Shown here piece after piece: positions 1 through 64,000 of a stretch of 64,000 bases of DNA. The position numbers and the translations under genes are program-made. The notes beneath the pieces were generated by a model. The model was given only the letters and a program-made list of their open reading frames with translations. It was not told the origin of the DNA and made no database searches. The first letter of the stretch is position 1. Every line of letters begins with the position of its first letter. This stretch comes from Streptomonospora salina (GTDB lineage: Bacteria > Actinomycetota > Actinomycetes > Streptosporangiales > Streptosporangiaceae). The stretch spans positions 4,176,501-4,240,500 of the forward strand of contig NZ_JACHLY010000001.1 in assembly GCF_014204715.1 (NCBI RefSeq). The letters run 5' to 3'.

Positions 1-657
1 GACGATCTCCCGAACGTTCAGGTGTGGGGGGTGCAACTCCCCGGCCGGGGCAGCCGCATGTCCGAGCCGGCGGTTACCCGCATGTCCGCACTGGTCGAGC
101 AGGTGCTGGAGAGCGTCGACTTCGGGGAACGTTTCGCCCTGTTCGGCCACAGCCTCGGCTCACTGGTCGCCTTCGAGGTGGCTCGGGGCCTGCAGGCGCG
201 AGGAAGGCCGCTTCCGCAGCAGCTCTTCGTGTCCTCCGCGCCGCCTCCTCCCTCCATGTCCCACAGCTCGCGTCCCCTCCACACCTTGCCCGACGACGAG
301 CTGCTCGCCCGGGTCGAAGCCATGTGGGGCGCCCTCCCCAGTGCTGTCAAGACCACACCAGAGCTGCTCAGAGTCACTATGGGCCCCTTCCGCAACGATC
401 TCGCCATCTTAGAGACCTACGTGCACGAGCCCTCTGGGCCCTTGAAATGTTCGGTCACGGCGTTCGCGGGGTCCCAGGAGGCGCCGATCGCGCGCGACCT
501 GTCCGGGTGGCGGGACCACACGGTGGGTGGGTTCGAAAGTCATCTGCTGCCCGGACATCACTTCTATCACCGGGAGCAGCGGCCGGCACTGCTCCGCATC
601 GTCGCTGACTCACTGCGCACGGGCAGCAGTACGGCGCCCGAGCAGCGAAGTGCTTAA
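1..657 (+). CDS. Type II thioesterase, N-terminus cut by window edge
   Basis: Alpha/beta-hydrolase thioesterase of the type that removes misprimed or stalled acyl groups from NRPS/PKS carrier proteins. The frame is open from base 1; residues before VQLPGRGSR, normally some 40-60, lie outside the window. Seen: VQLPGRGSR, the nucleophile motif GHSLGS, the later FAGSQEAP (usual acid region) and PGHHFY carrying the catalytic-type histidine. The GTG at 22 is an internal codon, not a believable start. An aldo/keto reductase follows 37 bp downstream on the same strand, consistent with the tail of a biosynthetic cluster (inference). Confidence 0.85.
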   Translation, partial: DDLPNVQVWGVQLPGRGSRMSEPAVTRMSALVEQVLESVDFGERFALFGHSLGSLVAFEVARGLQARGRPLPQQLFVSSAPPPPSMSHSSRPLHTLPDDELLARVEAMWGALPSAVKTTPELLRVTMGPFRNDLAILETYVHEPSGPLKCSVTAFAGSQEAPIARDLSGWRDHTVGGFESHLLPGHHFYHREQRPALLRIVADSLRTGSSTAPEQRSA

Positions 658-694
658 TGGAACTACTGGCCGCTTGCGGTCCGGAGGAGTGGAA

Positions 695-1750
695 ATGCAG
701 TACATGACGTTCGGGCGGCGGACCGGCCTGCGGGTATCGGAGTTCGCCCTCGGTACAGCCAATTTCGGGCACGCGTGGGGAGGAGGCACCGAACGCTCGC
801 AGGCGCAGGCGATCTTCGAGCGCTTCGCCGGCGCCGGAGGCACCTTCATCGACACCGCCGACTGCTACAACTACACGGAGGCGGAGAGCATGGTCGGCGA
901 CTTCCTCCGCGCCGACCGCGACCATTTCGTGGTCTCGTCCAAGTTCGCCTACGGCGCCTGTGAGCATCCGCGTATCTCCGACACCGGTAACAGCCGTAAG
1001 AGCATGGTGCGAGCGGTCGAGGCCAGCCTTCGCCGGCTTGGCACCGACTATCTCGATCTCTACTGGGTGCACTTCGCCGATCCCCTCACCCCGATCGACG
1101 AAGTGATGGCGTCGCTGGATCTCCTCGTCCGCAGTGGCAAAGTGCTGTACACCGGGCTGTCGAACTTCCCCGCGTGGCGCGTCTCCAGGGGCGCCACCCT
1201 GGCCGACGTACGCGGGTGGACACCGCTTGTAGGCATCCAGCTCGAGTACAGCCTCGTGGAGCGCACTGCGGAACGAGAGGCCCTCCCGATGTCGGAGGCG
1301 CTCGGTCTGGGCGTCGCTGTGTGGTCGCCCCTGGGGGGCGGCCTGCTCACCGGCAAGTACCGGAGCGGGACGAGTGGTCGGCTGACGGAATGGAAGCGAG
1401 CCGTCCAGGTGGAGGACACGCCGCAGAAGACCAAGGTGCTCGACGCCGTCCTCTCGGTGGCTGGACAGGTCGGAGAATCTCCGGCGAGCGTCGCCATGGC
1501 GTGGCTGCGTCACCGGCAGGCCGCCTCGACCACCTCCGTCATCCCGATCGTTGGCCCCCGCGACCTGGCTCAGCTCGACAGCTACCTCGGAACACTGGAG
1601 TTGGTGCTGGACCCTGTACATCTCGCGCAACTCGACGAGTCGAGCACGCCCGAACTCGGAGTTCCACACGACATCAGCGCCGGCGTTCTCGGCAGAGTCG
1701 TCGGCGGTGATCCCGGCAACACCGTATTTCCTGCAGTTCCTGTGGAGTGA
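695..1750 (+). CDS. Aldo/keto reductase
   Basis: NAD(P)H-dependent reductase of the AKR superfamily, 351 residues. The ATG at 695 is preceded by GGAGGAG at a good distance and gives MQYMTFGRRTGLRVSEFALG; the frame is open upstream but overlaps the thioesterase, so that extension is rejected. The AKR tetrad is visible: Asp and Tyr in FIDTADCYNYTEAE, Lys in VVSSKFAY, His in LYWVHFADPL. IVGPRDLAQLDSYLG is the usual cofactor-binding end. It sits between the thioesterase and a lipocalin-like gene, 7 bp upstream of the latter, so probably one transcript. The substrate cannot be told from sequence. Confidence 0.9.
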   Translation: MQYMTFGRRTGLRVSEFALGTANFGHAWGGGTERSQAQAIFERFAGAGGTFIDTADCYNYTEAESMVGDFLRADRDHFVVSSKFAYGACEHPRISDTGNSRKSMVRAVEASLRRLGTDYLDLYWVHFADPLTPIDEVMASLDLLVRSGKVLYTGLSNFPAWRVSRGATLADVRGWTPLVGIQLEYSLVERTAEREALPMSEALGLGVAVWSPLGGGLLTGKYRSGTSGRLTEWKRAVQVEDTPQKTKVLDAVLSVAGQVGESPASVAMAWLRHRQAASTTSVIPIVGPRDLAQLDSYLGTLELVLDPVHLAQLDESSTPELGVPHDISAGVLGRVVGGDPGNTVFPAVPVE

Positions 1751-1757
1751 TGGACGA

Positions 1758-2123
1758 ATGGATGAATTGGTCGGCGCGTGGCGACTCGTGTCGTTCCGCA
1801 CCACAGATGCGGGCGGAGGCACCGACCCGCTCGGTGCCTCCCCCAGCGGGCTCCTCGTCTACGCCGCGACCGGGCATGTCGCGGTGAACATGATGCGCAC
1901 AGACAAGGAGGGCGGCACCCGATACATGAGCTACGCCGGGACATGGCGGCGCGAGCAGGAGCGAGTGGTGCACACGATTTCCGTCGCACCGGACCGCCGG
2001 TGGATCGGGTTGGATCAGGTGCGCGACGTGGAACTCGTCGGTGACCGCCTCCTCCTGTCGGGTCGCGGCCCGAGTACACATGCCGAGCGCAGCACATTGG
2101 AATGGCAGCGCATCACCTCGTGA
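1758..2123 (+). CDS. Small lipocalin-like domain protein
   Basis: 121-residue protein with the hallmarks of the lipocalin-like family found in actinobacterial and fungal biosynthetic clusters: N-terminal GAWRLVSF, a middle GLLVYAATGHVAVNM segment (the usual G-x-L-x-Y-x-x-x-G-x-x-S/A pattern) and C-terminal RSTLEWQRI. Start ATG 1758 lies 7 bp after the aldo/keto reductase stop. The next gene starts inside it (2102), a 22-nt overlap that implies translational coupling. Role unknown; relatives are thought to bind or process small hydrophobic metabolites. Confidence 0.7.
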   Translation: MDELVGAWRLVSFRTTDAGGGTDPLGASPSGLLVYAATGHVAVNMMRTDKEGGTRYMSYAGTWRREQERVVHTISVAPDRRWIGLDQVRDVELVGDRLLLSGRGPSTHAERSTLEWQRITS

Positions 2124-3505
2124 GGGACAGTGCATTGGGCAGCGGACAGCAATCTCCGACATCGGCTTCCGCGACGCTGGGCGAGGTCCGAGGCCCAGTC
2201 CTGTACCCGTCTCATGACGCGTACGAGCAGGAACGCATCGCGTTTCAAACCGCTTTTCCCCACGAGCCCGCGCTGATCGTCGGGGCGGAGGACGCCGATG
2301 ACGTGTGTGCGGCCGTCGCCCACGCGGCAGCGACCGGGCTCTCCGTTGCTGTGCAGGCCACCGGCCACGGGGTGACTCTCCCCCAGCAGGGTGGAGTACT
2401 GGTCAGCACACACCGGATGGCCGGCGTGCACATCGACCCGGAGCGGCAGGAAGCACGGATCGCGGCCGGCGTGCGGTGGTACCAGGTCATCGCGGCGGCC
2501 GCTCCGTACGGGCTCGCCCCACTGAGCGGATCATCACCTGACGTGGGCGCCGTCGGCTACATCCTGGGGGGCGGTCTTGGCCTGCTGGGCCGCGAGTTCG
2601 GTTTCGCGGCCGACCACGTCCGCTCGCTCGATGTGGTGACCAGCGACGCACGGCTGCGCACCGTGACCGCAACGAGCGAGCCGGAGCTGTTCTGGGCATT
2701 CCGTGGGGGCAAAGATCACCTCGGTATCGTCACAGCCATGACCATCCGGCTGTTCCCGGTCGACCGGGTCTATGGCGGCGGACTGTTCTTCGACGTGGCA
2801 CAGGCCCGCGAGGTCCTCGCCGAGTTCCGGGGCCTGACCACTCGCGCACCGGAGACCCTGAACGCTTCCCTCGGTATGCTGCGTTGCCCGCCGTTGCCGC
2901 AGGTGCCAGGTGCGCTGCGTAACAGGCATGTGCTGCATCTCCGGTTCGCCAGCACAAGTACGTCCGAGGCGGCCGCGGAACTGATCGCTCCGTTCCGGCG
3001 GATCGAGCCAGTTGTCCTGGGCGAGATCCGCGACATGCCCTACTCCGAATCGGGGACGATCTACAACGACCCTCGGGCACCGCACGCCTACCAGGGCAGC
3101 AACGTCCTGCTGGCCGACTTCCCTCCGGAGGCAGCCGAGATAACCCGGAGGGTGTGCGGTCCGGCCGCGCCGGTCCCGGTCGTCCTGGACATCCGCCATC
3201 TCGGTGGTGCTCTGTCCCGTCCTCCTGCTCAGCCGAACGCAGTCGGACACCGCGACGCGCAATACATCGTTCGGATCCTCTCTCCACTCGGGAATGTCGA
3301 GGTCAACGACGTTCGGCGCGTGCACCATCGGATCATGAACGGGCTGGCGGAGTGGGCCGTCGGCCGTTCCGCCAATTTTGTTTACGGGGCCGTGGGCGAC
3401 GGGCAGTTCGAGGCTTTCCATGAAAAGCCAACCCTGATGCGGCTGCGGGCGTTGAAGGAGAAGTGGGACCCGCAGGATGTGTTCGGCTGCATACCCCTGG
3501 CATGA
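2102..3505 (+). CDS. FAD-dependent oxidoreductase, berberine-bridge/PCMH type
   Basis: 467 residues. FAD-binding type 4 (PCMH) fold: the VQATGHGV loop near residue 84 carries the histidine that commonly anchors FAD covalently, followed by the glycine-rich VGYILGGGLGLLGREFG flavin segment and the ELFWAFRGGKDHLGIVT region. The C-terminus ends in the BBE-type KEKWDPQDVFG. The second, cysteinyl FAD anchor typical of bicovalent members is not obvious. The ATG at 2102 overlaps the upstream gene by 22 nt. Such enzymes oxidise alcohols or close rings in natural-product pathways, which fits the neighbouring thioesterase and reductase. Confidence 0.88.
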   Translation: MAAHHLVRDSALGSGQQSPTSASATLGEVRGPVLYPSHDAYEQERIAFQTAFPHEPALIVGAEDADDVCAAVAHAAATGLSVAVQATGHGVTLPQQGGVLVSTHRMAGVHIDPERQEARIAAGVRWYQVIAAAAPYGLAPLSGSSPDVGAVGYILGGGLGLLGREFGFAADHVRSLDVVTSDARLRTVTATSEPELFWAFRGGKDHLGIVTAMTIRLFPVDRVYGGGLFFDVAQAREVLAEFRGLTTRAPETLNASLGMLRCPPLPQVPGALRNRHVLHLRFASTSTSEAAAELIAPFRRIEPVVLGEIRDMPYSESGTIYNDPRAPHAYQGSNVLLADFPPEAAEITRRVCGPAAPVPVVLDIRHLGGALSRPPAQPNAVGHRDAQYIVRILSPLGNVEVNDVRRVHHRIMNGLAEWAVGRSANFVYGAVGDGQFEAFHEKPTLMRLRALKEKWDPQDVFGCIPLA

Positions 3506-3533
3506 ACCACGGCGCCCCGACCACTTGAATATC

Positions 3534-3710
3534 ATGGACGCCTTCGGCGACCTCGGCCGGCCGCTGCGTGCCCGCGACCTGTGCCAGGCCTCGGACCTGC
3601 CCATCGTGTCCAAGAGCGTCGAGAACACGCGCTTCAAGCTCAAACGCCTGGTCGACCGCGGCATCCTCGCCGAGACCAAGCCGGGCTTGTTCTCCCGGCA
3701 CCGCCCATAG
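3534..3710 (+). pseudogene. Winged-helix-like C-terminal fragment
   Basis: 58 residues from ATG 3534: GRPLRARDLCQASDLP and FKLKRLVDRGILAETKPGLF resemble the end of small actinobacterial winged-helix proteins often found as remnants beside transposases. No convincing N-terminal part lies upstream in any frame, and the piece begins 28 bp after the FAD oxidoreductase stop. Read as a truncated remnant at the border between the biosynthetic genes and the IS-rich region; it could also be a very small functional protein. Confidence 0.45.
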
Positions 3711-3861
3711 CCCACCAGCGGCCGCTTGACCAGCCTGTCTTGTCCAACCCTGACGACGAAGGGGACATCAACCCACGAAACGCCCTCTCAGACATGAAGT
3801 CGCCCTGCTATTAGCCTCGAGCTTTCACGGCAGGCGTGATCGCAGACCCCTCTGCACATGC

Positions 3862-3927
3862 GAAAGGTGCTTCTGAACTGGGACACTGTTCAAATCCATG
3901 TCCCCAGCAGAAACAGAAGCACCTTTC
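3862..3927. repeat. 14-bp perfect inverted repeat at left end of IS1380 remnant
   Basis: GAAAGGTGCTTCTG (3862-3875) and its exact reverse complement (3914-3927) flank a 38-base loop just ahead of the decayed IS1380-type transposase. It could be a transposon end structure or a hairpin shielding the transposase mRNA from readthrough. Confidence 0.6.
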
Positions 3928-3956
3928 AAGTGAAGCCTACCGAGTCCTACCCCCGC

Positions 3957-5306
3957 ATGCAGGCCAGGGCCGACGGCACCGGAACCATCTCCCAGGCTGG
4001 CCGCCTGCTGCTGAGTGAGACCGTGCGCGCCACCGGCCTCGATACGGCGCTGCGCGCCGCCCTGGCCCGGTGACGCAAACCCGGCGCCGTCCATGATCCC
4101 GCCGAGACCTGCACCGATCTGGCCATCGCCCTCGCGCTGGGCGGCGACTGCCTGGCCGACGCCGCGCTGCTGCGGGCCGAACCCGGCCTGTACGGCCCGT
4201 GGCGTCCGACCCCACCGCCTCGCGCACCATCAACACGCTGGCCGCCGAACCCGAGCGGGCCCTGGCCGCGATCCGCGCCGCCCGCGCCCACGCGCGCGAA
4301 GCCGCCTGGACACGCGCACACCAGGCCCACCCGACCAGGACCGCCGGGTGGTCATCGACATCGACGCCACCCTCATCACCGCCCACTCCGACAAACAGAA
4401 CGCGGCCCCCACCTGGAAAAAGGGATACGGATTCCACCCGTTGGCCGCCTTCTGCGACCACGGGGCCAGGGCACCGGCGAACCCCTGACCGCCTTGCTGC
4501 GCCCGGGCAACGCCGGATCCAACACCGCCGACGACCACATCACCGTCACCGCCGCGGCGCTGAAGCAGCTGCCCCGCGCCCACCGCAGCGGCAGGAAGAC
4601 CCTCGTCCGCACAGACACCGTCGGCGGCACCCACACCTTCCTCGACTGGCTCACCCGGCGGGGCCGCTGGCTGTCCTACTCGGTGGGCATGACCATCACC
4701 GACGACATCCATACCGTCATCGGCCGCACCCCCGCCACCGCCTGGAGCCCGGTCTACGACGCCGCAGGCCAGGCGCGCACCGGCGCCTGGGTCGCCGAGA
4801 TCACCGGCATGGTCGACCTCACCGGCTGGCCGAGGGGGATGCGACTGATCGTGCGCGCCGAACGCCCGCACCCCGGCGCGCAACTGCGCATCACCGACGT
4901 CGACGGCAACCGCATCACCTGCTTCGCCACCAACACCCCGACCGGTCAGCTCGCCGATCTGGAGCTGCGCCACCGAAGCCGCGCCCGGTGCGAGGACCGC
5001 ATCCGCGCGGCCAAGGACACCGGTCTCGCCAATCTGCCTCTGCACGGTTTCGCCGCCAATCGGATCTGGCTCGAACTCGTGCTGCTGGCTCTTGACCTGG
5101 TGGCCTGGGCCCAGATGCTCGCCCTGGGCGGGCATGAGGCCCGCCGGTTGGAGCCCAAACGCCTGCGGCTGCGCCTGTTCAGCGCGGCGGCCCGGCTGGT
5201 GGCCACCGGCCGCCGCAAGCTCGTGCGGTTCAACCGGAGTTGGCCCTGGGCCGAGCTGCTGAGCGGCGCGATCGATCGGCTGCGGCTGCTGCAAGCCCCG
5301 ACTTGA
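3957..5306 (+). pseudogene. IS1380-family transposase, decayed
   Basis: Homology to IS1380-type DDE transposases runs through three frames. It begins MQARADGTGTISQAGRLLLS, meets a TGA at 4071-4073 where a Trp codon is expected, shifts frame near 4198, again near 4345 (VVIDIDATLITAHSDK, first catalytic Asp region) and again near 4480 (LLRPGNAGSNTADDH). It then runs to 5306 with CEDRIRAAKDTGLANLP, WLELVLLALDLVAWAQ and a normal end. One nonsense and about three frameshifts mean no functional product. Its terminal repeats and target duplication could not be delimited. Confidence 0.85.
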
Positions 5307-5512
5307 CCGCCGATGCCCGGCACCGACGACACGAAAGACCCTTCCGGAGCCCGTGGACTCCGGCGCCCCGCCCGAGCGAATCGGGCTGTTGTCACGCCCT
5401 GCCTCGGCTTTTCTCAACTCGTGAGGACAGGGACGGGTACTTCACCTCGACGCCGCTGCCTCACGAAAGATCGAGGCTAGGTGGAGTGCGCCCGCAACTG
5501 GGGCGCCGGTCG

Positions 5513-5637
5513 CTGACCTGGGACCAGGGCGCCGAGATGGCCGAGTACGGGCATATCGCCGATGCCACCGGGCTCGACGTCTACTTCTGCGACCCGAACG
5601 CGCCCTGGCAGCGCGCGGTCAACGAGAACGCCAATAG
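5513..5637 (+). pseudogene. IS30-family transposase fragment
   Basis: About 41 codons: LTWDQGAEMAEYGHIADATG, then VYFCDPNAPWQRAVNENAN, the well-conserved C-terminal core of IS30-type transposases including the catalytic Asp and Glu regions. Both sides end abruptly: upstream is unrelated sequence after the IS1380 remnant, and downstream the protein would normally continue into NGLLRQY-type sequence, which is absent. An orphan scrap. Confidence 0.75.
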
Positions 5638-5709
5638 GAGCTCAGCGCCACCAGTTCGACCGCAGTCCACGACCGAGCACGAAAGTCCTCCGCTGAATCT
5701 GGAGGTGAC

Positions 5710-6462
5710 CTATCGGACCTGCCAGTATATTCCTTTCGAGTCAAGTGGATTCGACTCCTTTCTGATTGCCGACTCGAATTGATCCGACGGCCAGCGAGTG
5801 GAAGTACTCCACAGAGTTTTCGTCATGTGCAAGTAAGGCGAATGTGATATGCGTAGGTCTGTTCCGGTCAAATCTGCGTCGCTCAGATCCGCACCCACCA
5901 AGCGTGCACCATCTAATTTGGCGCCTGCCATATGCGCTCCGCGAAGAGACGTGTAATCCAAACTGGACGACTGTAGATCGGTTCCTTCCAGGTGCGCTTC
6001 TACGAGAAGTGCAACGCTCATGTCGGCTCCCACCAAGCGTGCACCGTTTAGATTCGCGCCGTTCAGGTGGGCTCTGCGGAGGTTGGCGCTGGTCAAACGG
6101 GCTTGCCGCAGATCCGCATTTTCCAAGCGCGCTCCGATCAGGAGCGCACCATTTAGGTCCACCCAGGCCAGTTTTGCGTCGTTCACATGTATGCCCCGCA
6201 GGTTCGTGCCTGCCAGATCTGCGAAGGGGGCGCCAAAAGGGCGTACAGCAAAGGGCCAGTGAGCGCGCGTCAGTGCGGCGTGCAGCATCCACCACCTCGA
6301 GCGCGGGCGCTGCTTCCTGGTCGTGGTTGTGGTCCGGGCCGTGAACGGTGGTGTGTCGCGAGCCAGGGCATGCAGAAGTTGGAGCAGGAAGTCAAGGAGC
6401 CATCGCAGGAACGTCCGCCAGGCGGAGGGGGCAGTCGAGGTTTCAGCGGACATCGTGATCAC
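5710..6462 (-). CDS. Pentapeptide-repeat protein
   Basis: 250 residues from GTG 6462 (ATG 6453 is an alternative). An N-terminal segment of about 75 residues with a hydrophobic stretch (WRTFLRWLLDFLLQLLHALA) precedes about 25 A(D/N)Lxx repeats, e.g. ANLRRAHLNGANLNGARLVG and ADLSDADLTGTDLR, which build a right-handed quadrilateral beta-helix. Many proteins with such an N-terminus are membrane-anchored with unknown partners. It was the second gene of an operon: the gene upstream, now broken by an IS5 copy, would have ended at 6443, overlapping this start. It has lost that operon's promoter and any expression probably comes from within or beyond the IS. Confidence 0.85.
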   Translation of the reverse strand: MITMSAETSTAPSAWRTFLRWLLDFLLQLLHALARDTPPFTARTTTTTRKQRPRSRWWMLHAALTRAHWPFAVRPFGAPFADLAGTNLRGIHVNDAKLAWVDLNGALLIGARLENADLRQARLTSANLRRAHLNGANLNGARLVGADMSVALLVEAHLEGTDLQSSSLDYTSLRGAHMAGAKLDGARLVGADLSDADLTGTDLRISHSPYLHMTKTLWSTSTRWPSDQFESAIRKESNPLDSKGIYWQVR

Positions 6463-6528
6463 CCCCGCTGGATGGCTGGGAGCCCTCGGCGAGATCCGGG
6501 GACGATCGAGTGGCGTCGGGGTCGGTTA
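6443..6528 (-). pseudogene. 3' end of small membrane-protein gene, cut off by IS5
   Basis: This segment only makes sense when joined to 7563-7907: removing the IS5 copy and one TA duplicate gives an uninterrupted frame reading ...APALTDPDATRSSPDLAEG... to a TGA at 6443-6445. The stop lies inside the first codons of the pentapeptide gene, an operon-type overlap. In its present state it is not translated. Confidence 0.75.
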
Positions 6529-7562
6529 GGCCCTGTTTAAGAAGGTGTCGCTGCGAGGTCGCGCAGCCAGATGTCGATCACGGCGACCTGGATCGTGGCC
6601 TCGTAGCGCAGGGCGAGCTTGTCGAAGCGGGTGGCCACAGCACGGAACTGCTTGAGCCGCCCGATCCCGCACTCCACCACGTGGCGCTGCTTATACGCCT
6701 GTCGGTCCACCCTCGGCGGCCGGCCGCCCGCCGACCCCTTCGCCTTGCGATGGCACCGCTGGTCGCGGGGCTCGGCGATGGTCGCCGGGATCTTGCGCCG
6801 CCGCAGGTAGGCCCGGTTGGCCCGCGAGGAGTAGGCCTTGTCGGCCAACACCCGCTCGGGCCGAATACGCGGGCGCCCCGGCCCGGAGCGGGCCACACGG
6901 ATGCGCTCCAGAACCCGCGCGAACTGCGGGCTGTCACCGCGCTGGCCCGCCGTCAATACCACCGACAGCGGTTTGCGGTGCTGCTCTCCGGCCAGGTGGA
7001 GCTTGGTGGAGAACCCGCCGCGCGAACGCCCCAGCGCGTGGTCGCCGGGTTCGTCGCCGGGCGGCTCGGCCTGGCGGCCGGGACGGCGGCGCGCCCCGGC
7101 GGCGTGGGGGTGGGCACGGCAGGTGGTGGAGTCGACCGCGACCGTCCAGCCGATGAGCCCGGCGGCATCGGTCCAGGCCCGCAGCTTGGCCGCGATCAGC
7201 GCCCAGATCCCGGCGCGCTGCCAGCTCCGCAGCAGATGGTAGACCGACTGCCAATGGCCGTAGCGTTCGGGCACGTCGCGCCAGGGCACACCGGCGCGGG
7301 TGCGCCAGCGGATGCCGTCCAGCAGTTGGCGCCGCGTCCATGTCGGCGGCCTCCCGCCTGCGGGTCGCGGGGGCAGCAGCGGTTTCAGGGCCCGCCACTG
7401 CTTGTCGGTCAGGTCTTTACGTCCTCCGATCGGTACCCTGGCCACCGAGGTCTCCGTGTAGATGGGCTGCTTGGTCGTTGCTCCATTTACCGGAGACCTC
7501 GCTTGTGCGCAGTCCCGACATGCCGGGCAAGCCCGATCAACCAGGGCTTCTTAAACAGGGCC
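6529..7562 (-). mobile_element. IS5-family insertion sequence, complete
   Basis: 1034 bp bounded by perfect 16-bp inverted repeats, GGCCCTGTTTAAGAAG at 6529-6544 and its complement at 7547-7562, flanked by the 2-bp target duplication TA (6527-6528 and 7563-7564). It holds one transposase gene on the minus strand whose stop lies within the left repeat. Intact ends and an intact gene suggest a recent, possibly mobile copy. It splits the small membrane-protein gene. Confidence 0.92.
6537..7445 (-). CDS. IS5-family transposase
   Basis: 302-residue DDE transposase. N-terminal DUF4096-like part: LTDKQWRALKPLLPP, RRQLLDGIRWRTRAGVPWRD, RYGHWQSVYHLLRSWQRAG. Catalytic region: VAVDSTTCRAH (first Asp), SRGGFSTKLHLAG, VLADKAYSSRANR (second Asp) and HVVECGIGRLKQFRAVATR (Glu, Y-(2)-R-like). 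Full length for the family, single frame, no stop. It cuts and pastes the surrounding 1034-bp element. Confidence 0.93.
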   Translation of the reverse strand: MARVPIGGRKDLTDKQWRALKPLLPPRPAGGRPPTWTRRQLLDGIRWRTRAGVPWRDVPERYGHWQSVYHLLRSWQRAGIWALIAAKLRAWTDAAGLIGWTVAVDSTTCRAHPHAAGARRRPGRQAEPPGDEPGDHALGRSRGGFSTKLHLAGEQHRKPLSVVLTAGQRGDSPQFARVLERIRVARSGPGRPRIRPERVLADKAYSSRANRAYLRRRKIPATIAEPRDQRCHRKAKGSAGGRPPRVDRQAYKQRHVVECGIGRLKQFRAVATRFDKLALRYEATIQVAVIDIWLRDLAATPS

Positions 7563-7907
7563 TAGTGCCGGGGCGGAGGCGTTGGCGAGCGAGCTCGGGT
7601 CAGTCGGGGTCAGAGAGCGGCCGCCACTGAACTGGCCAAGGATACGTTCGATGAATACCGGAGCGGCGACGCCGGACACGAACGCTCCGATCTGTCCGGA
7701 GACTTGGTCGGAGCCGCCCAGGGCCATCGCCAGGACGGTGCCGACGCCCAGGCGAAGCACAATCGAGACCAGTAGGGGGAAGGCCGAGGGTGCCCCGGGC
7801 GCGCGCCAGGGCCAGTCGCGCGTGCGTGAGATCGCGGCCGCGAACTGCAGCGCCTCTACGCACCCGGCTCCCGCTAGGCCCCATGGGGCGTACTCCCACA
7901 ACGGCAT
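7563..7907 (-). pseudogene. Small membrane-protein gene interrupted by IS5
   Basis: From ATG 7907 (MPLWEYAPWGLAGAG) the frame runs 115 codons to the IS5 junction at 7563 and then meets a stop four codons inside the element. Two hydrophobic stretches are seen (FPLLVSIVLRLGVGTVLAMA and IGAFVSGVAAPVFIERIL). Virtual excision of the IS restores about 143 residues ending at 6443 and overlapping the pentapeptide gene. The IS701 left end at 7917 is only 10 bp upstream of the start, so its own promoter and ribosome-binding site have also been displaced. Function not recognised. Confidence 0.8.
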
Positions 7908-8038
7908 GGAGCCACCCTAGTACTCCAGTTGTAGATCCGGTTTGTCCTTCCTTGCCCCCAATGCCGGCGACAGCACACCACCAGACCACTGAATCGGGCC
8001 GTTCACCGGACACACAGACGGCCACCGCGTGATCATCG

Positions 8039-8731
8039 ATGGTTGTGAAGACAACGAAAACCCCGGCGGTGGCCGCTGCGCTCAGCGTAGCCGCCCAACG
8101 CTGGCCCCACCGGCTGAACGAGCTGATCCACACCATCTCCACCCGCCTCACCCGACCCGAGACCCGACACACGACCCGCGACCTCCTCCGCGGCCTGCTC
8201 GCCCCGCTGGCACGCAAGAACTGCTGGACCCTGGCCGAACACGCCGGCCACCCCACCCCCCACCGCCTCCAGCACCTGCTCTCCCGCGCCCAGGTCGACG
8301 AAGGCGGCCTGATCGAAGACCTGCGCACCTACACCCGCACCCACCTGGGAGACCAGGACGCCGTCCTGGTCCTGGACGAAACCGGGGACCTGAAGAAGGG
8401 CACCGCAACGGTCGGCGTCCAGCGCCAGTACACCGGCACCGCCGGACGCGTCGAGAACGCCCAGGTCGCGGTCTACCTCGCCTACGCCACGCCTGCCGGC
8501 CACGCTCTGACCGACCACCGCCTCTACCTGCCCCGCTCCTGGACCCGCGACCCCGAACGGCTGCGCGCCGCCGGGGTCCCCGACGAGGTCTCCTTCGCGA
8601 CCAAACCCGAGCTCGCCCGGCAGATGATCTCGGCCGCCCTGGCTGCGCACACACCGGCCCGGTGGGTGGCCGCCGACGAGGTCTACGGCGCCAATCCGCA
8701 TCTGCGCCACGCCCTGGAAGAGGCGCACCTG
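8039..8731 (+). pseudogene. IS701 transposase, 5' part
   Basis: 231 codons of an IS701-family transposase: TTRDLLRGLLAPLARKNCW, DAVLVLDETGDLKKGTATVG (first catalytic Asp), VGVQRQYTGTAGRVENAQV, LPRSWTRDPERLRAAGVP and WVAADEVYGANPHLRHALEE (second Asp). The frame is broken at the CTG codon 8729-8731 by the IS3 element; the rest resumes in the same frame at 10040. Confidence 0.9.
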
Positions 8732-8764
8732 GGGGGTTCCCCCGTGAGTGTGGACACCCGGTAA

Positions 8765-9658
8765 TCAGGCAGCCAGGTGCAGCTTAGCGGTTCGGTGCTC
8801 GTAGACGGCGGGGGCGAGGTAGCCGATCGCCGAGTGCCTGCGGCGGGTGTTGTAGCGGTTGATCCAGGAGAACACCGCCATGCGCGCCGTGTGCGGGCTG
8901 GGCCACCGCTTCAAGCCGGGCCCCTGGAGGGTTTCGCGTTTGAGAGTGGCGTGGAAGGCCTCGGCCGCGGCGTTGTCGGCCGAGGAGCCCACCGCGCCCA
9001 TCGAGCGCACCACCCCCAGCTCCGCACACTGTGTCTGGAACCGCCGGGAGGTGTATTGGGCGCCGTGGTCGGTGTGGAAGACCGCGCCGTCCAGGCAGCC
9101 GCCCCGCGCGCGCCGGGCCCCCTCCAACGCATCGCAGACGAGTTCGGCGCGCATATGGTCGGCGATGGACCAGCCCACCACCCGCCGCGAGTACAGGTCG
9201 ATCACCGTGGCCAGGTACAGGAACCGGTCGCCGTCCACGGGCAGGTAGGTGATGTCGCCGACATAGCGGGTGTTGGGCGCCTGGGCGGTGAAGTCGCGGC
9301 CCAGCAGGTCGCCCGCCGGGGCCGTGGCGGGCTCGGGCACCGTGGTGCGCACTTTCCTGCGCAGGTGCAGGCCTTCGATGCCGGCGGTGCGCATCAGGCG
9401 CTCCACCCGCTTGTGGTTGATTACGTGGCCCTGCTCGCGCAGCTCGGCGGTGATCCTCGGCGCCCCGCAGGCGCGGTCGGCCGCGTGGATCGCCGCGATC
9501 CGGGTGGTCAGTTCGGCGTCGGCGGCCGCCCGCTGTTCACGCGCGCCTGCGCGGGCCCGCCAGGCGTAGTAGCCCGAGCGCGACAGCTGAAGCACCGCGC
9601 ACAGCCGCTTGGCGCCGTAGGCGCCCTGGTGGTCCTGGACGAAGCAGAAGCGGCTCAC
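8765..9658 (-). CDS. IS3-family transposase OrfB (DDE integrase)
   Basis: 297 residues from GTG 9658, which overlaps the orfA stop by 4 nt (GTGA). HTH_21-like ACGAPRITAELREQG, then the rve core: YVGDITYLPVDG (Asp), VFHTDHGAQYTSRRF (Asp), SADNAAAEAFHATLKRE (Glu), ending RRHSAIGYLAPAVYE. The open frame continues upstream of 9658 out of phase with orfA, so an OrfAB fusion by programmed frameshift is possible, but reinitiation at the overlap explains expression equally well. Confidence 0.92.
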   Translation of the reverse strand: MSRFCFVQDHQGAYGAKRLCAVLQLSRSGYYAWRARAGAREQRAAADAELTTRIAAIHAADRACGAPRITAELREQGHVINHKRVERLMRTAGIEGLHLRRKVRTTVPEPATAPAGDLLGRDFTAQAPNTRYVGDITYLPVDGDRFLYLATVIDLYSRRVVGWSIADHMRAELVCDALEGARRARGGCLDGAVFHTDHGAQYTSRRFQTQCAELGVVRSMGAVGSSADNAAAEAFHATLKRETLQGPGLKRWPSPHTARMAVFSWINRYNTRRRHSAIGYLAPAVYEHRTAKLHLAA

Positions 9659-9975
9659 TGCTTCATCTCTCCCGCGAAATAGGCGGCCGCCTTGCGCAGG
9701 ATCTCGCGTTCCTTCTCCAGTTCGGCGATCTGGGCGCGCAGCCGTTTGTTCTCCTGCTGCAGCGGCTCGCCCGCGGGCGCGGCCTCTGCCGGGCGGGGGT
9801 GGGCCGGCGCGGCCGTCGCCGAGCGCTGCCTGTCGTCGATGCGGATCCAGTTGCGCAGCGTCTCGCGGTTGACGCCGAGCTCGTCGGCGATCTCGGCGAT
9901 GGTGGCGCCGGGCCGGGACCGGTACAGCGCGACCGCGTCGGCTTTGAACTCGGCCGGATAGTGCTTCATGGCCAT
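9655..9975 (-). CDS. IS3-family transposase OrfA (HTH subunit)
   Basis: 106 residues from ATG 9975, preceded by AAGGAGGAG; an in-frame ATG at 10002 would add 9 residues but lacks such a site. Helix-turn-helix PGATIAEIADELGVNRETLR binds the element ends, followed by a leucine-zipper-like coiled coil LQQENKRLRAQIAELEKERE. It ends at the GTGA overlap with orfB. Confidence 0.9.
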   Translation of the reverse strand: MAMKHYPAEFKADAVALYRSRPGATIAEIADELGVNRETLRNWIRIDDRQRSATAAPAHPRPAEAAPAGEPLQQENKRLRAQIAELEKEREILRKAAAYFAGEMKQ

Positions 9976-10039
9976 GGTGGTGGACTCCTCCTTGGTTTCC
10001 ATTGTCGGAGATGTCCACTACTCAGGGGGAGGCTCCCTG

Positions 10040-10669
10040 GGCTATGTGCTGGGGGTGGCCCGCACCGAGCGCATCGCCCTGGCGCACGGCCCGAGGACCC
10101 TCGCCGAACTCGCGGTCCTCACCCCCGAGACCGCCTGGCAGCGCCTTTCCGCCGGATCGGGCGCCAAGGGCCGGCGCCTGTACGACTGGGCGCTCATCGA
10201 GGCCGAACCCACCGCCGAGGGGCACCGGTGGGCACTGATCCGCCGCCATCGCACCACGAAAGAGCTGGCGTTCTACCGGTGCTACGCACCCGAACCGGTC
10301 GCCCTGAAACGCCTGGTCGCCGTTGCCGGGCGCCGGTGGACGGTCGAGGAGGGCTTCCAGCAGAGCAAGGGCCTGGCCGGGCTGGACGAGCATCAGGTGC
10401 GTACCTGGCGCTCCTGGTACCGGTGGAGCCTGTTCGCGATGTGGGCCTATGCCTTCCTCGCGGCCTGCGCGGCCATCGAGCAGCGCCAAGACCCGGCCGC
10501 AGACGGGATGACCGCGTTGACGTGCAACGAGATCGCCCATCTACTCAACGCCCTGTTCCCGAGGCGTCCCGAGATCGAGCATGTACTGGGCTGGTCGGTG
10601 TTCAGACGCTCCCACCAGGACAGCGCCCGCCGGTGTCATTACCGCAGACAAGCCGCCCGAGAACCATGA
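10040..10669 (+). pseudogene. IS701 transposase, 3' part
   Basis: Continuation of the 8039-8731 frame: GYVLGVARTERIALAHGPRT, RLYDWALIEAEP, WTVEEGFQQSKGLAGLDEHQ (Glu region) and HLLNALFPRRPE, stopping at 10669 in the right terminal repeat. Joined to the 5' part it makes a 441-codon, apparently undamaged transposase, so precise IS3 loss would regenerate a functional gene. Confidence 0.9.
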
Positions 10670-10697
10670 CAAACCGGATCTACAACTGGAGTACTAG

Positions 10698-11146
10698 GGA
10701 GCCTGGGCGAGTGGTGGCGTCCATATAACAGCCGCTGAAGCCGATGTTTCGCCGAGGGCCCGTCTCAGTTGTGTCGTCGCGGTGGCCTCAGAGCACGGCT
10801 ATCTCGATGTGGAGCCGGCGCATCCCGCATCGGCGTGGCCGCGACCGCGGATGAGACGTCATGACCGGCTCCCCGAATCCGCAGCCGCACTGGGAACTTC
10901 TGCCGACGGTCGGCGGCCCCGGGACGGGCCGATGCGGTAGGGCAGCCGGATCCGGCTGGAGCCGCCCGAGGGTCGCTACGCCGAGCTCCGCCGAAGCGAA
11001 CCCGACCCCCTCGAGGAGCCCGGGCATCAACGTTCCTGGTGAGCGACGGTCTGGATCTCGGTTTTAGGTGGTTCCGACTTTTGTCGCTGGTCGTCGTTAA
11101 CGTTCCCGGAATAGTGCGAGTGCTCCGGCTGGCGGTAGGGGAGTCC
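10698..11146. other. Intergenic region upstream of cas3
   Basis: 449 bp between the IS701 right end and cas3. Short open frames on both strands show no convincing family motif. It must contain the cas operon promoter and, at its left end, the original upstream region of the IS-displaced membrane-protein gene. A purine-rich GGTAGGGGAG at 11134-11143 is the probable ribosome-binding site of cas3. Confidence 0.5.
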
Positions 11147-14002
11147 ATGGTGAGTGATGACGAGCATCCCGATCTCCGCATCGGGGCAAAGGAACGTGGC
11201 CTCGGCGGGGCCGTGTACCCGGCGATCTGTCATGGTCTCGATGCTGCGGCTGTCTGCCTCGCATTGTGGGAAAACCACGTAGCACCCGGGCTCAGGGAGC
11301 ATCTGGCGCGCCGCTTTGGCGTCGATACGGACACCGCGGGGCGAATCGTGGCCTACTGGGCCGGGCTGCACGATATCGGAAAGATCGAACCCTACTTTCA
11401 AACGAAAAAGCTCTCCCTATCCCCATTGTCGGGTTTTCCCGCGGTGGGTCCCTCCTTGCCGCAAGGCCATGCGCTCACGGGGTGCCAATGGCTGGCGATG
11501 GCGCTGCCCGAGTCGGGGTATCCGCCGCCTGACGATGTCGATGACAGCCGCACCTCGCTGATCGCCCAGGTGGTGGGTGGTCACCACGGGCGCTACCCGG
11601 AGCGGCCCCATGCGCGCTACGACGTGCGGGAAGAGTTCGGCTTCGCCGAGGATGCATGGGACGAACAGCGCAGCGCCTATCTGCAGGCCGTCGGAACAGC
11701 CCTGGGCCATCCCCCCGTGCCGCCGTCGCTGGACGCTCCCACAGCGGTCGTCGTCACCGGGCTCATCGTTCTCGCGGACTGGCTGGCCAGCCAGGAACAC
11801 TTCCTACTCCAGCGGCTGCAGGACCTCCCGCGATCCGGGGCGCAGGCCGACCTCGCGGCCTACTTCGCACGTGTCCGTCCGGTGGCCGAAGGCCTGGTCG
11901 CCGACGCGGGGCTGGAGCCGCTCCACGTGCCCGCGGCCTCCTTCGCCGAGTCCTTCCCCGCCATCTCCGAACCGTTCGGCCTGCAGGCCTCGGTCGCCGA
12001 GCACCTGCCGGAACTCGTACACGGACCGGGGCTGCTCATCGTCACCGCCCCCACCGGCGAGGGCAAGACCGAGGTCGGAAAGCACGCAGCCGACCTCATG
12101 GGCGAGGCCGCCGGCCGCACCGGACGGGCGTACCTCCTGCCCACCATGGCCACCGCCAACAGCATGCACACCCGCGTCCGTCAGTACGCCGAGCGCCGCG
12201 CCGCCCATCCCCGCCCGCTGATGCGGCTGCACTCGATGGCCTGGCTCGAACAGGACCACACCCCGCCCACGCCGGGCTCCTCCTCCCAGGTGTTGACCAA
12301 CCACCCCGATACTTCCTTCGCGCCCACGGAATGGCTCTACGGAGGACTGCGCGGCCTGTTGGCCTCCTGGGGCGTGGGCACGTTCGACCAAGCATTGATG
12401 GCCGTGCTGCCCAGCCGGTTCAACGCGGTGCGGATGCTGGGCCTGGCCGGCAAGACCGTCGTCGTGGACGAAGCTCATGCGGTCGATCCCTACATGCAGA
12501 AGGAGCTGGAGCGCCTGCTGTGCTGGCTCGGCCGCCTCGAAGTCCCGGTGGTGCTGCTGTCGGCGACCTTGCACCGCTCGGTGGCCGATTCCTACGCCCG
12601 CGCCTACCTGGAAGGCGCTGGCGTCCTTCGGCGGCCCCGCCGCAGGGGTGTGGTGCCGCCGGTGATCGAGCACCTGTCCTATCCCGGGTGGGTGCACGTC
12701 TCGGCCGAGGCAGGGGCGCCTCACGTGATCAGCAACCCGGCGCCGATCACCGCGACCAAACGCAGCCCTCTGGACATGTCCCTGGAAGCCGTTCCCATCC
12801 GGGAAGAGAAGTCCGGCGCCGCGGCCCGCTCTCGACCCTCGCGCACCGCCGATCGGACGGAGGCGCTGCGCCGCCTGCTGGCGCCCGTGCTGAGCCGGGG
12901 CGGCACCGCGGCCGTGGTGTGCACGACCGTGAAGGAGGCCCAGGAGACCTACGATCTCGTCCGCCGCCTCATCGACGAGGCCGGCGGCGGGCCCGGCGAG
13001 GGCACCGAGCTGCACCTGCTGCATGCACGCTTCCCCCAATGGCAGCGTGACGAGATCACCGCGACCGTGCTGCACGCGTTCGGCAAGGACGGCGCCAAAG
13101 ATGGTGCACGTCCGCGCTCGGCGGTGCTGGTGGCCACCGCGATCATCGAGCAGAGCCTGGATATCGACCTGGACCTGATGGTCACCGACCTCGCGCCGCT
13201 GGCGCTGCTGCTGCAGCGGGCAGGCCGGTGCTGGCGCCACGAGCACCTGGGCATCATCGACCGCCACCGCCTCACCGCCCCGCGCGTGGCCGTGCTCGTG
13301 CCCGGTGAACCCGACGCCGACGCGATGCCCACCCCCTGGAGTGCGATCCATGCACCTTCCCTGCTGGAGCGCACCCACCGCCTGCTGCAGGAACACGGGG
13401 CCTGTGTGGCGATTCCCGACGACGTGCAGGCGCTGGTCGAGCAGGTGCATGACGACCCCGACCTCGCGCAGAACGTCAAACGCGAGTACGAACGCATCGG
13501 CGAGGCTATGGCCCAGCAGGCCCAGGCCAACACCGCCGTCGTCCCGCGCCCGGACCAACTCGCCGACCAGGCGGACCTGTCGGCGATGACGATGAACGAC
13601 TTCTCCGACGAAGCCGTGGCCACCCGCCTGGGCGCCGATTCGGTGCGCGTCCTGTGCTGCTTCGCCGACGCCGACGGTCGACTGTGGGCGGACTCGGCAC
13701 GCACCCGCGCCTTGGTCGGCACCGAACCCGGCCGCACGTCTCCGCTCAGCCCGGAGGAGGCCAAGGAGATCATGAGGCTGACCATCCCCGTCCAAGGCGG
13801 GCCGTGGTACCGCGACCTGAGCCCCCAAGACACCGCGGTGCCGCTCCCGTGGCGCAAACACAGCCACCTCAACCGGCTCCTGCTGATCCGCCAGCCCCTG
13901 GCCGAATCCGGCCAATGGAGCGAAGCGGTCCTGGGCGGACGCACCTGGTTGCTAGATAAGGAACGCGGACTCATCCACCGCCGCACCGGCTCCGGCGGAT
14001 GA
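11147..14002 (+). CDS. cas3: CRISPR-associated nuclease/helicase Cas3 (type I-E)
   Basis: 951 residues. The HD nuclease domain comes first: GLHDIGKIEPYF near residue 73, a later HALTGCQWLA and GGHHGRYPE near 145. The superfamily 2 helicase follows: TAPTGEGKTEVG (Walker A, about 300), VVVDEAHAVD (DExH, about 440), LLSATLH (about 470) and LLQRAGRCWRH (motif VI, about 690), then a C-terminal domain. ATG 11147 follows GGTAGGGGAG; the frame extends to 11039 but adds a non-homologous tail. Cas3 is recruited by target-bound Cascade and unwinds and degrades the invader. It heads the operon, 64 bp before cse1. Confidence 0.96.
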   Translation: MVSDDEHPDLRIGAKERGLGGAVYPAICHGLDAAAVCLALWENHVAPGLREHLARRFGVDTDTAGRIVAYWAGLHDIGKIEPYFQTKKLSLSPLSGFPAVGPSLPQGHALTGCQWLAMALPESGYPPPDDVDDSRTSLIAQVVGGHHGRYPERPHARYDVREEFGFAEDAWDEQRSAYLQAVGTALGHPPVPPSLDAPTAVVVTGLIVLADWLASQEHFLLQRLQDLPRSGAQADLAAYFARVRPVAEGLVADAGLEPLHVPAASFAESFPAISEPFGLQASVAEHLPELVHGPGLLIVTAPTGEGKTEVGKHAADLMGEAAGRTGRAYLLPTMATANSMHTRVRQYAERRAAHPRPLMRLHSMAWLEQDHTPPTPGSSSQVLTNHPDTSFAPTEWLYGGLRGLLASWGVGTFDQALMAVLPSRFNAVRMLGLAGKTVVVDEAHAVDPYMQKELERLLCWLGRLEVPVVLLSATLHRSVADSYARAYLEGAGVLRRPRRRGVVPPVIEHLSYPGWVHVSAEAGAPHVISNPAPITATKRSPLDMSLEAVPIREEKSGAAARSRPSRTADRTEALRRLLAPVLSRGGTAAVVCTTVKEAQETYDLVRRLIDEAGGGPGEGTELHLLHARFPQWQRDEITATVLHAFGKDGAKDGARPRSAVLVATAIIEQSLDIDLDLMVTDLAPLALLLQRAGRCWRHEHLGIIDRHRLTAPRVAVLVPGEPDADAMPTPWSAIHAPSLLERTHRLLQEHGACVAIPDDVQALVEQVHDDPDLAQNVKREYERIGEAMAQQAQANTAVVPRPDQLADQADLSAMTMNDFSDEAVATRLGADSVRVLCCFADADGRLWADSARTRALVGTEPGRTSPLSPEEAKEIMRLTIPVQGGPWYRDLSPQDTAVPLPWRKHSHLNRLLLIRQPLAESGQWSEAVLGGRTWLLDKERGLIHRRTGSGG

Positions 14003-14066
14003 CGACCGGCGCCCCACCCCCATTCATCCGCGCCTCGCCGCATCGCCCCAGGAGACTGGACCCTCA

Positions 14067-15638
14067 TTGCCCTCCTTCGACCTGACCACCGACCCGTGGA
14101 TCCCCGTGCGCCACACACACGGCGGACCGGCCGCGCCCGTAGGGTTGAAAACCCTGCTCCACCGGGCACACGAATACACCGACGTGGAACTCGCCCTGCC
14201 CCCGGCCTCGGCCGGGCTGTGGCGCATCCTCGCCCTGATCGCCGCACGCCTGACCGGCCTGGACACCTGGACCGACTGGTCCGACTGGGCCCAGGCCCGC
14301 ACGGAGATTCTGCGTGAGGGCCGGTTCGACCCCGGCGAGATCGAGGCCTACTTCCACCGCCACCACGACCGGTTCGACCTCTTCGGCCGGCGCCCCTGGC
14401 TGCAGGATCCCCGGTTGAGCGGTCCCGAAGCCCAGTGCCCCAAAACCTCAGGCGTGAACAAACTGTGCTGGGGACGCCCCGCCGGCAACACCCAGGTATG
14501 GCTGCGCCACACCACCGACCTGCGGCCGATCCCCGTACCGGCGGCAGAAGCCGCCCACCACCTCATCGCCACCCTCTACTACGGCCCCTCCGGCCGCTGC
14601 ACCTCCCGCACCGCCGGTGACGTCAGCGCCGCCGACACCGCGGCCGGGCCGCTGCGGGGCGCCCTCTCGTTCCACCCCCTCGGCCGCACCCTGTTCGAGA
14701 GCCTCCTGCTGAACCTCCCCTTCGTCGAAGACGACGAGGACACCCCGGCTCCCTGGGAACGCGAAGAACTGCGCGACCCCACCCTGCCGCCCCCCGTAGC
14801 CGGACTCGCGGGCCGCCTGGTCAACCAGTTCCGCCACGCCGTCCTACTCGAACCGTCGCCGGACGCCACCCAGGTCGTCGACGCCACGGTCACCTGGGGC
14901 GCCCGCCTCTCCCCGGAGATCCGCCAGAAGTGGGCGGCGCCCGAGGATCCCTACCAGGTCCACATACACCGGGACGACGGCACTATCGCATCGATGAAGG
15001 CCGACGCCACCCGGGCGGTGTGGCGCGACCTCGCCGCCATCCTCAACGACGGCCAGCACCGCGGGCGCCTGACCCGCATGCCCCGGCTGCACCACGACCT
15101 GCGCTACCGCCTGCCCTCCGACATCAGCGACGCGATGCGCGCCCGCGCCTTCGGATTCGACCAGGATGGCCAGACCCGCGACAAGCAGTGGTTCACCGCC
15201 ACCACCCCACCCGTCCTGCGATGGCTGCACGAAAGCGCCGACGACGCTCAGCAGGCCGGACGCACCCTGCGCGCCATCCGGCAGGCCACCGACGCCGCCG
15301 AGGACGCCGGCTGGCGCCTGGAGCGCCAGCTCACCCGCGCGTGGAAGGACAGCGGCCTGGGCGGCGACGTCAAACGCGAAGACAGCGCCCCCTGGACGCT
15401 GCTGGGAACGGGCCGCTACTGGTCTCGCGCCCACGACCGGTTCTGGCAACTCGTCGGCGGCGACGATCCCCAGGAACCCGGCAACGCCTTCATCGACCTC
15501 GCGCTGCACGCCTACGCCGAGGCCACCGACGGCTACCGGCACCGCCCCCGCGTGGCCAAAGCCGTCGCGCGCAACCGCGGCGCTCTGTTCAAAAACCGGA
15601 TCGACACCCCCGATGAGGGCGAAGAAGGAGCGGCATGA
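14067..15638 (+). CDS. casA: Cascade large subunit Cse1/CasA
   Basis: 523 residues, near the usual length. It starts at TTG 14067 after AGGAGA and reads MPSFDLTTDPWIPVR, the classic Cse1 N-terminus. It also has GLWRILALIAARLTG, FDLFGRRPWLQDPR and RTAGDVSAADTAAGP, as in the family. Within Cascade it recognises the PAM, stabilises the R-loop and recruits Cas3. No frame damage is seen. Its stop overlaps the cse2 start by 4 nt (ATGA), indicating coupled translation. Confidence 0.94.
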   Translation: MPSFDLTTDPWIPVRHTHGGPAAPVGLKTLLHRAHEYTDVELALPPASAGLWRILALIAARLTGLDTWTDWSDWAQARTEILREGRFDPGEIEAYFHRHHDRFDLFGRRPWLQDPRLSGPEAQCPKTSGVNKLCWGRPAGNTQVWLRHTTDLRPIPVPAAEAAHHLIATLYYGPSGRCTSRTAGDVSAADTAAGPLRGALSFHPLGRTLFESLLLNLPFVEDDEDTPAPWEREELRDPTLPPPVAGLAGRLVNQFRHAVLLEPSPDATQVVDATVTWGARLSPEIRQKWAAPEDPYQVHIHRDDGTIASMKADATRAVWRDLAAILNDGQHRGRLTRMPRLHHDLRYRLPSDISDAMRARAFGFDQDGQTRDKQWFTATTPPVLRWLHESADDAQQAGRTLRAIRQATDAAEDAGWRLERQLTRAWKDSGLGGDVKREDSAPWTLLGTGRYWSRAHDRFWQLVGGDDPQEPGNAFIDLALHAYAEATDGYRHRPRVAKAVARNRGALFKNRIDTPDEGEEGAA

Positions 15639-16405
15639 CCCCGGCCCAGCAGGACCTGCGCGAGCGCGCAGGCAAACTCGTCGCCCACGTCCGCGACAGT
15701 GTGGAACACCGCCCGGGGGAACGCTCCGCGCTGCGCCGCGCCCTGGGACGCCACCCCGACGACACCGAGATCCGCCCCGCGGCCCGCCGCGTCATCTCCC
15801 CCCACCTGCACGACCTCCACGGGCCGCAGCGTGAGGCCGTCGAACGCGCCTTCTACGCCGTCGCCGCCCTCATCGCCGCCCAACCGCGCCGCGCCCGCGA
15901 CGAGGACATCGAACCCACCCCTCCGGGCGACGATGACCATCCCCCACAGCCGGAGGCCCCCGCTACCGCAGACGACTCCGGCGAAGCCGATCACGCTCCG
16001 GGGCCCCAACCGTCGACGGGCGCGGTAGCCCTGGACCTCGGCAGCGCCCTGGGCAACTCCTCCGTCGAGGCGGCCAAGGCCCGTTCCCCCCAATCCTCCG
16101 GCGACCGCGACGAGCAACAGGAGGCACCTCAGGAGAAGCGCCTGCATCTGCTGTGCCGCCAAGACCTCGACGGTCTGCACCGCCACCTGCCGCGGATCGT
16201 GCGCTTCCTGCGCTCCGAGCGCGTCGCCGTCGACTGGACCAGGCTGGCCTGCGACCTCGCGACCTGGCGCGAAGGCGGCACCAACGGACGCAACCGTGTC
16301 GCCAAGCAGTGGCTGGACGGTTATTACCGCGTCCTGTCGATCGAAGAGACCCGCAAACGCCGCACCAAGCAGGCCGACGATACGCCCACCGGCGACGACG
16401 CCTAA
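15635..16405 (+). CDS. casB: Cascade small subunit Cse2/CasB with a long acidic insert
   Basis: 256 residues; typical Cse2 proteins are about 160-200. The N-terminal half (RHPDDTEIRPAARRVISPHL, ERAFYAVAALIAAQP) and C-terminal half (HRHLPRIVRFLRSERVAVDW, GRNRVAKQWLDGYYRVL) are conserved. Between them, roughly residues 90-165, lies a low-complexity Asp/Glu/Pro/Ala-rich linker. Cse2 occurs as a dimer in Cascade and holds the displaced strand; the linker probably loops out. It overlaps cse1 by 4 nt and is 95 bp from cas7. Confidence 0.9.
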   Translation: MTPAQQDLRERAGKLVAHVRDSVEHRPGERSALRRALGRHPDDTEIRPAARRVISPHLHDLHGPQREAVERAFYAVAALIAAQPRRARDEDIEPTPPGDDDHPPQPEAPATADDSGEADHAPGPQPSTGAVALDLGSALGNSSVEAAKARSPQSSGDRDEQQEAPQEKRLHLLCRQDLDGLHRHLPRIVRFLRSERVAVDWTRLACDLATWREGGTNGRNRVAKQWLDGYYRVLSIEETRKRRTKQADDTPTGDDA

Positions 16406-16500
16406 CCGCAGCCGGCAGCCGCGTCCATTGCACGCTGGCGACCGGCCGCTTGACAACGCCCCTCGTCACGCCAACCGACACCAGAAAGCAAGGCCCCTTC

Positions 16501-17661
16501 ATGCCCAATCCCGCCTACATCGACATCCACGCCCTGCAGACACTGCCCTACTCCAACCTCAACCGCGACGACCTCGGCTCACCGAAAACCCTGGTCCTCG
16601 GCGGCGCCGAACGCACCCGGGTATCGAGCCAGAGCTGGAAGCGCGAAGTGCGCCGCCGCGTCGAGAACCGGCTCGGCGACCCGGCGGTGCGCACCCGCCG
16701 CCTGGTCTCGGCGGTGACCGAGCGCCTCCGAACATCCGGCTGGAGCGAGGAGAACGCGCTGGAGGCGGGCAAACAGGTCGTACGCTCGGCCGGCAAGGAC
16801 ATCAGCCTCGGTACCGCCAAGAAGAACCACAAGGGCGAGACCCTGCCGCCCGACACCTCCGTCCTGCTGTACCTGCCCAGCGACGCCATCGCCCAGCTGG
16901 CCGAGCTCGCAGCCGAACACGCCGAGGACATCGCCGCCCAAGCCGGAAAGAAGCAGCCCAAGGCCGTGCTGCCGACCGACCGGGTCGTGGCCGTCCTCAA
17001 CTCCCGCAACGCCTCCGTGCGCCTGTTCGGCCGGATGCTGGCCGAGCTGCCCGAAACCGAACTCGACGGTGCCGTGCAGTTCGCCCACGCCTTCACCGTC
17101 CACCCCACCAACATCGACGTCGACTTCTTCACCGCCGTCGACGACCTCCTCAAAGACGGCGACCGCGGCAGCGGCCACATGAACGAAGGCATGTTCTCGG
17201 CCGGAACCTTCTACCGCTACGCCAACCTCAACCTCACCCAGCTCGTGAACAACTCCGGAGGCGACACCCGCGAAGCCGCCCGCCTCGCCGCCGAATTCCT
17301 GCGGGCCTTCGTGGACACCGTCCCCTCGGGCAAGCAGACCGCCACCGCCGCGGTCACCGTCCCCGACCTGGTCCACGTCGCGGTACGCAGCGACCGGCCC
17401 GTCTCCTACGCCACGGCGTTCGAAGAACCCGTCGCCGGCACCCACGGACACCTGGCCACCGCCCGCGACCGCCTCGAGGCCTACGCCGGCGAGCTCGCCT
17501 CCGTGTGGTGGCCCGACTCCATCCTCTACCAGGGCCACGCCGGCCTCGGCCTCGACAAGGACCTCCCCTCCCTCGGCGCCAACACCGGGTCGTATGCGGC
17601 CCTGATCGAGCAGGCCATGCAGCAGGCCGCCCCCGCCAGTGCCGACGAGGCCGCGCAGTGA
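16501..17661 (+). CDS. casC: Cascade backbone subunit Cas7/CasC (Cse4)
   Basis: 386 residues from ATG 16501. Family signatures: YIDIHALQTLPYSNLNRDDL, GGAERTRVSSQSWKREVRR, HTVHP-like AHAFTVHPTNIDVDFFTAVD, MNEGMFSAGTFYRYANLNL. Six copies wrap the crRNA spacer as the Cascade backbone. The open frame continues upstream, overlapping cse2, but the homology begins at 16501. Its stop overlaps the cas5 GTG start by 4 nt. Confidence 0.95.
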   Translation: MPNPAYIDIHALQTLPYSNLNRDDLGSPKTLVLGGAERTRVSSQSWKREVRRRVENRLGDPAVRTRRLVSAVTERLRTSGWSEENALEAGKQVVRSAGKDISLGTAKKNHKGETLPPDTSVLLYLPSDAIAQLAELAAEHAEDIAAQAGKKQPKAVLPTDRVVAVLNSRNASVRLFGRMLAELPETELDGAVQFAHAFTVHPTNIDVDFFTAVDDLLKDGDRGSGHMNEGMFSAGTFYRYANLNLTQLVNNSGGDTREAARLAAEFLRAFVDTVPSGKQTATAAVTVPDLVHVAVRSDRPVSYATAFEEPVAGTHGHLATARDRLEAYAGELASVWWPDSILYQGHAGLGLDKDLPSLGANTGSYAALIEQAMQQAAPASADEAAQ

Positions 17662-18431
17662 GCGGACTGGTACTCCGGCTCGCCGGACCCATGCAGAGCT
17701 GGGGCGAGCACAGCGCATTCGGCCACCGCGACACCCAACCCCACCCCACCCGATCCGGACTGATCGGGCTGCTGGCCGCCGCCCGCGGCATACCGCGGGG
17801 CGGCGACCTCGGCGACTACGACACCGTTTCCTTCACAGTGCGCATCGACCGGCCCGGCGACCGCCACGTCGACTACCACACCGTCGGCGGCGGACTACCC
17901 CCCAAACGCACGGTGCCCACCGCCGAAGGCAAACGCCGCGGCAAGAACCAGACCACGGTCCAGACCTGGCGCTCCTACCTGGCCGGGGCGGTGTTCACCG
18001 TCGCCGTCACCGGCCCCGACACGGTCATCGACACCACCGCAGCAGCGCTGCAGCGACCGCACTGGCAGCCCTACCTGGGACGCCGCGCCTTCGTTCCCGA
18101 TCAGCCGATGCTGTTGCGCCACGGCCTGACCGACGCCGTGGCCGAACTCAAACATCGGGTTCCGCTGCCGCCCGCACGGCGAGAACGCGACGAGATCGAC
18201 TTCGTTCACGAGGCCGACGCCGTCCAGGACCCCGGAGCGGGAACCGAACGCACCCGCGCGGTACTCAACGACGTCCCCGTGCCCGCCGGCCCGGCCGGCG
18301 GCGTCGAACGGTCCTTCACCTTCCGCGAGGTCCTCATCACCCCCGAGCCCGTGCCCGACAACCTGCTCAACCGCCGGGCCGGCATCTACCGGGAGCAACT
18401 CATGGGCTACATGAAAGGAGAAACCCGGTGA
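17658..18431 (+). CDS. casD: Cascade subunit Cas5e/CasD
   Basis: 257 residues from GTG 17658 (GTGA overlap with cas7). N-terminal LRLAGPMQSWGEHSAFGHRD and HPTRSGLIGLLAAARG are the Cas5 RAMP signature; DYHTVGGG and TWRSYLAGAVFTVAVTG, then HWQPYLGRRAFVPDQPMLL, follow as in Cas5e. It caps the 5' handle of the crRNA. Its stop overlaps the cas6e start (GTGA). Confidence 0.94.
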   Translation: MSGLVLRLAGPMQSWGEHSAFGHRDTQPHPTRSGLIGLLAAARGIPRGGDLGDYDTVSFTVRIDRPGDRHVDYHTVGGGLPPKRTVPTAEGKRRGKNQTTVQTWRSYLAGAVFTVAVTGPDTVIDTTAAALQRPHWQPYLGRRAFVPDQPMLLRHGLTDAVAELKHRVPLPPARRERDEIDFVHEADAVQDPGAGTERTRAVLNDVPVPAGPAGGVERSFTFREVLITPEPVPDNLLNRRAGIYREQLMGYMKGETR

Positions 18432-19093
18432 CGCTGCTGCTGCACCGCATCCGGTTGGACACCGCGAACCGGGGCGTCGCCCGCGCCAGCGCCGGCGACC
18501 ACCACCGCATGCTCACCAAAGCGCTGGGGCCGCTCCCCTCATCCTCCGGGCAGGGCGCCCGGCAGGCCGCCGGGCTGCTGTTCCGCGACGAAACCACCCG
18601 GGCCGGACGGTGCCTGATCGTCCAGAGCCAGACGCCGCTGGACCATTCCGCACTGGGCCCCGGATACACCCTGGATGCCAGCCGCGACATCAGCGCCGTC
18701 CTGGAAGTACTGGACCAGGAACCCACCCTGCGCTACCGCATCGTCGCCGCTCCGGTGAAACGCCTCGGCAAGACCAAGCAGCAACGGGAGTTGAGGACCG
18801 AGGACGGAGAACGACTGTCGTCCAAGGAGCACACCACCGCGCTGCGCGGCGCCGCCGCCGAGGAATGGTGGCAGCGCAAAGCCGAAGACCACGGGCTCGG
18901 GCTGCGCAGCGTCAACGCCGGCGAGGCCGAGGACACCGCCGATCCGCGGCGCGGGATTCGCCTGCCGGCCGTATGCTTCGACGGCCTGGCCACCGTCACC
19001 GACCCTCAGGCTGCACGCCGAGCGCTGACCGAGGGAATCGGACGGGGCAAAGCCTTCGGCCTGGGTCTGCTCAGCCTGGCGCCGGGGGAGTGA
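18428..19093 (+). CDS. casE: CRISPR RNA endoribonuclease Cas6e/CasE
   Basis: 221 residues from GTG 18428, overlapping cas5 by 4 nt. DHHRML near residues 24-29 contains the conserved catalytic-region histidine; the C-terminal glycine-rich loop GIGRGKAFGLGLLSLAP is diagnostic. It cleaves pre-crRNA at the base of the repeat hairpin and stays bound to the 3' handle. The repeats of the array downstream form a matching short hairpin (TCCCGC/GCGGGA). Confidence 0.94.
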   Translation: MTLLLHRIRLDTANRGVARASAGDHHRMLTKALGPLPSSSGQGARQAAGLLFRDETTRAGRCLIVQSQTPLDHSALGPGYTLDASRDISAVLEVLDQEPTLRYRIVAAPVKRLGKTKQQRELRTEDGERLSSKEHTTALRGAAAEEWWQRKAEDHGLGLRSVNAGEAEDTADPRRGIRLPAVCFDGLATVTDPQAARRALTEGIGRGKAFGLGLLSLAPGE

Positions 19094-19102
19094 GGGGCCA
19101 CA

Positions 19103-20125
19103 GTGAGCGCAGACAACCCCCGCACGGCCCTGGCCCGGCCGACGCTGGCCATGCTGCCCCGCGTCTCGGACAACCTGTCCTTCCTCTACGCCGACATCGT
19201 CCGCATCGTCCAAACCGACACCGGCGTGTGCGCCGAGACCGAAACAGACTCCGGCCATATCCAGCGGGTCTACCTCCCCACAGCCTCGCTGGGGTGCCTG
19301 CTGCTGGGGCCGGGCACCTCCATCACCCAGCCGGCGCTGGCCACCTTCCTGCGCCACGGCACCACCGTGGTCACCTCCGGTTCCGGCGGCATCCTGCACT
19401 ACGGGGCCTGGCAGCCCAGCGAGAAGTCCACCTTCTGGCTGCAACACCAGGTGGCCGCCTACGCCGATGAGGCGCGCCGCCTGGAGGTCGCCCGGGCGAT
19501 GTATGAGATGCGGTTCGAGGAGACGCCCCCGGCCGGAGTGCCGGTGGGCCAGCTGAGACGTCTCGAAGGCAACCGGATGCAGAAGCTCTACCGGAACCTG
19601 AGCACCAAATACAAGCTGCAGCCGTTCCGGCGCAACTACGACCCGGGCGCCTGGGACCGGCAGAATCCGATCAACAAGGCCTACGGTGCGGCCAATGCCG
19701 CGCTGTACGGGGTCGTGCACACGGTCATCGCCCACCTGGGATGCTCGCCCGCGCTCGGGTTCGTCCACCACGGCAAGCAGCATTCCTTCGTCTATGACGT
19801 GGCGGATCTGTACAAGGCGGAGACGACCGTGCCGCTGGCGTTCTCCCTGCACGCGTCTGACTTCCCCGAAAGAGACGCCCGATACCGGCTGCGTACCCAC
19901 TACCGGCTGTACCGGTTGATTCCGCGGATGGTGCGCGACATCCAGTACCTCCTCGCACCCGAGGACGCTGAGGAGGAGGACGAGGCCGAAGGGCAGTGGC
20001 GCGTTGTGGAACTGTGGGATCCCGACGGGGGCGGCAGCGTGGGTGGCGGGGTCAACTACGGGGGCGGGGACGCGGCCCGAGCGGTGCCGGCGTCCGAGCT
20101 GGACGTGCCCGAGGGAGGCCACTGA
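19103..20125 (+). CDS. cas1: CRISPR integrase Cas1 (type I-E)
   Basis: 340 residues from GTG 19103. Metal-binding catalytic residues are visible: Glu in RRLEGNRMQKLY (about 155), His in LGFVHHGKQHSFVYD (about 222) and Asp in DVADLYKAET (about 235). The last 40 residues are an acidic and then glycine-rich tail (EDAEEEDEAEG, GGGSVGGGVNYGGGD) beyond the usual core. With Cas2 it integrates new spacers at the leader end. cas2 follows after 2 bp. Confidence 0.95.
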   Translation: MSADNPRTALARPTLAMLPRVSDNLSFLYADIVRIVQTDTGVCAETETDSGHIQRVYLPTASLGCLLLGPGTSITQPALATFLRHGTTVVTSGSGGILHYGAWQPSEKSTFWLQHQVAAYADEARRLEVARAMYEMRFEETPPAGVPVGQLRRLEGNRMQKLYRNLSTKYKLQPFRRNYDPGAWDRQNPINKAYGAANAALYGVVHTVIAHLGCSPALGFVHHGKQHSFVYDVADLYKAETTVPLAFSLHASDFPERDARYRLRTHYRLYRLIPRMVRDIQYLLAPEDAEEEDEAEGQWRVVELWDPDGGGSVGGGVNYGGGDAARAVPASELDVPEGGH

Positions 20126-20127
20126 GT

Positions 20128-20460
20128 ATGGGGTCCATGGTCGTCATCACCACGACTGCGGTGCCCGCCCATGTTCGTGGCGCGTTGTCGCGGTGGATGG
20201 TGGAGCCTTCCACCGGTGTGTATGTGGGAACGATGAGTGCGCGCGTCCGCGACGAACTGTGGGCTGCGGTCAGCGCGTCGGTGGGGGACGGGGCGGCTGT
20301 GTGCCTGTGTCCCGCCGACAACGAGCAGGGGTTCGATGTGCGCACGGCTGGTGAGCGTCGGCGGGAGGTCGTGGATTGGGAGGGGATGATGCTGGTGCAG
20401 ATGAATCCTCTCGCGTCGGCTGAAGTCGAGATGGAGCGGCAGGTTCCGGAGGGATGGTGA
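20128..20460 (+). CDS. cas2: CRISPR adaptation protein Cas2 (type I-E)
   Basis: 110 residues; ATG 20128 (ATG 20137 also possible) gives VVITTTAVPAHVRGALSRWM and EPSTGVYVGTMSARVRDELW, the Cas2e (Cas2_CT1978) signature. It bridges two Cas1 dimers in the integrase complex. It is the last cas gene, 65 bp before the first repeat. Confidence 0.94.
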   Translation: MGSMVVITTTAVPAHVRGALSRWMVEPSTGVYVGTMSARVRDELWAAVSASVGDGAAVCLCPADNEQGFDVRTAGERRREVVDWEGMMLVQMNPLASAEVEMERQVPEGW

Positions 20461-20525
20461 CGCGTTTGCTGTCCAAGCGAAGGTTGCAACAAGGTAACGC
20501 TCGGCGTTTTCGCAGGTGAGGTGCT
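20461..20525 (+). promoter_or_regulatory. CRISPR leader
   Basis: 65 bp between the cas2 stop and the first repeat. Orientation is fixed by three signs: the repeat reads like other type I-E repeats (GA...ACCG at the 3' side) on the + strand, cas2 is adjacent, and the only degenerate repeat is at the far end. The short distance leaves little room for a separate promoter, so the array may be transcribed mainly by readthrough from cas2 or from a promoter overlapping its end. Confidence 0.65.
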
Positions 20526-21530
20526 GAAGGTCCCGCGCACGCGGGAGTGGACCGGCGCGCTGGACAGCCTCGGCATATCGGTGACCGAAGGTCCCGCGCA
20601 CGCGGGAGTGGACCGTCGCAGGCCGCCGTCTGGCTGGCTTCCCAGGTGAAGGTCCCGCGCACGCGGGAGTGGACCGGGCGGTGTGGTCGGTGAGTGGCTC
20701 AGTGACAAGAAGGTCCCGCGCACGCGGGAGTGGACCGCCCGCACCTCCGTGGTGCAGGCGTGGCAGCAGGAAGGTCCCGCGCACGCGGGAGTGGACCGAC
20801 GGCAGCGTGACCGACGTCGGCCGGTTCGTCGAAGGTCCCGCGCACGCGGGAGTGGACCGAGGTCGGCGTCGGTGGTGGGGGCGCCGTAGGCGAAGGTCCC
20901 GCGCACGCGGGAGTGGACCGGCGGGGTCTTGCACCAGGGTGGCCCCGCCCAGGAAGGTCCCGCGCACGCGGGAGTGGACCGCGCCTCACAGCAAGATCAG
21001 GTTTACCGGCCTAGAAGGTCCCGCGCACGCGGGAGTGGACCGGGAAACCGTGAAGACACCCGCCTCCCCCACACGAAGGTCCCGCGCACGCGGGAGTGGA
21101 CCGTGCAACAAAGAGACCCGGAAGCGGATGGGCCTGAAGGTCCCGCGCACGCGGGAGTGGACCGGGGTGTCAGGTCGCTCCGGGGCGTGCAGCCGGGAAG
21201 GTCCCGCGCACGCGGGAGTGGACCGCCCTTCTCGGCGTCGGGCATCCACATGCGGATGAAGGTCCCGCGCACGCGGGAGTGGACCGCCGGGCGAAATCGT
21301 CGACCTGGCCGAGGTCAGGAAGGTCCCGCGCACGCGGGAGTGGACCGTCTGACCCGCTCGCGCTTGTTGCCCAGCAACAGAAGGTCCCGCGCACGCGGGA
21401 GTGGACCTCCCGGGAAAGGGTCACACCCACGCCCGCACCCGAAGGTCCCGCGCACGCGGGAGTGGACCGACGAGGCGGTACAGGCCGACCGGCGGCGCGT
21501 CGAAGGTCCCGCGCATTCGGGAGTGGACCG
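20526..21530 (+). CRISPR. Type I-E CRISPR array, 17 repeats and 16 spacers
   Basis: 29-bp repeats beginning GAAGGTCCCGCG and ending GAGTGGACCG, starting at 20526 and every 61 bp thereafter to 21502-21530; every spacer is exactly 32 bp. Repeats contain the hairpin TCCCGC-GCAC-GCGGGA for Cas6e, and GGTCC/GGACC can also pair outside it. Fifteen repeats are identical. The repeat at 21380-21408 ends in T instead of G. The last (21502-21530) has ATTC where the others have ACGC, disrupting the stem, as expected of the leader-distal end. No two spacers are alike by eye. Confidence 0.98.
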
Positions 21531-21713
21531 CCCGCATCGTGGGCGATGTTGTTCCCGAACTCGAAGGGATTCGGAATGAAGTTGCTGCCAATCTAGCATT
21601 CAGAGAAAAATTGGACGGCAGAGAAAACTCGTTTGAAAACATTGATTCTACTCGAGGAGGTGCGCCTGAATGGCGGCTGCATCAGCAGCCGAACGCAACT
21701 GGGAGCAGCCGCT

Positions 21714-22157
21714 ATGCAGTACTGCCCGAGCCCGCCACCCGAGACGATGCGAGGTCGTCGCCACCGTCGTCCCGTCTTTTCGGCCGCGCCCGCGGAGGTG
21801 CCGGCAGCGCGGGCGTGGATCGATCGGACGCTCAGGTCCACCGGCCGTCGCGACGACATAGGCCTGGTGGCCGACGAACTTCTGAGTAACGCCCTCACGC
21901 ATGCGCCCCCTGCGCCGGGGGACGGCTATGACGCGGCTGTTCTCGTCGTCGAGGAAACCCCGAGTGGCCAGCGGGTCGTCGTGTGGAGCCGGTCGTCGGC
22001 GGCCACGGTCCCTGCAGCCCGGCGCACCGACTCTCTTGAGGAGTACGGCCGCGGGCTGGCGCTGGTGGCCGCGCTGGCCGAGGACTGGGGATGGTTCACC
22101 GCCGACGGTTGGACGGCCGTGTGGGCACGGTTCGAGGTCGGAGGTGATCGGTCGTGA
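21714..22157 (+). CDS. ATP-binding (HATPase_c, anti-sigma-like) regulator
   Basis: 147 residues from ATG 21714 behind GGGAGC; an in-frame ATG at 21633 would add an unlikely 27-residue lead. GHKL-fold signatures: N-box VADELLSNALTHAP and G2-like EEYGRGLALVAALAEDWGW. Proteins of this size in actinomycetes resemble RsbW-type serine kinases or anti-sigma factors, usually without a partner identified. It lies just after the CRISPR array and overlaps the next small gene by 4 nt (GTGA), so the two are likely coexpressed. Confidence 0.8.
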   Translation: MQYCPSPPPETMRGRRHRRPVFSAAPAEVPAARAWIDRTLRSTGRRDDIGLVADELLSNALTHAPPAPGDGYDAAVLVVEETPSGQRVVVWSRSSAATVPAARRTDSLEEYGRGLALVAALAEDWGWFTADGWTAVWARFEVGGDRS

Positions 22158-22528
22158 TGGGCCTGCGACGTCGCCACCGCGCCCCGACCCCCTCCCGGGC
22201 CGCAGCGCCGCCACCGCGCCCGGCACAGGCGCCGCGGGCCGCACCGCCGCGGTCGGCGAGAGGCGCTGCGTCCTCGCCGCCGGATGCGGCCGCCAGCGCA
22301 CGCGCCTTGGCGCGGGCGCTGCGGGAGCGCGGCCAGATCCGGGTCTATGGCGTGGCCGATGCGCGGGTGTCGGTGGTCTCCACGCCCCAGGCGACGGTGT
22401 GGTGCGGCGGCGGGATGCTGTGGTGGCGCGACGCCCTGGGACGGCGGGTGCAGATCCTGGCCGCAGAGATCGAGACCGCGGTCGGCTTGCTCCTCGAACA
22501 GGCCCAGGCGCAGGCCGCACCGGCATGA
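22154..22528 (+). CDS. Small hypothetical protein paired with HATPase gene
   Basis: 124 residues from GTG 22154 (ATG 22157 equally possible). The first 45 residues are a Pro/Ala/Arg-rich low-complexity lead; the rest is a compact domain with ARALARALRERGQIRVYGVA, STPQATVWCGGGMLWWRD and a helical end. Such small proteins recur beside HATPase regulators in actinomycetes. No catalytic motif; function unknown. Confidence 0.65.
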   Translation: MMGLRRRHRAPTPSRAAAPPPRPAQAPRAAPPRSARGAASSPPDAAASARALARALRERGQIRVYGVADARVSVVSTPQATVWCGGGMLWWRDALGRRVQILAAEIETAVGLLLEQAQAQAAPA

Positions 22529-23258
22529 AACCCGAGGCGGGCAGGCGGGGCGCGTCGCCGATGTGTCCGCGCTGTGTCGGTGACCTGTAACCCCCGTCGC
22601 CAGGGGACTCGCCCAGCTCAGGTGCGATAACACGGGGGAGACGCCAACGGCCCTCTGTTCGTCCAGCGACATCTCGTGGAGGGCACTCTGGTTGGCGCCC
22701 GGATCGGTGACACGGGATCCGAGTACGCGTGCACGTGGACCGCGGCGGCGCCGCGGCCCCCGGGTGGGCGACAGGGCTGGGCGTGTGCGCCTGTGCCCGG
22801 ACGTCGATGCGGGGTGGGTCCGGGGATGTCGGGCGCCGGCGGACGTGGGCGGCCGGAGCCCGTCGGTCGGGTCCGGACCGGGGGTGCCTCCGTCCGCCTC
22901 CGGTAGCCGGGTTGCGGTTCGCGTCGGTGAGGCAACGGCACGGGCCGCCGGGGAGGTCCGTGCGGTCGGCGGGGCGGGTGTCGGGTCCGCCCCCGCCGAG
23001 TGCTTCTCCGCCGGACGCCACATTTTTTCTGCGTTCTGGGCGCCGATGTGCGGTCGCGCGGCTGTCGCCGGTTGCGGGGCAGGTCAGCGGCGACGGTCCG
23101 ACCGGCGGGGCGGTGACTGTGCTCGGACGTGTCGCCGGTGCGTCCGCCGACGGTGGGCTGCGTGTCGTCCGGGAGGTCGCGGTGTGTCGCCGCTGTGTCC
23201 ACCGGGGTCCGTGAGGTGGGCGGTGTCCGTTCCCGTCCGCGTCCTGGAGGACCCACCG
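22529..23258. other. 730-bp gap without a convincing gene
   Basis: Long open frames exist on both strands, but they are Arg/Pro-rich with no family motif and no suitable start, as high-GC shadows are. The gap must hold the promoter for the sigma-like gene. A recurring element TGTCGCCGsTG occurs at 23063, 23130 and 23185 on the + strand. An AT-rich run (CATTTTTTCTGCG) lies near 23022. The ribosome-binding site CTGGAGG ends just before ATG 23259. Confidence 0.5.
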
Positions 23259-24020
23259 ATGGACACCGCCCCTGCTTCGGCTCCGCTGCGCGCGGCCGAG
23301 CGCGCCTTCACCGACCTCGCCGAGCGCCTGTGGCTGGACCCCGCCACCCCCGACGACGCACCCGCCACCGGTGCGCCGGTTCCGCCGGTGGCGATGGACC
23401 TGGCCCGGGTCCGGACCTGGCTGCTGCAGTCCGGACTCGGCCACCGCGACCGCGACCGGGCCTGGCGCCGGATCATCACCCTCGCCCGCGCTGAAGAGGA
23501 CTGGATGGTGGCCGCCATCGGGTTGGCCATGCCCGCCCTGCGCGCCGCCGTCCGGCGCGCCACCCGCGGCCTCGATGCGGCCGCAGCCGCCGACATCGAA
23601 GCCGAAGTGCTGGCCGGGTTCGTCCGGGCGGTGGGCGAGGTGAACCTGGACTGGACCCGGCTGGTGTGGCGGCTGCGGTGCCGCGCCCAGCGCGCCGGGA
23701 CCCGCGCCCGCCACCGCGAGGCCCGCGACCCGGGCCTGCCGGAGCAGGTGGCCGAATCGGCCGCGCCCCGCCCGCCGTGGGGCCACCCCGACCTGGTGCT
23801 GGCCGATGCGGTCGCTGCCGGTGTGATCACCGCGGCCGAGGCCCAGCTGATCGGCGAGACCCGCCTGGCCGCCACCACCCTGGGCCGCCTGGCCGCCGAC
23901 CTGGGCGTGGAGTACAAGACCGTGCACAAGCGCCGCCACCGCGCCGAAGCCCGCCTGGCCGCCGCCCTGGCCGGCGGCGGTATCGGCGCCGGCGTGAGCG
24001 TGCCCACCACCGGCCCATGA
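23259..24020 (+). CDS. Sigma-70-region-4-like HTH protein
   Basis: 253 residues from ATG 23259 with CTGGAGG upstream. Mostly helical and Ala/Arg-rich; the C-terminal TTLGRLAADLGVEYKTVHKR followed by RRHRAEARLAAAL is a sigma-4-type helix-turn-helix. A regular sigma-2 region is not evident, though DIEAEVLAGFVRAVGEVNLD may be a degenerate one. Such sigma-like proteins commonly head actinobacterial conjugation gene sets. It is 212 bp upstream of the pilin-like gene and is a good candidate regulator of that operon (inference). Confidence 0.7.
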   Translation: MDTAPASAPLRAAERAFTDLAERLWLDPATPDDAPATGAPVPPVAMDLARVRTWLLQSGLGHRDRDRAWRRIITLARAEEDWMVAAIGLAMPALRAAVRRATRGLDAAAAADIEAEVLAGFVRAVGEVNLDWTRLVWRLRCRAQRAGTRARHREARDPGLPEQVAESAAPRPPWGHPDLVLADAVAAGVITAAEAQLIGETRLAATTLGRLAADLGVEYKTVHKRRHRAEARLAAALAGGGIGAGVSVPTTGP

Positions 24021-24087
24021 CCCCCGCCGCCCCCGTTTTCCGCTCGGGTGTCGATTCCCGGCGGCCCCGGGGCGAGATTTGCGGGAT

Positions 24088-24191
24088 GAGTTCGGCGCCG
24101 CCCACGGGCTGCTGCTCGGTATGCCCTGACCGATGCCTGCCCGCCGCACCCGTGTGGAAGGGAGGACGCCCGCACGGGCGGCGCCGAACTC
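24088..24191. repeat. 16-bp perfect inverted repeat in conjugation-operon leader
   Basis: GAGTTCGGCGCCGCCC (24088-24103) and its exact complement (24176-24191) enclose 72 bases, 42 bp upstream of the pilin-like start. The arms could form a long GC-rich mRNA structure (attenuator) or bind a dimeric protein. No known riboswitch consensus was recognised. Confidence 0.6.
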
Positions 24192-24232
24192 CCGTCGGTC
24201 GTCTACGTCGAGTCCGTGCGCGGAGGTGCATT

Positions 24233-24619
24233 GTGCCCCACCCCCACTGTCGACGGCGGCGGCGCGCCCTGGCCCGCGCCGCCGCCCTCACCCTCCTCGC
24301 CGCAGCCGTACTCGCCGTTCCCGGCGCCCATGCGACCTTGGCCGACAGCGGCGGTGGCGGTGGCCAGGGAACCCAGGAGCTGATCGACGTGGTCCAGCGC
24401 ATCCGCCAGGTCATCGTGGCGCTGCTGGCCGCTCTGGCGACGCTGCTGCTGACGGTGGGCGGGCTGCGGTGGCTGCTGGCCGGCGGCGACCCGGGCGAAG
24501 TCGACAAGGCCCGCCGTTCGCTCATGGGCGCCGCATTGGGCTATGTGATCGCATTGTTGGCCACGGTGCTGCTGGATGTCCTGGAGTTCATCGCGGGCGA
24601 CGTGGGCGGCAGCGGGTGA
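24233..24619 (+). CDS. VirB2/TrbC-like pilin or small membrane protein
   Basis: 128 residues from GTG 24233, with CGGAGG 6 bp upstream. A signal peptide (RRRRRALARAAALTLLAAAV ending near AHA) precedes a mature part with two transmembrane helices, roughly VIVALLAALATLLLTVGGL and ALGYVIALLATVLLDVL, separated by GGDPGEVDKARRS. This is the layout of VirB2/TrbC pilins. It overlaps the next gene by 4 nt (GTGA). In Gram-positive conjugation systems such a protein may form a pore rather than a pilus. Confidence 0.72.
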   Translation: MPHPHCRRRRRALARAAALTLLAAAVLAVPGAHATLADSGGGGGQGTQELIDVVQRIRQVIVALLAALATLLLTVGGLRWLLAGGDPGEVDKARRSLMGAALGYVIALLATVLLDVLEFIAGDVGGSG

Positions 24620-26592
24620 GCGCCGTGGCGCCCCTCGCCCTGCGGCCGCTACAGCCGCCTCCGCCCGAGCCCGAACCCGGAGCCGATCCCAGCCCGCCCG
24701 AGCCCGACCCGTCTCCGGCCGAACCGTCCCCGAGCCGGAGCCCCGAACCCGAACCGTCCCCGGGGCCACCGCCGCCGGAGGAGGACGCCGGAACCGGCGG
24801 GGGAGGCGGGGCCGCGGAGGGGGACGTGCCCGCGGAGCTGGCCGACTGCGGCGCGCTCGAGGTGAGCTGCCATGTCTCCAACTGGTTCTACGACCTGGTG
24901 ACGGGGGCGCTGGAACCGCTGATGGGCTGGCTGGGGGCACGCGCCTTCCACACGCCCGCACCCGGCGGCGGCGTCGTGTCGCTGTGGGAGCAGATGCTGC
25001 AGACCACCACCGTGCTCTACCTGCTGGCGGTGCTGGCCGGGGGCGTGGCGGTGATGAGCCACGAGAGCCTGCAGCAGCGCTACTCGGCGCGCGAGATCCT
25101 GCCGCGCCTGGTAATCGGATTCGTGGCCGCCCACGCGTCGCTGTGGATCTCCCGGGAGATGATCGCCGGGTCCAACGGCATCGCGGCCGGCGTCGCGGCC
25201 ATGGGCATCGACGCGGGCCGGGCCGCCACACGGTTCCAGAAGCGCCTGGACACGCTACTGGTCGACGCGACCGTGTTCATCGTCTTGATGCTCGTGGTCG
25301 TGATCGTGCTGCTGGTGGTGTGGTGCGTCATGGAGGCGGTGCGCATCGCCATGACGATCACGCTGGTCGTGGCCGCACCCCTGCTGTTGGCGTTTCACGC
25401 CCTGCCCTACACCCAGCGCCTGGCGGCGCTGTGGTGGCGGAGCATGGCCGGGGTGCTGGCCATGCCCGTCGCCCAGAGCCTGGCGTTCTCGACGCTGATG
25501 CGGGTGGCCTTCCAAGGCGAGACCCACGTCATCGACGAAAGCAGCGAGGACTGGCTGGTCAGCGTCTCGCTGCTGTTGACGGTGCTCTACATCCAGCTGC
25601 GGGTGCCGTTCTGGATCATGCGGCTGGTCTGGCAGAACAACGTGGGTTCCTCGCCGCTGGCGGCGGCGGTGCGCACCGCGGTGATGGCGCTGGTGTTCCG
25701 CAGGGTGCTGCCGAGTCTGGGCCGCGGTTCGAGCGCGGCGGCCTCCTCCGGCAGCGGGGGCGGGTCGGCTGCGGCGGCGGGACGTTCCGGCCCGCGGCGC
25801 GGGTCCGGTGCGGCCGGTGCCGCGGGGCGGCCCTCCGGCAGCGGCGGGCCGGGTGGGACCCGTGTCCGGCGCTTGCGCTCCCCGTCCCAGGTCGGGTCCC
25901 CGCAGTCGCACGCCGCCTCGCACCGAGGCGAGGAAGACGCCCGCTCCACGGCGGCCGGTGCTCCACCGCGCCCGGCCCTTGGAAGCCGCCGCACCTCCGG
26001 GACCCGCCCGAGCGGCAGTACCGGGGGCGAGGTCGGCCCGCCTACCCGTCCGAACGGAGGCACGATGGCGTCACCCGATCCCGCTCCGACCAATCAGGGC
26101 CGCGATGGCGTGCAGCTTCCGCTGTTCGCCCGCCCGCGGCGCTGGCGCCAAGGGGTGCTGCCCACCCCGCCGCCCACCCGGGTGCCCGGCCGCCGCACCA
26201 CCCAGCGCCAGGGGGAGGCCCCAGCCCCCCGCAGCGGCCCGGAGGAACCGCCGCAGCCGGGGCCGGGCCAGCAGGCGCTGTTCCCCGCACCCCGGCCTGC
26301 CCCCAGCGTGCGGCCGCATCGGCCCCGCGTGGCCGAACCCCCGCCCGCCCCGCGCGGGGCGCGCCGCCGGACCACCCAGCGGTGGGGCGACGTTGCGCCG
26401 GATCCGCCCGAACAACAACCCGCCCAACCGGGCCGCGGCCAACGAGCCCTGTTCCCGACGCCACGCACCCCACCCTCGGCCACGTCGGCGCAACCGCAAT
26501 CCCCGCGCCGCAGCCGAGCCGACCCGTCGGCGGCCCGTCCGCGCCCGCAGGCGCCCCGGCGGCCGAACCGCCGAAAGGACGATGACGCATGA
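24616..26592 (+). CDS. VirB6/TrbL-like polytopic membrane protein with long tails
   Basis: 658 residues from GTG 24616. Residues 1-75 are Pro/Glu/Ser repeats (PEPEPGADPSPPEPDPSP type). The core, about 130-335, has five or more transmembrane helices, including VFIVLMLVVVIVLLVVW and VSLLLTVLYIQLRVPFWIM. After about 365 comes a 290-residue Gly/Ser, then Pro/Arg/Gln tail. Within the tail a unit near PxRRTTQR-G recurs (GRRTTQRQGE, RRRTTQRWGD), with QALFPAPR and RALFPTPR copies. An in-frame ATG at 26065 has a good GGAGG site and might give a separate tail protein. Confidence 0.7.
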   Translation: MSAVAPLALRPLQPPPPEPEPGADPSPPEPDPSPAEPSPSRSPEPEPSPGPPPPEEDAGTGGGGGAAEGDVPAELADCGALEVSCHVSNWFYDLVTGALEPLMGWLGARAFHTPAPGGGVVSLWEQMLQTTTVLYLLAVLAGGVAVMSHESLQQRYSAREILPRLVIGFVAAHASLWISREMIAGSNGIAAGVAAMGIDAGRAATRFQKRLDTLLVDATVFIVLMLVVVIVLLVVWCVMEAVRIAMTITLVVAAPLLLAFHALPYTQRLAALWWRSMAGVLAMPVAQSLAFSTLMRVAFQGETHVIDESSEDWLVSVSLLLTVLYIQLRVPFWIMRLVWQNNVGSSPLAAAVRTAVMALVFRRVLPSLGRGSSAAASSGSGGGSAAAAGRSGPRRGSGAAGAAGRPSGSGGPGGTRVRRLRSPSQVGSPQSHAASHRGEEDARSTAAGAPPRPALGSRRTSGTRPSGSTGGEVGPPTRPNGGTMASPDPAPTNQGRDGVQLPLFARPRRWRQGVLPTPPPTRVPGRRTTQRQGEAPAPRSGPEEPPQPGPGQQALFPAPRPAPSVRPHRPRVAEPPPAPRGARRRTTQRWGDVAPDPPEQQPAQPGRGQRALFPTPRTPPSATSAQPQSPRRSRADPSAARPRPQAPRRPNRRKDDDA

Positions 26593-27497
26593 GCAGTGAC
26601 ACCCACGGCCGGTGGCGGGCCCAGATCCCCGCCGACATCGACCGGCCCGACCCCGTCATCGCCGGACTCACCCCGCGCCAACTCCTGCTGCTGGCCCCGC
26701 TGGCGGCCGCCGCCTGGGCGGGCGTGGTCGGGCTGCGCGGCCATCTGCCGCTGTGGGCCATCGGCCTGATCCTGGCCCCGCTGGTGGGCGCCGGGGTGGC
26801 GGTGGTGGCCGGGCGCCGCGACGCCATGAGCCTGGACGCCTTCGCCTGGGCCGGCCTCGCCTGGCTACGGGCTCCCAAACGCCGCGTCGGCGCCCCCGAC
26901 GGTCTCCCCGGCCTGCCGCCCTGGGCCCCGCCCACCGGGCGCGAACCCGCCCTGGCGCCGCTGCGGCTGCCGGCCCGGGCCGTCGCCGACGACGGCGTCA
27001 TCGAGTTGGGGGAGCGCCGCGCGGTGCTGGTGGAGTGCTCCACCCTCAACCTCGCCCTGGCCGCCTCCGGGGAACAGGACACCGCGATCGGCGCGATGGC
27101 CGGCGTCCTGCACACCCTGGCCGAGCCCGCCCAGATCCTGGTGCGCGCCGTGGGCCACGACCTGTCCCCGCTCACCGACCTGCTGCAGCAGCGCGCCCCC
27201 GCCTTGGCCCACCCCGACCTGGAACAGGCGGCCTATGACCACGCGGCCTGGCTCGCCGAGCTGCAGGCCGGACGCACGCTGCTGCAGCGCCGCCTGCTGT
27301 TGGTGCTGACCACCACCGGCCCCACCAGCGCGCTGGGCGAACGCGCCGAGGACGTGGCCACCCAACTCCAGGCGCTCGGGCTGCGCGCCCGCGTCTGTGA
27401 CGGCGACCAGGCCTGGGACCACCTGCACGCCTGCCTGCACCCGGCCCCCACCACCGCCGCACCCGACGACGAGGAGGAGGGAGACCGCCCGGCATGA
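26589..27497 (+). CDS. PrgI-like/SCO6880-type membrane protein
   Basis: 302 residues; ATG 26589 overlaps the upstream stop (ATGA). The N-terminus (RAQIPADIDRPDPVIAGLTP, then RQLLLLAPLAAAAWAGV and WAIGLILAPLVGAGVAVVAG) is the two-helix PrgI/VirB3-like module. A cytoplasmic domain follows with AVADDGVIELGERRAVLVEC, GVLHTLAEPAQILVRAVGHD and an alpha/beta end. It is normally encoded next to the VirB4 ATPase, as here, and is thought to tether it to the membrane. A decayed paralogue lies at 33954. Confidence 0.82.
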   Translation: MSSDTHGRWRAQIPADIDRPDPVIAGLTPRQLLLLAPLAAAAWAGVVGLRGHLPLWAIGLILAPLVGAGVAVVAGRRDAMSLDAFAWAGLAWLRAPKRRVGAPDGLPGLPPWAPPTGREPALAPLRLPARAVADDGVIELGERRAVLVECSTLNLALAASGEQDTAIGAMAGVLHTLAEPAQILVRAVGHDLSPLTDLLQQRAPALAHPDLEQAAYDHAAWLAELQAGRTLLQRRLLLVLTTTGPTSALGERAEDVATQLQALGLRARVCDGDQAWDHLHACLHPAPTTAAPDDEEEGDRPA

Positions 27498-29272
27498 GGC
27501 TGCTGCCGCGCCTGATGCGCCCCACCGGCTCCACCCGACTGGGCGGGCCCGCCGTCGAGGCCGGGCCGCGCCGACTGCTGATCGAGGACACGTGGTGCCA
27601 GACTCTGATCGTCACCGGCTACCCGCGCGACGTCACCGCCGGCTGGGCCGAACCGCTGCTGGCCTATCCGGGCCGCTGCGACATCGCCGCCCACATCACC
27701 CCCGTCCCGCCGGACGTGGCGGCCCACCGGCTGCGGCGACGCCGCGCCCGCCTGGAATCCACCTGGCGCCACGACGCGGCGCGCGGCCGCGTCGAGGACC
27801 CCCAGGCCGGCACCGCCGCCGAGGACGCGGCCGGGCTGGCCCAGCGCCTGGCCACCGGCCGGCGCCTGTTCCGCCTGGGGCTGTACATCACCGTCTACGC
27901 CGACACCGAGACCGAACTGGCCGAGGAGATCGCCCACCTGCAGGCGCTGTCGGCCAGCCTGCTGATCGACACCGCCCCGGCCACCTTCCGGCCCCTGCAC
28001 GGCTGGATCGCGACCCTGCCGCTGGCCACCGACACGCTGGCCTCGGCCCGCACGATGGACACCGACGCCGTGGCCGCCCTGCTGCCCTTCACCTCCCCCG
28101 ACCTGGACACCGCCGGGCTGGGCGAAACCAGCGTGGTGTGGGGCACCAACACCCACTCGGCCGGGCTGGTGCTGTGGGACCGCTTCGCCCCCGGCATCGA
28201 CAACCACAACATGGTCGTCCTCGCCCGCTCCGGGGCCGGAAAGTCGTATCTGGCCAAGCTCGAACTCCTGCGGTCGTTGACGACCGGAATCGAGGCCGCC
28301 GTCATCGACCCCGAAGACGAATACGCCGCCCTGGCCGCCTCTGTGGGCGGAACCCGGGTGGCGGTGGGCACCCCGGCCGGGCGCATCAACCCCTTCGACC
28401 TACCCACCCCCGACACCCAAGCCGACACCGACGCCGGCGACGGGCAGGGGCCGGGGTTGATGCGCCGGGCCCTGTTCATCCACACCCTCATCGCCACCAT
28501 GGTCGGCGAACTCGACGCCACCACCGCCGCCGCACTGGACAAGGCCATCCTCGCCGCCTACGCCCAGGCCGGCATCACCGCCGACACCCGCACCTGGAAC
28601 CGCACCCCGCCGGTACTGGCCGACCTCGCCCACGTGCTGGGCGCGCAGGAGGAACCCGAGGCCCACCGGCTGGCCGACCGGCTCCGCCCCTACACCCACG
28701 GCGCCTACCAGCCCCTGTTCGACGGCCCCACCAGCACCGGACTCGACGGCCACCTCATCGTCTACTCGCTGCGCCACCTGCCCGCCGAGGCCGCCGACGT
28801 CGGCATGCTGCTGGTGCTCGACCGGCTCTGGCGCCGCATCACCGAAGCCGCGGCGCCGCGCCCGCGCCTGGTCACGGTGGACGAGGCTTGGCTGCTGCTG
28901 CAGAACCCGGTCGCCGCGACCTACCTGCAGCGCATGGCCAAAGCCGCCCGCAAGCACTGGGCCGGGCTCACCCTGATCACCCAGGACGTGGGCGACGTGC
29001 TGGCCACCGACACCGGCCGCGCCGTGGCCGCCAACGCCGCCACCCAGGTGCTGCTGCGCCAAGCCCCGCAGAACCTGGAAGCCGTCACGTCGGCCTTCCA
29101 ACTCTCCCAAGGCGAGCGCCAGACCGCGGCCGCAGCCCAGCGCGGCGACGCGCTGCTGCTGGCCGGCCACCAGCGCGTGGGCGTCCATCCCTTGGCCTCA
29201 CCCCGGGAGCACGCGCTGCTGACCACGAGCCCGGCCGAGCACGCCGACGCCGGGGGAGAGGAGACCCCGTGA
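27494..29272 (+). CDS. VirB4-like conjugation ATPase
   Basis: 592 residues, ATG 27494 overlapping the previous stop by 4 nt. Walker A ARSGAGKSYLAKLELL at about 244, IDPEDEYAALA, Walker B RLVTVDEAWLLLQNP at about 460, then LITQDVGDVLATDTGRAVAA and ATQVLLRQAPQNLEAV, all typical of VirB4/TraC. It energises assembly or transport of the secretion machine in the cytoplasm. It overlaps the coupling-protein gene by 4 nt. Confidence 0.92.
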   Translation: MRLLPRLMRPTGSTRLGGPAVEAGPRRLLIEDTWCQTLIVTGYPRDVTAGWAEPLLAYPGRCDIAAHITPVPPDVAAHRLRRRRARLESTWRHDAARGRVEDPQAGTAAEDAAGLAQRLATGRRLFRLGLYITVYADTETELAEEIAHLQALSASLLIDTAPATFRPLHGWIATLPLATDTLASARTMDTDAVAALLPFTSPDLDTAGLGETSVVWGTNTHSAGLVLWDRFAPGIDNHNMVVLARSGAGKSYLAKLELLRSLTTGIEAAVIDPEDEYAALAASVGGTRVAVGTPAGRINPFDLPTPDTQADTDAGDGQGPGLMRRALFIHTLIATMVGELDATTAAALDKAILAAYAQAGITADTRTWNRTPPVLADLAHVLGAQEEPEAHRLADRLRPYTHGAYQPLFDGPTSTGLDGHLIVYSLRHLPAEAADVGMLLVLDRLWRRITEAAAPRPRLVTVDEAWLLLQNPVAATYLQRMAKAARKHWAGLTLITQDVGDVLATDTGRAVAANAATQVLLRQAPQNLEAVTSAFQLSQGERQTAAAAQRGDALLLAGHQRVGVHPLASPREHALLTTSPAEHADAGGEETP

Positions 29273-31596
29273 CCGTTTCCGCGATCGCTACCGTGGCCGC
29301 CCTCGCCGCACCCGCGGCGTGGCTGGTGGGCGCGACCGTGCTGACCTGTGCGGCCGCGGTCCCCCTCGTGCGCTGGGTCCGCTACCGGCTGGCCGCACGC
29401 GGCGCCCGCCTCGTGGAGATCTTCCCGCCACCCGAGGCGAGCCAGGAAGGCGCCGAAGCGTTCTGGGCCCAGATGCCCGGCCTGCTGCGGCCCCGCTGGT
29501 CCCGACTGCTCACCCAGCCCCACCTCGCCTGGGAATACACCGCCGCACCCGGCGGCATCCACATCCGCATCTGGGTGCCCGGGAGCCTGCCGCCCGGCCT
29601 GGTGGCCCGCGCCGCCGCCTCCGCCTGGCCCGGCGCCACCACCGCCACCCGCCTCGCCGAACCCGCTGTCCCCGACAGCCACACGGTCACGGGCGGGTGG
29701 ATGCGCCTGGCCCGCGGCGACGAATACCCCCTGCGCACCCGCTTCAGCGAGGACCCGCTGCGCGGACTCCTCGGCGCCCTCTCCGCCCTGGAACCCGGCA
29801 CCTACGCCAGTGTGCGCATCAGCGCCCGCCCCGCCACCGGAACCCGCCTGGCCCGCGCCCGCCACGCCGCCGCCCGCCTGCGCGGCACCCACACCACCGT
29901 GTGGGCCGAGGCCCTCACCGCCGACCGGAGGGGCCGCAGCACCCCGCCGCCCGACGCGAGCGACAACGTCCGCGCCATCCTCACCAAAGCCCAATCACCC
30001 CGACTGGCCTGCCAGATCTCCTACCACCTGGCCACCACCCGCACCGAACCCCAGGCCCGCGAACACCTGCGCGGCCGCGCCCAAGCCGTAGCCGGCGCGC
30101 TGGCCGTCTATTCCGGCACCAACCACCTGCGCCGCGGCCGGCTGACCGGGCGCATGTGGGCACCCCGGGTGTGGGCACGCCACCGCTACCTTGCCCGCGG
30201 CTACCTCCTCAGCACCGCGGAACTGGCCGCCCTGGCCCACCTGCCCCTGGACGCGGCCGTGCCCGGCCTCGCCCGAGCCGGAGCCCGCAGCATCCCCCCG
30301 ACCCCGGCCATCCCCACCGGCACCAACCACCAGGCCCGGGTGCTGGGCGATGCCGACGCCGGCCCGCACCGCCCCGTCGCCCTCGGGGCGGTCGAGGCGC
30401 GCCAGCACACCCACATCATCGGCGCCACCGGCAAAGGCAAATCCACCCTGCTGGCCAACCTCGCCCTCCAAGACGCCGCCGCCGGGCGCGCCGGACTGGT
30501 CATCGACCCCCGCGGCGACCTGGTCGCCGACATCCTCGCCCGCCTACCCCAAGAGGCCGTCGGCAACGTGGTGCTGTTCGACCCCGACGACAACGCCCCG
30601 CCCCCGCGCCTCAACCTGCTGCAGGGCGCCGACGCGGACTTCGTCTCCGACACCACGGTGGGCATCTTCCGCCGCATCTACGCCCACTCCTGGGGCCCGC
30701 GCACCGACGACATCCTGCGCGCCGCCACCCTCACCCTGGCCCGCACCGGCGACCCGACACTGACCCTGGGCGAGGTGCCGCGGCTGCTCACCGACCAGAG
30801 CTATCGCCACCGCATCACCGGCCGGGTGCGCGACGAGGTACTGGCCGGATTCTGGGACTGGTACGAGCAACTCTCCACCGGCGCCCGGGCCGCGGCCACC
30901 GGACCGGTCCTCAACAAACTCCGCACCGCCCTGCTACGGCCCTGGGTGCGCCGGGTCATCGCATCCGGCCCCTCCACCGTCGACCTCGGCCGCGCCTTCG
31001 ACACCGGCACCCTGGTGCTGATGCGCCTGCCCAAAGGCGCCCTCGGCGAAGACACCAGCTCCCTGATCGGGGCGCTGGGGCTGGCCGCCACCTGGCAGGC
31101 CGTCACCGCCCGCATCCACCGCCCCGAACAGGACCGCGCCGACGTGGCCGCCTACATCGACGAAGCCCACAACTTCCTGCTGCAACCCGGCTCGCTGGCC
31201 GACATGCTCGCCGAAGCCCGCGGCTACCGCCTGTCCATGACCCTGGCCCACCAGGAACTCGGCCAGCTCCCCGCCGAGCTGCGCAAGGCCCTGGCCGCCA
31301 ACGCCCGCTCCAAAGTCTTCTTCACCTGCTCACCCGAGGACGCCGCCGGGCTGGAGGCCCACACCCTGCCCGGGCTGGGCACCCACGACCTCACCCACCT
31401 CGGCGAATACCAGGCCGCGGCCCGCCTGCTGGTGGGCACCACCGAACGCCCCGTGCATACCCTGCGCACCCGCCCCCTGCCCCCGCCCGTTACCGGCCGG
31501 GCCACCGCGGTGCGCAAATCCGCCCGCCACTACGCACCCGCCTCGGCCACCGCCGCCGACGGGACGACGGCCTCCGACATCCGCACCCGATCCTGA
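29269..31596 (+). CDS. VirD4/TraD-like coupling ATPase
   Basis: 775 residues from GTG 29269 (GTGA overlap with virB4). An N-terminal hydrophobic segment ([19 protein letters not shown]) is followed by a long lead domain; Walker [18 protein letters not shown] at about 384; [19 protein letters not shown]; Walker [18 protein letters not shown] at about 627; then [19 protein letters not shown]. This is the DUF87/TraM-recognition ATPase fold of conjugative coupling proteins, which bring relaxase-DNA complexes to the channel. The open frame far upstream is a shadow over virB4. Confidence 0.9.
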
Positions 31597-31651
31597 CTGA
31601 ACTCCCCAGACCGGCACGGATTCCGCCCGATAGCGAAAGGAGGCGACGCCG

Positions 31652-32467
31652 GTGCCGCCGCGGTTGAGCCCGGGCCTGCTCGCCGAGCTGGCCACCCGCC
31701 TCACCCCCCGCGACTACACCCTCCTCGACACCCTGCACACCCACCGGCTGCTGACCACCCACCAGGTCGCCGCCCTGTTCTTCACCACGCGCACCTCCAG
31801 GCGGGCCCGCACCCGCCTGCTCACCCTGCACCGCATCGGCGTCCTGGAACGCTTCCGCCCCCACGCCGCCACCGGCTCCGCCCCCTGGTGCTGGGTGCTC
31901 GCCCCCGCCGGGGCCCACCTGCTGGCCCGCCACCGCGAGGAGCCCGTCGCCGAGCTGGCACCGCGGGCCGAACGCGCCCTCGACCTGGCCCACTCCGCCC
32001 GCCTGCACCACCACATCGGCCTGCGCGACACCCTGGTCGCCACCACCCTCACCGCCCGCCACCACCAGGGCCACACCCTGGAGATCTGGTGGGACGAAGC
32101 CCGCTGCGCCCAAGAGTGGGGCGCCCACGTGCGCCCCGACGCCTTCCTGCGCTACCGCCACCCCACCGGTCTCCTCGACGCGTTCCTCGAACACGACACC
32201 GGAACCGAACCCCTCGACCGGGTGGCCGCGAAACTCGCCGGCTACCAGCGCCTGGCCGCAGCCACCCGCATCACCACACCGGTCCTGATCACCACCACCT
32301 CCCCCGCCCGCGAAACCAACCTCGCCACCCGACTCGCCGCAGAACACGCCCCCGACGTGCCGGTGCGGATCACCACCACCGCCCACCTCACCGAGTGCGG
32401 ACCGGCCGAACCCGTCTGGCGCCCCACCCACCAGGGGCCCCGCCGCAGCCTCACCCGCCTGGACTGA
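31652..32467 (+). CDS. Replication-relaxation family protein
   Basis: 271 residues from GTG 31652, with AAAGGAGG upstream. N-terminal winged-helix region LTPRDYTLLDTLHTHRLLTT, HQVAALFF and RARTRLLTLHRIGVLERF; then a second domain with EWGAHVRPDAFLRY and FLEHDTGTEPLDRVAAKLAG, the D-x(n)-E-x-D-x-G-T/S pattern of this actinobacterial plasmid and ICE family. Proteins of this group are associated with replication or relaxase function on mobile elements. No separate relaxase gene was recognised, so this is the nearest candidate for DNA processing. Confidence 0.85.
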   Translation: MPPRLSPGLLAELATRLTPRDYTLLDTLHTHRLLTTHQVAALFFTTRTSRRARTRLLTLHRIGVLERFRPHAATGSAPWCWVLAPAGAHLLARHREEPVAELAPRAERALDLAHSARLHHHIGLRDTLVATTLTARHHQGHTLEIWWDEARCAQEWGAHVRPDAFLRYRHPTGLLDAFLEHDTGTEPLDRVAAKLAGYQRLAAATRITTPVLITTTSPARETNLATRLAAEHAPDVPVRITTTAHLTECGPAEPVWRPTHQGPRRSLTRLD

Positions 32468-32486
32468 CCACCCGGGAGGCCCGCCG

Positions 32487-33515
32487 GTGCTCAAACTCCT
32501 CATCGCCGCCGTCACCGCCCTCATCGCCCTGCCCGTCCTACTGGGAGCACTCGCCACCGGCAGCTCCACCACCGCACCCGCCCACGTCGACGGCATCGGC
32601 GACCGGCTGCTGCAGGCCTACACCACCGCCGCCGCCGGCGACTGCCCGGGGATGCGCTGGCAGATCCTCGCCGGCATCGGCCATGTCGAATCCGACCTGG
32701 CCGCCGGCCACGACATCGCCCCCGACGGCGACGTCACCCCACCGGTCATCGGCCCCCGCCTGGACGGCTCCGGTGCCGGCGGCAACACCACACCCCACTA
32801 CGACACCGACAACGGAAAGTGGGACCACGACACCGAATACGACCGCGCCGTGGGCCCCAACCAGCATCTGCCCTCCGGATGGGACGACTACGGCGCCGAC
32901 GGCAACGACGACGGCATCGAAGACCCGCACAACGCCGACGACTCCGCCCTGGCCTCCGGCCGGGAACTGTGCTTCAGCGCCGGCGCGGGCGGAACCGACT
33001 TCACCGACCGCACGCAGTTGGCCGAGGCGCTGTACCGCTACAACCACAGCGACGAGTACGTCGACGACGTCCTCGCCGCCATCGACCGCTTCGACCAACG
33101 GGCCCCCGACCTCGGCGAACAACCGGGCGGCGACCGGGGCCAGACGGCTGTGGCGTGGGCGATGGACCAGGTCGGCAAACCCTACGTGTGGGGCGGGACC
33201 GGGCCCGACGGGTTCGACTGCTCCGGGCTGGTCATGCGCGCCTGGCAGGCCGCCGGCGTCGACATCCCCCGGGTGACCACCGACCAATACACCGCCGGCA
33301 CCTGGGTGGAGCGCACCGAACTGGCCCCGGGCGACCTGCTGTTCTACGACCTCGGCGCCCCCGGAGCCGCGCCCACTCACGTGACGATGTACGCGGGCGA
33401 CGGCGAGATGATCAACGCCCCCTCCACCGGCCAGACCGTGCGCGTGCAGCCGGTCGAATCGCCGGTGTATGCCAACCGGTACATGGGGGCGGTCCGGCCG
33501 CAGAAACAGACTTAA
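32487..33515 (+). CDS. Secreted NlpC/P60 (C40) peptidoglycan hydrolase with SLT-like N-domain
   Basis: 342 residues from GTG 32487. A signal anchor (LLIAAVTALIALPVLLGALA) precedes a lysozyme/transglycosylase-like domain, RWQILAGIGHVESDLAAGHD, with the glutamate, followed by an Asp/Asn-rich stretch. The C-terminal NlpC/P60 domain has PYVWGGTGPDGFDCSGLVMR (nucleophile Cys) and APTHVTMYAGDGEMINAP (His). It is the usual wall-opening enzyme of Gram-positive conjugation (VirB1-like role) and last intact gene of the operon. Confidence 0.92.
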   Translation: MLKLLIAAVTALIALPVLLGALATGSSTTAPAHVDGIGDRLLQAYTTAAAGDCPGMRWQILAGIGHVESDLAAGHDIAPDGDVTPPVIGPRLDGSGAGGNTTPHYDTDNGKWDHDTEYDRAVGPNQHLPSGWDDYGADGNDDGIEDPHNADDSALASGRELCFSAGAGGTDFTDRTQLAEALYRYNHSDEYVDDVLAAIDRFDQRAPDLGEQPGGDRGQTAVAWAMDQVGKPYVWGGTGPDGFDCSGLVMRAWQAAGVDIPRVTTDQYTAGTWVERTELAPGDLLFYDLGAPGAAPTHVTMYAGDGEMINAPSTGQTVRVQPVESPVYANRYMGAVRPQKQT

Positions 33516-33846
33516 TAATGAAAAACTCTACAACGAAACAAACAAGCGGGTCAAGAACTAAAGCGATTGAGCTCCCGTAAGTCGGGCGGGCGCGAGGTGA
33601 GTCGTTGGGCAAACTGCTATTTCACAGGCGATGCGAATGCAAGTCAAGTGTTTCGTGGTATTCTTATAGTTTTCTTGTAAATGCTGATTCGAATTCTCGT
33701 GGACCGCTTTACGGCGCCCCGCGCCGAACCCGCCGAGTGATACGTCGATGAGGGCATGACGGGGATCGACCACCACGATCGCCTGCCCGTCGGGCCTACG
33801 GCCGAAGGCGGCAGCAACTCCGAACAGGCCGCCGTTGACTGGGGCC
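33516..33846. other. AT-richer gap after the conjugation operon
   Basis: 331 bp with no supported gene. Bases 33513-33720 are conspicuously AT-richer than the rest of the window (AATAATGAAAAACTC near 33514, TATTCTTATAGTTTTCTTGT near 33660), suggesting foreign sequence or a regulatory region. The right third returns to high GC and probably contains further eroded pieces of the NlpC/P60 homologue. Confidence 0.5.
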
Positions 33847-33954
33847 TGGTACCAGCTCGGCACGCCTTACCAGTGCGGCGGCGCCGGGCCCGAAGCCTTC
33901 GACTGTTCCGGGCTAGCTAGCCGCCGCCCAAACAACGAAGCAGGAGACGACTGA
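33847..33954 (+). pseudogene. NlpC/P60 domain fragment
   Basis: WYQLGTPYQCGGAGPEAFDC, then SGLAS, matches the active-site region of the intact hydrolase at 32487-33515 (PYVWGGTGPDGFDCSGL). Its upstream part is out of frame and the rest of the domain is replaced by 13 unrelated codons to a TGA that overlaps the next ATG. A decayed duplicate. Confidence 0.75.
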
Positions 33955-34580
33955 TGGTGCGTGCACGCATGCCCGCCGACATCGAGCGCGAGGACACCCT
34001 GCTGGCCAACCTGACCGCGCGCCAACTGCTGATCATCGCCACCCCCGCCCTGGCCCTATGGGGGCTGTGGAGCGCGGTGGGCGATCTCGTTCCGCTCCCG
34101 GTGGTGGGGGCGGTCGCGGTGCCGGTGATGGGCGCTGCGGTGGCCGCCGCCCTAGTGCGCCGCGACGGACTCAGCCTCGACCGCCTCCTGGTGGCCGCGC
34201 TGTGCTCCCTGCGCTCCCCAAGCGGCGCTCGACCACCGCCCCTGCCGCCGCCGAGGTGCCCTCCTGGATCAGTGCCCGCCCCGGGCCGCTACCCGCACCC
34301 TTGGATGCCGGTGGAGGCGATCGGCGACGACGGCGTCATTGACCTGGGCGAGCACGGCGCCGCCCTCATCCTCGACTGCTCGACGGTCAACGTCGGGCTG
34401 CGCACTGAGGAAGAACGCGCCGCCCTGGTGGCCGGGTTCGCCTCCTACCTCAACTCCCTCGCCACCCCGGTGCAGATCCTGGTGCGGGCCGAATCGGTAC
34501 GGCTGGCCCCCCTGGTTGCCGCCCTCGATGCCGCGGCACCCGACGCCTGCACGGCGGCACCACGTTCAACACCCTCCTGA
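33954..34580 (+). pseudogene. Decayed PrgI-like paralogue
   Basis: ARMPADIEREDTLLANLTAR, the two hydrophobic helices and VEAIGDDGVIDLGEHGAALI match the intact protein at 26589-27497. Between about 34215 and 34285 the conserved reading (LPKRRSTTAPAAAEVPSWIS) is in another frame, so two compensating indels have scrambled about 22 residues. The C-terminal third is missing after VAALDAAAPD. Its order after an NlpC fragment mirrors part of a second conjugation operon. Confidence 0.75.
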
Positions 34581-34683
34581 CCATCAGCAGCATCGCCATC
34601 GGATTGCTGGCGGTCTACACGATCCTCGACGCCGTCGGAGTCACGATCAGCTAGGAAACGTCGCAAGAACAGTCGCGACAACA

Positions 34684-34720
34684 GGTGTCCTCGCCCGATG
34701 CCGATCTGGGCGAAGACACC
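34684..34720. repeat. Imperfect inverted repeat, possible terminator
   Basis: GGTGTCCTCGCCC (34684-34696) pairs with GGGCGAAGACACC (34708-34720) with one mismatch and an 11-base loop, in the gap between the PrgI and dctA remnants. Confidence 0.5.
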
Positions 34721-34801
34721 TATGTTGGCGGGGCACAGATCTGAACATCGCAGGTTTAAGAGAACGAAAGCCGCTGGAATTCGGCAAGGAGGTCCGCGGC
34801 G

Positions 34802-35200
34802 TCTCTGCTTCTGGTTCAGGCGCTGGGCATCGACCTGTCCTGGCAGCAGTAGCTGGTCATGGTCGGGGTCATGATGCTGACCAGCAAGGGCACCGTCGGA
34901 ATCGCCGGTGGCACGTTCATCCTACTGGCCAGCACCATCACCGCCGCCGGCCACATGCACTCGCCGCTCTCGCGCTCATCGTCGGGACGGATCGCATCCT
35001 CAACGAGGCCGCGTGTTCATCAACGTCCTCGGCAACGCCGTGGCCACCATCGTCATCGGAAAGCGGGAGAAGGACTTCGACATCGACAGGGCCAATACAG
35101 TCCTGCGCGCCGGAGCGGCCGAACTCGAGCATATCGAAGCTGAACACGATGCGGCCGAGAACCGCCCCGTCGCCACCCTTCCACAGTGCTTACTCAACCA
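34802..35200 (+). pseudogene. dctA: C4-dicarboxylate transporter (DctA-like) C-terminal remnant
   Basis: Conserved pieces of the dicarboxylate/amino acid:cation symporter C-terminus lie in different frames: VQALGIDLSWQQ, stop, then VMMLTSKGTVGIAGGTFILL with ASTITAAGH, then a shift to LALIVGTDRILNEA, then a shift to VFINVLGNAVATIVIGKREK. One nonsense codon and at least two frameshifts; the N-terminal two thirds are absent. It is followed by a perfect terminator-like hairpin at the place where a dctA terminator would be. Confidence 0.8.
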
Positions 35201-35207
35201 AGACGAA

Positions 35208-35250
35208 GGGCGATTCGCCGGTATGTGGAAAACATACCGGCGAATCGCCC
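35208..35250 (+). terminator. 18-bp perfect hairpin after the dctA remnant
   Basis: GGGCGATTCGCCGGTATG (35208-35225), a 7-base loop TGGAAAA, and the exact complement (35233-35250). No T-run follows, as is common for high-GC actinobacterial terminators. It probably terminated the former transporter gene and may still insulate the TetR region. Confidence 0.8.
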
Positions 35251-35380
35251 CCCAACAACGCCTACGATGATGACGCCCGCGGCGGTTCGTCTCAACTAAA
35301 AACTCTGCTGTGAACCGACGTGCGAGAACTCGCGCAGCACGAAGCAGGAGAAGGTTAAAAGTTTGGCCTGGGTGGACCGG

Positions 35381-35965
35381 TTACTCGGTTGGTTCGCGGT
35401 ATCCCGATTCGATGAGGGCGCGGAGACGGCTGAGCGACTCGGTGTCGAGATCGGCCGCGCTCATGGTCCAGGCTACGGATACGGCAGCAAGGAACAGGTC
35501 GTATCCCGTCACCCCGGCTCGCACGTGCCCAGCTTGCTGGGCGGCTTGGACGTACTGGTCGGTGGCCTCGATGAGGATGTGGCAGGGGAGGGTGAGCGGG
35601 TTGTCCGCGTCCTGTGCTCTGGCGGCGGCCATGAGTGGTTCGGGTAGGCCGTTGAAGGAGCTGAAGTAGTCCTCCATGGCCTGTAGCCATTGTCGCAGTG
35701 CCTCGGCGGGGGCGTCGATTTGGTCGATGTCGGCGCGGCGTTGTTCCAGCTCGGCGGATCGTGTCTGCAGTACGGCTGCCAGCAGAGCTTCGCGGGTGGG
35801 GAAGTGGCGGTAGAGGGTGCCGGGGCCGACACCGGCGTCCTTGGCCACGGCCTCGAGCGAGGTGCCGATGCCGTGGGCGAGGAAGTGCCGCTGCGCCGCG
35901 TCCAGCAGCGCGGCGCGGTTGCGCTGGACGTCGGCTCGGGGCTTGCGCTCCTGCTTGTCCGCCAT
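35381..35965 (-). CDS. TetR/AcrR-family repressor A
   Basis: 194 residues from ATG 35965. N-terminal HTH RAALLDAAQRHFLAHGIGTS, LEAVAKDAGVGPGTLYRHFP, TREALLAAVL; C-terminal ligand domain with AEALRQWLQAMEDYFSSFNG and RAGVTGYDLFLAAVSVAW. It is closely similar throughout to the TetR at 42673-43266, with a nearly identical recognition helix. A CGGATGTGTCCTCCG site lies 24 bp upstream of its start, so autoregulation is expected. Likely targets are the divergently or nearby encoded oxidoreductases (inference). Confidence 0.9.
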   Translation of the reverse strand: MADKQERKPRADVQRNRAALLDAAQRHFLAHGIGTSLEAVAKDAGVGPGTLYRHFPTREALLAAVLQTRSAELEQRRADIDQIDAPAEALRQWLQAMEDYFSSFNGLPEPLMAAARAQDADNPLTLPCHILIEATDQYVQAAQQAGHVRAGVTGYDLFLAAVSVAWTMSAADLDTESLSRLRALIESGYREPTE

Positions 35966-35988
35966 CGTCCTCCCGGATCGACTTGAAG

Positions 35989-36003
35989 CGGATGTGTCCT
36001 CCG
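35989..36003. promoter_or_regulatory. TetR-type operator A
   Basis: CGGATGTGTCCTCCG, 24 bp ahead of repressor A. The wider block AAGCGGATG...CCTCCG.ATGCT is also found ahead of repressor B. It fits the consensus CGGAKGNNNCCTCCG shared by all sites in this region. Confidence 0.7.
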
Positions 36004-36345
36004 GATGCTATCAGGAGGAAAGCTGGAGTTGCGTCCAGTTGGGCTGTTCGACTGAAGGTCATGGACATTGGCGTGGGCCCGGGTGAGTTCCGTGCTTGAG
36101 GTGACGTCTGCAGTCATCGAATTCGCGCGCGCGAAATCTGCCCAGTACTAATGTGACGGCACGGAGCGCTCACCGAGCAGCTTTCCATCTGTCTGAGAAG
36201 TTGCCCGTGGCGCCGAGACGACACTCGACGCCACGGACATTTACGCGCGACGTTTCGTACCGACCGACAATTCGCATGCTGCCCGCCGCACGAATTGGAC
36301 CGAATTCGGTCGCAGCCGGGCGTGCGCCGACCGTCACCGGTGCGC

Positions 36346-37053
36346 CTATTCGGTGATGCCGTGCAGGACCACGTTCTCCTCGACGGGGACGCGTCCCATG
36401 CGGAGTTGGTTGATCGGCGCGCTCTGATCCGCGAGCCCGAAGGAGATACCGAACAGCAGCTTGAGCTCTTCGGGGACGCCGAGGAAGTCGCGGATGACGT
36501 CGGCGTGGAAGCCGAGGGCCGTTTGTGGGATGCCGTCGTATCCGCGTGCTGTCAGGGAGATCAGGAATGTCTGCGCATACATGCCGATGTCGCTGGCGGC
36601 GCGGACGTTGTCGCCGAAGTTGGGCATGAACAGGAAGGCGACGTGCGGAGCGCCGAAGAATTCGAGATTGCTGCGAACTACGGCTTTCCGGCCAGGTTTG
36701 TCGTGGCGCTCCACGCCAGCCGCTTCGTACAGCGATGCTGCGTGGTGGTGGGCGCGTTCGAGGTAGGCCCCTTGGCCGAAGTCGGCATAGTCGAAGGTGA
36801 AATCGCTGCTGGAGCGCCCCTCGTCGTCGGCTCGGAGGATTTCCTTGCTCAGCGCGTCCCGTTCCTCACCGGAGACAACGTGCACGGTCCAGGGCTGGGT
36901 ATTGCAGTTCGATGGGGTGGTCTGCGCATCCTCCAGCACGGTGCGGATGTCTGCTGCGGACATAGGGGTAGGCAGGAATTGCCGTGCGGAGCGCCGGGCG
37001 CGGACGGCCTCGCTGAACGGTAAAGTGGGACTGCTCACAATATTTCCTTTCAA
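36346..37053 (-). CDS. Nitroreductase-family FMN oxidoreductase
   Basis: 235 residues from ATG 37053. FMN-binding signatures: EAVRARRSARQFLPTPMS, EDAQTTPSNCNTQPWTVHVV and the C-terminal DQSAPINQLRMGRVP. The middle segment DIGMYAQTFLISLTARGYDG is typical. Uses NAD(P)H to reduce nitroaromatics, quinones or enones. The start is preceded by AAAGGAAATATTGTGAG, with a GGAAA site. It lies between repressor A and an F420-reductase-like remnant. Confidence 0.9.
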   Translation of the reverse strand: MKGNIVSSPTLPFSEAVRARRSARQFLPTPMSAADIRTVLEDAQTTPSNCNTQPWTVHVVSGEERDALSKEILRADDEGRSSSDFTFDYADFGQGAYLERAHHHAASLYEAAGVERHDKPGRKAVVRSNLEFFGAPHVAFLFMPNFGDNVRAASDIGMYAQTFLISLTARGYDGIPQTALGFHADVIRDFLGVPEELKLLFGISFGLADQSAPINQLRMGRVPVEENVVLHGITE

Positions 37054-37054
37054 A

Positions 37055-37321
37055 CTACTTGGATGTGTCGATTACCAAGGCCTGGTCGAGTACGGATTTG
37101 TCCGATGTCGGGGGATTCGGCTGAACGGGATGGACAGCACGATCGTGTCCTTGTCCTGAACGGCGTCGGTAGCGGTCACGGCGCGAGCGCCGAACTCCAG
37201 CACCTCGGCGCTGATCGTGCACGGATCGCGGGAGTTGGCCGCCGCGACGTCGTGACGTGCCGCGCCGAACTTGCGCGCCAGGCGGCTCCATCGCACCCGT
37301 GCTTATGACGCCGACCTGCAT
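37055..37321 (-). pseudogene. NADPH-F420 reductase-like (NAD-binding) fragment
   Basis: It starts MQVGVISTGAM (dinucleotide-binding start, ATG 37321), then shifts frame to RLARKFGAARHDVAAANSRD and EFGARAVTATDAVQDKD, then TIVLSIPFSRIP, and shifts again to VLDQALVIDTSK before a stop at 37055. Compared with about 200-230 residues for the family, only the first 85 or so remain, in three pieces. It lies directly upstream of the nitroreductase (1 bp before its start). Confidence 0.7.
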
Positions 37322-37441
37322 TTTCGTTCTCCTCGAAGTACTCGCCTCTCAGATGACCGCGCCGACGGCCCTCTCGCTCCGCGCGGGCAGCACGCGCCCC
37401 TCACGCTGTGCCAAGCCTGAGCTCGGGCGCAGCCCTCCGCG

Positions 37442-39034
37442 TCACTCCGCGTCACCCTGCATGCGCCCCGGCAGGAACGCCGCGATGACGAGGCCCAGTA
37501 GCGCGGCCCCCGCCGCGATCAGGAACGAGGTGCGAAAGCCGTCCAATGTGGGTACCTCGACGGTCCCCATGCGTTGCGTTGTGCTCGCGAGGACGACGCC
37601 GACGATGGCGCTGGACGTCGACGTGCCGATGGAACGCATCAGTGTATTCAGCCCGTTGGCCTCGCCCGATTCCGAAGGGTCGACGGCGCCGAGGATGAGA
37701 GCGGGCATCGCCGAGTAGGCGATGCCGACGCCGCTGCCCGCGAGCACGGCGACAAGCACGATCTGCCACACGGCGCCCAGCAGCCCGGTCCCCGCTAGGT
37801 AGGCGACGGCAAGCAGCACGAGCCCCGTCATCAGCGTGACCTTCGGCCCGCGCGCGGCCGACAGCCGGGCGGCGAGCGGGGAGGCAATCATCATCGCGAG
37901 GCCCATGGAGGCCGCGCAGACGCCGGAGACGGTCATGGACATCCCCAGCCCGTACCCGGTGGACTCGGGCAGCTGCAGCAGCTGCGGCAGGACGAGCGTG
38001 ACCGCGTAGAACGCGAGGCCGGCGGTGATCGCGGCCAGGTTGGTCAGGAGTACCTGGCGGCGCGAGGCGGTGCGCAGGTTCAACAGCGGGTCCTTGATGC
38101 GGACTTCGAAGAAGCCCCACAGCAGGAAGATCACGACGGCGGCGGCGAAGAGCCCCAGCGTGGTGGCGCTCCCCCAGCCCCAGTCGTCGCCCTTGGAGAT
38201 GGGCAGCAGTAGGGCGACGAGCCCGAGGGTGAGCCCGAGCGCGCCGATCACGTCGAAGCGGCCGGGAGTGTGTTGCGCGCTCGCGGGGACGATGGCGAAG
38301 ATCGCGGCCATGGCCACCGTGCCGAGGGCGGCGGCGCCGAAGAACAGCCAGTGCCAATTGAGGTTCTGGGCGACGAGTGCGGCCAGCGGGATGGCGAGGG
38401 CGCCGCCGATACCGAGGGAGCTGCTCATCAGCGCCATCGCAGATCCGTGCCGTTCAGGCGGCAGTTCGTCCCGCATGATGCTGATGCCGAGCGGGACGGC
38501 GCCCAACGCGAAGCCCTGCACGGCGCGGCCCACGACCATCGGCCCGAGGGCCGAGGTGAACCCGGAGATGAGCGAGCCCAGCACCATCAGCCCGAGGCTG
38601 ACGAGGAGGAAGCGGCGCTTGCCGTGGAGGTCGCCGAGCCGCCCCATGACCGGGCTGGCGATGGCGCTGGACAGCAGCGTCGCGGTGATCACCCAGGCGG
38701 CGTTGGACGTCGTGGTGTCCAGCAGCCGCGGGAGGTCGACGAGGACGGGGACGAGCAGGGTCTGCATGACGGCGACGACGCCGCCGCTGAAGGCGAGGAC
38801 GGGGACGAGCCCACTGCCTGCGGGAGTTCTGGCACCCGGGCGGGCCAATATGGCCGATACCGGCACTGCGGCGCCGCTCCGGGGCGACTCGTCGTCACGG
38901 AAGTTGTCACGATCGGTGATCAGCGGAGCTTGAACTATGCGGGGGTCCTCCGCGGGTAGTGCGAATGGTTGGTCGCGCTGCGCTTTGTCGCTGCTAGGGG
39001 GGATATTGGCCATTTCGTCAAACGAGCGTTTCAT
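37442..39034 (-). CDS. MFS multidrug transporter, DHA2/14-TMS type
   Basis: 530 residues (ATG 39034; ATG 39013, giving MANIPPSSD, is the better-placed alternative). After a polar 75-residue lead come about 14 hydrophobic helices. MFS signature A is GRLGDLHGKRRFLL, and VVGRAVQGFALGAVPLGISI is antiporter motif C-like. The C-terminus ends in LGLVIAAFLPGRMQGD. A proton-driven exporter in the plasma membrane; its neighbours suggest it removes the compound sensed by the local TetR proteins (inference). Confidence 0.9.
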   Translation of the reverse strand: MKRSFDEMANIPPSSDKAQRDQPFALPAEDPRIVQAPLITDRDNFRDDESPRSGAAVPVSAILARPGARTPAGSGLVPVLAFSGGVVAVMQTLLVPVLVDLPRLLDTTTSNAAWVITATLLSSAIASPVMGRLGDLHGKRRFLLVSLGLMVLGSLISGFTSALGPMVVGRAVQGFALGAVPLGISIMRDELPPERHGSAMALMSSSLGIGGALAIPLAALVAQNLNWHWLFFGAAALGTVAMAAIFAIVPASAQHTPGRFDVIGALGLTLGLVALLLPISKGDDWGWGSATTLGLFAAAVVIFLLWGFFEVRIKDPLLNLRTASRRQVLLTNLAAITAGLAFYAVTLVLPQLLQLPESTGYGLGMSMTVSGVCAASMGLAMMIASPLAARLSAARGPKVTLMTGLVLLAVAYLAGTGLLGAVWQIVLVAVLAGSGVGIAYSAMPALILGAVDPSESGEANGLNTLMRSIGTSTSSAIVGVVLASTTQRMGTVEVPTLDGFRTSFLIAAGAALLGLVIAAFLPGRMQGDAE

Positions 39035-39154
39035 GGTCGAGTGTCCTTGTTGTAGGCCCCGATGACGGGCCGCGGGAGATGGGTTCCGTGGCGGCGCGCG
39101 GCCTGGGGTCAGGCGGCCTGCGGGATGTGCGTGCGAAGGAAGGCTGGTGGTCGC

Positions 39155-39521
39155 TCAGGGGCGTGGGCCGCCCGCGCCCACCTCTGTGATGCCTGGGATC
39201 GCCGAGCAGGCGATGCCGTCGAACTTCTCCAAGCCCGAGCAGGCGAAGGCCGTGGCGAGAACGACCTGGTGTACACCCAGGATGTTGAGTCCGAAGCGGC
39301 CGGTACGGCGCGCGTGCCCAAGGAGCCGGGAGGGGTTGTCCATCGAGGCTGGCACCGTCGGCAGCGTCAGGGAGTGTGAGGCCAAGGCTCTTACGGTGGT
39401 GCCGTCTATGGCGGTGACTACGCGACCGGGGAGGCCGCAGCGGCCATTGCGGGGCGAAAGGGCCTGCGAATTCGCGGGTGTAGGACGGCGTGGCGATGGC
39501 GGGCTGCGTCGCGATAGTCAT
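39155..39521 (-). pseudogene. Flavin reductase, frameshifted and truncated
   Basis: ATG 39521 overlaps the monooxygenase stop (ATGA) and opens MTIATQPAIATPSYTREFAG. The family core continues in another frame: VVTAIDGTTVRALASHSLTL, PSRLLGHARRTGRFGLNILG and ATAFACSGLEKFDGIAC, then stops at 39155. Compared with about 160-180 residues for DIM6/NTAB flavin reductases, the C-terminal domain is lost and at least one shift lies near 39440. It should have supplied reduced FMN to the adjacent LLM monooxygenase. Confidence 0.72.
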
Positions 39522-40858
39522 GCGCGGGCCTGCTGGGAGAGGCGCAGGTCGAGGCCGTACTGCTCGTGGGCGCCGAGGTTCTCGCGCAGGGTGGTGCCTT
39601 CGTAGTCCTCGTGGAACAGGCCGCGTTCCTGCAGGATCGGGGCGACCTGGTCGACGAAGGCGTCGTAGCCGTCGTGGAAGCCGTCGAGGGCGATCGAGAA
39701 GCCGTCGCAGGCCCCGGCCTCGAACCACTCCTGCATGTGGTCGGCCACGTCGGCGGCGGTGCCGGCGACCACCGGGTGGTAGTCGATCACGCCGTGGGCG
39801 AGCACGTCGCGTAAGGTCCAGCCTTCCCGGGCCACTTCGAGGGCGCGGACAGAGCGCGGGTCGTGCGGGCTGGGCATGGCGTCGGCCAGCTGCTGGGCCA
39901 TAAGCGGTTGGTCGAGCTGGTCGGGGTCGAGCGGGAGGCCGATCATGGTGCCGAGGTAGCGGACGCGCTGGTGCAGGTCGACGACCTCGTCCAGGAAGCG
40001 GCGCCGCTCCAGGGCGGCCTCGCGGGAGGAGGCGATGGTCGGCATGAAGCCAGCGAGCATCTTCACCTCGTCCGGATTGCGCCCGGCGCGCTTGGCAGCG
40101 TCCCGCAGGGCCTCGCGCTGGGCCCGAGCGTCTTCGATGGTGTACGGGTTGGCGTAGACACCGCTGGCGTATCGGCCCGCAAGTTCGAGGCCGTAACCGC
40201 CGCCGCCCGCCTGGAAGATGACCGGCTGGCCCTGCTCGGACGGAGGGATGGGCAGCGGGCCGCGGGAGGCGACGTGGCGGCCCTGCAGGTTGACCGGCTG
40301 GATCTTGTCCATGTCGGCGTACCGCTTGCCCTCGACATCGAGCAGCAGGGCGTCCTTCTCCCAGCTGCCCCACAGTGCCTGCACGATCTGAATGACCTCG
40401 TGGGCACGCTCGTACTTCTCTGCGCGCGGCGGGACCGAGCTGCCGAAGTTCGCCGCGGCAGCGGGGGTGGAGGTGGTCACCGCGTTCCAGCCAGCCCGGC
40501 CGTGGCTGATCACGTCCAGGGCCTTGAACTGGCGGGCGAGGTTGTAGGGCTCGTTGAAAGTGGTGGAGGCGGTGGTGACCAGGCCGATCCGCTCGGTCTC
40601 ACGCGCGAGGACGGTCAGGAGCAGCATGGGGTCGATCGCCTGGCGCGGGGCGTGGTGGGTGAGGTCCATGTCCAGGACCGGGGTGTCCGCGATGAACAGG
40701 AGCTGGACCTTGCCGCGCTCGGCGGAATGCGCGTAACGCACGAATTGGTCCATGTCCGTGTAGCTGTTCAGGTTCGCACCCGGCAGCCGCCAGGCCCCGG
40801 GTTCTGCCCCGTAACCGCCGCTGAACTGCATGCCCAGGACCATCTGCCGACTTGTCAT
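39518..40858 (-). CDS. LLM-class flavin-dependent monooxygenase (NtaA/SnaA/DszA type)
   Basis: 446 residues from ATG 40858 with GGAGGAG 5 bp upstream; an ATG at 40909 in the same frame lacks such a site and would overlap the operator. Signatures: FVRYAHSAERGKVQLLFIAD, RQAIDPMLLLTVLARETERI, TFNEPYNLARQFKALDVISH, GRAGWNAVTTSTP and PVIFQAGGGGYGLELAGRYA. It uses FMNH2 from a partner reductase to oxygenate substrates such as chelators, sulfur compounds or antibiotics precursors. An operator-like palindrome lies at 40916-40944. Confidence 0.92.
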   Translation of the reverse strand: MTSRQMVLGMQFSGGYGAEPGAWRLPGANLNSYTDMDQFVRYAHSAERGKVQLLFIADTPVLDMDLTHHAPRQAIDPMLLLTVLARETERIGLVTTASTTFNEPYNLARQFKALDVISHGRAGWNAVTTSTPAAAANFGSSVPPRAEKYERAHEVIQIVQALWGSWEKDALLLDVEGKRYADMDKIQPVNLQGRHVASRGPLPIPPSEQGQPVIFQAGGGGYGLELAGRYASGVYANPYTIEDARAQREALRDAAKRAGRNPDEVKMLAGFMPTIASSREAALERRRFLDEVVDLHQRVRYLGTMIGLPLDPDQLDQPLMAQQLADAMPSPHDPRSVRALEVAREGWTLRDVLAHGVIDYHPVVAGTAADVADHMQEWFEAGACDGFSIALDGFHDGYDAFVDQVAPILQERGLFHEDYEGTTLRENLGAHEQYGLDLRLSQQARA

Positions 40859-40915
40859 GGGTACTCCTCCAAGCGAGGTCATGAAAAAACGGAGTCGGCC
40901 TCCACTCACTGCACT

Positions 40916-40944
40916 GACAATACGGAGGCACCCTCCGAATTGTC
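40916..40944. promoter_or_regulatory. Operator palindrome ahead of LLM monooxygenase
   Basis: GACAATACGGAGG, CAC, CCTCCGAATTGTC: 13-bp arms with one mismatch, 57 bp upstream of the start codon. Its centre CGGAGGCACCCTCCG (40923-40937) matches the sites before both TetR genes. GACAAT may double as a promoter hexamer. Confidence 0.75.
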
Positions 40945-41231
40945 AAAAGGGTAGGACCCGCAAGCGCGAGGAGAGGGTGCGGTGGCCGGAAACCGGACTG
41001 ATGCCGTGGGTGCGGGCTCCGGGGCCGGGCCGGCCGAGTGGCGGCCCGGACCTGTGCGCCGGGTGGCATCTGCGGGCTAGTGATCGTCGAGGACGCCGGG
41101 GGTGCCGTGCAGGAGCACGCTCTGCTAGAGCGGGACGCATGTCCTGCCGCCCGGGTTCACCGAGCCTTTACCATCCTGTGAGTCCAGGTCACAGGCTCGC
41201 ACCGACTCCCGCAACGGCCTGAAAACAGAAA
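40945..41231. other. Gap upstream of the monooxygenase operator
   Basis: 287 bp with no supported gene or structure; it runs into the IS-end-like hairpin at 41232. Confidence 0.4.
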
Positions 41232-41340
41232 GAAGCCCCTGGTCGATGGGTGGTCAACCACGATCACCACGACAACCAGAGGCTTCACATGCTGTTCTAT
41301 CCTGCCGCGCTGCCGTTGTCACGCCGCACCCTGGAGCGCA
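41232..41340 (+). mobile_element. IS5-family (ISL2-like) end remnant with transposase N-terminus
   Basis: GAAGCCCCTGGTCG (41232-41245) is nearly complementary to CGACAACCAGAGGCTTC (41270-41286); directly after it ATG 41289 opens MLFYPAALPLSRRTLE, the conserved beginning of a transposase group common in actinomycetes, which breaks off after about 16 residues. Only the first 110 bp of the element remain. Confidence 0.6.
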
Positions 41341-41685
41341 GTCACCGTCATGGCGGTCGGGCGTAGTGCGGTTGGCCCTGGCAAGGAGACGGCCGTCGTA
41401 AGACTCGGTGCAGGACACACTGTGCGGGTGCCAGCAGGCTTGGAAATGCTCGCAGGTAGCGGCACGGCAAGACTGCCGGCTGAAGCGCGGGGGACTGTGC
41501 GCTTTTCGTGTTCGGCTTTGGCTTGCCGGGTGTACGAGACGTGCCGCCGAGGTCGCCCTCGTGCTGGATCCGTGCACGAGGGCGGTGCGCGGCGCGATTC
41601 ATCTTCAGGATGGCCGTCGTGGAGGGAGCGAAACATGCCGAAACGCTGTCGCGGACTGTGTTTGCTCCGGCGCGGGAGCCCGTCG
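41341..41685. other. Gap without supported gene
   Basis: 345 bp following the IS remnant; open frames on both strands carry no recognisable motif. It adjoins the 3' end of the SMP-30-like gene. Confidence 0.4.
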
Positions 41686-42597
41686 TCAGTCCCGGATGCC
41701 TGCCACCTCGACCTCGATGGCTTCGATGCGACCCGTGGCATCGAAGGAATTACCGAGGCGCTCAGGACTTGTATCCGAGATGAGCAGATAGAGGGTCCGC
41801 ATCTGCGGTCCGCCGAGTACCGAATCCACAGCGAACGTGCCGCCGTTGGGATATGCGGCGGTGTCCGGTTCGATCTGGATTACGTCGGTAACCTCGCCGC
41901 CCTCGCGGACACGCCGAAATTCACCAATCCACGGAAAGGCCGCCCATACCGCACCCTCACTGTCGATGCAGATACCATCGATGGTCTCTGTATCCGGTGA
42001 CCCGAATTCAGCGAATACGCGCTGGTCCACCAGTGCACCCTCGTCCGTCACGGTGAACGCGGTGAGCCTCGCCCGTGGCGCCCGGAACGATTCTGCGACG
42101 ATCAGGGTGCTCCCGTCGCCTGAGATGGCGATGCCGTTGGGAAAAATGAGGTCCTCGCCACCGGTGTCGATCCGGCCGTCAGGATGCCGAATGATCAAAC
42201 CCACACCGACGGGATCGCTTCCGAAAACGTAGCCCTGCGGACCGATATACGCGCGCCCCTCTCGGTCCACGGCCATATCGTTGGGATGAAACGCGACCGG
42301 CGCAAGGTCGGCGAGTTCGTCCAACCCGCCACTTCCCACGCGCAGCAGCCGCCCATCCTCGATGGAAACAACCATCGGTGCCCCATCGGGGCCAAAACCG
42401 AGACCCGAAGGCCGACCGGGCACCTCGGCGACATCCTCGGGTTCCTCCCCAGGGGAAAGGCGGCAGATCTTGCGCCGGGTCATGTCCGAGAACCACAGCG
42501 CCCCACGGTTCCACCGAGCGCCCTCGAGATAACCGAAACCACCCTGCGCCACAACACGACGAGCATCAGCGGGCAGCACTCTTGACGAACGAACCAT
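41686..42597 (-). CDS. SMP-30/gluconolactonase-like beta-propeller hydrolase
   Basis: 303 residues from ATG 42597 with AAGGAGGGATAT just upstream. Six-bladed propeller features: LEGARWNRGALWFSDMTRRK near the start (metal-binding Glu region), HPNDMAVDREGRAYIG (Asn/Asp), LIFPNGIAISGDGSTLIVAE and TIDGICIDSEGAVWAAFP (Asp). Family members hydrolyse lactones or organophosphates with a divalent metal. It lies directly downstream of repressor B on the same strand (75 bp), so the two are probably cotranscribed. Confidence 0.88.
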   Translation of the reverse strand: MVRSSRVLPADARRVVAQGGFGYLEGARWNRGALWFSDMTRRKICRLSPGEEPEDVAEVPGRPSGLGFGPDGAPMVVSIEDGRLLRVGSGGLDELADLAPVAFHPNDMAVDREGRAYIGPQGYVFGSDPVGVGLIIRHPDGRIDTGGEDLIFPNGIAISGDGSTLIVAESFRAPRARLTAFTVTDEGALVDQRVFAEFGSPDTETIDGICIDSEGAVWAAFPWIGEFRRVREGGEVTDVIQIEPDTAAYPNGGTFAVDSVLGGPQMRTLYLLISDTSPERLGNSFDATGRIEAIEVEVAGIRD

Positions 42598-42672
42598 ATA
42601 TCCCTCCTTGATGAAACTGCGGTATCGGACGCTGGCGGATCGGAAACTGAGTGAGCCAGGGCGTCCAGTGGT

Positions 42673-43266
42673 TTACGCCTTCTCGTCCCGTTTGCGGTAG
42701 CCGCTCGCGATGAGCGAACGCAGACGACTCAGCGACTTCTCCTCGGCCCCGTTGCCCTTGAGCCAGGCAATGGAACAAGCAGTGAGGAACAGGTCGAAGC
42801 CCCGTACCGACGCGCGTGCGTGCCCCGCGCTCTGCGCGGCGCGCAAGTACTTCTCGGTGGCGGTGATGAGAATGTCGCAGGGGATTGTGAGCGGGTTGTC
42901 CGGATCCTGCGCCCGGGCCGCGGTCATGAGCGGGTCCGGTAGCCCGCTGAAGGCGCTGAAGTACTCCTCCATCGCCCGCAGCCATTGCTTCAACGCCTCG
43001 GTCGGGTCGTCGAGTTGCTCGATGTCCGCCTGGCGGGCTACCAGCTCCTCGGAGCGCGACTGGAGCACGGCCGCCAGCAGCGCCTCCCGAGTGGGGAAGT
43101 GCCGGTACAGGGTGCCGGGCCCCACTCCCGCCTCTTTGGCCACTGCCTCCAGTGAGGTGCCAACCCCGTGCTGTAGGAAGTGGCGCTGTGCGGTATCCAG
43201 GAGGGCTGCGCGGTTGCGCCGGACGTCCGCACGCGGTTTGCGTCCCCGCTGTTCGCCGGCGTTCAT
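42673..43266 (-). CDS. TetR/AcrR-family repressor B
   Basis: 197 residues from ATG 43266. HTH RAALLDTAQRHFLQHGVGTS, LEAVAKEAGVGPGTLYRHFP; C-terminal TEALKQWLRAMEEYFSAFSG and ARASVRGFDLFLTACSIAW align nearly residue for residue with repressor A (35381-35965), so the two arose by duplication. Two 15-bp operator sites lie 41-89 bp upstream. Probably autoregulated and cotranscribed with the SMP-30-like gene. Confidence 0.9.
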   Translation of the reverse strand: MNAGEQRGRKPRADVRRNRAALLDTAQRHFLQHGVGTSLEAVAKEAGVGPGTLYRHFPTREALLAAVLQSRSEELVARQADIEQLDDPTEALKQWLRAMEEYFSAFSGLPDPLMTAARAQDPDNPLTIPCDILITATEKYLRAAQSAGHARASVRGFDLFLTACSIAWLKGNGAEEKSLSRLRSLIASGYRKRDEKA

Positions 43267-43306
43267 GCGTGCTCCTGCCTGCTCTGATCTTGCGGCCGCA
43301 TTAAAG

Positions 43307-43355
43307 CGGATGCAGCCTCCGTATGCTTACGAGCATAAAGCGGAGGCTGCATCCG
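43307..43355. promoter_or_regulatory. Double operator/long palindrome ahead of repressor B
   Basis: CGGATGCAGCCTCCG (43307-43321) and its exact complement CGGAGGCTGCATCCG (43341-43355). TATGCT/AGCATA between them also pair, so the whole is a 21-bp-arm palindrome with a 3-base AAG bulge and a TACG centre. It matches the site before repressor A and the core of the monooxygenase operator. Confidence 0.8.
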
Positions 43356-43502
43356 GTCAAGTGATGGCATGCGCCCAAATCGAACTGGTGGAAAGGGACT
43401 GGTGGTTGCTCAGGCCGCGCTGAGGTCGCGTGAAGCTGCCTCCGCGGCTGCGCGAGTAGTACCTGGCGCGAGATCGTTGATGGGAGTTGTTGGGTGCCCG
43501 GG

Positions 43503-43742
43503 TCAGTGGTCGTAGGCGATCAGCGATCGCTTGATCGGGGCATCGATCAGCCAGTTGTGCCAGATCGCGGCGTTGAGGGCGCAGATGCGCTGGCAGGTGC
43601 GGACCCAGAGCCCTTCGGTGGTGCGGGCGGCGTGGCGTTCCAGGCCGAGCTGGTTCTTCAACGTCCAGATGATGGCCTCGATCCGCTGGCGCAGCCAGCC
43701 GGGAAACGAGGGGTTCGCGGGCTCGTCCTCGTGGGGCAAAGC
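43503..43742 (-). pseudogene. IS982-family transposase C-terminal fragment
   Basis: WLRQRIEAIIWTLKNQLGLE, RHAARTTEGLWVRTCQRICA and AAIWHNWLIDAPIKRSLIAY, then DH, is the conserved IS982 C-terminus, ending at 43503. Upstream the frame runs into sequence antisense to a CHAT-domain remnant, so only about 80 codons survive and the catalytic core is gone. Confidence 0.7.
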
Positions 43743-44133
43743 CAGTTGCTGCTCAGTGACCACGCCCAAGACCCGCTGACCGTGGCCAGCCTGGGCCCAG
43801 TCCGTCTGGATGGAGCCAGACTGGTTTACCTCTCGGCGTGTAACACCGCGGCCATCCACACCAGGGGTCTTCTTGACGAGGCGATCCATCTGGCCGGGTT
43901 CCCTCATGTGGTGGGGCACCCTGTGGGGGATCAACGACCACGTCGCCGTCACCGTCGCCGACGGTTTCTACATCCACCTGCGCGGCCCCGACGGGCACCT
44001 GGCTCCCGACCGGGCCGCCTACGCCCTCCACACCGCCGTCCGCGCCGTCCGCGACGGGGTGGATCTACCCCAGGGATACGACCGGAGCAAGGTGCCCTCC
44101 CTTTGGGCGGCCTACCTCCACACCGGGGCCTGA
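43743..44133 (+). pseudogene. CHAT-domain protein C-terminal fragment, frameshifted
   Basis: QLLLSDHAQDPLTVASL, ARLVYLSACNTAAIHTRGLL (the SAC-x-T nucleophile motif of CHAT proteases) and DEAIHLAGFPHVVG are in one frame; GTLWGINDHVAVTVADGFYI and LPQGYDRSKVPSLWAAYLHT, to the stop at 44133, are in another, with the shift near 43910. The N-terminal TPR part and the catalytic His region are absent. It abuts the IS982 end, so transposition probably truncated it. Confidence 0.75.
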
Positions 44134-44237
44134 CCCCACCACAGGGACGTCACAGGAGACCCCCTTGCCGCGCCCCGTTCTGGCCGACCGGCCCGGCCCA
44201 GCGGTTGGTTTTGTGTTTCCGGCTTGCCACGCGTGTT

Positions 44238-44866
44238 CTACAGCAGCGTCTGCTGCTCGGGATCGTTGTGATGGCCGAACCGCTCGCCTGCGCTGGCGAC
44301 GAGCGCGTCGAAGTCAGGTGGTGACGGCCACTGCTCGGCGATGAGTTCCTGGAGCAGGAGTGCGGCGGCGACGGTGTCCCACAGGGCCCGGTGGGGGTGC
44401 CCGTGGGGCACCAGTTCGCCGACGCGTTCCGTCAGGGCGTAGCGGTCGACGAGGGCGGTCAGGGAACGTTGGGTTGCTCCAGTGAGCTTCGCGAGGCGCA
44501 GGGTGTCGATCACGCCGGCCGGGCGGATGCCGGGATAGCGCCGATGCAGCAGTCGCCGGTCGACGCCGACGTTGTGGCCCACGAGGTAGCGGTCGGTGAG
44601 GCGAGGGACGAGTTCGGGCCTGACCGCATCGGGTGGGGGAGCCTCGGCCAGGACGGCGTCGGTCAAGCCCGGTGAGATCCAGGGGCGGCGGGGAACAGGA
44701 CGGCGCGGGTTGATCAGCGTCTCGTAAGCCTGGCCCATGGCCGGGAGCCCGCCGACGAGGGGGATCGCGGCGATTTCGAGGATGGCCTCGTCCTCGCTGT
44801 CTGGGATCCGGTTCCTTCCAGGTCGAGGGCGATCAGGGGCGCCTGAGTCCAGGGCTGCTCGGTCAT
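44238..44866 (-). pseudogene. DEDDh 3'-5' exonuclease (DnaQ-like), frameshifted
   Basis: ATG 44866 opens MTEQPWTQAPLIALDLEGTG with the ExoI Asp-Glu; about 20 codons in (near 44805) the conserved reading moves to another frame, DSEDEAILEIAAIPLVGGLP. It then continues with LVGHNVGVDRRLLHRRYPG (ExoII) and HRALWDTVAAALLLQELI (ExoIII His/Asp) to 44238. Everything else is intact, so a single-base indel or a sequencing error is the only visible defect. Confidence 0.7.
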
Positions 44867-45208
44867 GGTGAGGGCTCCCGGCGTGGTGGTCAGTCGTCGT
44901 CGTAGCGGGCGTGGACGGCCGGCCGCTCGCGTGCGGCGCGGGACGGCTCGATAAGGCCCTACCGAGCAGACCGGTCTCCACCTGAGCCGATACTCACCTG
45001 GCGCGGTTCAGCTCACGGTTAGGGCGGAGGAATCGATCAGAACCTGGAGCGCTCCTCAGGGGCGGTCCGGTTACGCAATCATGGCCGTCGCCGCGCTTGT
45101 TCGCGGTCTCCGCGCCGCCTGGTCGGCCGCTGCCGACCGCCCGAGGATGTTCGCGCGGGGCTCGGCCGCACACGGTGTCCTGGCCGGTCGGCAGCAGCCG
45201 TCGCGTTC

Positions 45209-46384
45209 TCAGGTGAGGGTCAGGTCCACGTGGTGCTTGGGCACTACCCGGGCGGACCGGGACTGGTCTCCCACACGGGTTTCCGTGTCTTCGCGGGGGA
45301 CGACCGAGATGTGCAGGTGCTCCTGCCGGTCGGTGTCCCAGGCGCGAATGGTGTCGATCAGCCGCCGGCATAGCTGGTCGGCGGCGGGGCCGTGGCCGTA
45401 GGCGCCCGCCTCGCTGCGCCCGGGACCCAGCCGTCGGGTTGCGAGATAGGCCAGTGAGCCGTCTTCGACGATGGCGGGGCTGAGCATCGGGATGGCGGGA
45501 TTGGCCCGGCCGAAACGCACCGCCGACTCCTCGGCGGCGATCCGGCAGGTTCCGGCCTCGGACAGGATCAAGCGTCCCCAGATGCCGGTGATCGGCTCCA
45601 CGGCGACTTCCACACCCGACCAGGAGCTGTAGCGGGGCTCCTCCAGGACACCGGGCGGAAGGGCGCCGGGAATATCCTGGTCCTCGTCGCAGCGCAGGCG
45701 CACGTTCTCGCCCAGGTCGATATCGGTTTCGCCGTCGTCGCTGCCGCGCATGGGAATGAACCCGCACAACCGCACCGACTCGCTGGCCAGGCGCCGGTCG
45801 CGGTCGCGCCGCAACGCCACGGCCCGGGTGGTGCCGCGCAGCCGCAGCGGCACCACCAGCAGACCGCCCTCCACCAGCTGGTCGATCCACGCCGGGGGAA
45901 TGTCCCAGGCGCCGGCGGTCACGACGATGCGGTCGTAGGGCGCCTGCTCGGCCACGCCGGCATTGCCGTCGCCCTCCACCAGACGGATGCCCTCGACGCC
46001 GGCGCGGTCGAGGGCTTTGCGGGTGTGGGCCACGGCGTCGGCGTCGATGTCGACCGTGGTCACCTCGGCGCCCATGTGGGTGAGCAGGGCGGCGTTGTAG
46101 CCGGTGCCGGCGCCGACCTCCAGGACGCGGTCGCCCGGGCCGATCTCCAGTTGCTCCAGCATCAGGGCCACGACGTGGGGTGCCGAGGCCGAGCTGAGGC
46201 ATTCGCCGTCGGGTCCCGTCTTGGTGGGGACGTTGGTGTCCTCGTAGGCCTCGGTGAGGTCGGCGTCGGGCAGGAACAGGTGGCGCGGCACGGTGCGCAT
46301 CGCCGCTTCGACGGCGGGGGTGGTGATGAACCCGTCGTCGATGAGGGCGTCGACGCGGTGGTTGCGCAGTTGAGAGTCGTCCAA
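45209..46384 (-). CDS. PIMT-like methyltransferase of the FxLD lanthipeptide system
   Basis: 391 residues from TTG 46384 (GAGGAAAGG upstream), just after the LanC stop. The N-terminal half is a protein-L-isoaspartate O-methyltransferase: VPRHLFLPDADLTEAYED, SSASAPHVVALMLEQLE, LEVGAGTGYNAALLTHMG and RIVVTAGAWDIPPAWIDQL; a C-terminal extension of about 170 residues is typical of the lanthipeptide-linked form. Related LanS enzymes methylate a precursor Asp, leading to succinimide and isoaspartate. The Asp-Gly in the precursor core (T-G-D-G-C) is the obvious target (inference). Confidence 0.88.
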   Translation of the reverse strand: MDDSQLRNHRVDALIDDGFITTPAVEAAMRTVPRHLFLPDADLTEAYEDTNVPTKTGPDGECLSSASAPHVVALMLEQLEIGPGDRVLEVGAGTGYNAALLTHMGAEVTTVDIDADAVAHTRKALDRAGVEGIRLVEGDGNAGVAEQAPYDRIVVTAGAWDIPPAWIDQLVEGGLLVVPLRLRGTTRAVALRRDRDRRLASESVRLCGFIPMRGSDDGETDIDLGENVRLRCDEDQDIPGALPPGVLEEPRYSSWSGVEVAVEPITGIWGRLILSEAGTCRIAAEESAVRFGRANPAIPMLSPAIVEDGSLAYLATRRLGPGRSEAGAYGHGPAADQLCRRLIDTIRAWDTDRQEHLHISVVPREDTETRVGDQSRSARVVPKHHVDLTLT

Positions 46385-46410
46385 CGGTGTGGCCTTTCCT
46401 CGATAGTCGG

Positions 46411-47574
46411 TTATCCGGTGATCAGCAGGCAGGTGTCCCACGGGCTGGTGTGGGCGGCGGCGGGCAGCAGCGCCAGGGCTCGTCCGGAGGAGCCTTCCAA
46501 AAACGGGGTGCCGGTGCAGGCTGCGGCGCGCGCCTGGTGTTCCAGGTCGGGCAGGTGGCACGCCAGGGTGGCGGTGGGGTCGTCGGCGGCGGCGCGGCGC
46601 AGGCACTGCAGGAGTCCGGCGCGGCCGTGGCACAGCGATCCGTCCATGGTGGCGATGCGGTCGGCGTCGGCGGCGCAGGCCGCCAGGGCAGCCACGGCCG
46701 TGTCGCGGCGCCGTTCGTCGCCGGTGGCCAGCGCGGCGAGGTGGTGGGCGCGGGCCTGGCCGGGGGTGCCGTAGCACCAGGCCAGGCGCATCGGGTTGGT
46801 CTCGGCGGGTGCGGCGCCGCGGTACTGCGCTCGGGTGATCCAGCGGGGCCAGGAGGTGCCGTCGGTGTCGGTGGCGCGCCAGTCGTCCATCCAGGTGCAG
46901 ATGCGGGTGATGGCCCGGTGCTGGCCGGCGACGGTGACGCCGCGGCGCAGGGCCAGGGAGAGCAGGGCGAGAGGGCCGCTGATGCCGTGGGCGAGGCCGA
47001 GGTTGGCGTGGCCGCCGGGGAAGGCGCCGCGGCTGAGCGGGGCCCGCAGGCTCCACCAGCCGGGAAGGTGGTCGCCGTCGTGGTGCAGCGGGGCGGTGAG
47101 GCGCACCAGGTAGGTGAGGATATCGGCGGTGCGGCGACTGTCGGGAGCACGGGCCAACAGGTAGGCGCCGATGCCGGTCAGCCCGTTGATGACGTCGAAC
47201 TCGGACGGGGCGGGCAGGCGCCCGGCCTCGATGCGGTCGTGGGCCGCGGCCAGCCGGGTGCGGACCAGGGTGTCGATGTGGGCGTCGAGTTCGGCGATGG
47301 CCGGATGCGCAGGCGCCGTTGTGTGCAGCACGTAGGCCAGGGCGCCGGCACCGCAGTAGAGGGAACCGTCGGGGTGGGAGGAGACCGGGGTGCGGGTGGC
47401 GGCATCGAGCCATGCCCGAGCCGCCTCGGTGGTGCCGTTGCCGGAGCGCGCGGCGGCCAGGTGCAGCAGGGCCGGGCCCAGGGCCCCGTTGGCCAGAGAC
47501 TGGCCCCACCCGGGGCCGGGGTCGATGGCGGGAGGGGTGTGCAGGTGCGGGTCGTCGAGGACAGTGGGGGTCAT
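46411..47574 (-). CDS. lanC: LanC-like lanthionine cyclase
   Basis: 387 residues from ATG 47574, overlapping the LanB stop (ATGA). An alpha-barrel of GxxG repeats (GHANLGLAHGISGPLALLSL, GSLYCGAGALAY), with zinc ligands in MRLAWCYGTPGQA (Cys) and DGSLCHGRAGLLQC (Cys-His). It catalyses Michael addition of cysteine thiols to dehydroalanine/dehydrobutyrine in the precursor. The larger open frame upstream is a shadow over LanB. Confidence 0.93.
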   Translation of the reverse strand: MTPTVLDDPHLHTPPAIDPGPGWGQSLANGALGPALLHLAAARSGNGTTEAARAWLDAATRTPVSSHPDGSLYCGAGALAYVLHTTAPAHPAIAELDAHIDTLVRTRLAAAHDRIEAGRLPAPSEFDVINGLTGIGAYLLARAPDSRRTADILTYLVRLTAPLHHDGDHLPGWWSLRAPLSRGAFPGGHANLGLAHGISGPLALLSLALRRGVTVAGQHRAITRICTWMDDWRATDTDGTSWPRWITRAQYRGAAPAETNPMRLAWCYGTPGQARAHHLAALATGDERRRDTAVAALAACAADADRIATMDGSLCHGRAGLLQCLRRAAADDPTATLACHLPDLEHQARAAACTGTPFLEGSSGRALALLPAAAHTSPWDTCLLITG

Positions 47575-50504
47575 GAGGCGGCCTCGCGGGTGCGTGCGGT
47601 CTGGGACAGGGCGGCGTGGCGGGCCAGACGACGGCACGTGCGTTCGCTGTCGCGGTCGACGCCGAGCGCGCGGATGTGGTGCATGTGCAGCAGGGAGGTG
47701 AGCACCGTGTCGGTGGGCGGACCTCCGCCGGCGCGCAGCAGGGACCCGTAGTGGGTAAGGGCGCGGTGCAGCTCGTCGGTGAGAAGGCCGTGGCCGGAGT
47801 CGACCAGTGCGCGGGTCGCGGTCTGCAACTCCCGCTGCGGAGGCCGGGCCGGGGCCGGGGCGGGCTGGTCGATGAGCCAGTCCAGGCCTGCCGGCCACCC
47901 TCCGGTGAATGCGGCGGCCATGGCGGCCATGGTCGCGGCCGCATCGGGGCAGCCCTCGCCTGCGCCGGTACGCAGGCGGTCCACGACGGCGGCGGAGTCG
48001 GCGACGAAGACCGCCTCAGCTGCCTCCAGGGTTGTTCCCTGCCCGTAGCGGCCCGTCTCGGGGTAGTAGGTGTCCAGGCTCATCCGGGGTGAGAGGCCGG
48101 CCCGGCGCAGCCCTCGGGTCCAGGCGCCCAGGGCCGCGGCGACCTGCCCGGCGTGGGCGCCATCGGCTACACGCAGGCGCAAGCGCAGGTGGTCGGGATC
48201 ATCCGGACCGCGGTAGCGCAGGAACCACCAGTCGGGCTCGCCCGTCTCGGCCAGCAGAGCGGGCAGGTGCTGGGGCAGGATCGCGTTCTGGCGCTCGGGA
48301 TGGGCATAGATCTTGGCATACAGCCAGTCGGCGTCGTCGTCGGCGGGCAGATGGCCGCGATCACGGTCGCGCGTTTTCACCAGTGTCCTGCCCAGCGGGG
48401 AAGGCGCCGGCGGTGTCGCCGTGACCAGGGGGACGGCGAGTTCGTGGGCACGGCCCTGGATCCAGCCGCGGGCGTCGTCGGGCTCGGCCTCGGTGAGCAG
48501 CACGTGACCGGCCTGGTGCAGGCGCCTACGCAGCAGCGCCGTGTGGGCGGGCTCCTGTAGGTCCAGCGGCAGCACCTGATCGCCCTGGGCGAGCTCGACC
48601 TGCCGAGGCACCCGCCACCGGGCGCACCAGCGCTCCAACCCCGCGCGCCACTCCGTAGGGGTAGCGCCGTGCGGCGGAAGATCGTCGCTCTCCAGGCGCC
48701 AGCGCGCGGGCGACAGCACGGTGTGCCCGTAGCGCAGCCGCGGCAGGAACGCCAGGTCCGCGGCCGCGCCCCACGCGACGCGGTCGAACTGGGCCAGGCA
48801 CCCGCGCGGCAACTGGGCCAGGAACCGGGCCAGCGGCGGCGCCTGGTGCTCCAACGACAACGCGTGCACCACCTGGGGCTCGACAAGGCGGCGGGTGGGG
48901 GTGTGGACCAGGTGCAGGCGGTCCCGGTCGGCCATCACCGCCAGATCCTCCACCCTGATCAGCCCGTCGTCCTCGGGCGGGTACTCGCCGAGGCAGACGA
49001 GGTCGTCGAGGAAGCGCGGCGTGCGGGCGACATTGTCGGCACTCGGCCGACGTGCGGGGAACACCAGCTGGGCGCGGACGGCTCCTGCGGTGGCCGGGGG
49101 CAGACGGCGGTAGAGCGCGGCCAGGTCCGACTCCCACGGGCTGAACCGGCCCGTGAAGGTGCCCGCGGCCTGGCCCGGCCGGATGCGCAGGGTGAAATCG
49201 CCGGACTCGATCGCCTCCATCGAACGGGCCCGCACCCGCACCGCCGCCTCTACATGCGCAGGGATGCGCTGGGGATCCAGCGGTGCCACGGCCAGCCGGT
49301 CGATCGCGGCGTCGTCGAGGACGACCTCTTCGGTGCCCGTGGCCGCGGCTTCCTGGGCGAGCTGGAGCAGCCGCGAGTCGCGTTGCGGCGGTTCGTCGGG
49401 ACGGGGCGGCATCAACGATCCGGGGAAGGTGGGCGGATATCCCACGCCCATGTCGGCGTCGACGGCGTCCAGCAGCGGGACGAGGACCGCGGCGCCGTAG
49501 CGGTGGACGAACGCCTCGTAGTACCGGCGCCAGGCCGGGGAGCCGGTGGGATGGGGCGACAGCCGCAGCAGCGCGGTGACGCCCGCTTCCACTGCGGCGC
49601 CGACACGCTCGGGCACGGCCACGTCGCAGTCCAGGCGCAGGTCCCGTGTCACCGCAGCCGGTCCGGTGTCCTCGGGCGACACGGAAGGCGATGCTGCGGC
49701 GGCGTGCACGCGTGCTGCGGCCGCGGCGGCGTCGCCGATCTCATCAGCGCGGCAGCGGACGAGTTCGTCGCGCAGGTGGATCAGCGGGTCGGGGGCGGTG
49801 CTGGGCGGGCGCAGGCTCGACAGCAGGAATCCGTGGGCGAGCAGGCCACTGAGCAGGTCGGCGACGTGGTGGTCGGAGGCCGCGGGGAAGGCGGACCGCA
49901 CCCGCTCGGCGACCGTTGCCGACGACGTCGGAGCGGCCGCGGCGTGCAGTGCAGTGAGAACCGGGGCGGTGGCCGCCAGTTCGATGCGGCTCTGCCCGTC
50001 GGCCAGGACGAGGTAGTCGCCGCGCTGCCGGTGCCGGTTGTTGGCGACCACATCGAGCCGCTCGACCACAGCGGGCACGGCTTCGAGCTCGGCCACGACG
50101 GCTTCAAGCCAGGCGGCATCGGGACGCACCAGGGTATGGTGGTCGTGGCCCCACCGGATCTTGCCGCAGGGGGCGAAGGTGCCGGGGGCGGTCCCGGCGA
50201 ACAGGCCGAAGGGCGTAGCGCGTCCGGTGGCGCGCAGTAGGTATCCGACCAGGGCCGTGGCCGCACGGCGCACCTTGGCCTCCGGCGGCGTCCCGTCGCT
50301 GATGTTTCCCAGCGTGGTGGCCAGCGACGGACTGGCATCGGCGATCGCGGCGGCGATGGGCCCGTGCCACACCTGGCGAACCCAGGTGCACAGATCGTCG
50401 ACGCTGTCCGCGGCCAGGTCGGGCCACCGTGACGGCGCCTCGCCGGGATGGGCGCGGGCGGCGCGCAACAGGAAGGGGCCGTCCCGTCGGTAGTAGCGGT
50501 CCAT
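47571..50504 (-). CDS. lanB: LanB-type lantibiotic dehydratase, full length
   Basis: 977 residues from ATG 50504 behind GGGGGA (ATG 50519 is possible but lacks a site). The N-terminal glutamylation domain has RATGRATPFGLFAGTAPGTF and RYYEAFVHRYGAAVLVPLLD; the C-terminal SpaB_C elimination domain, DADWLYAKIYAHPERQNAIL, WWFLRYRGPDDPDHLRLRLR and SLDTYYPETGRYG, is fused as in class I LanB. It uses glutamyl-tRNA to dehydrate Ser/Thr in the precursor. Confidence 0.94.
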   Translation of the reverse strand: MDRYYRRDGPFLLRAARAHPGEAPSRWPDLAADSVDDLCTWVRQVWHGPIAAAIADASPSLATTLGNISDGTPPEAKVRRAATALVGYLLRATGRATPFGLFAGTAPGTFAPCGKIRWGHDHHTLVRPDAAWLEAVVAELEAVPAVVERLDVVANNRHRQRGDYLVLADGQSRIELAATAPVLTALHAAAAPTSSATVAERVRSAFPAASDHHVADLLSGLLAHGFLLSSLRPPSTAPDPLIHLRDELVRCRADEIGDAAAAAARVHAAAASPSVSPEDTGPAAVTRDLRLDCDVAVPERVGAAVEAGVTALLRLSPHPTGSPAWRRYYEAFVHRYGAAVLVPLLDAVDADMGVGYPPTFPGSLMPPRPDEPPQRDSRLLQLAQEAAATGTEEVVLDDAAIDRLAVAPLDPQRIPAHVEAAVRVRARSMEAIESGDFTLRIRPGQAAGTFTGRFSPWESDLAALYRRLPPATAGAVRAQLVFPARRPSADNVARTPRFLDDLVCLGEYPPEDDGLIRVEDLAVMADRDRLHLVHTPTRRLVEPQVVHALSLEHQAPPLARFLAQLPRGCLAQFDRVAWGAAADLAFLPRLRYGHTVLSPARWRLESDDLPPHGATPTEWRAGLERWCARWRVPRQVELAQGDQVLPLDLQEPAHTALLRRRLHQAGHVLLTEAEPDDARGWIQGRAHELAVPLVTATPPAPSPLGRTLVKTRDRDRGHLPADDDADWLYAKIYAHPERQNAILPQHLPALLAETGEPDWWFLRYRGPDDPDHLRLRLRVADGAHAGQVAAALGAWTRGLRRAGLSPRMSLDTYYPETGRYGQGTTLEAAEAVFVADSAAVVDRLRTGAGEGCPDAAATMAAMAAAFTGGWPAGLDWLIDQPAPAPARPPQRELQTATRALVDSGHGLLTDELHRALTHYGSLLRAGGGPPTDTVLTSLLHMHHIRALGVDRDSERTCRRLARHAALSQTARTREAAS

Positions 50505-50540
50505 AGGTGCATCCCCCATTCGTTGTGCGTGGGGCGGGTC

Positions 50541-50572
50541 GATGTGCGGGGGCCGCGCGGCCCCCGCACATC
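50541..50572 (-). terminator. 32-bp perfect palindrome between precursor and LanB genes
   Basis: GATGTGCGGGGGCC (50541-50554), GCGC, then the exact complement to 50572; no T-run. It lies 13 bp after the precursor stop and 37 bp before the LanB start, the usual position of the partial terminator that makes precursor mRNA more abundant than enzyme mRNA in lantibiotic operons. Confidence 0.75.
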
Positions 50573-50585
50573 GCGGGGGCGGTGG

Positions 50586-50801
50586 TCAGACACCGCTGTT
50601 GGCGCAGGCGCTGGCGCAGGTGGCGCCGCACCCGTCGCCGGTCCCGCACGGCACCAGGCCGTCATCGCTGACCGCCTCTGGCACCACCTGCACCTGCAGC
50701 GCGAAACTTGCGAGGGGGTTGTCGGCCTCTGTGCTGCCGCCGAAGGTGTCCTTCGCAGGCGGGGCCTGTCCGGCGGGGCCGTCGGGGATGGTGGCTGTCA
50801 T
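50586..50801 (-). CDS. FxLD-like lanthipeptide precursor
   Basis: 71 residues from ATG 50801 (GGAGTCCCAC upstream). Leader: DNPLASFALQVQVVPEA, a variant of the FxLD-V box (FALQV instead of FxLDV). Core: Cys52, Thr54, Asp56-Gly57, Cys58, Thr61, Cys62, Ser64, Cys66, Ser69 in PCGTGDGCGATCASACANSG, which matches the DDGCGSTCxSAC pattern of the family. Four Cys and four Ser/Thr could give up to four (methyl)lanthionine rings. It sits directly upstream of LanB, LanC and the PIMT-like enzyme. No export or protease gene is next to it. Confidence 0.88.
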   Translation of the reverse strand: MTATIPDGPAGQAPPAKDTFGGSTEADNPLASFALQVQVVPEAVSDDGLVPCGTGDGCGATCASACANSGV

Positions 50802-50888
50802 GTGGGACTCCTTCGGTCGTTGCGTTTCTGCATCTGTGCGCCGCTCGTCACCCGTTAGGGGGATCGGCGGAGGCGATCGGCTCGCCGA

Positions 50889-51719
50889 TCACGACTTCGG
50901 CGTTGGCGGGGTGAGGCGGCCGAGGCCGCCGTCGCCCCAGGCCTGCTCGGGTGGCCAGTAGGGCTTGTCCGGGTCGCGGCGCCACTCGGAGATGGGGACC
51001 ACGCCGGGCTCGACGGCTTCGAGCCCGGTGAAGAACCGGCGGATCTCGGCGTGGCTGCGCCCTTGCAGCGTCGCGGAGCTGCGGGCATAGACCTGCTCCA
51101 TGAACGCCACCCGCTCCGGGCTGGTCTCGTTCTCCAAATGGGAGACGGCGATGTAGGAGCCCGGGCACAGCCCGTCGCGCAGCGCGGCCACCACCTCGTA
51201 GGGATGGTCGTCGTCGGTGAGGAAGTGCAGGACGGCGATCATCAGCACGGCGACCGGCCGGGTGAAGTCGATCATCCGCCGGATCTCGGGGTGGTCGAGG
51301 ATGCCGGCCGGGTCGCGCAGGTCCGCCTCGGCGACCGCGGTGGTGGCGGGGTCGCCGGCCAGCAGGGCGCGGGCGTGGGCGGGCACGATGGGGTCGTTGT
51401 CGACGTAGGCGACGCGGGCGCCGGGGGCGTGGCGCTGGGCGACCTGGTGGACGTTGTCCTGGGTGGGCAGCCCGGAGCCGATGTCCAGGAATTGGCGCAC
51501 TCCGGCCTCGGCGGCCAGGTAGCGCACGACGCGGCGCAGGAAGTACCGGTTGGCGTGGGCGGTGCTGTGCAGCTCGGGGATACGTTCCAGGAGCTCGGTG
51601 CCGGCGTCGCGGTCGGCGGCGTAGTTGTCTTTACCGCCCAAGTAGAAATCGTAGAGGCGGGCGGCGCTGGGGGTGTGGGGGTCGACGCCGGTCGGGGGAG
51701 CGGGGGTGTGGTCGGACAT
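50889..51719 (-). CDS. SAM-dependent methyltransferase, DUF574 type
   Basis: 276 residues from ATG 51719. The conserved start PSAARLYDFYLGGKDNYAAD and HSTAHANRYFLRRVVRYLA, SAM loop QFLDIGSGLPTQDNVHQVAQ, AYVDNDPIVPAHARALL and RPVAVLMIAVLHFLTDDD are the DUF574 family pattern, frequent in actinomycetes and mostly of unknown substrate. It lies 87 bp upstream of the lanthipeptide precursor on the same strand, so modification of the peptide or of a P450 product is possible but unproven. Confidence 0.9.
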   Translation of the reverse strand: MSDHTPAPPTGVDPHTPSAARLYDFYLGGKDNYAADRDAGTELLERIPELHSTAHANRYFLRRVVRYLAAEAGVRQFLDIGSGLPTQDNVHQVAQRHAPGARVAYVDNDPIVPAHARALLAGDPATTAVAEADLRDPAGILDHPEIRRMIDFTRPVAVLMIAVLHFLTDDDHPYEVVAALRDGLCPGSYIAVSHLENETSPERVAFMEQVYARSSATLQGRSHAEIRRFFTGLEAVEPGVVPISEWRRDPDKPYWPPEQAWGDGGLGRLTPPTPKS

Positions 51720-51832
51720 GGTGATGCACCTGTCGAAAGCAGAGGCGGTCTATATGGATGCGGAGAGCTTCGGGCCCCGGCGTTCATGCGATTGGGCGGA
51801 CCCGTGCGTTGACCGCACGTGAGGGGGCAGGC

Positions 51833-53044
51833 TCAGGCGGCGCGGGCGGCGTCGGGGGTCAGGTTTATGGGCAGGCTGGCGGGGCGGCGGATCATGAAGC
51901 TGGGCAGCGGCGGCACCTCGTCGGCCACTGCGAGGTGGGGGAAGCGAGTGAACAGGCCCGACAGGGCCGTTTCGAGTTCGAGGCGGGCGAGGTGGGCGCC
52001 CAGGCAGTAGTGGATGCCGTGGCCGAAGGCCAGATGCCCCTTGGGGTTGCGGGTCACGTCGAAGGCCTCGGGGTCGTGCCACCGGTGGGGGTCGAGTCCG
52101 GCGGCGGAAATGCCCAGCAGCACCCCGGTCCCGGCGGGCAGGTCCGTGCCGCACAGTTCGACCTCGCGGGTGGTGAAACAGATCGGCAGGGTGGCTACGG
52201 AGCTGTAGCGGCGCAGGCACTCCTCGATCGCCGGCGCCCAGCCCACCTGTCCGGACAGGACGAGGTCGCGCTGGTCGGGGTGGGTGGCCAGGGCCTGGGC
52301 GGCGTTGAGTAGGGCGCCCAGGGTGGTGTCGAAACCGGCGACGATCAGCAGGTAGCAGGTGTCGATCGCGTCGGCCCGGGACACGTCGCCCGCCCGGTGG
52401 GACGTGGCCAGCAGGGAGAGCAGGTCGCCGCCGGCGGCCTCAGGCGGGGTGTGGTCGAGCAGGTCGGCGATGTAGGCGCGGGCCTCCGCGTGCACCCCCG
52501 GGTCGGACAGGGCGAAGGCGCGGGTGGTGATGTCGCTCAAGCGTTCGGCGTGCTCGGGGCCGAGCCCGAAGAGGTCGAGGAACACTTCCACGGTCAGTTG
52601 CCAGGCGAAGTCCAGCAGGTCCACCCGCGGCCCGGCGGCTTCCATCCCGTCGAGGAGGCGGTCGGTGACGGCCTCGATCCGGCCCCGGCGGTGTTTCACG
52701 GCGGCCGGGGTGAAGGCGGGGCGCAGGAGCCGGCGGATCTGTTCGTGTTCGGTGCCGTTGAGGGCGAGGAGGCTGCGCAGGTCTCCCACCAGCGCCACCA
52801 GCGGATGGGACCGGTCCACCTCGCCGCGGTGCAGGGCGGGCCAGTTCTCGGCCCCGCGCAGGAACGTGCCGCTGGTGTCGCCTTGGACGGTGCGCAGGGC
52901 CTCGTCACTACAGGCGGCCCACAGGTGCAGGCCGGCTAGCTCGACCGCAGCCACCGGGCCAGCCGCTCGAAGACGCCGGGTGTTGGTGGCGGGGTCGTCG
53001 AGTTCGAGGCGGATGCGCGACGTGGGGCGGGGGACGGATTCCAC
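51833..53044 (-). CDS. Cytochrome P450, CYP154-like
   Basis: 403 residues from GTG 53044, with GGAGGACCC before it. I-helix LIVAGFDTTLGALLNAAQ with acid-alcohol pair, ExxR in APAIEECLRRYSS, and the heme loop LAFGHGIHYCLGAHLARLEL (Cys347). Complete and apparently active. Its first 109 bp lie inside the upstream P450 gene, in another frame. Pairs of a normal P450 with a CYP157-like partner are known in actinomycetes (conservon operons), though the other conservon genes are not present here. Confidence 0.9.
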   Translation of the reverse strand: MESVPRPTSRIRLELDDPATNTRRLRAAGPVAAVELAGLHLWAACSDEALRTVQGDTSGTFLRGAENWPALHRGEVDRSHPLVALVGDLRSLLALNGTEHEQIRRLLRPAFTPAAVKHRRGRIEAVTDRLLDGMEAAGPRVDLLDFAWQLTVEVFLDLFGLGPEHAERLSDITTRAFALSDPGVHAEARAYIADLLDHTPPEAAGGDLLSLLATSHRAGDVSRADAIDTCYLLIVAGFDTTLGALLNAAQALATHPDQRDLVLSGQVGWAPAIEECLRRYSSVATLPICFTTREVELCGTDLPAGTGVLLGISAAGLDPHRWHDPEAFDVTRNPKGHLAFGHGIHYCLGAHLARLELETALSGLFTRFPHLAVADEVPPLPSFMIRRPASLPINLTPDAARAA

Positions 53045-54267
53045 GGGTCCTCCTGGGTGAGGGGGCGGGCGGGGGTGAACGTCAGGGGCAGGCTGCGCCG
53101 TCCGGCGATGACCGTGGAGGCGCGCCGCGGAGCGTCGTCCTGGTCCAGGCGCAGGTCGGGCAGGCGCTGCTGGAGGCGCTCCACCCCGGTCTGGGCGATG
53201 GCCAGGGCGATGTCGCGGCCCAACTGCGGGCAGCCGTGCGGGCCCATGCCGAACACGGGATAGGCGCGGTTGGAGGGCTCGGGCGGGGCGGTACGCAGCT
53301 GGTGGCGTTGGGCGGCGCCGAAGCCCATGATCAGGCAGTCGCCCCGGCGCAGCCGGTAGCCGCCCACCTCGAGGCCGTCGGCGGTGGGGAAGCGGCCCAC
53401 CAGAGTCTCCAAGGGCGGGTGGCGCCACACCCCCTGGTTGAGGGTCTCGCTGATCAGCCAGGTGGAGCCGACCATGTGCAGCCGCGACGTCTGCAACAGG
53501 TCGGCCAGCGTGTTGGCGAGCGCGTGGGCGATGGGGTCGTGGGCGGCCGCCATGATCAGCGCGAGCTGGTCGCGGATCTCCGCATCCTCCAGCCCGCGGG
53601 CGACCATCCCGCTGGTGATGTCGCGGCCCGGGTGGGCGCGGCGGTGAGCGGCGTGGCCGATCAGGAGGTCTTGGAGCTGGTGGTGGGCGTGGCCGGCGTC
53701 GGCCTCGCCGTCCCAGAGCCGCTGCATGGCCATGCCCACCCGCAGCCCCGCGGGCTGGTCCATGCCGAACAATCGGCACAGCACCAGCAGCGGCAGCACG
53801 GAGGCGTACTCGGAGACCACGTCGGCCCGGCCCCGGGTGCAGAACCCGTCGATGACGACATCGGCGATCTCGCGGATGCGGGCGGGCAGCAGCGCCAGGG
53901 ACACCTCCTGCAAGGCGCCGGTCAGCGCCGTGCGCAGCCGCTCGTGTTCGGCGCCGTCGACCGACAAGGCGTTTTTGCGGGGCGGATACAGCGCCTGCAG
54001 CGGGCTGGCCTGCGGGATGGTGCCGTTCCACAAGTCGCGCCAGGCGCGGGGGTCGCGGGCGAAGGACCGCTCGTCTTTGAGGACCCGGTGCAGCACGGGC
54101 AGGCTGATCATGAGCCAGGCGGGCACGCCTTTCTCCAGCTCGACGGGCACCAGCCCGCGCTCGAAGTGCTCCCCATCGAGGCGGTCCAGGGCGGTGGGCA
54201 GGTCCAGGGCGGGATCGTCCAGCCGCAGCAGCGGCGGTGGCGGTGGGGGTTCGGGGGCCGGCGGCAT
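52936..54267 (-). CDS. Divergent cytochrome P450, CYP157-like, ExxR altered
   Basis: 443 residues from ATG 54267. Heme loop YPVFGMGPHGCPQLGRDIAL keeps the axial Cys346. The K-helix ExxR is replaced: ISETLNQGVWRHPP has Glu but Asn where Arg belongs. The I-helix MAAAHDPIAHALANTLADLL lacks the usual Thr. This recalls CYP157 enzymes, known to lack ExxR. The last 35 residues past TFTPARPLTQED overlap the next gene's start and are probably non-conserved. No frame damage elsewhere, so loss of the motif is not simple decay. Confidence 0.85.
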   Translation of the reverse strand: MPPAPEPPPPPPLLRLDDPALDLPTALDRLDGEHFERGLVPVELEKGVPAWLMISLPVLHRVLKDERSFARDPRAWRDLWNGTIPQASPLQALYPPRKNALSVDGAEHERLRTALTGALQEVSLALLPARIREIADVVIDGFCTRGRADVVSEYASVLPLLVLCRLFGMDQPAGLRVGMAMQRLWDGEADAGHAHHQLQDLLIGHAAHRRAHPGRDITSGMVARGLEDAEIRDQLALIMAAAHDPIAHALANTLADLLQTSRLHMVGSTWLISETLNQGVWRHPPLETLVGRFPTADGLEVGGYRLRRGDCLIMGFGAAQRHQLRTAPPEPSNRAYPVFGMGPHGCPQLGRDIALAIAQTGVERLQQRLPDLRLDQDDAPRRASTVIAGRRSLPLTFTPARPLTQEDPWNPSPAPRRASASNSTTPPPTPGVFERLARWLRSS

Positions 54268-54341
54268 GGGGGGAGTCGCTTTCGCACGGGAGAGAGGGGG
54301 CGGTCGAGGGCACCTGGCCCGGTTCCGGGGGTGGCGCGGTC

Positions 54342-54926
54342 TCAGAGGCTTCCGGCGGCGCGGCGCAGTAGTTCCTCGCAGCCGGCGACCAGGTCGGCGG
54401 CGTCCTCGTCCAGGGCGTCGGGATCGATGTCGATGCCCTGGATCACCGCGTCCGCGCCGGCGGCGAGGGCGTCCTGGTAGGCCAGGCGGTGGGCCAGATC
54501 GGTGGCGTTGTCGGCGGTCACGGTCTCCAGGAGCCCCAGGGCCACCTGCTCCGGGGGAAGGGACCGGGTGGCCACGAACCGGCCACAGCCGGGGGCACTC
54601 TCGTAGCGGATCCGCCACCGGGGGTGTTGCCGTTGGAGCGGGGCCACGGCCTCCTCATCTGTGGTGAGTGCCTTCTTGTTCGTGTTGGCGGCTTCGGCGA
54701 TGCATCGCGCTACGCGGTCATGGATCTCCAGTTGCCGGAGGAGTCCTTCCTCGCTCACGGCCGCAGCGGTCAGGACGCCCCGCAGGAACTCGGGTGCCGG
54801 CGCGATGCTGCCTACGAATACTCCGCGTTCGGGCGAGGAGGTGATGGCGTGGTAGCGGATGTCCCAGCGGGGATACCGCTCGCGCAAGCGGCGCAATGAC
54901 TGATCCACTGAGTTGTTCGGCATCAT
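54342..54926 (-). CDS. Hypothetical protein with internal duplication
   Basis: 194 residues from ATG 54926 (ATG 54923 next). No known family recognised. Two segments align with each other: residues about 10-75 (LRRLRERYPRWDIRYHAITS ... GVLTAAAVSEEGLLRQLEIH) and about 95-160 (VAPLQRQHPRWRIRYESAPG ... GLLETVTADNATDLAHRLAY), sharing L..L...xPRW.IRY and a helix-rich second half. An acidic tail (DIDPDALDEDAADL) follows. It is 74 bp upstream of the CYP157-like gene on the same strand. Confidence 0.75.
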   Translation of the reverse strand: MMPNNSVDQSLRRLRERYPRWDIRYHAITSSPERGVFVGSIAPAPEFLRGVLTAAAVSEEGLLRQLEIHDRVARCIAEAANTNKKALTTDEEAVAPLQRQHPRWRIRYESAPGCGRFVATRSLPPEQVALGLLETVTADNATDLAHRLAYQDALAAGADAVIQGIDIDPDALDEDAADLVAGCEELLRRAAGSL

Positions 54927-55095
54927 GTATACGGGTCAGCCGCGGTTGCCTGCGGAATTCTGGTTTCACCGCGATGCGCGCCGTGCCGGGTTCGAACAGG
55001 ACCTCGGAGAGCCTGGGCGGTCAACGGTCGGAGGTCCCAGGTGTCGCCATGCCGTTCGGTCGGCGATGCCGGTGGTCCTTCGTGCCGACGGGCCA

Positions 55096-55380
55096 TCACA
55101 CGAGTCCTGTGGCTCGGGTTTCCCATGGTCCAAGGCCGGGATTGAGGCCTATCGCGCGCGGCGGATCCTTCATCTGGGTTTCCAGTTCAGCGGCCGTTCC
55201 GGCATGCAGCGTCGGTGCCCACCGGTGCGGTGCTTCAGGTTTCTTCGAAGCGCACCAAGCAGAGGGGGTGCCGTGCTGGTCGGTAGAACGCCAAATTCCC
55301 CAGAAGGAGCCGTATTCGGCGTTGAGCCGGCCGAGTTCGACGTTCGGGGGGATCACGGGTACAGGGACGTCATTGGGCAT
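55096..55380 (-). CDS. Small hypothetical protein
   Basis: 94 residues from ATG 55380. LGRLNAEYGSFWGIWRSTDQ, GTPSAWCASKKPEAP and LHAGTAAELETQMKDPPRAI form a pattern I associate with short actinobacterial proteins encoded next to Xre-type regulators; no function is known. It lies 89 bp downstream of the Xre-type gene on the same strand. A 169-bp gap separates it from the duplicated hypothetical. Confidence 0.6.
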   Translation of the reverse strand: MPNDVPVPVIPPNVELGRLNAEYGSFWGIWRSTDQHGTPSAWCASKKPEAPHRWAPTLHAGTAAELETQMKDPPRAIGLNPGLGPWETRATGLV

Positions 55381-55469
55381 GTGTCGAACGTAGGCGTGGC
55401 AGGGCCGCGGGATCCGTACCGGCGCGAAGGTAAAAAACCCGCACTTTTGTGCGGGTACCGGCGTGCGGG

Positions 55470-56681
55470 TCAGGTAACGCCGGCGCGGTGGGCCAGTGGG
55501 CGCAGTTCCGGAGTAGAGCGGCGGTGCTCACGACTCATCAGCTCGGTCAGCACGTCCCCGGTGGCGGAGTCGTATCGAATGAGCTGCGGAGAGAGCCGCT
55601 CGGCTTCCAACAAGGTGTTCACCGCTGCGGCGTCCATCCGCCGCATCGTGTATCCGCGGGCGATGTCCAGTTGCACCTGGGCGCGGCGGCCGACGAGCCC
55701 GGTCGGAAGCGTCCTGACGTCGAGGGCCTCGCCTGTGTCGACGGCGGTCTGCGCGTCGCCCACGGCGACAGCCGTTGACACTGTGTGGATCGCGACGTTG
55801 GAGGGGCCGAACGCCGTCCCGTAGAAATTGCCGTCGTGCCCCAGCCGCTCGGCAGCGCGCCGCGCATCGGCGAGGAATCGAGGGATGCTCGCCCGATCGA
55901 AATCGGCAGCTGCAGCGGTAGCGGCGGCCAGGTGCAATCCGCCGTATACGCTCAGCTCCCCTGGTGTGCCGGGGTTCATCCGCCGCTCCAACGCGTGGGC
56001 AGCGCCCATCGCCAGGTCCAGCGCCGCGCCGCGCCGGTCCCGCGATATGAGGACGTAGGTCAGCCGGTAAGCGCCCACGGCGGCGAGTAGATTCTCATCG
56101 GCCCACTCGGCGGCGGACATGGCGCGATCCGCTGCTTGCCACGCGAGTTCACGCTCGCCCACCCGGCGAAGTACGGCCGCAGCGGTGTTGTAGACCTGCG
56201 CCCGGGCCGAGCACACCGCCGGCCGGTCGGCTCCCCGGCTGCGGGCCGCCGCCTCCACGTCGCGGATCAGACGCGGCAGTCGCCGCCCCACTTCGTCGTA
56301 GCGGGTTTCCTGGTAGGCGGCGTAGGTACGATCCGCTTCGGTACGGAGCCGACTGACGTCGATGGCCTGCGCCTCGCCGGTGTCCTGGATGATCGTCTCC
56401 AGGGTGGTATAGCGCGTCATGGCGGTCTCGATGTCGCGAGCGGCGGCGTAGCGTGCGCCGATATAGTCGGATGCCTCGTCGCCTGTCAGATCGCGGATAT
56501 CGATGCGCAGGACTTCGGCCAAGCGCGTGAGGACTTCGTGTGAGTCGACCTTGCGCTTTCCACGCTCGACCTGTGAGAGCCACGACTCGGAGCGGCCGAC
56601 GAGTCCGGCCAGTGCGGTCTGGGAAAGGTTGCGGCGCTTGCGGGCGCGCCGAATGGTCTGCCCGCGCGTGGCTGCGTCCAC
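55470..56681 (-). CDS. Xre-family regulator with TPR-like C-terminal region
   Basis: 403 residues from GTG 56681, preceded by GAGGAGATCATCC. N-terminal HTH_31: IRRARKRRNLSQTALAGLVG, RSESWLSQVERGKRKVDSHE and VLTRLAEVLRIDIRDLTGDE. The remaining 320 residues are Ala/Arg-rich helical repeats (e.g. AWQAADRAMSAAEWADENLL, RAQVQLDIARGYTMRRMDAA), the sensor part of such regulators, which often bind a small signal or peptide. It lies 11 bp downstream of the flavoprotein gene, in one operon. Confidence 0.88.
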   Translation of the reverse strand: MDAATRGQTIRRARKRRNLSQTALAGLVGRSESWLSQVERGKRKVDSHEVLTRLAEVLRIDIRDLTGDEASDYIGARYAAARDIETAMTRYTTLETIIQDTGEAQAIDVSRLRTEADRTYAAYQETRYDEVGRRLPRLIRDVEAAARSRGADRPAVCSARAQVYNTAAAVLRRVGERELAWQAADRAMSAAEWADENLLAAVGAYRLTYVLISRDRRGAALDLAMGAAHALERRMNPGTPGELSVYGGLHLAAATAAAADFDRASIPRFLADARRAAERLGHDGNFYGTAFGPSNVAIHTVSTAVAVGDAQTAVDTGEALDVRTLPTGLVGRRAQVQLDIARGYTMRRMDAAAVNTLLEAERLSPQLIRYDSATGDVLTELMSREHRRSTPELRPLAHRAGVT

Positions 56682-56692
56682 GGATGATCTCC

Positions 56693-57211
56693 TCAGGGAG
56701 TCATATCGTTCAGGGTGTCGGCGACACGGCTCCAGGTCGGCATGCGCCGGTGGTACGGGGCATCGGGGTCGAACAGGATCGTCACGCGGGGGATCTCCTC
56801 CAGGGTCTGGAGGGAGCGGTCGAACGACGGGTGGGCGGCGAGCTGGGGTTTGCAATGCGGTACCACCAGGGTCGGTACCCCGTAGCCGGTCATCTCGCAC
56901 AACAGCCCGATCGCCATGTTGTCGGTGATGCCCTGAGCGAACTTGTTCACGGAATTGAACGTGAGAGGACACGCCAGTACCGCGTCGGCCTTGGGCATGG
57001 GCGATCCGGTGCCGGGCATGCGGTAATCCACGCGCACAGAATGCCCCGTCAGACTCGCCAGCTCCGCGGGGTCGTGGAAGTTCGTGCCGGTAGGAGTCGA
57101 TAGTGCGACGACTTCCCACCCTTGCTCCTGCAGGAGTTCCACCAGATCGGCGATGCCCTCGGGCGCGGGAGCGGCCGAGACCACCAGATACAGCGTGCGT
57201 GAAGCGGGCAT
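56693..57211 (-). CDS. Flavoprotein (HFCD/PF02441 type)
   Basis: 172 residues from ATG 57211. LYLVVSAAPAPEGIADLVEL at the start, ADAVLACPLTFNSVNKFAQG, then ITDNMAIGLLCEM in the position of the PASANT-like motif, and VPTLVVPHCKPQLAAHPSFD. FMN-binding proteins of this fold include EpiD-type Cys decarboxylases and phosphopantothenoylcysteine decarboxylase, but the catalytic His region is not typical and the local precursor does not end in Cys. It is more likely the flavoprotein commonly paired with an Xre regulator in actinomycetes. Confidence 0.82.
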   Translation of the reverse strand: MPASRTLYLVVSAAPAPEGIADLVELLQEQGWEVVALSTPTGTNFHDPAELASLTGHSVRVDYRMPGTGSPMPKADAVLACPLTFNSVNKFAQGITDNMAIGLLCEMTGYGVPTLVVPHCKPQLAAHPSFDRSLQTLEEIPRVTILFDPDAPYHRRMPTWSRVADTLNDMTP

Positions 57212-57724
57212 GAGGGCAGTGTAGGAGCCGCCCGCCCGCTGCTATGGCTAGCGCGGTCACCACGGGCCCCGTCACTTGCACGTGGCTCGCGCTGGATCGT
57301 TGAACTCCGCCACCGCAGGGTTCGGTCCGCAGTACCAGGGGCTGCACGCTACGGATGAGCGGGTACGCGTCGACACGATTCCCACGGTCCAGGCGGTTTA
57401 CGGCCACACTCTCCGCTTGCTCACCCGGCCGCCGTCCGAGGCAGGTGCTGCAGCCATACCTGGGTCCGGCGCGTGAGGCCAGTGTCGCGCTGAGGTTCGC
57501 GGACTTCGTTGTTGCGCGGGCCTGCAGAGGTCGCGCATGACCGCGTTGACGTGACCAAGAAAATCGCGGTCAGTGATCGTGCGCTGACCTGGAATAGCGT
57601 GATCGACACGTAGCGGGTGGCCGAAATGGGCCATTAGTGACGTCAAGAACCTCTTGGATCACATCAGGCCACTTGTTAGCGTCACTCCCCGAACAGGGAT
57701 GGTAACGATGCGGGAAGGTCGTAC
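57212..57724. other. Divergent intergenic region
   Basis: 513 bp between the minus-strand cluster and the plus-strand Tad-like operon; promoters for both should lie here. Short open frames show no family motif. TGACCGCG near 57538 and CGCGGTCA near 57565 form an 8-bp inverted repeat around 19 bases. Confidence 0.45.
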
Positions 57725-58222
57725 GTGATCAGCCTGTCGCGCGTCGCGGGGACGTGTCTCGTGTTGCTGGCTACATCGTGTAATGCCCCTCAAGAACCAG
57801 GCGCCTCTACTTCGACGCCTACCTCCTCTTCGAAAACGCAGACTGCGTCGCCGAGCCCAGAAGAGCAGGCTGTCGCTACCTATAAGTCCATGTGGGAAGT
57901 TGCCGTCGAGGCTTCCCGCGAAGCAAATGCGGACCCTCCGCGCCTGGAGAGGTATGCCGCCGGAGATGCGGCTGAGCTGATGCGTCAAGGGCTTGAGGGG
58001 ATCGACACCCCACTGGAGGGAGAACCTCGGCACGACATAGAGGTTCTCTCTGCTGAGGAGGACGTCGTCGAAATCCGCGATTGCCAGGATGGCTCTCGGT
58101 GGGTGGCAGAGGGCGAGCCGCCTTCCGGCGAAAAGAACATCCGGATCGACGCGACTATCACGCGCGATGCCTTGTCATGGCAGGTCACGGACATGCGCAA
58201 CTGGGGTCCGGATACATGCTGA
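57725..58222 (+). CDS. Putative lipoprotein
   Basis: 165 residues from GTG 57725. A signal peptide with lipobox (RVAGTCLVLLATSC, Cys19) is followed by a Ser/Thr/Pro-rich linker (STSTPTSSSKTQTASPSP) and a compact domain: VATYKSMWEVAVEASREANA, LERYAAGDAAELMRQGLEG, IEVLSAEEDVVEIRDCQDGS, RDALSWQVTDMRNWGPDTC. Two internal cysteines (DCQDGS and the last residue) may bond. No enzymatic motif. Its stop lies inside the next gene's start, so it belongs to the Tad-like operon. Confidence 0.75.
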   Translation: MISLSRVAGTCLVLLATSCNAPQEPGASTSTPTSSSKTQTASPSPEEQAVATYKSMWEVAVEASREANADPPRLERYAAGDAAELMRQGLEGIDTPLEGEPRHDIEVLSAEEDVVEIRDCQDGSRWVAEGEPPSGEKNIRIDATITRDALSWQVTDMRNWGPDTC

Positions 58223-59088
58223 GGGCAGGTGTCATGATCATGGCCACCGCGGTTCTTCTTTGGGTTTCAGCGCAAGCGGCATTCGCCGATGACAACGGGT
58301 TCTACAGCTCATGGACGTGCGGCGAGAACGGCGGTCCCGGTTGTGACGTGAGCGCACGATCGACGGAGACGGACCCGGGCGGTTCCGGTCCCCCTCCACA
58401 GTCCGACGACTCCTCGACCGGCGGTTCGGAAACCTCCGGTGGCGGCGGCAGTGGACCTGCTGAGGGCAGCTCCGACTGCGAGACGGACCGGGTTCGGGTG
58501 CCGACGAACAGCGGTGTTCCGGAGACCCAGCTGGAGCAGGACGGCACCGCCTGTGCGGACCTCGCGGCCGACCAAGTGCCCGGCTCGGGCGAGGCGGCGG
58601 TGGATCCGGTGGTCGTGGCCTATGAGGCGCGGGCGTCGATGGAACTGCCGGCTCCGCAAATGGGCGGCTCCCCCGCGCTGGAGGCCGAGCAGCTGGTGGG
58701 GGTGCCCACCTGGCTGTGGGTCGATCACCGGGATTGGGAGCCGGTCAGCGCCGAAGCGTCGGTGCCGGGCGGGTCGGTGGAGGTCACCGCCGCGCCCACG
58801 ACAACCGTGTGGGAGCTGGGCGGGGACACCCGGGTGGAGTGCGCGGGGCCGGGTACCGCCTACGACCCCGCCGTCCACACCCCCGAGGCGGCGTCGCCCG
58901 ACTGCGGCCACACCTTCACCCGCTCCTCGGCCGATGCGCCCGGCGGGGCGTTTCCGGTCGGGGTGGAGGTGACCTGGAACGTGGCGTGGTCCAGCAGCGA
59001 GGGCGAGGGCGGTGAGCTGGAGCCGCTGACCACGCGCGCGCAGGAGCGGGTGGAGGTCACCGAGTCCCACGGGGTGGTGACGCGGTGA
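58216..59088 (+). CDS. Secreted protein of the Tad-like locus
   Basis: 290 residues from ATG 58216 (ATG 58234 possible), overlapping the lipoprotein stop. Signal peptide MIMATAVLLWVSAQAAFADD, a Gly/Ser-rich low-complexity linker (about 55-90), then a beta-rich part with LVGVPTWLWVDHRDWEPVSA, VEVTAAPTTTVWELGGDTRV and GVEVTWNVAWSSSEGEG. Homologues beside actinobacterial Tad genes are often mislabelled ATP/GTP-binding proteins; no nucleotide motif is seen. Probably an extracellular or wall-associated component. Confidence 0.72.
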   Translation: MLRAGVMIMATAVLLWVSAQAAFADDNGFYSSWTCGENGGPGCDVSARSTETDPGGSGPPPQSDDSSTGGSETSGGGGSGPAEGSSDCETDRVRVPTNSGVPETQLEQDGTACADLAADQVPGSGEAAVDPVVVAYEARASMELPAPQMGGSPALEAEQLVGVPTWLWVDHRDWEPVSAEASVPGGSVEVTAAPTTTVWELGGDTRVECAGPGTAYDPAVHTPEAASPDCGHTFTRSSADAPGGAFPVGVEVTWNVAWSSSEGEGGELEPLTTRAQERVEVTESHGVVTR

Positions 59089-59161
59089 CGGAGTGAGGCC
59101 CGGGCCGCAGCGGTCCGGTTCAGCAGGGACACGACACTCCTCGGCGCGGTGAGGGCGAGCG

Positions 59162-59893
59162 GTGACGACGACGGCGGAGAAACCCGAGACAACCGATCAG
59201 AAAAACCGGAAAAGCGGCGCGTCGGTGCGGTTGGGGCCGGTGCGGCGGCGCCGCTGGCGCTGGATCAGCGCGGGGGTGCTGCTGGTGGCGCTGGGTGCCG
59301 GCGCCAACGTGGCGATCGGCCTGAGCCAGCAGGAGCAGGTGGCGGTGCTGGCGGCCGACCGTGACCTCTCGGCCGGGCATGTGCTGGCCGAGGAGGACGT
59401 GCGGGTGGTGCGTCTGGACGGGGCCGCCGCGGGCTTGGGGCTGGTCGAGGCCCGCTCGCATCAGGCTTTCGGCAAGCGCCTGGCCGTGCCGCTGACCGAC
59501 GGCACCCCCCTGAACCGGAGCGCGTTGGGGGCGAAGGAGCAGTACCCGCCCCAGGACCAGGCGATCGTGTCGGCGGCCGTGGGCCCCGGGGTGCTGCCGG
59601 GTTCGGCCGAAGAGGGCAGCCCGGTGGCGGCGATCATCACCCCCGCCTCGGGTGCACCCGGCGACCAGGCGCCGCAGGAGACCGACGACGGCGCCGCCCA
59701 GGAGGCGCCGGGGGCGCAAGGGCGCTCGGTCCCGGCGCGCATCCACCGGGTGCAGCAGGCCGATGCGGCCTCGAGTGCGACCACCGTGGTCGAGCTGGTG
59801 GTCCAGGCGCCCGATGCCCAGGCGGTGGCGCGCGCGGCCGGTGAGGAACGGCTGCGCTTGGCGCTGGTGTCGCGAACCGAGGGAGGGCTGTGA
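59162..59893 (+). CDS. SAF-domain (CpaB/RcpC-like) protein
   Basis: 243 residues from GTG 59162. One membrane anchor (RWISAGVLLVALGAGANVAI) and a SAF domain: VLAADRDLSAGHVLAEEDVR, AFGKRLAVPLTDGTPLNRSA. An Ala/Gly/Glu-rich insert and a C-terminal beta region (TTVVELVVQAPDAQAVARAA) follow. CpaB proteins assemble around the secretin or wall channel in Tad systems. It overlaps the next gene by 4 nt. Confidence 0.83.
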   Translation: MTTTAEKPETTDQKNRKSGASVRLGPVRRRRWRWISAGVLLVALGAGANVAIGLSQQEQVAVLAADRDLSAGHVLAEEDVRVVRLDGAAAGLGLVEARSHQAFGKRLAVPLTDGTPLNRSALGAKEQYPPQDQAIVSAAVGPGVLPGSAEEGSPVAAIITPASGAPGDQAPQETDDGAAQEAPGAQGRSVPARIHRVQQADAASSATTVVELVVQAPDAQAVARAAGEERLRLALVSRTEGGL

Positions 59894-60681
59894 TGCTCAT
59901 CGGTGTCTGCTCGCTGGGCGGATCGCCCGGGGTGAGCACGCTCGCGCTGGCCATGGCCGCCGCCTGGCCCGAGGACCAGGACCGGCCGCTGCTGGTCGAG
60001 GCCGATGCCTCCGGCGGCGATGTGGCGGCCTGGCGCGGCCGCGGCAGCGAGGTGGGGCTGCTGTCACTGGCGGCTCAAGCCCGCAACCCCCGCGCGGACG
60101 GCGACGCCGTGGTGTGGGAGCACACCCAGCCGCTGCAAGGCGGCGTGCCCGCGGTGCTGGCGCCCGCGGCGCCGCATCGGGCCGAGCCGTGCCTGTGGCA
60201 GCTGACCCAGGCGGTGGAGGTGCTGCGCGCACCGGGCACGGCCCTGCTACTGGATCTGGGCCGGATGGCGCCGCGCTCCTACGGGGCGTGGCTGGCCGGG
60301 CGCACTGACGCGCTGGTGGTGCTCGCCTCCGCCGAGGTCGCCCAGATCCGGCGGGTGTGCGACTGCGCCGAGGTGTTGGCCGCACTGCCCGAGCGCGGCA
60401 CCCGCGTGGGCCTGGCCCTGGCCGGGGCCGGCATGGGCGGGGCCGAGGTCGCCGAGCAGACCGGCCTGCAGGTGTGGGGCCGTATCCCGCGCGATGCGGT
60501 CGCGGCCGACTACATCGCCGGGCAGCGGGAGGCCCGGCCCGCCCGGATGGGGCGGCGCCCGCTCCTGCGCGGCGCCGCCGCACTGGGCGAGCGCGCCCGC
60601 GGCGAGCACCGCACGCGCCAGCAGCGGATGCGCGAACTCATCGCCGCCGGCCAGGACCGCGCTTCGGGAGGCGACACGTGA
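59890..60681 (+). CDS. CpaE/TadZ-like ParA/MinD ATPase homologue
   Basis: 263 residues; GTG 59890 is adjacent to ATG 59893 (either may serve). VCSLGGSPGVSTLALAMAAA is a deviant Walker A (GGSPGVST, with Val in place of the usual Lys), RPLLVEADASGGDVAAWRGR the switch region and TALLLDLGRMAPRS the Walker B region. TadZ proteins localise the pilus machine. Loss of the Walker A lysine is common in this actinobacterial group and may mean no ATP hydrolysis. It overlaps the cpaF-like gene by 4 nt. Confidence 0.83.
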   Translation: MMLIGVCSLGGSPGVSTLALAMAAAWPEDQDRPLLVEADASGGDVAAWRGRGSEVGLLSLAAQARNPRADGDAVVWEHTQPLQGGVPAVLAPAAPHRAEPCLWQLTQAVEVLRAPGTALLLDLGRMAPRSYGAWLAGRTDALVVLASAEVAQIRRVCDCAEVLAALPERGTRVGLALAGAGMGGAEVAEQTGLQVWGRIPRDAVAADYIAGQREARPARMGRRPLLRGAAALGERARGEHRTRQQRMRELIAAGQDRASGGDT

Positions 60682-62039
60682 GCACACCACCCCACACGCC
60701 CGCGTCCTCGTCCGGCCAGTGGGAGCCGGTGGTGCGCGAACTGGCGGCCGAGGCCACCCGCCGGTTGCAGGAGGCCGCCCGCGCCGACGTGGCCGCCGAA
60801 CGGCCCATGGCCGCCGGGGACGCCTCCCACCGGCGCGCCCAGGACATCGTCGCCGCCCTGTTGGACGAGCGCGCCCGCCGGCAGCTGGCCGGGGGCCAGC
60901 CGGTCATGCCCGCCGAGGCGGAGGAGCAGGTGCGCCGCCAGGTGTTGGCCCGGGTGTCGGGGCTGGGCCCGCTGGAGGCGCTGCTGGCCGACGAGTCCGT
61001 GGAGAACATCACCTGCATCGGCGCCGACCGGGTGTGGGTGCGCCGCACCGGCGGGGTGCGCGAGCAGCACCCGCCGCTGGCCGACTCCGACGAGCAGCTG
61101 GTCGACCTCATCCGCCGCTTGGCCACCGAAGCCGAGTCCGGCGAGCGCCGGTGGGACGCCGCGGCGCCCATGCTCAACGTCGAACTGCCCGGCGGCGCCC
61201 GGCTGAACGCCGTCCTGGCGCTGTCGCGGCGCCCGTCGGTGACCATCCGCCGCCACCCCGTGGCCCATCTGGGCCTTGTGCGGCTGCGGCGGGCCGGCAT
61301 GGTCGAGGACACGGCCCACGACCTGCTGGCCGCAGCCGTGCGGGCGCGGCGCAACCTGGTGATCTCCGGGGCCACCAACGCGGGGAAAACCACCCTGCTG
61401 CGCGCTTTGGCCGATCACATCCCGCCCGAGGAGCGGCTGGTCACCATCGAGGACACCCTCGAACTCAACCTCGACCGCCTCGACGAGGGCCAGACCCATC
61501 CCGAGTGCGTGGCGCTGCAGGGGCGCCCGCCCAACATCGAGGGCCACGGCGAGGTGAGCCTGGCCGATCTGGTGCGCCAAGCGCTGCGGATGAGCCCGGA
61601 CCGGGTCATCGTGGGCGAGACCCGCGGGCCGGAGACCGTGGCTGTGCTGAACGCGATGAGCATGGGCACCGACGGGTCCATGACCACCCTGCACGCCAGC
61701 AGCAGCGCCGGGGTGTTCGCCAAGGTCGCCGCCTACACCGCCCAGTCCACCGAGCGCCTCAGCCTGGAGGCCTCGGGCCTGCTGGTGGCCGCCGCCGGCC
61801 CGCTGATCGTCCACATCAGCAACGGCGAGGCCGGGCGGATGGTCACCAGTGTGCGCGAGGTCGTGGGCGCCGAAGGCGGCCAGGTCAGCTCCAACGAGAT
61901 CTACGCCCGCGACCCGGCCACCGGAGAGGTGTCCGGGGCCGACCCGCCGAGTCCGGACACCGCGCAGGCGCTGCAGCGCGCCGGGTTCGATCCGGCCCGG
62001 CTGGTGGCGCCGGCCCCGGAGTGGGGGTGGGCCCGGTGA
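60678..62039 (+). CDS. TadA/CpaF-type secretion ATPase
   Basis: 453 residues from GTG 60678. Walker A ISGATNAGKTTLLRALADHI, Asp box TIEDTLELNLDRL, Walker B-type MSPDRVIVGETRGPETVAVL and His box GSMTTLHASSSAGVF, all in order. The N-terminal part has VSGLGPLEALLADESVENIT. This hexameric ATPase powers assembly of Tad/Flp pili or related secretion. It overlaps tadB by 4 nt. Confidence 0.94.
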   Translation: MSTPPHTPASSSGQWEPVVRELAAEATRRLQEAARADVAAERPMAAGDASHRRAQDIVAALLDERARRQLAGGQPVMPAEAEEQVRRQVLARVSGLGPLEALLADESVENITCIGADRVWVRRTGGVREQHPPLADSDEQLVDLIRRLATEAESGERRWDAAAPMLNVELPGGARLNAVLALSRRPSVTIRRHPVAHLGLVRLRRAGMVEDTAHDLLAAAVRARRNLVISGATNAGKTTLLRALADHIPPEERLVTIEDTLELNLDRLDEGQTHPECVALQGRPPNIEGHGEVSLADLVRQALRMSPDRVIVGETRGPETVAVLNAMSMGTDGSMTTLHASSSAGVFAKVAAYTAQSTERLSLEASGLLVAAAGPLIVHISNGEAGRMVTSVREVVGAEGGQVSSNEIYARDPATGEVSGADPPSPDTAQALQRAGFDPARLVAPAPEWGWAR

Positions 62040-62905
62040 GCACCGAACTCCTGCTGCGCGCCGCGGCCGGCGCCGCGATCGCCGCGGGCCTGCTCGCCGT
62101 CGCCGCCGCGGCCGGCGACCTGGGCACCCGAGCGCGCACGCGCATCGGACCGGCTCTGCGCACACCCGTCACACGCCGACTCGCCCTGGCCGCCGCGGTA
62201 GGGCTCGCTTCGGCGGCGGCCACGGGGTGGCCGGTGGCCGGGGCCCTGGCCGCGGCCGGGATGTGGTGGCTGCCGCCGGTGCTGGGCCCGGACCGCACCA
62301 CCGCGGCGGCCGTGGCGCGCATCGAAGCGGTGGCGTCCTGGGCCGAGATGCTGCGCGACATGATCGCCGGCGCCTCCGGGCTCTCCCACGCCATCGCCAC
62401 CAGCGCCCCCATCGCCCCCGAGGCGATCCGTCCCGCGGTGCATCGGCTGCAGGAAGACCTGCAGTCCCGCGACACCACACCGGAAGAGGCGTTGGAGGCC
62501 TTCGCCGCCGCGGCGGCGGTGCCCACCGGCGACCTGGTCGCCATCGCCCTGTCCCACGCCCACTCCGGCCAGACCGGCGACGTGGGCGCGGTGCTGGGCC
62601 GGTTGGCCGAGGCCGCCCGCGAACGCGCCGCGTCCCTGCAGCGGGTGGCCGCCGCCCGGGCGCGGCTGCGCACGTCGGTGCGCATCATCATCGCCACCAG
62701 CATCGCCCTGGCCCTGGGCCTGGTGCTGCTCGATCCCGACTTCCTCACCCCCTACGCCACCCCCACCGGGCAGCTGGTGCTGGCCGTGGCCGGTGCGATC
62801 TGGGCCGGGGCGCTGGTGTGGCTGCAGCGCATGGCCCGCCCCGACCTGGGCCGGCGCCTGCTCACGCCCCGCCCCGCCGCCGCACCGGCCGGGGAGGCGG
62901 CCTGA
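62036..62905 (+). CDS. TadB-like inner membrane protein
   Basis: 289 residues from GTG 62036 (GTGA overlap). Two N-terminal hydrophobic segments, then the T2SSF domain: VASWAEMLRDMIAGASGLSH, EEALEAFAAAAAVPTGDLVA, AEAARERAASLQRVAAARAR, and two C-terminal helices (IIIATSIALALGLVLLD, LVLAVAGAIWAGALVWL). Forms the platform with TadC on which the ATPase acts. Confidence 0.87.
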   Translation: MSTELLLRAAAGAAIAAGLLAVAAAAGDLGTRARTRIGPALRTPVTRRLALAAAVGLASAAATGWPVAGALAAAGMWWLPPVLGPDRTTAAAVARIEAVASWAEMLRDMIAGASGLSHAIATSAPIAPEAIRPAVHRLQEDLQSRDTTPEEALEAFAAAAAVPTGDLVAIALSHAHSGQTGDVGAVLGRLAEAARERAASLQRVAAARARLRTSVRIIIATSIALALGLVLLDPDFLTPYATPTGQLVLAVAGAIWAGALVWLQRMARPDLGRRLLTPRPAAAPAGEAA

Positions 62906-63810
62906 TGCTGGGGTTGCTGATGGCCGGGGCCGTGATCGGGACGGGCGCCCTCGTGCTCGCGTGGGGGCTGCGCAGGCCGAGCCTGGCCGAACGCCTCCAC
63001 ACCACCTCCGCCTCGGCCCCGGGCGCGACCGGTCCGTCCCGCCCGGCCGGGGCGTCGGAGCCGGCGCTGGTGCGGTGGGGGCGTCACGGCGCCCCGCTGC
63101 TGGCCGCCCTGGGGCTGCCCACCCGGCGCATCCGCCGCGACCTGGCCGCCACCGAGCGCGAGATCCAGCAGTATCTGGCGGAGAAGGCGGTGGCCGCCGT
63201 GGCCGCGGTGGCCGCCCCGCTGATCCTGGGCACCGCCCTCACCGCCCTGGGCACCGGCCTGCCCCCGGTCGCCGTGGTCCTGGGCGGGCTGTGCTGCGGA
63301 CTGGCGTGCTGGATGGCCCCGGATGCGGCCGTGCGCGCCAACGCCGCCACCCGGCGCGCCGAGCTGGCTGCGGCCACCAGCGTGCTCGCCGACCTGGTCG
63401 TCATCGCCCTGGCCGGGGGCGCCGGCGTCACCGGCGCCCTGTCACGCGCCGCCGCGGCCAGCCCCACCCGCGCGTTCGTGCGCATCCGCCTGGCGCTGCA
63501 CAGCGCCGCCCTGGGCCGGGTCCCCGCCTGGCGGGCGCTGGGCGAGCTGGCCGAGACCACCGGCGTCCAGGAGCTGGGCGAGATCGCCGCCTCGCTGCGC
63601 ATCGCCGGCACCGACGGGGCCCGGGTGCGCGCCTCCCTGGCCGCCAAAGCCGCCGCCCTGCGCGCCCGCGAATCCGCCGCGGCCGAAGCGCGCGCCCAGG
63701 CCGCCACCGAGCGGATGAGCCTGCCGGTGATGCTGCTGATCGCCGGGTTCCTGCTACTGATCGGCTACCCCGCCCTGGCGGCGGTGGCCGGTGGATTCAC
63801 CCCCACCTGA
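62905..63810 (+). CDS. TadC-like inner membrane protein
   Basis: 301 residues; ATG 62905 overlaps the tadB stop by one base (TGATG). N-terminal helix GLLMAGAVIGTGALVLAWGL, then TRRIRRDLAATEREIQQYLA, two helices, and the T2SSF domain DLVVIALAGGAGVTGALSRA, GRVPAWRALGELAETTGVQE, LGEIAASLRIAGTDGARVRA, with a final helix MSLPVMLLIAGFLLLIGYPA. Partner of the TadB-like protein. Confidence 0.87.
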   Translation: MLGLLMAGAVIGTGALVLAWGLRRPSLAERLHTTSASAPGATGPSRPAGASEPALVRWGRHGAPLLAALGLPTRRIRRDLAATEREIQQYLAEKAVAAVAAVAAPLILGTALTALGTGLPPVAVVLGGLCCGLACWMAPDAAVRANAATRRAELAAATSVLADLVVIALAGGAGVTGALSRAAAASPTRAFVRIRLALHSAALGRVPAWRALGELAETTGVQELGEIAASLRIAGTDGARVRASLAAKAAALRARESAAAEARAQAATERMSLPVMLLIAGFLLLIGYPALAAVAGGFTPT

Positions 63811-63825
63811 GAACGGAGGCCGTCC

Positions 63826-64000
63826 ATGCACCCCCCTGCGCCTTCTTCGCGCCCGCGCGGCCCGCCTGCGGCGCCGCGGCGACCGGGGCGACTTCTCGGC
63901 CCAGTACATCCTGCTGGCCGCGCTGGCGATCAGCGTGGCCGTGGCCATCAGCGCGATCCTGACCGAACTGTTCATCTCCGCCGCCGAATCGCTCGACCTG
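63826..64000 (+). CDS. Start of a Flp/TadE-like pilin gene, cut by window edge
   Basis: Frame 2 reads LRLLRARAARLRRRGDRGDF then SAQYILLAALAISVAVAISA and ILTELFISAAESLDL to the window end: a basic lead, a Gly-Asp junction and a hydrophobic helix as in class III prepilins. No start codon exists in that frame; ATG 63826 (with GGAGG upstream) is in frame 1. A run of six C at 63831-63836 separates them, and five C would join ATG to the pilin frame (MHPLRLLRARAARL). Either a frameshift, a sequencing error or an unusual start. Confidence 0.6.
   Translation, partial: MHPPAPSSRPRGPPAAPRRPGRLLGPVHPAGRAGDQRGRGHQRDPDRTVHLRRRIARP

Follow-up and report, generated by a model that had tools for sequence, protein, structure and literature searches.

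The minus strand of the window (the whole 64,000-nt stretch of DNA analysed) carries four consecutive genes, in the order lanA-lanB-lanC-lanS from position 50801 down to 45209 (Table 1). The earlier note had described them as a precursor, a full-length LanB, a LanC and a PIMT-like methyltransferase in tandem, with a 4-nt overlap between LanB and LanC, and the open reading frames, the overlap itself (ATGA) and the profile matches all agree with that description. An AAGGAG sequence stands ahead of the lanA ATG, and all four reading frames are intact. Two starts were considered for lanB, and the one at 50504 is likelier because the closest homologue begins at the equivalent second Met.

Table 1. 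Genes and sequence features of the lanthipeptide cassette (positions in the window).
Feature	Position	Strand	Description and basis
lanA	50586-50801	minus	71-aa FxLD-family precursor; ORF read, TIGR04363 match, G011 orthologue 71% identical
lanB	47571-50519, or 47571-50504 (likelier)	minus	full-length class I dehydratase; PF04738 and PF14028
lanC	46411-47574	minus	cyclase, 387 aa; PF05147
lanS	45209-46384	minus	PIMT-like O-methyltransferase, 391 aa, TTG start; TIGR04364, PF01135
Leader recognition box F33-A-L-Q36-V37	50691-50705	minus	position derived from residue numbers, checked against the DNA
Core motif G53-T54-G55-D56-G57-C58	50628-50645	minus	predicted MeLan ring T54-C58 with LanS target Asp56; derived from residue numbers
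Perfect 17-bp inverted repeat, lanA stop to lanB start	50540-50573	minus	predicted RNA hairpin

The precursor scored 35.8 bits against the NCBIfam model of FxLD precursors (TIGR04363), above the curated cut-off of 30, and LanS scored 390.9 bits against the equivalog-domain model of the FxLD-system methyltransferase (TIGR04364), above its cut-off of 320. Pfam E-values were 1.9e-173 (PF04738) and 1.3e-43 (PF14028) for LanB, 4.2e-38 (PF05147) for LanC and 1.4e-45 (PF01135) for LanS. A LanB with both the N- and the C-terminal dehydratase domain is present together with a LanC, as a class I pathway requires, and these curated models and domains uphold by homology the assignment to the FxLD family of class I lanthipeptides. 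Structural homologues of LanB were found in the PDB (5ehk, 9g04, 4wd9 and 6m7y), while the precursor had no PDB match at E up to 10. Residues C267, C315 and H316 of LanC occupy the places of the zinc ligands, and presumably have the roles of those in NisC. In LanB, R779, R781, E821 and R824 align with R784, R786, E823 and R826 of NisB, which are among the elimination-domain residues named in passages of PMC9486935.

The cluster is intact, is unexceptional for the FxLD/LanS group and is nearest in layout to olv of Streptomyces olivaceus NRRL B-3009 (OlvA, OlvB, OlvC, OlvSA), which likewise combines a precursor, a full-length LanB, a LanC and a LanS lacking an extra lyase domain. According to excerpts of PMC9486935 and PMC13001092, the modified Asp of the olv product lies in the N-terminal MeLan ring and there is an extra N-terminal Lan, which the window product may also have. 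The two differ in that the window leader box has a Gln, and their residue-level comparison rests on CoiA1 numbering, OlvA itself being outside the alignment. In coi of Streptomyces coelicolor A3(2) (CoiA1, CoiB, CoiC, CoiSA), CoiSA carries a fused second glutamyl lyase domain; a Pfam search of the window LanS found the PCMT domain (PF01135) but neither PF14028 nor a fused glutamyl lyase domain. The cluster also resembles the NCBIfam FxLD system, grouped here with families I 1-4 among the class I precursors of PMC7268733 (excerpts), both in exceeding the two model cut-offs and in having a PF01135 methyltransferase next to a precursor with the conserved core Asp, and differs from it in the fourth letter of the name-giving box, which is Gln.

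The core peptide and its predicted modification

The potential ring residues of the presumed core are S45, T54, T61, S64 and S69, along with C52, C58, C62 and C66. The stretch from T54 to C66 reads T-G-D-G-C-G-A-T-C-A-S-A-C, just as first reported, and its placement in the FxLD family is consistent with the TIGR04363 score. Thr is found at the T54 place in 177 of 184 alignment rows and Cys at the C58 place in 183 of 184, and the Asp56 place is occupied by Asp in 170 of 183 precursors, by Asn in nine and by Gly in four. Cores of lanthimiditides (aspartimide or isoAsp lanthipeptides) are marked in passages of PMC10787088 by a TxDGC motif, which is present here as T54-G-D56-G57-C58, with the PIMT homologue lanS in the same gene run.

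The rings of CoiA1 are given in the same excerpts of PMC9486935 as T43-C47, T50-C55 and C51-T57. Its T43, C47, T50, C51 and C55 are spaced as T54, C58, T61, C62 and C66 of the window precursor, but the place of the sixth ring residue, Thr57, is taken by Asn68, with S69 next to it, so that a C-terminal ring would need either S64 or S69, the latter one residue further on. The Cys of the extra N-terminal Lan of mOlvA is Asn in CoiA1 (PMC9486935, excerpts), and C52 is taken to be its counterpart in the window precursor; at this place, which is two residues ahead of the ring Thr, Cys (87 of 184 rows) and Asn (32 of 184) are the commonest letters. Although S45 lies seven residues before C52, an S45-C52 ring is weakly supported, since Asn is found at the S45 place in a relative with a Glu box (G218, see below) and Ser or Thr occurs 3-12 residues before the C52 place about equally often with that Cys (73 of 83 precursors) as without it (78 of 99). 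The Ser/Thr count alone is accordingly no argument for a conserved N-terminal ring. A product with up to four thioether rings, as originally suggested, is possible by homology, the olv product having the N-terminal Lan in addition to three rings placed as in coi (PMC9486935, excerpts).

The locus is highly likely to encode a class I lanthipeptide pathway of the FxLD/LanS type, with olv as the closest known layout, and its steps can be proposed from homologous systems. LanB would bind the leader via the F-x-L box, with Gln36 in the place of Asp, and would dehydrate Ser and Thr residues of the core. LanC would then add Cys to form rings, most likely T54-C58, T61-C66 and C62-S69 (overlapping T61-C66), and perhaps an N-terminal S45-C52. 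Following cyclisation, LanS would methylate Asp56 within the T54-C58 ring, and the ester would give an aspartimide and then mainly isoAsp. This order of events parallels excerpts of PMC13001092, in which OlvSA modifies the peptide after cyclisation and opening of the aspartimide yields 70-80% isoAsp. Asp56-Gly57 had been singled out as the modified site, and homology with the olv and coi products, together with the prevalence of Asp at this place, argues for it as the likely LanS site. The product of the cluster is very probably a peptide that contains rings and one rearranged aspartate.

The region between lanA and lanB (50520-50585) is predicted to fold as RNA with an energy of -36.2 kcal/mol (z -4.11). 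The corresponding gap in the nearest relative found (G011) contains a hairpin that differs in sequence (z -1.70, or -3.01 on a shorter stretch), and across 125 lanA-lanB gaps of the family (the 129 LanB/precursor pairs described below less four of unsuitable length) z is -2 or lower in 79, and 89 have a stem of at least 10 bp. The hairpin may act in attenuation or processing, and would probably reduce enzyme expression compared with that of the precursor.

In nine of the 183 precursors Asn-Gly stands where the others have the in-ring Asp, seven of them reading T-D-N-G-C and two T-S-N-G-C. They come from loci L090 (G000:C1:2709000-2728000), L103, L264, L307, L308, L309, L310, L311 and L312, of which L090 holds the third FxLD system in the genome that includes the window. 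All nine loci have a LanS homologue (tblastn, E up to 1e-10), and L090 has two (4517-5686, and 2120-3136 on the minus strand); LanC was not found in L310, which is near a contig end, or in L312, where the LanB match is partial. Asn-Gly can deamidate via the same succinimide without methylation. These precursors suggest either a succinimide formed by Asn deamidation or a shifted Asp target, and in the T-D-N-G-C group the neighboring Asp could be the target of LanS instead. The passages of PMC13001092 on asparagine and deamidation contain no mention of Asn-Gly precursors. Their occurrence with LanS is more surprising than the Gln box, and may be the more interesting lead.

Relatives and genomic surroundings

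The gene order lanA-lanB-lanC-lanS is kept in two related clusters. In G011, presumably Nocardiopsaceae bacterium YIM 96095 (RJMB01000006.1), the enzymes share 64% (LanB), 70% (LanC) and 68% (LanS) identity with those of the window, and the precursor has a Gln box (FTLQV) and a near-identical core, while its N-terminal leader has diverged. The equivalent values for G218, which has a Glu box (FALEV), are 48%, 55% and 59%. A search of genome contigs with an alignment of two LanBs returned one locus, that of the G011 relative, although its strict patterns would miss distant LanBs. The G011 cluster differs from that of the window in having a second LanS (L091, 3260-4276, minus) and a degenerate second precursor (12756-12959, minus) nearby, the latter reading TEDQYGTTC, in which Tyr replaces the ring Cys, and the compared flanking genes are not common to both. 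G218 also has a second precursor (L313, 4853-5023, plus), in tandem right after the Glu-box one and with the core SDGGC.

Between the window and G011 precursors, nine of the 40 codons from the box to the end differ synonymously and five change the amino acid. In the last 22 codons, dN and dS are 0.05 and 0.45, as against 0.26 and 0.78 for LanB, and at the sequence level the precursor core is under constraint.

When window ORFs (38-58 kb, at least 60 aa, GC3 >0.7) were compared with a 19.9-kb stretch of G011, no match was seen outside the cassette and the frames overlapping it. The unit common to the two is therefore the four-gene cassette, with no common transporter or protease to account for export and leader removal, which counts against the proposed pathway. 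Directly upstream on the same strand is a gene for a PF04672 SAM-dependent methyltransferase (50889-51719, minus), which is probably outside the cassette since it too has no match in the G011 stretch. Beyond it, an ORF at 51833-54313 (minus) matches only positions 327-439 of the 462 in the cytochrome P450 model, and may be truncated or frame-shifted. Directly after the cassette is an exonuclease-like gene (44238-44981, minus; PF00929). A relative of its product (71% identity over 168 aa; L094, 15263-15766) is encoded in G004, of the same genus, directly after another FxLD cassette with an Asp box and a LanB of 43% identity. Because the exonuclease-like gene follows both, two diverged FxLD cassettes may occupy the same chromosomal place in the genus.

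The Gln leader box and its interpretation

The leader box of the window precursor reads FALQV (residues 33-37), which the ORF confirms, with Gln36 where most relatives have Asp. Precursors were gathered from the window's genome and its relatives by searches with TIGR04363, P0001 and P0002, drawing on part of the matches listed, which for one search were its best-scoring ones; identical aligned segments were merged, giving 184 rows, and leaving out the spurious L004 gave 183. The aromatic-x-Leu part of the box (F33-A-L35) is well conserved, with Phe, Tyr or Trp in 161 of 184 rows and Leu in 180. At the fourth place Asp was found in 158 of the 183 distinct precursors and another letter in 25 (Asn 19, Gln 2, Glu 2, Ala 1, Val 1), boxes far from FxLD being under-counted as they score lower. 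The place had been called normally acidic; this is true of the predominant Asp, but with Asn in 19 precursors it is not strictly so. Since the curated model was passed without it, Asp at this place is not taken as defining, even though the family name implies it. A literature search for FxLQ, FxLN or FxLE gave unrelated word matches among the matches listed, and excerpts of PMC12710340 describe substitutions in the FxLD motif as mainly hydrophobic, while those of PMC9303977 give FXLD/E as the motif in another pathway.

The alignment with FxLD precursors that the earlier note had proposed found the Gln variant twice, in the window and in G011. LanB/precursor pairs were assembled from 163 rows less 34 without an aligned residue (second matches within a LanB), leaving 129, with G218 scored by the first, Glu-box, member of its tandem precursors. 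In a FastTree phylogeny of these 129 LanBs, those of the window, G011 and G218 form one clade (99 local support), and at least 12 switches of the box between Asp and another letter are needed over the tree. From the count, the single clade with G011 and the repeated changes of state, the Gln box is real, rare and inherited, at a variable place. That it sets off a separate pathway, as had been implied, is not supported, given that the place is labile, the nearest relative has the same letter and the FxLD model is still passed; it is a minor leader variant that merits a line in the alignment and no new class.

The Gln box is probably a product of near-neutral drift, in which the fourth place adds little to recognition and Glu or Gln replaced Asp within a single small clade, a reading compatible with the proposed pathway. 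The number of changes on the tree, the share of other letters among the precursors and the Gln, Gln and Glu of the single clade all point this way. Against it, Gln has been kept despite a 36% difference between the two LanBs, so that some selection is possible, although two sequences are too few to judge by.

It is unlikely that the Gln box is instead a specificity switch, by which LanB moved off an Asp-Arg contact and processes only its own precursor beside two other FxLD systems. The window's genome does have three LanB matches, each with a precursor (the third at 28.8 bits, below the cut-off), and the boxes of the other two systems are FDLD and LNLD. The contact would be that between the leader Asp and Arg154 of NisB, although 'Arg154' was absent from the papers listed by a literature search. 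The aligned residue is Tyr169 in the window LanB, a point that also counts against the proposed pathway. Arg is present there in 83 of the 104 LanBs whose precursor has an Asp box, and in 9 of the 25 whose precursor has another letter (Fisher p 4.1e-5, 129 pairs). However, in eight tree-independent pairs an average of 1.7 agree, 0.3 disagree and 6.1 show no difference, and the other Gln-box LanB, of G011, keeps Arg; since the tree-independent pairs do not bear out the Fisher result and G011 retains Arg, the association is only a hint. Strict compensation between the box letter and the Arg154 place was rejected: the tree-independent pairs were not significant in either direction (nine pairs in reverse, 1.9 against 0.1), and the two Gln-box LanBs have Tyr and Arg. 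We similarly regard it as improbable that the Gln/Glu-box clade has rewired its leader recognition, with LanB reading a neutral amide in place of the Asp-Arg contact and no cross-talk with the two other FxLD systems of the genome; if true, this would provide an orthogonal LanA/LanB pair.

That the cluster is silent or decaying and yields no product is very unlikely: a scan of 45000-51000 found no sigma-70-like promoter (a weak point, as it covers one promoter type) and the family is uneven in the genus, two (G002 and G005) of five other same-genus genomes being without an FxLD precursor match, but the four frames are intact, the checked residues are present and the core is under constraint.

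The cluster is an added member of a widespread family. Among the class I lanthipeptide precursors of Actinobacteria, those beside a PIMT-like methyltransferase are described in excerpts of PMC7268733 as the most abundant; 1305 such clusters are counted in those of PMC10787088, and of the 341 genomes in the family to which the window belongs, 120 had an FxLD precursor above the cut-off. At the time of PMC9486935 (excerpts), no function had been determined for the olv and coi products. The cluster shows that the fourth letter of the box varies, and natural Gln, Glu and Asp variants are available to probe the role of that residue.
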